Virus record (IMG/VR): IMGVR_UViG_3300008107_003605
Span: 1 to 22,856 of that record
Length of the DNA stretch: 22,856 nt
Direction: 5' to 3' (one strand)
DNA from: a virus
Under the pieces are notes generated by a model. It was not told where the DNA came from and did not search any database. It worked only from the letters and a program-made list of their open reading frames with translations. Made by a program: the position numbers and the translations under genes. Shown here piece after piece: positions 1-22,856 of this stretch. Every line of letters begins with the position of its first letter. Within the stretch, counting starts at the first letter, position 1.

Positions 1-3000
1 CAGCAAATGTCCAAATATTTGTACCTGCAGTAAGTGTTGGTGTAGTACCAGCAATTGTTAAATCACCGTAAATTGTAATTGCAACGTTTGATAGTGTAAA
101 GGAATTGTTGTCAATTATAAGATTTTTTACACCGTTACCTGAAGTAAATGTTACAGTGCCTGAAGTTGTTGATAGTTGAAAATTATATGATCTGTTTGAT
201 ACTGCTGGGCCAGCAGATATAGTTTTAGTTGTAGCTCCTCCACCAGTTAGTTGTACAAGAAGACTACCAGAGATAATTAAACCGTTATTAGTGGTAGTAT
301 CCCATACAATTTCTGCAGACGATGATGTGAGTACTATCCTACCAGTACCAAAATTTATTGCTCTAGTATTAGAGTTATTGGAGTCAAATTTATTACAAGT
401 AAAAGTAAATGCTCCTAGAGCTAGAGTTCCAAAAGTAAGAATAGCAGTACCAGTTGTTGTTAATGCATCCTGGAGAGTCCACTCACCTAGTGGACCATTG
501 AATGTAATTGCAGAAAATACATTACTATTTGTTGTAATAGTTAACCCAAGCTCACCGCCAGCAAAAGTTAGAGTACCTGTATAACTCTGTGTAAAATTGG
601 TTGAAGGTAAAGACAAGCTACCATAAACGGTTAAAGTTGAACTGCCACTAAGTGTCATATTATTATCTAAACCAGAGGCTGTCATTGAGTGACATACTGC
701 TCCGGTGCTTACTGTAACTGCAAAGCCTGCGCCTGAATCTGAGTTTGCATCAAATATAACATCTGTATATTGATCTGGAATATAAGAACTAACACTTCCA
801 CCCGAAGTATTTGACCAATTAGCATTAGAGGAAGCATTCCAAGTGCCACTACCACCTATCCAATAAAGAATAGGATTTGCAAACATTATATTGTTGTTGT
901 TGCCATTATCAACTGAACCGTTTACCATATACCATATATTTGGAACGTTTGCAGAAATATCTCTAACAGCTGCATATGGAACAACAATACGAGTTGCTCC
1001 TGTGTAAACAATATTTGCACGAGATCCAACAGTGCTTGCTCTAATAGTATTAGTAGACGAGCGAGTAGCTCCACTAGTCGTAAGAGAAGCAAATGTATTA
1101 GTAGTTGTTGATTGTAGTATTAAATCACAAGCATTTTGTAAAGTTAAATTATTAAAAGTGTTGCTTCCATTTACAGATAGGTGACCATTTCCTGCAGATC
1201 CTGTAAACGAGACATTGTAGTAAGTTTTGCTCCCACCACTGAAAGTCGTGGTTCCGGTATTAGTAAGTAAAATTGTAGATGAGCTAGCATTTAGAGTTAA
1301 ATTAGTACCATTTATATTCCACGATAAACCAGAGCTAGATATAGTCCAGGTACCAGTTCCTAAATTGAGTGTTCTAGTGTTAGTTACGTTTGAGCTGAAG
1401 ACTGGAATAGTAACATTATACGTGGCCGCACTAAATGTGCCGTTTGTCAGAGTCACACTAGAAGAAGTAGTTAAAGCACTTTGAAGTGTCCAAGAACCTC
1501 CTACACCATTAAATACAATTGGAAAATCGAGCGTTTTGCCATTAGTTGTAATTGTTTTTGAAGATGTTGCTGCAAACGTCCAATTGTTTACACCAGCCGT
1601 TAGTGTAGGGCTAGTACCAGCTATAGTTAAATTTCCGTAAATTGTAATAACTATATTAGTGGATATGCTAAAACTATTGTTATCAATAGTAAGATCTTTT
1701 ATAGTATCAGATGTTGTAAAAGCAACTGTTCCAGCTGTTGTAGATAATTGAAAACTTATAGAATTTGCTTCTGTTAAAGCACCTGCAGAAATTGTTTTGG
1801 TTACTGCACCACCACCTGTTAACTGGACAAGAACATTTCCATCAGTTGTTAAGTTAGTTACCGTAGCGGTATTCCAAACTGTGGCAAGAGTATTCAACGA
1901 TAATACAATTTTGCCGCCTACGCTAGACCTTTGTATTTTTCTAACACCTGTACCCGAAGAAGAAAATATACCAAATAATGTAAACGTATATGAATTTAAT
2001 TCTAATGTACCAGAAGTTAATGTAACTGTTCTAGATGTAGAGGTTCCAACAGACAAAGCACTTCCTAAACTGTAGGTTCCAGTACCACTAAACGTGATAG
2101 GAAAATCTAATGTTTTGCCATTAGTAGTAATAGTTTGAGTGCCAGAGCCTGCAAACGTCCATGCGTTTGCACCAGCGGCAAGTGTTGGTATTGTACCATT
2201 AATTGCCACATCACCATAAATTGTAATTGCAACGTTTGATAGTGTATAGGCGCTGTTAGACAAACCTAAACTTTTTACTGTATCTCCAGCTGTAAATGAT
2301 GTAGTTCCATTGAGAGATGAAATAGAAAATCTAATAGCATTAGCTTCAGATAATTGACCAGCTGAAATAGTTTGCGATATATTGTTAGTACCAAATACAA
2401 CAACTAAAACATTTCCATCAGTTGTTAAGTTAGTTACCGTAGAGGTATTCCAAAATGTTGCAGCTGATACAGGTCTTACGGTTATGATACCATTACCAGA
2501 CCTTTGAATTCTTCTAACACCTGTACCCGAAGAAATAAATGTACCATAGATATCAAAGCTGAACGAATTTACTTCTAACGTTCCTGTTGTTAATGTAACA
2601 TTTCTATCAGCAGCAGTTGTACCAATAGTTACAGCACTATTCAAAGAATAAGTCGCTGTTCCCGCAAACGTAATTGGAAAATCTAATACTTTTAAAGATG
2701 CAACAGTTATGTTTTGGGTTCCACCTGTTTTTGCAAAAGTTTGAGTGTTTGTTCCACCAGTTAGTGTCATGCCGGAGGAAACCGTTAGGTTCCCGTAAAT
2801 AGTTCTGGCAGCATTTGAAAGTGTTCCTGCAAATCCCGTAAAATTAAGAGACCGCACGTTGCCCGTAAGCGTTAGCGCGTAAGTCCCAGCGGTGAAATTG
2901 AAACTGATGCTATTTGCTTCACTTACCGCAGTGGCGGCTACTGTCGTAGCTGTTGCTGTATTGTTTGTGATATTGATAACAGGTGTACCAGTTACGGTGA

Positions 3001-3271
3001 CACCCGTTCCTCCAGTGAAAACTGTGCCAGTGCTATTAAGTGAAATTGTGTTGGTTCCAAACGCAAGAGTCCCTGTATAGCCGGTCATTGTTAGCGTTTG
3101 AATTGTGACGCTGCTGTCTAAGGTGGCAACGCCTGTTCCAGATGAGGCGTTAAAGATTGCAGCATCGTTCGTGCCAGGCACAGATGCGCCGCCCGCGCCA
3201 CCAGATGTCGCTGACCACCGAGCAGTATCACTCCAGTTGCCGGTACCGCCAACCCAAAATCTGTTTGCCAT
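1..3271 (-). CDS. Giant repeat-rich tail fibre / adhesin-like protein (C-terminus outside window)
   Basis: I read this frame codon by codon: it starts at ATG 3271 and has no stop through position 2, giving at least 1090 residues, with the C-terminus outside the window. The start has a strong AGGAG six bases upstream and lies three bases after the preceding stop. The protein is overwhelmingly Ser, Thr, Asn, Gly and Val, with alternating beta-strand patterns typical of beta-solenoid fibres. A W-x-GG-x-G-x-W...W-S motif opens it (W6) and recurs near W804, each followed by a P...D...IF-(N/D)-A segment, so it looks like at least two large modules. Within the first, a unit of about 193 residues repeats three times; a matching piece returns near residue 1069. 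No enzymatic motif was seen. Position at the end of the fibre island suggests a virion adhesin or receptor-binding fibre. Base composition looks more A+T rich than the virion genes. Function is inferred. Confidence 0.85.
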   Translation of the reverse strand, partial: MANRFWVGGTGNWSDTARWSATSGGAGGASVPGTNDAAIFNASSGTGVATLDSSVTIQTLTMTGYTGTLAFGTNTISLNSTGTVFTGGTGVTVTGTPVINITNNTATATTVAATAVSEANSISFNFTAGTYALTLTGNVRSLNFTGFAGTLSNAARTIYGNLTVSSGMTLTGGTNTQTFAKTGGTQNITVASLKVLDFPITFAGTATYSLNSAVTIGTTAADRNVTLTTGTLEVNSFSFDIYGTFISSGTGVRRIQRSGNGIITVRPVSAATFWNTSTVTNLTTDGNVLVVVFGTNNISQTISAGQLSEANAIRFSISSLNGTTSFTAGDTVKSLGLSNSAYTLSNVAITIYGDVAINGTIPTLAAGANAWTFAGSGTQTITTNGKTLDFPITFSGTGTYSLGSALSVGTSTSRTVTLTSGTLELNSYTFTLFGIFSSSGTGVRKIQRSSVGGKIVLSLNTLATVWNTATVTNLTTDGNVLVQLTGGGAVTKTISAGALTEANSISFQLSTTAGTVAFTTSDTIKDLTIDNNSFSISTNIVITIYGNLTIAGTSPTLTAGVNNWTFAATSSKTITTNGKTLDFPIVFNGVGGSWTLQSALTTSSSVTLTNGTFSAATYNVTIPVFSSNVTNTRTLNLGTGTWTISSSGLSWNINGTNLTLNASSSTILLTNTGTTTFSGGSKTYYNVSFTGSAGNGHLSVNGSNTFNNLTLQNACDLILQSTTTNTFASLTTSGATRSSTNTIRASTVGSRANIVYTGATRIVVPYAAVRDISANVPNIWYMVNGSVDNGNNNNIMFANPILYWIGGSGTWNASSNANWSNTSGGSVSSYIPDQYTDVIFDANSDSGAGFAVTVSTGAVCHSMTASGLDNNMTLSGSSTLTVYGSLSLPSTNFTQSYTGTLTFAGGELGLTITTNSNVFSAITFNGPLGEWTLQDALTTTGTAILTFGTLALGAFTFTCNKFDSNNSNTRAINFGTGRIVLTSSSAEIVWDTTTNNGLIISGSLLVQLTGGGATTKTISAGPAVSNRSYNFQLSTTSGTVTFTSGNGVKNLIIDNNSFTLSNVAITIYGDLTIAGTTPTLTAGTNIWTFA
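1480..3050 (-). repeat. About 579-nt (193-residue) tandem repeats inside the giant fibre gene
   Basis: Corresponding landmarks recur about 576-579 bases apart. A CCGTAAAT-type landmark lies near 1635, 2214 (variant) and 2793. The segment encoding a LDFPI(T/V)F core recurs near 1530, 2105 and 2680. A 35-base stretch is identical at 1832-1866 and 2408-2442. A further copy lies at 66-100, of which about 30 bases are identical to 2217-2246, but it is out of register because a different module (about 250-1480) intervenes. The copies are diverged at protein level yet keep codon phase, so they are coding duplications rather than a regulatory array. Confidence 0.8.
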
Positions 3272-3274
3272 GCA

Positions 3275-3496
3275 TTACTCCTGTACGACTGGTTCTTCAG
3301 TCGGTACTTCGGATACAGGCTGGTTTATGATAGCAATCCAATTATTATATCGCTGTTGTTTGATCTCAGCGATTTCTTCAGCCGACAAATTTTCATAATC
3401 TTTTTGATACATAACTATTGCATCATTATAAATCAAAGGCTCACTACCCATTTGAAATGAGTCGCTTATCATACCGTTTTCAAGAATAGTAATCAT
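3275..3496 (-). CDS. Small protein between fibre genes, unknown function
   Basis: This 73-residue protein starts at ATG 3496, one base after the stop of the upstream 469-residue fibre, and its stop is three bases from the giant fibre start; its last codons supply the giant fibre's Shine-Dalgarno. The middle (YNDAIVMYQKDYENLSAEE, then a basic/aromatic RYNNWIAII stretch) looks like a short helical hairpin, and the tail is acidic and proline-rich. Small proteins of this general style sit next to tail fibre genes in many phages, and some act as fibre assembly chaperones. That role here is only a guess from position and size. There is no signal peptide or membrane segment. Confidence 0.75.
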   Translation of the reverse strand: MITILENGMISDSFQMGSEPLIYNDAIVMYQKDYENLSAEEIAEIKQQRYNNWIAIINQPVSEVPTEEPVVQE

Positions 3497-3497
3497 A

Positions 3498-4907
3498 TTA
3501 AGTCCTCGTTAAGTTTAGTGATAGTGTTAATCTTGTTATAGTCGTAGAACTATCTATATTGAAACGCAGAGTATCTCCAGCTGTAATTGATGTAGTCCAT
3601 CCAGTCAATGTAGAACTAGTCGCGCTCGTTTGAGATGTTAATGTTGGTTTAGCAGAACCAGTAATTGTATCTGCAACAGTCGGAGGATAGTTAGCGAACG
3701 TATCTTTCCATATGTCTACTACAGCACTACCAGATTGATCTGCCATTAAAGACCACGATGTAATCGTAGAATTAAATGGAATTTGCAAATCACCTTTTAT
3801 GCCTGTTGTGATAGCTGATCCGCCGCCGTCAATTAAAAATCCAATACCTGCTGTTGTGGTTGAAGAAGAAATAGTAATGGTATCTGTTGTTGGATTTCCA
3901 GCAAGTGTAATACCCGATCCAGCAACTAGAGTAAGTCTATCAGTTGTTGAGTCTGCTGAAACTACGTTAGCACCTACAAGGATACCAGAGAATCCGTTGG
4001 CTGCACTTCCACCGCCTCCAGATACAGGAGACCAATAGACACCTGTTCCAGACGTGCGAAGATAATAACCAGACACACCAGCTGTATTGTTTGCTACAAG
4101 AGTTCCACCAAGTATTGTGTTACCTGATACGCTCAATTGACCATTGGCTACTGTTACACCGTTGATAACTGTTCTGTCTGTTACAACAGCAGGATTGCCT
4201 AAGACGGTGTTACCAGCAACATATAAGTTTGTGGAAATTGTAGCACGACCAGTATGTGCTAGTAGACCAGATGTAGCTGGATTTGATTTTGTAGCGTATA
4301 ACGTTGATGCGTTGGCTACTTGTAATCTGTCAGAAATAAGTGCGCGAAGAGCAGTATTGGTTCCCGTTAGATTTGTATTGACCAGTGTAATACGCGATGT
4401 TTGCGTAGCAATTGAAGAGTTTGTGTTAGCAAGTGCAGCACGTTCAATAGTTTTTGTTTGATAGATTGCTACAGCATTAGCCACTTGTAAACGATCACTG
4501 ATAAGTGTACGAAGAGCAGTGTTTGTGCCAGTGAGCGCAGTCCAGCTTGCTCTTGTTGCAATATAAGCGTTTGTATTGGCTAGTATAGTTTTGACATAGC
4601 TATTTGACGCAGCATATGCTTTTGTGGCATAGGTTGCGGAAGCATTAGAAACTTGGAGATAATTTGTTGATACAGCTGCTGTAACACCAGTAACAACTGT
4701 ATCATTTTGCGTTAGATTTTTTACAAGAGATGTTGTAGTAGAAACTAATCCGCCACTGCCACCACCAATTTCGAATACAGCCGTACCGTTGGAAGAGTAA
4801 AGTTTCTGATCTTTATAATTGATTGCAAGTTCACCAACGCTCAGCGAAGCTGTGTTTGGTTGTTTACCCAAAACGCCACTGCGTTTGATTTTAATTGTTG
4901 ATGCCAC
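3498..4907 (-). CDS. Tail fibre protein with shared repeat cassettes and common C-terminal fibre domain
   Basis: This 469-residue fibre starts at GTG 4907, chosen because AGGAG lies six bases upstream and the next residues (ASTIKIKRS) match the N-terminus of the neighbouring 417-residue fibre. The N-terminal 50 residues (KIKRS...GELAIN...L) look like a tail- or baseplate-docking domain. Residues about 83-215 contain the YATKAYAASNSYV, LANTN.YIAT and TALR.LISDRLQVANA cassettes also seen in the 417- and 135-residue proteins, probably trimeric coiled-coil or beta shaft. A LLAHTGRATISTNL segment follows near 215. The last 120 residues (from FLIDGGGSAITTGIKGDL to the end) match from memory a widespread phage fibre C-terminal module with VVDIWKD and ITAGDTLRFN blocks, likely the receptor-facing head. 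A terminator-like hairpin precedes the gene. It is called a fibre by composition and context. Confidence 0.88.
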   Translation of the reverse strand: MASTIKIKRSGVLGKQPNTASLSVGELAINYKDQKLYSSNGTAVFEIGGGSGGLVSTTTSLVKNLTQNDTVVTGVTAAVSTNYLQVSNASATYATKAYAASNSYVKTILANTNAYIATRASWTALTGTNTALRTLISDRLQVANAVAIYQTKTIERAALANTNSSIATQTSRITLVNTNLTGTNTALRALISDRLQVANASTLYATKSNPATSGLLAHTGRATISTNLYVAGNTVLGNPAVVTDRTVINGVTVANGQLSVSGNTILGGTLVANNTAGVSGYYLRTSGTGVYWSPVSGGGGSAANGFSGILVGANVVSADSTTDRLTLVAGSGITLAGNPTTDTITISSSTTTAGIGFLIDGGGSAITTGIKGDLQIPFNSTITSWSLMADQSGSAVVDIWKDTFANYPPTVADTITGSAKPTLTSQTSATSSTLTGWTTSITAGDTLRFNIDSSTTITRLTLSLNLTRT

Positions 4908-4913
4908 ACTCGA

Positions 4914-4918
4914 CTCCT
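4914..4918 (-). promoter_or_regulatory. Shine-Dalgarno deciding the GTG start of the 469-residue fibre
   Basis: AGGAG reads on the minus strand at 4918-4914, six bases before GTG 4907. This is the same spacing as the AGGAG before the giant fibre ATG at 3271. No ATG in this frame lies near, so the ribosome site supports the GTG start. Confidence 0.7.
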
Positions 4919-4955
4919 AGAAAGGAAAGGTGGGTGAAGCACTTGTCACCCACCT
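4919..4955 (-). terminator. Intrinsic terminator-like hairpin between two fibre genes
   Basis: Bases 4928-4937 and 4946-4955 are perfect reverse complements (AGGTGGGTGA / TCACCCACCT), giving a 10-bp GC-rich stem with an 8-base loop. On the minus strand the stem is followed by TTCCTTTCT, an interrupted T tract. It lies after the stop of the 417-residue fibre (4973) and before the Shine-Dalgarno of the next gene. It could terminate fully, attenuate, or protect an mRNA end; the imperfect T run makes partial termination likely. Confidence 0.65.
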
Positions 4956-4964
4956 GTGCATATC

Positions 4965-4972
4965 AATTTATA
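4965..4972 (-). promoter_or_regulatory. Possible T4-type late promoter box (TATAAATT)
   Basis: TATAAATT reads on the minus strand immediately after the stop of the 417-residue fibre and just before the 10-bp hairpin. It differs by one base from the T4 late consensus TATAAATA. If active, the transcript would begin almost at the hairpin, giving the next fibre mRNA a structured 5' end. An A+T-rich octamer can arise by chance, so this is weak. Confidence 0.25.
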
Positions 4973-6226
4973 TTAGTATGTTCCGCCGTCAACTACAGCT
5001 TCGATTGTAGCAACTGCATAGCCAGCTGCACCAGTATCTACTGTTGTTCCTGGTTCTGTTTGAGAACCTGTATAGAACTTGAACACACCGTCTGTTGCAT
5101 CGCGGAACAAACCAGAATACTTTGTTCCTGATGAAGCATACTTACCATAGAAACCTACGTCAACTGCGTCTGTCGAGTTATTAGCAGCCAACTTAATCAT
5201 CGAGTCATCAACGTTCAGAGTCGATGAAGAAATATAAGTTACTGCACCTTCAACAGTCAGATCGCCGTCAATGATTGTAGAACCGCTGATTCGTGTGTTA
5301 CCAGAAACAGCAAGGTTTGTTCCAACGGTCAAGCGACCTGAGTGATTGAAGAACCCTGATGTTGACGGACTTGACTTGACTGCGTAAGTAGAAACTGCAT
5401 TAGCAACTTCTAGGTATTTGGCAACGTTGAGATTAGCTGTATCCAGAGGAGCCCAATAGACACCAGTTCCAGATGTTCTCAGATAGTAGCCAGAAGTTCC
5501 TGCTGTATTGTTAGCAACAAGAGTTCCACCAAGTGTTGTATTACCAGAAACCGAAAGGTTTGTGCTGATAGTCGCACGACCAGTATGTGCTAACAAACCA
5601 GATGTTGTTGGATTGGATGCGTTAGCTTTGGTTGCAATATATGTGTTGGTATTAGCAAGCGCAGAATTGAATGTGCTTGTGCTGACCTTAGTTGCAATGT
5701 ACGAATTGGTATTAGCTAAACGAGCATCAGCTGTAGATTTTGTTTCATACGTTGATGCAGCATTAGCAACCTGAAGGCGATCCGAGATAAGTGTACGGAG
5801 CGCTGTATTGGTATTGACAAGGTTTGTATTAACAAGCCCAATACGAGTTGCTTGTGTAGCAATGTATGAATTCGTATTAGCAAGATCTGTATTATGGGTG
5901 CTTGTGTTTAGCTTAGTCGCAATGTATGAGTTGGTATTAGCTAATGCAGAATTGAACGTAGTCGTATTGACTTTTGTTGCGATATAAGAATTTGTATTCG
6001 CAAGAAGAGTATTTACATACGAGTTGGCTGCTGCATATGCTTTCGTCGCATATACTGCAGAAGCATTGGCTACCGAAAGGTACTGAGCGCCAATTCGATA
6101 GATCGTTGCTCCATCACCGACGAATAGCTGACGATCAGGAATGTTGACGGCAATTTCACCTGCAACAAGTGCAGACGGCGCAGCCCCTGGCGTCGTACTT
6201 CTTTTGATTTTAATTATTGATGCCAT
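4973..6226 (-). CDS. Tail fibre protein with 20-residue tandem repeats
   Basis: This 417-residue fibre starts at ATG 6226, overlapping the end of the upstream coiled-coil gene by 17 bases. Residues 1-48 (ASIIKIKRS, then GEIAVN and a FVGDGATIYRIG segment) form the same N-terminal domain type as the 469-residue fibre. Residues about 50-200 carry five LANTN(S/T)YIAT units, spaced 20 residues apart in two runs, with TALRTLISDRLQVANA between them. A LLAHTGRATISTNLSVSGN block (from 210) is nearly the same as in the next fibre. The C-terminus has an IDGDLTVEGAVTY...LNVDDSMIKLAAN segment, a style I know from cyanophage and pelagiphage structural proteins, and ends in VVDGGTY. No catalytic motif was seen. 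It is probably a trimeric virion fibre; attachment point and receptor are unknown. Confidence 0.87.
   Translation of the reverse strand: MASIIKIKRSTTPGAAPSALVAGEIAVNIPDRQLFVGDGATIYRIGAQYLSVANASAVYATKAYAAANSYVNTLLANTNSYIATKVNTTTFNSALANTNSYIATKLNTSTHNTDLANTNSYIATQATRIGLVNTNLVNTNTALRTLISDRLQVANAASTYETKSTADARLANTNSYIATKVSTSTFNSALANTNTYIATKANASNPTTSGLLAHTGRATISTNLSVSGNTTLGGTLVANNTAGTSGYYLRTSGTGVYWAPLDTANLNVAKYLEVANAVSTYAVKSSPSTSGFFNHSGRLTVGTNLAVSGNTRISGSTIIDGDLTVEGAVTYISSSTLNVDDSMIKLAANNSTDAVDVGFYGKYASSGTKYSGLFRDATDGVFKFYTGSQTEPGTTVDTGAAGYAVATIEAVVDGGTY
5650..6010 (-). repeat. 60-nt coding repeats (LANTNSYIAT units) in the 417-residue fibre
   Basis: The ten-residue unit LANTNSYIAT or a close variant begins near 6004, 5944, 5884, 5719 and 5659. 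Within each run the spacing is 60 bases (20 residues). Sequences between units vary, so this is a diverged protein repeat, probably an extendable fibre shaft, and not a CRISPR or attachment site. Confidence 0.8.
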
Positions 6227-6560
6227 TTCCTACACCTCTGTTTTTAAACATTGAGCCGTCAGAGCTCTTGCGTTTTTGTTGACGTTTTATTTTTTCTTTT
6301 AGAACTGCTTCGTTTCTTTCACTAGTGACATCATCAAGATAATTGCTTAAACTTTTTCGATCAACTCTAGTGAGTTTATCGAGTTGTTCTTTATACTCGC
6401 TATTTATACTTTTTAGCTTATTGAGTTCTTTTTCGAGCATAGTATTTTTAGTCGTCAGTAAAAGTATCTGTTGCTGCAGCTGATTGATTTTGGTCTGCTG
6501 CTGCTCCATAAACTCATTGATAACTTCAAGCTCTTTGCCCTCTTCAAATGTATCAGACAT
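6210..6560 (-). CDS. Coiled-coil protein in fibre island, unknown function
   Basis: This 116-residue protein starts at ATG 6560, directly abutting the stop of the upstream fibre gene, and overlaps the next fibre start by 17 bases, which suggests translational coupling. Residues about 8-72 are rich in Gln, Leu, Glu and Lys with heptad-like hydrophobic spacing (INQLQQQILLLTTKNTMLEKEL), a clear coiled coil. A basic KIKRQQKRK stretch near residue 90 and a Gly/Asn tail follow. I do not recognise the family. It could be a fibre-linking or whisker-like structural protein or an assembly factor; it is not acidic like the T4 prohead core proteins that would follow the portal gene. Confidence 0.75.
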   Translation of the reverse strand: MSDTFEEGKELEVINEFMEQQQTKINQLQQQILLLTTKNTMLEKELNKLKSINSEYKEQLDKLTRVDRKSLSNYLDDVTSERNEAVLKEKIKRQQKRKSSDGSMFKNRGVGNGINN

Positions 6561-7181
6561 TTACGAATAAGAACCTCCATCCACGTCATCGAACTTGGGA
6601 ATCCCGTTAGATCCGATCTGCATTACTTTGCCGCTTGATCCTGTAGCAAAAGCAAACGCTGTGCTATTTGAAGCGTACATCACGCCATTTTGCGTCAATG
6701 AAGATTTGCCTGTGCCACCGTATTGAACACCAAGAACGTTGTTCAATACAAGATTTGTAATTGTTAGTTTTTCGAACGTGCTTGGTGTATTGGCTGTAAC
6801 GACAAGCTGTGATGCTTGAATAGTAGCAGGTTGATTGTTACTAGTTACAAAAGTGATAACACCGTTACCACTGGCTTTGATTTGGGCTCCGGCAAGATAA
6901 ATTGTATTACCAGCTAGATAAAGTGATCTCCATCTTTTGGTAGGTGTGCCAAGATCGTATGTTATGTTCGCTTGCGGAACAATGTTAGTCGTGACGCTGA
7001 GTAGATTAGCTGAAGCTGCGCCTATCTCATTAAACTTTGCAAGACGCGTTCCACCAACAGTCGATCCGTCATGAACACGGATCGTCTTGTTAGTGGTATC
7101 AACCGTTATCTCACCGTTCGCTCCAGTGAACGAATTGTGCTGAGTGGCCGTACCTCTTCTGAACTTTATCTCGATAGCCAT
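6561..7181 (-). CDS. Tail fibre / receptor-binding protein with Mtd-type N-terminal domain
   Basis: This 206-residue protein starts at ATG 7181 within a TAATG stop-start overlap. Its first 50 residues (IKFRRGTATQHNSFTGANGE, then ITVDT, IRVHDGSTVGGTRLA) closely resemble the N-terminal domain of Bordetella phage major tropism determinant, a domain shared by many tail fibres. The centre has a YDLGTPTKRWRSLYLAGN segment, common in phage fibres. The C-terminus has YGGTGKSSL...NGVMYASN and ends KFDDVDGGSY. I see no C-type-lectin variable domain, so it is not a complete Mtd homologue. It probably docks to the tail through the N-terminus and is a short fibre or an adaptor for the other fibres. Confidence 0.85.
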   Translation of the reverse strand: MAIEIKFRRGTATQHNSFTGANGEITVDTTNKTIRVHDGSTVGGTRLAKFNEIGAASANLLSVTTNIVPQANITYDLGTPTKRWRSLYLAGNTIYLAGAQIKASGNGVITFVTSNNQPATIQASQLVVTANTPSTFEKLTITNLVLNNVLGVQYGGTGKSSLTQNGVMYASNSTAFAFATGSSGKVMQIGSNGIPKFDDVDGGSYS

Positions 7182-7588
7182 TACAGCGTTCCGTAATCCT
7201 GTTGTGTATCTGGATCAACCGCAGATGTAATAAAGCCATAATCAAAACCCCCCGATGAAGGAGAAGCAGCAACAACAGACGCTATGTAAGAGTTAGTGTT
7301 TGCAAGCAACAACTTTACATATGCGTTCGATGCAGCATAAGCCTTCGTAGCATATTTATTAGCTACATTGGCTACTTGAATTCTGTCATTGATAAGTGCG
7401 CGAACAGCCACATTAGATGCAGCGTATGCTTTAGTTGCGAACTTTGCGTTCGCATTCGTTACTTCAATGTAGATGTGTTCATTACTACCAATTTCATTAA
7501 CAGCATCAATGATCTCATTGACCTTAAGTCGCAGAGATTTAATTGTTGTTGTAGAACTTGTGTTGGCTACTCCAATCGGATGGCTCAT
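7181..7588 (-). CDS. Short fibre protein sharing the YATKAYAASN cassette
   Basis: This 135-residue protein starts at ATG 7588 in an ATGA overlap with the collagen-like gene and ends in a TAATG overlap with the next gene. The N-terminus (residues 14-35) is a helix-like KSLRLKVNEIIDAVNEIG segment. It is followed by two copies of (F/Y)ATKAYAASN separated by an ALINDRIQVANVAN piece, and one LLANTNSYIA unit, the same cassettes as in the 417- and 469-residue fibres. The last 25 residues (GGFDYGFITSAVDPDTQQDYGTL) look like a small C-terminal cap. It may be a fibre segment or a link in a multi-protein fibre. The family is otherwise unknown to me. Confidence 0.82.
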   Translation of the reverse strand: MSHPIGVANTSSTTTIKSLRLKVNEIIDAVNEIGSNEHIYIEVTNANAKFATKAYAASNVAVRALINDRIQVANVANKYATKAYAASNAYVKLLLANTNSYIASVVAASPSSGGFDYGFITSAVDPDTQQDYGTL

Positions 7589-8439
7589 GGATTCTCCAGA
7601 GCGTCGATACGAGCTTCTAGAGCAGCGATCTGTGAGAGCGCATTATTAAGAGCATTCGTTAATACATTGATTGTGTTTGAAGACGCGCCTGTTACGTTTA
7701 CGACAACTAGATCGTTTTCGTTTAGGTCACCAAGTTCTGATTTCGTAACAAGAAGCGGAGCTGTATTACCACCTCCTCCAGCAACTGTTCCAGCTTGCCA
7801 TTTACCAGTCGCTGAGTTATAGACAAGTGCTTGACCATTGCTCGCGTTCTTCAAGCTGGTATAATCAACGTCATCGAGTTTGTGAAGATTGACTTCACCA
7901 GATCCAGAACTACGACCAAGACCCATTGCGGCAGAAAATGCGATACGCGAGATGCGCTTTTCTGCGCCGTCAAGAAACTGCTCTACTTCTTTGCGAAGCG
8001 GAGTGATATCAGCCATAGGTCCGACTGGACCAACTGGACCTACCGGACCGCGCTCACCTGGATCACCCTTATCACCTCTGTCTCCCTTTTCGCCTTTCTC
8101 GCCGCGAATACCAATCTCGCCTTGTTCACCAATAAGACCGCGTGGACCAATATCACCTTTGTTACCTTTTGGACCACGTCGACCTTCAGGTCCACGCAAG
8201 CGAACTTCCTTCAGCTCCAACACTCCGTTAGACTCTGAAAGAGTTTTGATTTGTTCTAGGATTTCGCGCTTGATTTCGTTTGCTTCTTGTTTGGCAAACT
8301 TGGAAGAGATAGAAAGTATTTTAGCCTTTTCTACTTCAGATATGCTATTTTCGAGTAGATTTTTGCGTAGTTCTTCCGCTTCTGCCTTAGCGAACTTGGC
8401 AGCTATGGAAAGAATCTGAGCTTTTTCTAACTCTTTCAT
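7585..8439 (-). CDS. Collagen-like fibre protein
   Basis: This 284-residue protein starts at ATG 8439, two bases after the portal stop. Residues 5-30 and 37-62 are a tandem duplication (EKAQILSIAAKFAK... and EKAKILSISSKFAK...), amphipathic helices probably forming a trimerising coiled coil. Residues 83-142 are 20 uninterrupted Gly-X-Y triplets (from GPE through GPM), rich in charged X-Y pairs and ending in GPVGPVGPV, which should form a collagen triple helix. A linker contains LHKLDDVDYTSL and QALVYNSATGKW, a module common in aquatic phage fibres. The C-terminus is another short coiled coil. It is a likely trimeric virion fibre; collagen-like fibres are known in several phages. Confidence 0.9.
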   Translation of the reverse strand: MKELEKAQILSIAAKFAKAEAEELRKNLLENSISEVEKAKILSISSKFAKQEANEIKREILEQIKTLSESNGVLELKEVRLRGPEGRRGPKGNKGDIGPRGLIGEQGEIGIRGEKGEKGDRGDKGDPGERGPVGPVGPVGPMADITPLRKEVEQFLDGAEKRISRIAFSAAMGLGRSSGSGEVNLHKLDDVDYTSLKNASNGQALVYNSATGKWQAGTVAGGGGNTAPLLVTKSELGDLNENDLVVVNVTGASSNTINVLTNALNNALSQIAALEARIDALENP

Positions 8440-8441
8440 TT

Positions 8442-10202
8442 TTAGATAGCATCCTTGATCTCTTCTTCCACGTCGTCAAGATCTTCTTTAGAAACCTTTT
8501 CAATAGCACGAGTCATGCTTTCGATGAGCTTCTTATCTTCTTCTGTTAATATTTTAGGAATGAAAGGAACGGTTTCTTCTTTCGCCGTTACTTTCTTTGT
8601 GCCAGAAGTATCATTCTTGACTCTAATTTCAACTTTTTGTGGCGTTGATTTTTCTTTTTGTGGTTGCGTGTTAGCTATATTCTGATCATTGTTTTGCTGC
8701 TGCTCTGCGTTAGCCTCAGCTTCAGCCTGACCCTCAATAGCCATCTGCTGATCCATTTCTTTCATCTCGTCTTCAGTTTGACGAAGAACGTTCTTACGAA
8801 TCCACTCGACTGAGTAATACTTACCAACGTATGCGTCAACAACACCAAGAACAGCAAGACGATTATTCATCATATCCTGTTCTTTGATTTCAGCGTAGTA
8901 GTTGTCACGCTGGAAATCATACTTGATATCGTTCTTCATATCCTTCCACTCTTCGCGGGTCATTACACCCTTGAGGAGCAGTTGGATTTCTAACAGATTA
9001 TCAAACAGATGTGTAAAACGATCGCGCAGACGCTCAACGAACTTGGCATACTTTACTTCGTCGCGTGTGATTTCACCTGAACGACCAAGCGAGAACTGAC
9101 CGTCTGGTTCAAGGCGCGAGATAGGAACTGACAGAGACTTGTAGAGCTTCTTGCGGAAGTAGTCTACGTCATCCATCTGCCCAAGATTCTCACCGCCAGG
9201 CAACGTGGTAATTTCTGTACCACGTCCACCCTCGCGGCGTGGGAGCCAATAATCCTCAAGCATAGTCATGAACTTACGAGCGTCTTTGATTTCGCCGTTG
9301 TTCGCATCGTAGACCAGACGATTTTTGTGACGAACCATCATGTCGCGAACATACTGTTCAGCTTTTGCTTTGGGAAGATTACCAACGTCAATGTAGAAGA
9401 TACGACGCTCGGGAGCGCGCGCGAGACGATAGATAACTACCGCGTCTTCGAGCATACGCAACTGATTAAGTGGCTTGATCGCTTTGTGTAGATGCGAAAG
9501 AACCATGCGATTGCGAGCGTCAAGCAAACCGCTGTGAACGTAGCAGATAGCATCTTTCGAAATCTTTACACCCTGTGTGAGCGTACCAGATGAAAGACCT
9601 GCTGGATTGAAGAGATAGTATTCTTCGTATGGAGGAGCAATCAGCTTAGAGTTTTGTCCAACGACTGGCGTTCTCTTGATTGGCTGACGAATCTTGCGGA
9701 TACGACGAGGATCGATGTAACGCAGCTCTTGAATGCCCTTGCGAGGCTGAGCTGTGTCAATCATGATGTGATAGAACAAACGACCGTCGATATACCAACG
9801 ACGGAAGATTTCATAAGCCATGCTATTAAAGTCGAGCAGAGTTAGAATTTCATTGAACTCTTCTTCAATGCGCTTCTTGATGCTGTCTGGCTGTTCTAGT
9901 TTGTCGAGATTGAGTGAGACTGGATCATCATGTTCATTTGAGATGATGGCTTCATTAACAACGTCATCGACAGCAGACTCGCACTCTGGATACATCGACA
10001 TTTCGCGATATCGAGTTACGAGTTCTGCTTCGTTCTTAGCTGTACCTTCTAGATCAACATACGTTCCATATGCGCCACCAGGCGCGACTTCCATCGCGCC
10101 GTCAAGATTAGGAGGTGGGGCAAATGAAGGGATTTGGACTGCTTGCTTTTCAGCAACGTCGTTGTCCCTTCCAATGCGGAAGCCAAATAATTCGATCGCC
10201 AT
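8442..10202 (-). CDS. gp20: Portal vertex protein (T4 gp20 family)
   Basis: This 586-residue protein (T4 gp20 is 524) forms the dodecameric ring at the unique capsid vertex, through which DNA is packaged and ejected and on which head assembly starts. The match covers the family core: YGTYVDLEG and the SMYPECESAVDDVVNEAI region (residues about 45-90), RRWYIDGRLFYH and the ELRYIDPRRIRKIRQ block (about 137-176), RAPERRIFYIDVGNLPKAKAEQYV (about 263-286), and SRLEPDGQFSLGRSGEITRDE (about 357-378). The C-terminal 110 residues are Gln/Asn/Glu/Lys-rich and probably disordered. ATG 10202 has AAGGA upstream. It follows the gp19 terminator and begins the fibre island; in T4 the next genes would be 67, 68 and 21, which are absent here. 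Confidence 0.95.
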   Translation of the reverse strand: MAIELFGFRIGRDNDVAEKQAVQIPSFAPPPNLDGAMEVAPGGAYGTYVDLEGTAKNEAELVTRYREMSMYPECESAVDDVVNEAIISNEHDDPVSLNLDKLEQPDSIKKRIEEEFNEILTLLDFNSMAYEIFRRWYIDGRLFYHIMIDTAQPRKGIQELRYIDPRRIRKIRQPIKRTPVVGQNSKLIAPPYEEYYLFNPAGLSSGTLTQGVKISKDAICYVHSGLLDARNRMVLSHLHKAIKPLNQLRMLEDAVVIYRLARAPERRIFYIDVGNLPKAKAEQYVRDMMVRHKNRLVYDANNGEIKDARKFMTMLEDYWLPRREGGRGTEITTLPGGENLGQMDDVDYFRKKLYKSLSVPISRLEPDGQFSLGRSGEITRDEVKYAKFVERLRDRFTHLFDNLLEIQLLLKGVMTREEWKDMKNDIKYDFQRDNYYAEIKEQDMMNNRLAVLGVVDAYVGKYYSVEWIRKNVLRQTEDEMKEMDQQMAIEGQAEAEANAEQQQNNDQNIANTQPQKEKSTPQKVEIRVKNDTSGTKKVTAKEETVPFIPKILTEEDKKLIESMTRAIEKVSKEDLDDVEEEIKDAI

Positions 10203-10219
10203 TAATTTTCCTTCAACTT

Positions 10220-10227
10220 AATTTATA
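10220..10227 (-). promoter_or_regulatory. Possible late promoter box for the portal/fibre operon (TATAAATT)
   Basis: TATAAATT reads on the minus strand right after the gp19 terminator and 17 bases before the portal ATG. It has one mismatch to the T4 late box. The predicted start would give a leader of only about 12 bases, still containing the AAGGA ribosome site. The position between a terminator and a new gene group supports it, but the mismatch and the short leader weaken it. Confidence 0.35.
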
Positions 10228-10260
10228 ACAAAACGGCGATCAAATTACTCGTTGATCACC
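10225..10260 (-). terminator. Intrinsic terminator overlapping the end of gp19
   Basis: On the minus strand GGTGATCAA (10260-10252) pairs with TTGATCGCC (10243-10235), nine pairs including one G-U, around an 8-base loop. It is followed directly by GTTTTGTTAT. The stem includes the last sense codons of gp19, whose stop lies in the loop. It would end the virion-gene transcript before the portal gene or limit read-through into the fibre island. Confidence 0.7.
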
Positions 10261-10853
10261 CTACCGTTAACGTCAGCGTCAACAGTCCAGTAATCGTAGG
10301 CAAACTCTACAGTGAATTCTTCGATAGCATCAGTTGTTTCCCAATTCAGTTCGATGTTACCAACGTTTACTGGGAAGATGTTAATGAATGAATATTCGCG
10401 AGTTGGAATAGCAGCATCGCCTGATGTAGTACCGCCAGCGAACACGCCCGTCTTAGCATAATGACGAACTGTAGCTGTTGTGCGATACGAAGCGAGACCC
10501 TGCTCAGTGATTACTGATGGATTACGAAGATTGTTTTCGTGTGAGTTGATGAATGAGCTCCAGAGTTCGAAAGCGTTACGAACCAGGAAGTCTTCATCAT
10601 TGAGAACTGTAACCGTCCAGTTTTCGAACGTGCGGTTACCAGCCATCTTTACCTTACGACCAAAGTAAGGGACTTCGATAGTGCCTACTGAAGATGTTGG
10701 AATCGAAGTAGCCTTACATACGAACGTAAATTGCTGTTCAGCTGTTGGCTCTGCGATACCTGCTGGGAGCGTCAAGAACACCTCAAAGAGAGATGCTCTT
10801 GCGCCACCATATGGTAATCCTCTTGCGGCGAACGTAGATACATTAAAGGGCAT
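10245..10853 (-). CDS. gp19: Tail tube protein (T4 gp19 family)
   Basis: This 202-residue protein (T4 gp19 is 163) polymerises into the inner tail tube through which DNA passes. The family signature is seen at residues 15-110: YGGARASLFEVFLTLPAG, then FVCKATSIPTSSVGTIEVPYFGRKVKMAG, then TFENWTVTVLNDEDFLVRNAFELWSSFINSHENN. The C-terminus adds beta-rich sequence (EYSFINIFPVNVGNIELNW, then EEFTVEFAYDYW), typical of the larger cyanophage-like version. ATG 10853 has GGGAG nine bases upstream. It lies 40 bases after gp18, the usual order. Confidence 0.95.
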   Translation of the reverse strand: MPFNVSTFAARGLPYGGARASLFEVFLTLPAGIAEPTAEQQFTFVCKATSIPTSSVGTIEVPYFGRKVKMAGNRTFENWTVTVLNDEDFLVRNAFELWSSFINSHENNLRNPSVITEQGLASYRTTATVRHYAKTGVFAGGTTSGDAAIPTREYSFINIFPVNVGNIELNWETTDAIEEFTVEFAYDYWTVDADVNGRVINE

Positions 10854-10893
10854 TAGTTTTTCTCCCTATCCTTTCTGATATTTAGTCCGCCGA

Positions 10894-12846
10894 TTAGAAC
10901 TTTCCTACAACTTCAGTGAAGTCAACACCCGTGCGAACTGCTACGAAGTTGAGCTGGATGAAGTTGATTGAACGAGCTGGCTTGATGTAGATATCACCGA
11001 TGAACTCGTTGCGGTCAATAACTTCTGGCGTATTGTTTGTTTCGTCACAAACAACACGGAAGTCTGTGATACCACGACGACCCTGAACGTCACGCAGGAA
11101 TGGTTCTACAAGAGCCTTGAACTGAGCACGAGTGAACGCATCGTTGAACTCGAACAGAGTATACTTGGCTGCTGTAGCGATTGCCTTTTCCAGAACAATG
11201 AACAGACGACGAACGTTGATACGGTCAAAAGCAGATGGCTTTGTGAGCATCGTCTTATCACCGAACAGGATAGTTCCTTCGCCTGGGAATGTTGTGATTG
11301 GATTGACACCAGCCTTGTAGAGGGCGTCACGTTCAGACTTATTAGGATTGAACGCCAACTTAATAACATTCTTAATCTGTCCGCGGTTGAAACCTGCTGG
11401 TGAGTACCAAGGATCACGCTCGATATCCGTGCGAACCATTGTACCAGCAGTGTCGCCGTTGCAAGGAACGTAGCGGAAGAGATCGTTATACTTGTCGTAC
11501 TGATACTTCCATCCAGAATCCATTACTGCGTAAGAAGTTGAGATACCAATTTGGTTTTTAAACGCGATGATACTATCTACTTCTGCACCAGCATATCCAG
11601 AGTTATTCACGACGTCAGCTTGACGTGGCGAGAAGATAGCAATACAGTCTTTACGATACTCAGTGATGTTATTGATGATATGAATAGGAACAGTCGAAGT
11701 AGAGTGTCCGCCACCAAGAATCAACGAAACGTCAACAGATTCTGCAGACTTAAACAGATTGTATCCGTTGATGTAATCTGCAGCACGTGGCTGTGCTCCG
11801 TCACGCCCGTTGTAGAGAGTAAAGTTAACTGGCTTGTTGGTTGTTCCAGTTCCGCTGTTATGATTTACAGCAGATGTAACAGATCTTGTTGTGATACCTG
11901 TGACGTGTGCAGCCCACCACAGCCAACGTGAATTCTTATTGACGTAGTTCGAATAGTGAATAGTTGTTCCGTCTTCACTATGTGCGTTAGATGCTTTCGA
12001 CAGAGCAGGAAACACTTCAAGAATCGTATCTGCAACGCCAGTAATACCACCGAGATTGTCGACAACTACAACATGCATTTCGTCGTTTGATCCGCCATAC
12101 TGAGCAGCTTCTGCTGAAGTACCTGGAGCAGATGGTGCGTAGTTGTAGTATTCCCAACGACGAGTTACTGAAGTTTGACCAGCTACTGTGTTGCCAACAT
12201 ATGCACTAGAAAGCGTAAGTGATGTTGCGTTTGTGATCGTAGAAACTTGACATTGAATCTTATCGGGACCAATCAGGAGAATGTCGCCTTGAGCAATCTG
12301 ATTGCTAAAGTTTGTTCCAGCACCGGTTACGGCTACAGAGTTGTTTGAAACAGAAACAGCTCCAGTTAGCGTGCTTTCGTAAGCGTTGGCTGACAAGCAA
12401 ACAGAAACGCGAAGATTGTTACCGAGAACGCCCGGATACTTAGCAACCCAAGCTCCAACGCCTGTGATGCCATTTGAATAGTTAGCATCGTAATCATCTT
12501 CATTCTTGATGATTGTGTTTGTTGTATTTGATTGGTTTGCGATAGCGTTTCTTGCGCGAGATGTGTTCGAAGACTTCGTGCCGCCTTCGTTGATAACACG
12601 GACTGTATAGAGAGCGTTTCCGTATGCAAGGAAGTTAGCAGCTGTGAAAAAGTCTACAGCTGTATTTGTATTTGGCTGATAGAATTGCTTTGCGAGCGTA
12701 TCTTCTGTATCAAGAAGGACGCGCTGTCCTACTGGACCCCACTTAAAGTGACCAGCGAATGCACCAGTTGTCGTGCTAACGGCAGGGATAATCGTTGTGA
12801 GATCGATCTCACTGACATTAACTCCTGGAGAAACTTGGAAACCCAT
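10894..12846 (-). CDS. gp18: Contractile tail sheath protein (T4 gp18 family)
   Basis: This 650-residue protein (T4 gp18 is 659) forms the contractile sheath around the tube. The N-terminus MGFQVSPGVNVSEIDLTTI with VSTTTGAFAGHFKWGPVGQ is characteristic. The middle (about residues 165-250) is a variable, surface-exposed insertion rich in Thr/Ser. The conserved C-terminal core is present: RGQIKNVIKLAFNPNKSERD, GVNPITTFPGEGTILFGDKT, RINVRRLFIVLEKAI, FEFNDAFTRAQFKALVEPFL, and FIGDIYIKPARSINFIQLNF near the end. ATG 12846 has AAGGAG nine bases upstream, and a TATAAATA box lies 62 bases further up. Synteny 17-18-19 is exact. Confidence 0.96.
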   Translation of the reverse strand: MGFQVSPGVNVSEIDLTTIIPAVSTTTGAFAGHFKWGPVGQRVLLDTEDTLAKQFYQPNTNTAVDFFTAANFLAYGNALYTVRVINEGGTKSSNTSRARNAIANQSNTTNTIIKNEDDYDANYSNGITGVGAWVAKYPGVLGNNLRVSVCLSANAYESTLTGAVSVSNNSVAVTGAGTNFSNQIAQGDILLIGPDKIQCQVSTITNATSLTLSSAYVGNTVAGQTSVTRRWEYYNYAPSAPGTSAEAAQYGGSNDEMHVVVVDNLGGITGVADTILEVFPALSKASNAHSEDGTTIHYSNYVNKNSRWLWWAAHVTGITTRSVTSAVNHNSGTGTTNKPVNFTLYNGRDGAQPRAADYINGYNLFKSAESVDVSLILGGGHSTSTVPIHIINNITEYRKDCIAIFSPRQADVVNNSGYAGAEVDSIIAFKNQIGISTSYAVMDSGWKYQYDKYNDLFRYVPCNGDTAGTMVRTDIERDPWYSPAGFNRGQIKNVIKLAFNPNKSERDALYKAGVNPITTFPGEGTILFGDKTMLTKPSAFDRINVRRLFIVLEKAIATAAKYTLFEFNDAFTRAQFKALVEPFLRDVQGRRGITDFRVVCDETNNTPEVIDRNEFIGDIYIKPARSINFIQLNFVAVRTGVDFTEVVGKF

Positions 12847-12907
12847 CGGACTTATCTCCTTTTATGTAACGAAGTATGTTTCTTCGCGCCTTAAATCCTA
12901 CTCGTTT

Positions 12908-12915
12908 TATTTATA
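12908..12915 (-). promoter_or_regulatory. T4-type late promoter (TATAAATA) upstream of gp18
   Basis: A perfect TATAAATA reads on the minus strand in the 83-base gap between the gp17 stop and the gp18 start. In T4 this octamer, centred about ten bases before the start of transcription, is recognised by the gp55 late sigma factor and needs no -35 box. It would give a leader of about 55 bases ending in a strong AAGGAG, suiting high expression of sheath and tube. The octamer sits inside an A+T palindrome (CGTTTT...AAAACG). Confidence 0.6.
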
Positions 12916-12929
12916 AAAAACGGACTTTA

Positions 12930-14558
12930 TTACCAAATACGGCCGTCGTTGAACCCGCCGTCGAGTGATGGATCGTCTCCACCCTCCATAGATTGAGTCA
13001 CTCCACCGTCATCTAAGAATCCAGCGGGAAGGAGATCATCATGGACTTCTTTCATGTTCTCTTGAGCTAAACTGCGACGAACGTCACTATTAGTCAAATC
13101 TTTGAAGTAAGGCTGCGTAACAAGCCATCCAAATAGAACTAAAGTCATAGCCAAATCGTCATGACTACCTTCTTCAGCCTTATATGTGTCTTTTGTCTCT
13201 ACGAAAGTCGTTAGCTCTTCGATCGTATCGAAATCAGTTATAAGAAGTTTATCGCTTTCGACGATAGTTTTTAAGTTCGAGCATCCAATCTTCTTAACTG
13301 ATTTGGTTGTTCTAATACCAAAAGCTGATCTAGAGCTAAACCCGCCACCGACTTTGACGTTCTTGTTCTTGCTGAACGTAGCAATCACGTTTTCATATTC
13401 AAGATCCATGAACAGAGAGTTAACAACTTGCTGACCAATGTTATTCGTTTCGCCTAATACCCATGCGTTGTTATACATCTTGCAGAATCGATAGATCACA
13501 TCAGGAAACATTAGCGGAGTGATCTCACGGCTTCGATACTTAGCCACTTGCTTATATGGGAACTGCGTGACGTCAAAGATAGATAACGCGGAGTAGTCTC
13601 CTCCTACGCCTTCAGAAACGTCAAACACACATATGTATAGTTTGCGTGGATTCGGGAGCTCATACATATCGAGTCCGAACTTATCTTTATCTGGCTTAGT
13701 CCAGGCTAGCTGTCTCAGTTTCAGTGGATGGATCAGAGTATGTGACGAACCGATGAACTCGCACTCAAACTCCTGACGGAACTGCTCTTCGCTGGTGTTA
13801 GCGATGGTTTGCTTGCGCCAGTTTTCATCGCGACCAGGAACGTCTGACCAGTGAATCTCGATAGGCTTATACTCACTTCGCCCTTCTGTAGCATCAACCC
13901 ACATCTTGAAGAAGTGATTCATACCATTAGGTGTAGACACGATAATGATCTTTGTCGTGGTACCAGACGAAATCGTAGGATACGTCGACGCGAAAAACTG
14001 ATCAGCAAGGTTACGCTGCACGAACGCGAACTCGTCGAGGAAGATCAGGTTATACGATCCACCGCGGATGGCGCTCGACGAAGTAGCAGCAGCTACAACC
14101 TTGGAGCCGTTCTCTAGTTCGATGTTACCCTTGTTCCATGTAACAACACCTTGCTGAAGGAACTTAGGTAGATATTCGTATGCGAGCTGCAACTTAGCGA
14201 GCAGGTCTCGCGCGAGCGCGCCCTTGTTCGCGAGGATTGCTACGTTCTGCTGATCTGTGAATAGAATGAGCCAAAGGATGTATGCAACCGACGTTGTAGA
14301 CTTACCAACCTGACGAGGGAGCTTGCAGATAGAAAAGCGATTGTTGGCGAACGTATGAAGCATCTTCGCCTGGAAGTCCCACATACGAAACGGGATCAAG
14401 CCTTGATCGACGTTAACGATTCTGATATAAGTTCTGGCGAAATACTCTACGTCCTTAGCACACTTAATGTATTCATCAACTTCTTCTTTAGTATAATGAT
14501 GAATGACACCAGCAGCTTTAAGATTAGGATTACCAAGATACGTTTTAACGCCCATCAC
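12930..14558 (-). CDS. gp17: Terminase large subunit, DNA-packaging motor ATPase/nuclease (T4 gp17 family)
   Basis: This 542-residue protein docks on the portal, pumps DNA into the prohead with ATP and cuts the concatemer. The N-terminal ATPase has Walker A PRQVGKST (81-88), an adenine-side RMWDFQ segment (58-63), Walker B with catalytic Glu LIFLDE (171-176) and a coupling motif VSTPNG (207-212). The C-terminal RNase H-like nuclease has acidic residues at D313 (FDVSEGVGGDYSA), E370 (LGETN) and D467-D468 (EEGSHDDLAMTL), matching the T4 catalytic triad by alignment from memory. T4 gp17 is 610 residues, so the difference is mainly at the termini. The start ATG 14558 overlaps the gp16 stop by four bases; a second ATG follows directly and cannot be excluded. 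Confidence 0.97.
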   Translation of the reverse strand: MMGVKTYLGNPNLKAAGVIHHYTKEEVDEYIKCAKDVEYFARTYIRIVNVDQGLIPFRMWDFQAKMLHTFANNRFSICKLPRQVGKSTTSVAYILWLILFTDQQNVAILANKGALARDLLAKLQLAYEYLPKFLQQGVVTWNKGNIELENGSKVVAAATSSSAIRGGSYNLIFLDEFAFVQRNLADQFFASTYPTISSGTTTKIIIVSTPNGMNHFFKMWVDATEGRSEYKPIEIHWSDVPGRDENWRKQTIANTSEEQFRQEFECEFIGSSHTLIHPLKLRQLAWTKPDKDKFGLDMYELPNPRKLYICVFDVSEGVGGDYSALSIFDVTQFPYKQVAKYRSREITPLMFPDVIYRFCKMYNNAWVLGETNNIGQQVVNSLFMDLEYENVIATFSKNKNVKVGGGFSSRSAFGIRTTKSVKKIGCSNLKTIVESDKLLITDFDTIEELTTFVETKDTYKAEEGSHDDLAMTLVLFGWLVTQPYFKDLTNSDVRRSLAQENMKEVHDDLLPAGFLDDGGVTQSMEGGDDPSLDGGFNDGRIW

Positions 14559-14968
14559 TTCCTACCATTGATTAGCTGCTGAAGCTCAGCTGCGTTACCC
14601 ACAAAGATAGCGTTCTGTGCTTGTACCGACTGAGGAGCTTTCTCGTCTTCTACTTTCTTAAGATCTTTCAATTTCTTTTGGATGTCAAGTAGATCTTTGT
14701 TAGCGTCAACCAGCGTCTTGATAAGACCTCCGACGACTTCAAATGCTCTTGGGTGCTCTGAGCTTTTTGCGACGAGCAATGCTTCTTCCAGGGCATCATT
14801 ACCTTTGTGAATGATCTGATGCAAGTTATTGCGCGCTGTAGCAAAGTCATCATCAATGTTAGCATTCTCATTAACCTCTATAGGCGCTACAGGTTGAACC
14901 ATAGGCGGTGAATCTGGTAAGTTTAAGGCTTGCTCTACACTAATTTCGAAGTTGGTCTTATCACTCAT
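14555..14968 (-). CDS. gp16: Terminase small subunit (T4 gp16 family)
   Basis: This 137-residue protein (T4 gp16 is 164) forms the ring that recognises DNA and regulates gp17. The match to T4 is recognisable: an acidic DDDFATARNNLHQII segment (about 38-53), a central helical pair EEALLVAKSSEHPRAFEVVGGLI followed by a second helix DANKDLLDIQKKLKDLKK, and the C-terminal QNAIFVGNAAELQQLI, equivalent to the T4 NATVFMGSPTEL motif that contacts the large subunit. It overlaps gp15 by an ATGA junction and gp17 by four bases, so the three are probably translationally coupled. Confidence 0.92.
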   Translation of the reverse strand: MSDKTNFEISVEQALNLPDSPPMVQPVAPIEVNENANIDDDFATARNNLHQIIHKGNDALEEALLVAKSSEHPRAFEVVGGLIKTLVDANKDLLDIQKKLKDLKKVEDEKAPQSVQAQNAIFVGNAAELQQLINGRK

Positions 14969-15840
14969 TGATCTTGTCCTGTTACAGGATTATACTTTCT
15001 GCCGTCTGTATAGAAGAACGTATTAGAGCAGAATCCATAATCATCGTCAGCGTCAATCTGTGTATATGGAACAGAAGCTGCGCTATTGGTTGTTGGGCTG
15101 CCGTTTGCGAGCAATCCTGGCTGTATAACGATACGCGAACTACGCCCAGTTTGAGCAACGTCTTCCAGCGTGATCTTGTTACCCACGTTTGAAGTAACAA
15201 TACCAAAGTCGATTTGTGAACGCTTGATAATACCCTGGCGGCGAACTGGACCGTAGAAGTATGCTTTCACAGTAAAGTCGAATGTATAGATTAAAGCGCG
15301 GCGAGTTTCGAAGTCGCCTTCGTATGCGTCTTCGATAGACACTGTATTGAGAATCGTAGGAATATCCTGAGTAATGCTCGTTTGCGGAATGATGCGCAAG
15401 CTGTTAGTCCACTCAGGACCAAAGTAAGGTACGATCTGCTCAAGGATCTGCGCACCGTCATCTGCGTTACGAACATACGCATACAGATTGAACTGTAGAT
15501 CATATGGGACTGGCGCATAGTTGAAGTCTAGCTTATCCTCGTCAGTTGTAACCTTTACGTTACGATTGTGTGCGTTCAAGCGACGCGTACCGTCATAGTT
15601 GAGCGTCGTCATTTCAAAGCTCATGATAGGTAACTGAATGGCTACCTGCTGATCTAGCGCAGGATCTTGTGTGATACGAACAAGAAACTTTTCTTTTGGT
15701 GCATACGAAAGCGGAACAGCGATCGCACCTACGTTAGTACCTGCTGCATCGTAGCGACGAACGACGAGATCGTTGAACATGTTGCCAAACATGATAACGT
15801 ATCTGCGAATCGACTGATGGTAAAACTGTGATCCAAACAT
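14965..15840 (-). CDS. gp15: Tail completion / sheath stabiliser protein (T4 gp15 family)
   Basis: This 291-residue protein (T4 gp15 is 272) forms the hexameric tail terminator that caps tube and sheath and joins the tail to the neck. The N-terminus MFGSQFYHQSIRRYVIMFGNMFND matches the T4 MFGYFYNSSFRRYATLMGDLF start, followed by PLSYAPKEKF and LPIMSFEMTTLNYDGTRRLN. A second conserved part is YDLQFNLYAYVRNADDGAQILEQIVPYFGPEWT, then a TFDFTVKAYFYGPV strand region. ATG 15840 overlaps the gp14 stop (TAATG). Confidence 0.94.
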   Translation of the reverse strand: MFGSQFYHQSIRRYVIMFGNMFNDLVVRRYDAAGTNVGAIAVPLSYAPKEKFLVRITQDPALDQQVAIQLPIMSFEMTTLNYDGTRRLNAHNRNVKVTTDEDKLDFNYAPVPYDLQFNLYAYVRNADDGAQILEQIVPYFGPEWTNSLRIIPQTSITQDIPTILNTVSIEDAYEGDFETRRALIYTFDFTVKAYFYGPVRRQGIIKRSQIDFGIVTSNVGNKITLEDVAQTGRSSRIVIQPGLLANGSPTTNSAASVPYTQIDADDDYGFCSNTFFYTDGRKYNPVTGQDQ

Positions 15841-16673
15841 TAGTAGCGATCCACTTCAGAGAATGGATTTCTTTCACTGAAGTCGATATACTCGAACGAC
15901 TTCTGGAAGTAAATCTCGTTGTTGGCTGTTTTGGTTTGCTCTTCGACTCTGTATTCTTGAAGAACGTATTCGCCGTCCTCGTTCTGTAGGATATCGCCGT
16001 CCTCGTAGAGGAACTGATACTGCAGAATATCCTGACTGTAACGAGTTTCGATAGCGTCGATTTCTGTGTTGCCTGTAGCAAGATCGATGCCTGTGATACG
16101 ATCTACAAGCTCGCAACGCAGCTCATATGTGTAGAGCTTACCGTGCTGATAGAACACTTGCTCGTGCTCGACGAATTTTACTTCATACAACTTCTTGTTC
16201 AGCGGAAAGTAAATGAAGTCACCTTCGAACGGACGCGGTGAAGTCGTTTGATACTGCTCAGTTCCGCCAGTCTCGAGTCGAAGCGCGACTGAGTTAGCCC
16301 AACGCCCAGTGTTCGCTTCTTCGAGCTGAATGTTATAGCCTACTTCCGTGAGAACCTTTTCGTTAGATACTTGTTCCCAACGTTTGCGAGCCATAACAAG
16401 AGTCATAGAGTCGCGAATCTCAAGATTGAACTTGGAAAGGAAATCACCCTCACCTTCGAAGTTCTGTGTGTTCTTAACATACATCTCAATGTCAATCGCG
16501 TCGTCGAACTTAGACAGCGGATCTTCACCAAGCAGAGCGTCAGGACCAATGATAGTGCGAGGCAAATACTTCACGTCAAGACCATGAATCTTGATTGACT
16601 CAATGATCAAGTCTTCAGCCGTATCTTGTTCACGACCAAACGTAAAATAGTTGAAGTATTTGTTCGTGGCCAT
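15840..16673 (-). CDS. gp14: Neck protein (T4 gp14 family)
   Basis: This 277-residue protein (T4 gp14 is 256) belongs to the head-tail connector that completes filled heads before tail joining. Conserved features are EDLIIESIKIHGLDVKYLPR (about 19-38), GPDALLGEDPLSKFDDAIDIEMYV, FSKF/LSKFNLEIRDSMTLVMAR-type block (about 79-97), and GDFIYFPLNKKLYEVKFVEHE with FYQHGKLYTYELRCEL, all with T4 counterparts. The C-terminal FQKSFEYIDFSERNPF resembles the T4 tail GKSFESSPFDND. It begins three bases after the gp13 stop and ends in the gp15 start. Confidence 0.94.
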   Translation of the reverse strand: MATNKYFNYFTFGREQDTAEDLIIESIKIHGLDVKYLPRTIIGPDALLGEDPLSKFDDAIDIEMYVKNTQNFEGEGDFLSKFNLEIRDSMTLVMARKRWEQVSNEKVLTEVGYNIQLEEANTGRWANSVALRLETGGTEQYQTTSPRPFEGDFIYFPLNKKLYEVKFVEHEQVFYQHGKLYTYELRCELVDRITGIDLATGNTEIDAIETRYSQDILQYQFLYEDGDILQNEDGEYVLQEYRVEEQTKTANNEIYFQKSFEYIDFSERNPFSEVDRY

Positions 16674-16675
16674 TT

Positions 16676-17416
16676 TTATCCGATCATATCAGTGACAGGC
16701 AGCGAGTAGTTGTTAATAACTTCTTGATCTAGCTTTTCGACTTCTTCGCGCGCCTCATCCCAGATCTTTTGACCATTGAACGTCACACCGCCAGGAAGAT
16801 TCATACCTTCGAACTTCTTAAGGTTCTCACCCCACTGACGCTTAACCAACGCAGTCGCATACTGCTTGAGCCATGGGTCGTTCCATACGTCAGGAAACTC
16901 TTCTGCATTGACAGTCTTATAACCGTCGATGATAATGAAACTGCCTACAAGAACGTCGTCTTTCCACGCCATATCAACATATAAGCGATCTTGATGGCGA
17001 TTGAAGCGAATTGGTTTCTTACCGACGAACACTTCTTCAAGGAACTCGATGTGACGCATCGCCACAACATACGGCGTAACTGACACGCTAGAAATGTTGA
17101 ATAGTTCGTTGAGATGGAGCTGATAGCGGATATTGAACAGATTCATCGCGCCATACGAGTCGTTCACGTCGAAGATGCGCGTGACACCGATCATGTCTTC
17201 TGGGAGTGTTATATACTTATTATCGCGATCCGCTTCCGTTACTTGATACGGAAGATAGACGTGCTGCATACCGTCATAGTGATAGTCGCGGAACTTGAGC
17301 AGAGCGTCGTCGATACGATCTTCAACCTGCTCGTCATCTACGTTGATGTCGATGACAGGAGCGCCAAGGCGGCGTAGGATATAGTCCTTAAATTCTTGTC
17401 TAGATGCTGTAGCCAT
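16676..17416 (-). CDS. gp13: Neck protein (T4 gp13 family)
   Basis: This 246-residue protein (T4 gp13 is 309; shorter forms occur in cyanophages) sits under the portal and seals the DNA-filled head together with gp14. Residues 5-50 (RQEFKDYILRRLGAPVIDIN, DDEQVEDRIDDALLKFRDYH) are the classic start, followed by YITLPEDMIGVTRIFDV. The C-terminal half has GSFIIIDGYKTVNAEEFPDVWNDPWLKQYATALVKRQWGENLKKF, GVTFNGQKIWDEA and EEVEKLDQEV. ATG 17416 has GGAG seven bases upstream. A TATAAATA box overlaps the end of the upstream radical SAM gene, making gp13 the first gene of the late virion block. Confidence 0.94.
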   Translation of the reverse strand: MATASRQEFKDYILRRLGAPVIDINVDDEQVEDRIDDALLKFRDYHYDGMQHVYLPYQVTEADRDNKYITLPEDMIGVTRIFDVNDSYGAMNLFNIRYQLHLNELFNISSVSVTPYVVAMRHIEFLEEVFVGKKPIRFNRHQDRLYVDMAWKDDVLVGSFIIIDGYKTVNAEEFPDVWNDPWLKQYATALVKRQWGENLKKFEGMNLPGGVTFNGQKIWDEAREEVEKLDQEVINNYSLPVTDMIG

Positions 17417-17442
17417 CAGGGAGCTCCATGTTTCTGCTCCCC

Positions 17443-17450
17443 TATTTATA
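17443..17450 (-). promoter_or_regulatory. T4-type late promoter (TATAAATA) upstream of gp13
   Basis: A perfect TATAAATA octamer on the minus strand overlaps the radical SAM stop codon and lies 26 bases before the gp13 ATG. Transcription would begin around 17436, giving a leader of about 20 bases. That leader contains GGGAGC and GCTCCC, which can pair across an 11-base loop and partly mask the GGAG ribosome site. It marks the boundary between the accessory block and the virion genes. Confidence 0.6.
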
Positions 17451-18579
17451 TCTTATAGCCAAAAACGTTTTCGAAACTTTGATTACGAACGTTATCTAGC
17501 GTTTTAGTCATAGAAACGAATAGAGAATAGTTGCAATCGCGTCTATCTAGAAGCTGTTTCCTCAAAGCCAAAAGCTCGTCGACGTATATCGAAAACAATC
17601 TATTTGTTAGTTTCTTTACGGCGTCATCTATCTGTTTCACTGCGCGAATCCTCAGATCTATGTTTAAGTTGGCATAGTCAAGAGGAGCTGGAACTCGTAC
17701 TACATGTGCATTGAATTTCATCAGATGAGCTTGTCTAAACTCGTATTCTTGTATCTCTACGAATAGGCTGGCTAAAGCAGACACGTCTAAAATCGAATAT
17801 GCGCTGATCGTAGAGTGTATCCCTAATCTTATTGGGAGCTCTGCGAACTTAAAGATATTAGCACGAACAGTTTCCCAATTAGTTCCATGCCTTTGATATT
17901 CAGCAACTTTACCTACAGCATCGATACTGAGGATGAGTTCAGCTTTTTTGAATTTCAATAGCTTCTCAATAAAGATAGGATTGTATACGCTACAGTTCGT
18001 ATAAATGCGAAGAGTGATATCGTCTTGTCTATTGTTTTCTATCAAAAAATCTAATAGATCATAATATCTCTTCATCAGCATAGGTTCGCCGCCAGTTAGA
18101 TACAACGAGTTCAGATTTTTAGATACCTCGAGTATTTGCGCCCAGTTATCATCTGTCATGTCGGAGTTAGAATTTGGGCTGTAAAATCTACTCAATTCTG
18201 GATGATCTTCGATTTCTCTTTCTATCTTCACACTATCGGTAGGATTGCACATTCTGCAAGCAAAGTTGCACAGATTGCTTTCGCGAAGCTCTAAGTGTTT
18301 AGTTTGCGTTTCTATTTCATAGTTTTCGTCAAGGAAATGACCACGAATACTCTTAAGGCCCTGACGCTCTTTTATCCAGCATGAGTTGCATCGTTCTGGT
18401 TTTTTGTTATCTAAGAACTCTTGTTTAAGTGAAGATAACCAATCGCTTCCAAAGTATTCTTTCGGTGACATACTTTGAGTACCCATCGTGCAGCATGGAC
18501 TTGCAGCATTGCTATGATAGTATAAACCTACCCAAGGAGCTGGACAAAAGTTATTTGCTTGTTGCACGATAAACACCAT
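17446..18579 (-). CDS. Twitch-domain radical SAM protein
   Basis: A radical S-adenosylmethionine enzyme of about 377 residues. The start is placed at ATG 18579 rather than TTG 18627, because the next residues lead into the family's N-terminal FCPAPWVGLYYHSN block. Residues 12-70 carry extra cysteines (C12, C29-C30, C64-x2-C67), resembling an N-terminal twitch/SPASM-like auxiliary cluster domain. The radical SAM cluster motif is C104-x3-C108-x2-C111 (CNFACRMC), followed by LTGGEP (161-166), which binds the SAM amino group, and an ILSIDAVG strand. Proteins of this type are frequent in aquatic phages, but their substrate is unknown to me. The start overlaps the cyclase end by 29 bases and the stop overlaps the gp13 promoter. 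Peptide or sugar modification is possible; no precursor peptide is evident. Confidence 0.9.
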   Translation of the reverse strand: MVFIVQQANNFCPAPWVGLYYHSNAASPCCTMGTQSMSPKEYFGSDWLSSLKQEFLDNKKPERCNSCWIKERQGLKSIRGHFLDENYEIETQTKHLELRESNLCNFACRMCNPTDSVKIEREIEDHPELSRFYSPNSNSDMTDDNWAQILEVSKNLNSLYLTGGEPMLMKRYYDLLDFLIENNRQDDITLRIYTNCSVYNPIFIEKLLKFKKAELILSIDAVGKVAEYQRHGTNWETVRANIFKFAELPIRLGIHSTISAYSILDVSALASLFVEIQEYEFRQAHLMKFNAHVVRVPAPLDYANLNIDLRIRAVKQIDDAVKKLTNRLFSIYVDELLALRKQLLDRRDCNYSLFVSMTKTLDNVRNQSFENVFGYKI

Positions 18580-19474
18580 CCCAATCTTTGCCTGGAGGAT
18601 TAGCTTCCAGTTCTTCAATTCGCTCAAGCATCATCTTGTAGTAATCGCGAAGTTCACCTTTGAATGCGCCTTCAAGATATAGGATATGCTGTTTAGCCAA
18701 ATCCCAATCTTGACGGCGATAGTAGCGTAAGAAATCTTCGTGTGTCTTTAGATATGCTCTATTGACACCTGTTCCGTCAACGATAGTAAAGATGCGAACG
18801 CCTTTCGTCTTACCCTTGACGGCGATGCAGTCGAGCTCTGCTAGTGGATACTCTCCGTCGAGCAGTTCTGCTGTTCGCTCACCAATGATCATCTTGACAT
18901 GATATGGCTTACTCTGTCCTTCTAAGCGCGAAGCCAAGTTGACACTATCGCCCAAACAGGTATAATCAAATCTTTGGTTAGAGCCCATATTCCCAACGAC
19001 AACATTGCCAGAATTGACACCAAGACCCATACCAAAAGCAGGAACGCCTTCAGATGCGATAGAAGCGTTAAAAGCCTCAAGGTCGCCGAGCATTGCGAGA
19101 GCCGTACGAACTGCATTTTTAGCATGATCGCGATCATCAAGAGGCGCATTCCAAAATGCCATCTGCGCATCCCCGATATATTTGTCGAGTGTTCCATTGT
19201 TCTGTAGGATCCTTGCTGTCATCGCTGTCATGTAGCGATTCATAATCTGCGTTAGTCCCTGAACGTCGCTTCCATAATGCTCACTAATAGCAGTGAAGCC
19301 GCGCACATCAGTAAACATAATTGAAAGTTCACGAGTCTCTCCTCCTAGGCGTAATAGCTCAGGATTCTTCTGAAGTTTCTCAACAAGAGCTGGTGATAGA
19401 TACGTTCCAAACTGCTTTTTGATTTGCAGCTTCAGACGATTCTCGCGCGCGAAGTTACAAACAGAACGAGCAGT
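18551..19474 (-). CDS. Class III adenylate cyclase catalytic domain (frame-disrupted 3' part of a CHASE2-cyclase)
   Basis: This domain makes a cyclic nucleotide from NTP, most likely cAMP. The homologous frame is open from 19474, just after a TGA. It reads ARENRLKLQIKKQFGTYLSP, then LVEKLQKNPELLRLGGE, the usual lead-in of bacterial CHASE2-cyclases. The first conventional start is ATG 19318, which would cut off that lead-in and part of the first beta strand. Numbering from that Met: metal-binding D4 (FTDVRGF) and D50 (YIGDA), Lys46 and Thr120 at the purine-specifying positions (the K/T pair of class IIIb cyclases), and transition-state N127 and R131 (NLASR). All key residues are present. VKGKTKGVRIF closes the domain, followed by a short helical tail. 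The frame is shifted by one from the CHASE2 gene, and the three membrane helices expected between them are absent. It is probably damaged, or an assembly error. Confidence 0.88.
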   Translation of the reverse strand, partial: TARSVCNFARENRLKLQIKKQFGTYLSPALVEKLQKNPELLRLGGETRELSIMFTDVRGFTAISEHYGSDVQGLTQIMNRYMTAMTARILQNNGTLDKYIGDAQMAFWNAPLDDRDHAKNAVRTALAMLGDLEAFNASIASEGVPAFGMGLGVNSGNVVVGNMGSNQRFDYTCLGDSVNLASRLEGQSKPYHVKMIIGERTAELLDGEYPLAELDCIAVKGKTKGVRIFTIVDGTGVNRAYLKTHEDFLRYYRRQDWDLAKQHILYLEGAFKGELRDYYKMMLERIEELEANPPGKDWDGVYRATSK

Positions 19475-20427
19475 TCAAGAGTCTTCGCGAAAGGCAGTCG
19501 GGTTATACTTGATCCATCTATCAAAGTTTGCAATGCAGCAGCTTGAACTTCATGGCTCCACTTTTCACCCAACGGCGTGCCGATAATCCCACCAACGCCT
19601 TCAATCGTCAATCCTAAGACAACAATTTTTCCTTCGACTTTATCTGCTGTGATTTCTGTTGCATCGGTGCGCTCGAAACTGTTGTTCCATGTTGTCCAGA
19701 TACGCCCACGCTCGTCGGTCGCGATTGCGGGGAACTGCGGGATGCGGACTGCTTCGACACCAGCTTGACCCGTCTTGATTTGATAAGATGGATCTCCAGC
19801 CACTGCTCGTAGGGTTTCCAATACAAGTGAAGGATACAGTGAATCGCCAATCCTAACCAGCATAGGCAAGCGACGAACAACGCCGTCACGCTCAGGTGTT
19901 GCAGCGAGAATCCCAACCCCTTCGGCAACGTCTGCGAAAGATCGTAGAGGAGATACAGCCCCAGGCCAAGAATAGACCCATGAATTAGGGTCATCGCCGA
20001 TACTAGCAAAGCCTCTGCGAACTGCATCTGGCGCTCTTCGCTGAGCTGTTGGTGTTTGTGATATAACGACACCACCAGCTGCGATAGACTTTGCCAAATC
20101 GGCATCACCACCAGCACGATCTTTTTCACTAAAAAGAATAGGAACGACGATAGCTGCAGCACCAGCAGCACGCAGACGTTCAATAGTCGCAGCAATGTCT
20201 CTACGGTCGAATGGCCATTGACCGTATTCTTGAACTGACTTTTCGCCAAACTCAACCAGAACAACTTCATCAGACTTCTTAGGCTCCAGAGAGGTTATAA
20301 AGTAGTCAAATGTTTTCAGTTGTAAAGTTTCAATGGGAGATGGGTTCAATATGAATAGGGTGACAAGCATCAAAGCTGATGCGATAGCCGCCCACGTTGA
20401 AGTCAGATATTTGCCAAGTGTTTCCAT
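19432..20427 (-). CDS. CHASE2 extracytoplasmic sensor domain protein (5' part of a sensor cyclase)
   Basis: A 331-residue protein from ATG 20427, two bases after the upstream stop; a TTG at 20478 also opens this frame but lies inside the previous gene. Residues 12-27 are a membrane helix (AAIASALMLVTLFIL) that would anchor the protein with the rest in the periplasm. The CHASE2 domain fills about 32-310: LKTFDYF, VVLVEFGEKSVQEYGQWPFDRRD, a GAAAIVVPILFSE block, GVGILAATPERDGVVRRLP, SLYPSLVLETLRAVAG, KIVVLGLTIEGVGG and SHEVQAAALQTLIDG. The next membrane helix starts at LELLVLF but breaks off, and the frame ends nine codons later. In intact relatives three helices and a cyclase follow; here the cyclase resumes in another frame. 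The ligand of CHASE2 is unknown. Sequence style is alphaproteobacterial, suggesting acquisition from a host. Confidence 0.88.
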   Translation of the reverse strand: METLGKYLTSTWAAIASALMLVTLFILNPSPIETLQLKTFDYFITSLEPKKSDEVVLVEFGEKSVQEYGQWPFDRRDIAATIERLRAAGAAAIVVPILFSEKDRAGGDADLAKSIAAGGVVISQTPTAQRRAPDAVRRGFASIGDDPNSWVYSWPGAVSPLRSFADVAEGVGILAATPERDGVVRRLPMLVRIGDSLYPSLVLETLRAVAGDPSYQIKTGQAGVEAVRIPQFPAIATDERGRIWTTWNNSFERTDATEITADKVEGKIVVLGLTIEGVGGIIGTPLGEKWSHEVQAAALQTLIDGSSITRLPFAKTLELLVLFVTSRARIV

Positions 20428-20429
20428 AA

Positions 20430-20679
20430 TCAATATTGGTTGACGACATAAGGAGAAGAAGGGCAGCTGAAACCACAAGAAACGCTAAGGCTGAAAGACT
20501 GTGGAGTATTTCCAGACTGCGTGACCGAGACGCTGATCCCGTTGCCATCCAGTTGAAGATTAGCAGAATGACTAGCATTAAGCTGAGTGATAGAAACATT
20601 TTGTGTCGATCCTATAATGTTCACGGTTGCGTTATTTAGCGGAAACGGTCAATAGTAGTAGGATTGCTAATGTTTTCAT
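20430..20679 (-). pseudogene. Short secreted curlin-like protein, frameshifted after the signal peptide
   Basis: ATG 20679 overlaps the preceding stop as ATGA and encodes a clear signal peptide, MKTLAILLLLTVSA, but the next codons are AAA TAA, so this frame ends after 15 residues. One base further the frame continues to 20430: NNATVNIIGSTQNVSITQL, then NLQLDGNGISVSVTQSGN, and a tail with two cysteines (SCGFSC) ending VVNQY. Removing one A from the AAATAA at the junction restores a single 82-residue precursor with an Ala-x-Ala-like cleavage region. The alternating V-x-I-x-Q and N-x-I-x-V-x-Q-x-G pattern is that of curlin repeats. It could be real decay, a sequencing error, or very unlikely +1 recoding. 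A GTG at 20624 could start the downstream part, but without the signal peptide. Confidence 0.7.
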
Positions 20680-20939
20680 TTATGACCTTCGTATTTACCG
20701 TTGGCTACATCTTCGTCATACCATTGACGCATAATTTTTTTGGCTTGTTCTCTGGATGAAATTGGGTCAGTATAATCACCTCTATCGTGCGTGTTGCTTA
20801 CGATCCAACCAGAAAAGCTATCACCTCTAGACTTCATGTATCTTTTAGCTTCGATATGACCATACTCCATCCTATAGCCATGATCTATGAATTTAACTTT
20901 TGATTTCGCTTCGGTAACAAATTCTTTGAACGGTATCAT
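20676..20939 (-). CDS. Small protein with T4 internal-protein-like capsid-targeting leader
   Basis: This 87-residue protein starts at ATG 20939, one base after the FecR gene stop, and ends in an ATGA overlap with the next gene. The N-terminus MIPFKEFVTEA lines up position for position with MKTYQEFIAEA, the capsid-targeting sequence of T4 internal proteins: Glu6, Phe7, aliphatic 8, Glu10 and Ala11 coincide. In T4 the prohead protease gp21 cuts after that Glu, and the mature protein is packaged and injected with the DNA. Here the mature form would be 77 residues, basic and aromatic (FIDHGYRMEYGHIEAKRYM, then GWIVSNTHDRGDY). No family was recognised for the mature part and there is no signal peptide. 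Packaging is inferred from the leader alone; similar leaders occur in other small proteins of T4-like phages. Confidence 0.8.
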   Translation of the reverse strand: MIPFKEFVTEAKSKVKFIDHGYRMEYGHIEAKRYMKSRGDSFSGWIVSNTHDRGDYTDPISSREQAKKIMRQWYDEDVANGKYEGHK

Positions 20940-20940
20940 G

Positions 20941-22044
20941 TCAGTTACCCTGCTTGATAGTAATAGTTGTGGTTCCTGCGCTGTTTACCATCTGTGTAAT
21001 CTCAATACCGTCTTGTGTTAGTTTCATTGTCATACTTTGGCTGATAGGAACTGTAACCTGAGCATACGCATTGAACGACTCACGATACAGCGTCACGAAA
21101 TCATCTTCAACAAAGTATTTGAGACCTGTTGCTGAATTGTATTTAGGCAATAAAGCGTTGAACTCTACGAGCTCATTCGTGAGCATCTGCGAGCTAGAAA
21201 GATCCAGCAGATTGATAAGGAAGTCGCTATCAAGGAAGTTACGATCTAGCTTGTTATACTCAGTCAGATAGTTCTTATCCAGCTCAGTATATTTCAGCAG
21301 GTCTTTACCAAGCAAATCTTCGTCAAGATAGTTGTAACCTCTAGCTTCCGTATGAACTTCTACCGTCGCGGCTTTTGGTGGTGTTACAATAATTAGATTG
21401 TTGATCTGATCTAGATTCAAGTTCATGATATTCGATCTTGGTGTAGCCATGCTTGTCTGAACGTTGACAGTTTCAAACGCTTTCGTAAGCCAAATAGTCC
21501 CCATGTCCGTTGTTACGGAGATGGAACCAACAACGCAGTCCCTTTCAATATTCTTCCATCCAACAGGACAAGAAGGTAGAAGAATAATAGTAGAGCGCCC
21601 AATCTCATCGACTGTCCCAGAAAAGTCGGTTCCGCGAACTCCGATAGTAGCCGTCGGAGTTTCGACCATGACTTGTTGCGGGTCGCTCTTCGCGATCTGT
21701 CCTGAGGCATACTTGATTGTTCCTAACGCCATCTTCATTCCGAGCTTGCCAGTTTTCTTACTGTCATCGTAAACGAAGTTGTCGATTACTAATCTAGAGT
21801 GCTCAGTGATTTGAACTCTTGTGTCGTCTCGGAACGTGATTCCCGCTTTACCATTAGCGGTCGTAATAATATCCTTCATCTCAACGCCACTAGACAGTGC
21901 GCTGGGAATCACGTTCGTATCTCTTTTTATCTCAGTTGGTCCTGTTAGCTCAGTTACTTTACCAATGTCCGCCTTAGTTGTGGTTGGACTTGATAGTAAG
22001 AGTATTGCCAGAACCAGTGATTGTAGAAATGACCTTAGAGTCAA
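20941..22044 (-). CDS. FecR-domain periplasmic protein with curlin-like C-terminus
   Basis: This 367-residue protein starts at TTG 22044, with AAGG upstream, inside the preceding gene (71-base overlap); the start keeps a signal peptide (LQSLVLAILLLSS, cleavage likely near KA-DIG at 25-26). The FecR domain spans about 28-185: GKVTELTGPTEIKR, a GVEMKDIITTANGKAGITF segment, then DDTRVQITEHSRLVIDNFVY and the hallmark VETPTATIGVRGTDF (127-141). Two cysteines (159, 170) may pair. Residues about 230-300 hold four YLDEDLLGKDLL/YTELDKNYLTEYNKLDRNFL-type acidic helical units. The final 30 residues (MKLTQDGIEITQ, then TTTITIKQGN) have the alternating pattern of a curlin repeat. FecR domains occur in surface-signalling and sensory proteins; here it may sense or organise the secreted curlin. 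No ATG start is available nearby, so the true N-terminus is uncertain. Confidence 0.85.
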   Translation of the reverse strand: MTLRSFLQSLVLAILLLSSPTTTKADIGKVTELTGPTEIKRDTNVIPSALSSGVEMKDIITTANGKAGITFRDDTRVQITEHSRLVIDNFVYDDSKKTGKLGMKMALGTIKYASGQIAKSDPQQVMVETPTATIGVRGTDFSGTVDEIGRSTIILLPSCPVGWKNIERDCVVGSISVTTDMGTIWLTKAFETVNVQTSMATPRSNIMNLNLDQINNLIIVTPPKAATVEVHTEARGYNYLDEDLLGKDLLKYTELDKNYLTEYNKLDRNFLDSDFLINLLDLSSSQMLTNELVEFNALLPKYNSATGLKYFVEDDFVTLYRESFNAYAQVTVPISQSMTMKLTQDGIEITQMVNSAGTTTITIKQGN

Positions 22045-22651
22045 CTCCGCCGCCTTGCTTGATATCTACTGTGTTTGTTGCACCTAAGATATTCACATCA
22101 GCGTCGTGACCATTAGTGCCAGCAGCACCTGTCTGAATAATGTTGACATCGTTACCACCACCACCAGCAATAAGAACAGTGCTCTTAGCGCCAGCAACAG
22201 CTGAAGAATCATTTTGAATGTTTACAGTATTGTTATCAGTATTGATTGTAACATTCGAGATAGTCAAACCATCTGCGGATTGAGTTACAATATTTCCATC
22301 ACCCGTGATCGTATTATTGATTATAGAGCTTGTACAAGTTCCGCTAACACCGCAAGCGATATTTACAGTATTGTTGTCACCAGTTACGAGTGAGTTCACT
22401 TGTACGTCGTCACCCTGCACGTTTAGTGCAGTGACGTTAGAGTTACCAATCTGATCAATCGTGACAATGTTGTTTTGACCGTTGATTATAGCCTTATCGG
22501 TAGGATTGCCAATCGCATTCGAATTGCCTGTTTGGGTCATAGAAATTGTAGAACCACTACCGATTTGGTCTACATACACACTATTTCCCGCGGCGTTTGC
22601 ATATTGAAACATAACCAAGAATGACAATACAGTCATACTTGAGAGTTTCAT
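21974..22651 (-). CDS. Secreted curlin-repeat protein (major candidate fibre subunit)
   Basis: This 225-residue protein starts at ATG 22651, nine bases after the CsgG stop, with AAGGGG upstream. The first 20 residues, ending QYANA before AGNSVYV, are a signal peptide. The mature part is Asn/Thr/Gly/Val/Ile-rich with curlin-like units: NSVYVDQIGSGSTISMTQTG, NNIVTIDQIGNSN, NNTVNIQND, NDVNIIQTGAAG, NTVDIKQGGG and a final GNTLTIKSNHN. Each unit alternates hydrophobic and polar residues and often ends in Q-x-G. Curlins are exported through CsgG and polymerise outside the cell as amyloid; the adjacent CsgG gene supports that route. A C-G-V-x-x-x-C pair (about 110-116) is unusual for curlin. Its end overlaps the FecR gene by 71 bases. 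Confidence 0.82.
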   Translation of the reverse strand: MKLSSMTVLSFLVMFQYANAAGNSVYVDQIGSGSTISMTQTGNSNAIGNPTDKAIINGQNNIVTIDQIGNSNVTALNVQGDDVQVNSLVTGDNNTVNIACGVSGTCTSSIINNTITGDGNIVTQSADGLTISNVTINTDNNTVNIQNDSSAVAGAKSTVLIAGGGGNDVNIIQTGAAGTNGHDADVNILGATNTVDIKQGGGVDSKVISTITGSGNTLTIKSNHN

Positions 22652-22660
22652 ATTTTCCCC

Positions 22661-22856
22661 TTACTTTTTCTTGATACTCCAGAGCTTCTTCTTAGCTCCC
22701 TCCTTAATCATATCTGCAACTGCTGCCTCAATAGCGATTCTGACAGCGTATGTCGTAGGTTCATTTACAGAGTTACCAGCTTCAAACTCAACGGACTTAG
22801 TGCCTACGTCGATGAACTTGAATACGTTTGCGCCAGCTCCTGTGCTCAATACGGTT
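22661..22856 (-). CDS. csgG: CsgG-type curli secretion channel, C-terminal fragment
   Basis: Only the last 64 or so residues are in the window; the rest lies beyond position 22856, so a TTG at 22849 is not its start. The visible part NVFKFIDVGTKSVEFEAG, then NEPTTYAVRIAIEAAVADMI and KKLWSIKKK, matches the CsgG C-terminus from memory: a (V/F)F(K/R)F(I/V)D start, a G-x-x-x-NEP turn, a long helix of the periplasmic vestibule, and a Trp near the end. CsgG forms a nonameric lipoprotein pore in the outer membrane that exports curli subunits. The neighbouring curlin-repeat gene fits this job. The lipobox and beta-barrel strands are outside the window and could not be checked. Confidence 0.8.
   Translation of the reverse strand, partial: TVLSTGAGANVFKFIDVGTKSVEFEAGNSVNEPTTYAVRIAIEAAVADMIKEGAKKKLWSIKKK

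Follow-up and report, generated by a model that had tools for sequence, protein, structure and literature searches.

Curli genes organised as one phage module have been described in pelagiphages, where csgF, csgG, csgA/B, FecR, a further csgA/B and an adenylate cyclase gene follow one another, and where FecR and the cyclase were stated to lie outside bacterial T8SS operons (Wittmers et al., 2022; PMC9599517). The module is complete and has the same gene order in Pelagibacter phage HTVC008M and Methylophilales phage Melnitz, whose FecR and CHASE2 proteins are 34-45% identical to those studied here; their curlin, FecR and cyclase genes were not recognised as a single module in the papers on these phages (PMC7029224; PMC9004378). 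Phages with the module are common in aquatic viromes, and its published readings differ between fibre production, a lysis pore and iron regulation. The stretch of DNA analysed here (the window) is a whole virus record of 22,856 nt, so that the 5′ end of csgG and the genes upstream of it lie outside. The remainder of the record consists of T4-type structural and packaging genes. The phage is a T4-type myovirus of 43% GC, distant from every cultured carrier of the module; the nearest cultured relatives of its gp13 are the Stenotrophomonas phage DLP6 and the Caulobacter phage Cr30 (50-54% identity). From csgG to gp13 all genes lie on the minus strand, separated by short gaps or slightly overlapping, as the original prediction had described:

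16676..17416, minus strand: gp13-like head-tail adaptor (phrog_211, E 3e-42)
17443..17449, minus strand: ATAAATA, T4-type late promoter core for gp13 (sequence match)
17446..18627, minus strand: twitch-type radical SAM protein (Pfam E 9e-10; NCBIfam NF033640, 269 bits, cut-off 170)
18551..20427, minus strand: CHASE2-transmembrane-class III adenylate/guanylate cyclase (Pfam), broken by a deletion
20430..20679, minus strand: cur2, short second curlin-like gene (from sequence), frameshifted in the window
20676..20939, minus strand: 87-aa ORF starting MIPFKEFVTEA (T4 internal-protein-like), an insertion in the window only
20941..22044, minus strand: fecR, exported FecR-domain protein (Pfam FecR, E 4e-11)
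21974..22651, minus strand: cur1, exported curlin-repeat protein of 225 aa (Pfam Curlin_rpt above cut-off, E 8.9e-5)
22661..22855, minus strand: C-terminal 64 codons of csgG (Pfam CsgG, E 8.5e-7), the gene being cut by the record end

The identities first assigned to csgG, curlin, FecR, CHASE2, the class III cyclase and radical SAM were upheld by Pfam, and the expectation that the curli, FecR and cyclase genes would co-occur in related phages was borne out. With the cyclase as bait, counting loci with at least 6 kb upstream of it, csgF, csgG, curlin, FecR and CHASE2 were present in 47/47 loci; with CsgG as bait, curlin and FecR were each found in 40/40 loci and the cyclase in 39/40. These genes constitute a real conserved phage module. 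Whether the full combination had been described, which the original prediction could not tell, is answered by the pelagiphage work (PMC9599517), and the window is a further member of this phage type VIII secretion (curli) module. Of the two genes that might have been expected upstream, csgF is indeed there, csgF-csgG being complete in all relatives that reach that far (csgF in 47/47), whereas CsgE was detected in 0/17 module-carrying genomes by a search that recovered the E. coli positive control. CsgG is the outer-membrane channel of curli export, and canonical enterobacterial curli has CsgE as its periplasmic adaptor; the absence of CsgE leaves space for some other periplasmic gate.

The original prediction had included radical SAM and gp13 in the system, which is contradicted by linkage and by the promoters: radical SAM directly follows the cyclase in only 7/80 related loci and is an optional neighbour outside the module, and gp13, which belongs with gp14 to the head-tail adaptor/closure proteins, opens a separate late structural unit with a late promoter of its own that recurs in 26/26 relatives, against a background of 0.015 per 70 nt. 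A T4-type late promoter also precedes the first gene of the module in 24/48 loci (0.84% at random positions), the remaining half having no match before the module; before csgG, cur1, fecR and CHASE2 the count is 0/48 each. A chimeric join of bacterial and phage DNA near 17446, raised at the outset as a possible artefact, was ruled out, because contig L004, which belongs to a different record, matches the window across this point at 99% identity. The radical SAM-gp13 join of the window is also found in L005, L010 and L018.

Within the window the operon is not intact, contrary to its first description. CHASE2 (ORF 19432-20478, Pfam E 1.5e-39) and the cyclase (ORF 18551-19450, Pfam E 3e-21) are both present as predicted, but their reading as two separate genes was ruled out, because they form a single ORF in 64/66 relatives. 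A 185-bp deletion at ~19455/19456 relative to L004 has removed the transmembrane helices and shifted the frame, and phrog_35576 covers both halves of the gene, with residues ~325-390 absent in the window. In cur2, the signal peptide (20679-20632) and the body (20624-20430) stand in separate frames after a deletion of ~14 bp; the gene is an intact open frame of 102 codons in L005, L010 and L011. The 87-aa ORF does begin like a T4 internal protein, as had been proposed, but it is not a conserved part of the operon: it is missing from the relatives and has no match among 50,697 phage records. Two deletions and an inserted gene within one operon would be expected if the module of the window were decaying or the record misassembled, so that nothing functional is made, and we consider the chance of this to be substantial, although somewhat short of even. 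On the other hand, the cyclase gene is intact in L004, which is 99% identical to the window, and the codon changes between these two cyclase domains are all synonymous (16 synonymous, 0 non-synonymous; 75 and 8, respectively, against L005). The codon pattern indicates that the cyclase is under purifying selection. Since the CHASE2-cyclase frame is intact in nearly all relatives, the lesions of the window are recent or artefactual.

The repeat protein cur1 had been taken for a curlin, and this has been confirmed. Its profile matches the solved curlins 8c50 (E 2.7e-6) and CsgA 8enq (E 6e-3) and its predicted structure is all-beta (pLDDT 84), while a fold search against the PDB gave nothing at E <= 0.001; thus, cur1 encodes a true curlin relative, for which amyloid formation is a prediction from sequence and model. 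This bears on the proposal, made for Melnitz, that CsgG/CsgF acts not as a fibre exporter but as a gated pore or pinholin-like lysis timer. The late promoters would fit a role at the time of lysis. In addition, two membrane/coiled-coil proteins of ~92-105 aa, which have no Pfam kinase domain, precede csgF in the relatives and accompany the module in 35/35 loci; among the 50,697 phage records, the pair occurs only in the six that carry the module. The N-terminus of one member weakly resembles the holin family phrog_4898 (E 1e-3 to 1e-4). However, this similarity spans only ~20 residues, and the CsgG family comprises outer-membrane lipoproteins, whereas holins work at the inner membrane. Furthermore, the proposal was based on the absence of csgA/csgB, yet both Melnitz and HTVC008M have curlin repeats above the Pfam cut-off, and a curlin gene is found in every locus of both bait sets. 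The linkage of the channel genes with curlin subunits in one unit thus removes the chief ground for the lysis-pore proposal, which we regard as unlikely. The small pair has no significant Pfam match and otherwise a weak resemblance to YvrJ (E 0.24); since such resemblances are only weak, it is given no name here.

The cyclase might alternatively work independently of the curli genes, merely co-transcribed with them, its cAMP retuning host metabolism or disturbing nucleotide-based defence. All six catalytic residues (two metal-binding Asp, the Lys/Asp substrate pair and the transition-state Asn and Arg) are present in the window and in 68/69 homologues, and this complete set, together with the purifying selection, would suit such a role, as would the match of PADLOC Pycsar cyclase (PycC) models to the catalytic domain. 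These models match that domain only, because the class III fold is shared. A Pycsar-type defence was ruled out, no cyclic-nucleotide-activated effector gene being found and the scanned neighbours of the cyclase containing no match to Pycsar effector models. The curli linkage in all but one of the CsgG loci and the large extracytoplasmic domain that serves as the sensor also argue against an independent cyclase, and we judge this explanation improbable. No cNMP-binding protein was found in 14 large phage records; therefore, any cAMP target would be that of the host.

The FecR protein begins with a hydrophobic, signal-peptide-like helix (residues 2-17), followed by a beta domain from residue 28, according to both the sequence and an AF2 model (mean pLDDT 72, pTM 0.50; domains ~80-90, linker ~40). 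In the model, a disordered linker (~214-296) leads to a C-terminal beta domain (309-365), the final strand of which is curlin-like. The FecR domain matches the FecR domains of PupR and other anti-sigma proteins in fold (Foldseek E 1e-4 to 2e-4); 60 residues of the protein also fit the "cell surface anchoring domain" 5ix9 (rmsd 1.0, TMt 0.72), a match that is weak in its E-value (0.06). The curlin-like C-terminal tail is present in 64/68 phage loci and 6/8 curli-linked MAG copies, and in 0/70 FecRs outside curli clusters, these being counts for a short motif whose pattern was picked after viewing the alignment, in related and hence not independent sequences. I363 and Q365 are kept in >=90% of 49 FecRs, although the preceding region is divergent. 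Outside curli clusters, FecR adjoins CHASE2 receptors in at least 30/72 bacterial FecR loci, which makes the predicted route from a periplasmic sensor to cAMP a reasonable one. That FecR instead responds to iron and regulates the module or iron uptake (Wittmers et al.) is very improbable, because, although the FecR domain is real in sequence and fold, the protein lacks the N-terminal cytoplasmic anti-sigma part of the FecR/PupR regulators with which it shares the beta domain, carries a curlin-like tail missing from non-curli FecRs, and has bacterial relatives that pair with CHASE2 receptors.

We therefore put at about even chances a reading in which the module is a late surface-amyloid exporter and FecR, rather than regulating iron, connects a CHASE2 adenylate cyclase with the channel or the fibre. 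The intact module would be produced late in infection, possibly for remodelling of the cell surface, with CsgG and CsgF as an outer-membrane channel exporting the two curlin subunits. FecR would be sent to the periplasm and is probably an anchor there; its curlin-like C-terminal domain, on the long flexible linker, may engage the channel or the fibre, and its FecR domain would act together with the CHASE2 domain on the periplasmic side of the cyclase, with cAMP informing a host receptor about the state of export or assembly. The small membrane/coiled-coil pair would be an additional fixed component. The contacts of FecR with the fibre and with CHASE2 are suggested by gene linkage, the tail and a model of moderate quality. 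It is also tempting to speculate, as a distinctly tentative version, that the export system has a feedback line of its own, in which FecR docks or threads its curlin-like domain into the fibre base or the channel made by CsgG and CsgF while its FecR domain remains in the periplasm and switches the cyclase, with the small pair as obligate partners. The authors of the Melnitz study observed infected cells without clumping, which counts against the exporter reading (PMC9004378). If the tentative version holds, the module would be the first pathway known to signal amyloid secretion through cAMP, and the FecR-CHASE2 pair, which is widespread in bacteria, would be a general surface-structure sensor. 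The tail of FecR and its pairing with CHASE2 offer a testable wiring, the late promoters indicate the timing and the small pair is a new part.

Related arrangements are found outside phages. In Sinorhizobium, the CHASE2 adenylate cyclases CyaD1/D2/K are fed by the outer-membrane protein NsrA, the signal being a plant protein; neither FecR nor curli genes are named for this pathway (PMC13001267). As a CHASE2 class III cyclase, the phage protein has sensor, helices and cyclase in one chain, the window copy being broken but retaining the catalytic set. The Burkholderia BiofilmReg operon, which affects biofilm, places an exported FecR-LysM protein beside a CHASE2 histidine kinase, as the phages place FecR beside CHASE2; it has no curli genes, and its output is a kinase, not a cyclase (PMC5192318). 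If the proposed wiring is right, it would explain such FecR-CHASE2 gene pairs across bacteria. Three alphaproteobacterial copies, L105, L107 and L111, from MAGs of Caulobacteraceae and Hyphomonas, appear to be chromosomal; they carry csgF-csgG-curlin(s)-FecR-CHASE2 cyclase as a single series as in the phages, but with higher GC and cellular neighbours, and the small membrane pair is nowhere in these three genomes. They fall outside the phages in the CsgG tree (SH-aLRT 88) and inside them in the cyclase tree (100/100), such that the two trees conflict on the direction of transfer between phages and bacteria.

For the late promoters ahead of the curli unit, the FecR tail, the tie of the small pair to the module and the chromosomal copies, the literature searched contained no earlier description. 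On a possible identity of the published "histidine kinase" with the small pair, a portal search of candidate contigs found nothing, and the podovirus MW574966 has no annotated curli gene in the first 45 kb of its 59.8 kb. Compared with the pelagiphage module of Wittmers et al., the order of csgF, csgG, curlin, FecR, second curlin and cyclase is the same, but the window comes from another T4-type lineage, and two small membrane/coiled-coil proteins were found where a histidine kinase was reported before csgF. Added to that module here are the FecR tail, the late promoters, the recognition of the cyclase as a CHASE2 receptor and the chromosomal bacterial copies.

The genes that the original prediction joined into one operon lie on the minus strand of the window (22,856 bp, the entire IMG/VR record, open at both ends; 43% GC), which carries, in order of transcription, the end of csgG (its last 64 codons only), a curlin-repeat gene, fecR, an 87-aa ORF, a short second curlin gene (cur2), the CHASE2 and class III cyclase parts, a radical SAM gene and gp13:
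16676-22855, minus strand, module-side genes through gp13
20676-20939, minus strand, 87-aa ORF between fecR and cur2, in this record only
The remaining genes are of T4 type (gp14, sheath stabiliser, small and large terminase, sheath, tube and portal), and the closest cultured gp13 proteins, at 46-54% identity, are those of Stenotrophomonas phage DLP6, Caulobacter phage Cr30 and Pelagibacter phage Mosig. The tail sheath gene (10894-12846, 650 aa) contains an inserted stretch (about residues 160-346) matching tail-fibre families, and an ATAAATA late-promoter core precedes it at 12908-12914. GC falls to 36-39% at 1-3271, under an open frame of 1,090 aa that lies at the record end, most of the rest being at 42-49%.

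The co-occurrence proposed for related phages was borne out. With the cyclase and FecR as baits, csgF, csgG, curlin, FecR and CHASE2 were all present in 47/47 loci whose sequence extends at least 6 kb upstream of the cyclase; of at least 598 cyclase matches, the 80 best made up the sample, and very distant cyclases fell outside it. CsgG as an independent bait returned downstream curlin in 40/40 loci, FecR in 40/40 and the CHASE2 cyclase in 39/40; the contigs behind these linkage counts are incompletely independent. The radical SAM gene, proposed as a member of the system, follows the cyclase in just 7/80 loci and gp13 in 27/80, and both are thus lineage-specific neighbours. A T4-type late promoter motif stands ahead of gp13 in 26/26 loci (background 0.015 per 70 nt); therefore, gp13 opens a new unit. 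Four tandem radical SAM matches follow the cyclase at L071:3825-8892, a radical SAM-like ORF (CxxxCxxC) precedes csgF in two loci (L028, L033), and a ThyX-like ORF (RHRSFxFQEFSQRY) lies close before csgF in eight (L035, L037, L042, L043, L047, L048, L050 and L099), comparable to thyX near the module in the Methylophilales phage Melnitz. One csgG match, at 39%, is to OR851715.1, a 1.5-kb record under the name Salmonella phage S.Kent 1-2-1 that is probably of bacterial origin.

The copy of the module in the window is damaged. CHASE2 and the cyclase, initially read as separate genes, form one ORF in 64/66 relatives with enough sequence, and one of the two exceptions (L090) merely runs off its contig; the two parts match opposite ends of one family, phrog_35576 (CHASE2 residues 4-324, cyclase residues 391-681). 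Against L004, a relative 99% identical to the window and with an intact CHASE2-cyclase, 185 bp are missing; this loss removes the transmembrane helices and also shifts the frame. The second curlin-like gene is indeed present, but its frame is broken: the signal peptide MKTLAILLLLTVSA runs into a stop and the body resumes in a different frame, with ~14 bp missing relative to three related loci (L005, L010 and L011). Likewise, the small gene likened to internal proteins exists as an 87-aa ORF but is an insertion absent from relatives, with no match among 50,697 phage records; it opens with MIPFKEFVTEA, similar to the targeting start of T4 internal proteins. The lesions could be genuine or could stem from assembly errors. 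In either case they are recent, because an intact twin exists in L004 and the cyclase parts of the two differ by 16 synonymous and 0 non-synonymous codons.

In a structure model, FecR begins with a signal-peptide-like helix. The FecR beta domain spans residues 28-206 and a C-terminal beta domain residues 309-365, with a low-confidence linker (about 214-296) between them; the final strand of the C-terminal domain is like curlin repeats (ITIKQGN and similar). This tail pattern, which was picked after the alignment had been viewed and scored on sequences of shared ancestry, occurs in 64/68 phage FecRs, 6/8 curli-linked MAG-contig copies and 0/70 other bacterial FecRs; given that choice and that ancestry, the Fisher value for this contrast is not to be taken as a probability. 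Two tail positions are >90% conserved in 49 FecRs diverged down to 26% identity. In Foldseek, the model matched FecR domains of anti-sigma regulators at E about 1e-4; a weak match (E 0.06, with an rmsd of 1.0 across 60 residues) was to the adhesin cell-surface anchoring domain 5ix9. FecR may be the periplasmic partner of CHASE2, because it adjoins CHASE2 receptor genes in at least 30/72 bacterial FecR loci without curli genes and a FecR-CHASE2 receptor pair occurs in a Burkholderia biofilm operon (PMC5192318). Two contigs, filed under Proteobacteria UBA2136 (L119) and Kordia TARA_039 (L122), have FecR-CHASE2 at identical coordinates, so that one of the assemblies may be contaminated.

The six catalytic residues of the cyclase are kept in 68/69 proteins, the exception being Melnitz (Asn to Ser). 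A search of 14 large phage records gave no cNMP-binding domain; therefore, any cAMP produced would act on a target of the host. The best-supported mechanism is that FecR and CHASE2 would couple amyloid export to cAMP. In 24/48 loci, the T4-type late promoter motif stands 26-68 nt ahead of the first curli-unit gene, the other half having no match there; it stands ahead of csgG, cur1, fecR and CHASE2 in 0/48 each (random positions, 0.84%). The curli unit is therefore probably expressed late in the phages that have the motif.

An overlooked component of the module is a pair of paralogous small membrane proteins (about 92 and 100 aa; hhalign E 6e-12), each with a hydrophobic N-terminal segment and a charged helical part. 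Both belong to phrog_18771, a family of unknown function, and family searches gave no confident name. Both occur in 35/35 loci with enough sequence (20 directly before csgF, 15 convergent after the cyclase), and a pair member used as bait recovered FecR, curlin and cyclase in 27/27 loci with full flanks. Among the 50,697 phage records, the family is found in exactly six (Melnitz strains and Pelagibacter phage HTVC008M), the same that hold FecR and the cyclase. The second protein has an invariant stretch, IALIDRIRMLDNDLIRL, across homologues 44% identical overall. One or two histidine kinases have been reported at this position (Wittmers et al.; PMC9599517); no kinase domain was found there in the relatives.

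In a scan of bacterial genomes, csgF-csgG-curlin-FecR-CHASE2 cyclase turned up on three contigs whose size, GC and neighbours suggest a chromosome: two are from Caulobacteraceae MAGs and one, of 705 kb, is from a Hyphomonas MAG. FecR and the cyclase were reported not to lie within bacterial curli operons (Wittmers et al.; PMC9599517). This is true for most, as FecR and CHASE2 are not nearby in four of the five alphaproteobacterial genomes (among 385) with CsgF, but not for all, because of the three chromosomal copies. Trees conflict on the direction of transfer between phages and bacteria. Five further contigs (L104, L106, L108-L110) that contain the phage module together with the small membrane pair are labelled as Flavobacteriaceae, Rhodobacteraceae and Pirellulales MAGs; they look like misbinned phage contigs.

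A limited literature search found no earlier description of the small membrane pair, the FecR tail, the late promoters or the chromosomal copies; these features render the function of the module testable. Previously, csgFG were found with their neighbours unnamed (Zaragoza-Solas, 2020; PMC7029224), and the genes were then interpreted as a pore without fibre subunits (Buchholz, 2022; PMC9004378), whereas curlin repeats score over the curated cut-off in Melnitz, the very phage of that study. The gene combination is therefore real and, on the point of prior description that the original prediction had left open, known in outline from earlier work: Wittmers (2022; PMC9599517) reported the full set, FecR and the cyclase included, with metatranscriptomic evidence of expression, and the window places this known gene set in a further phage lineage.
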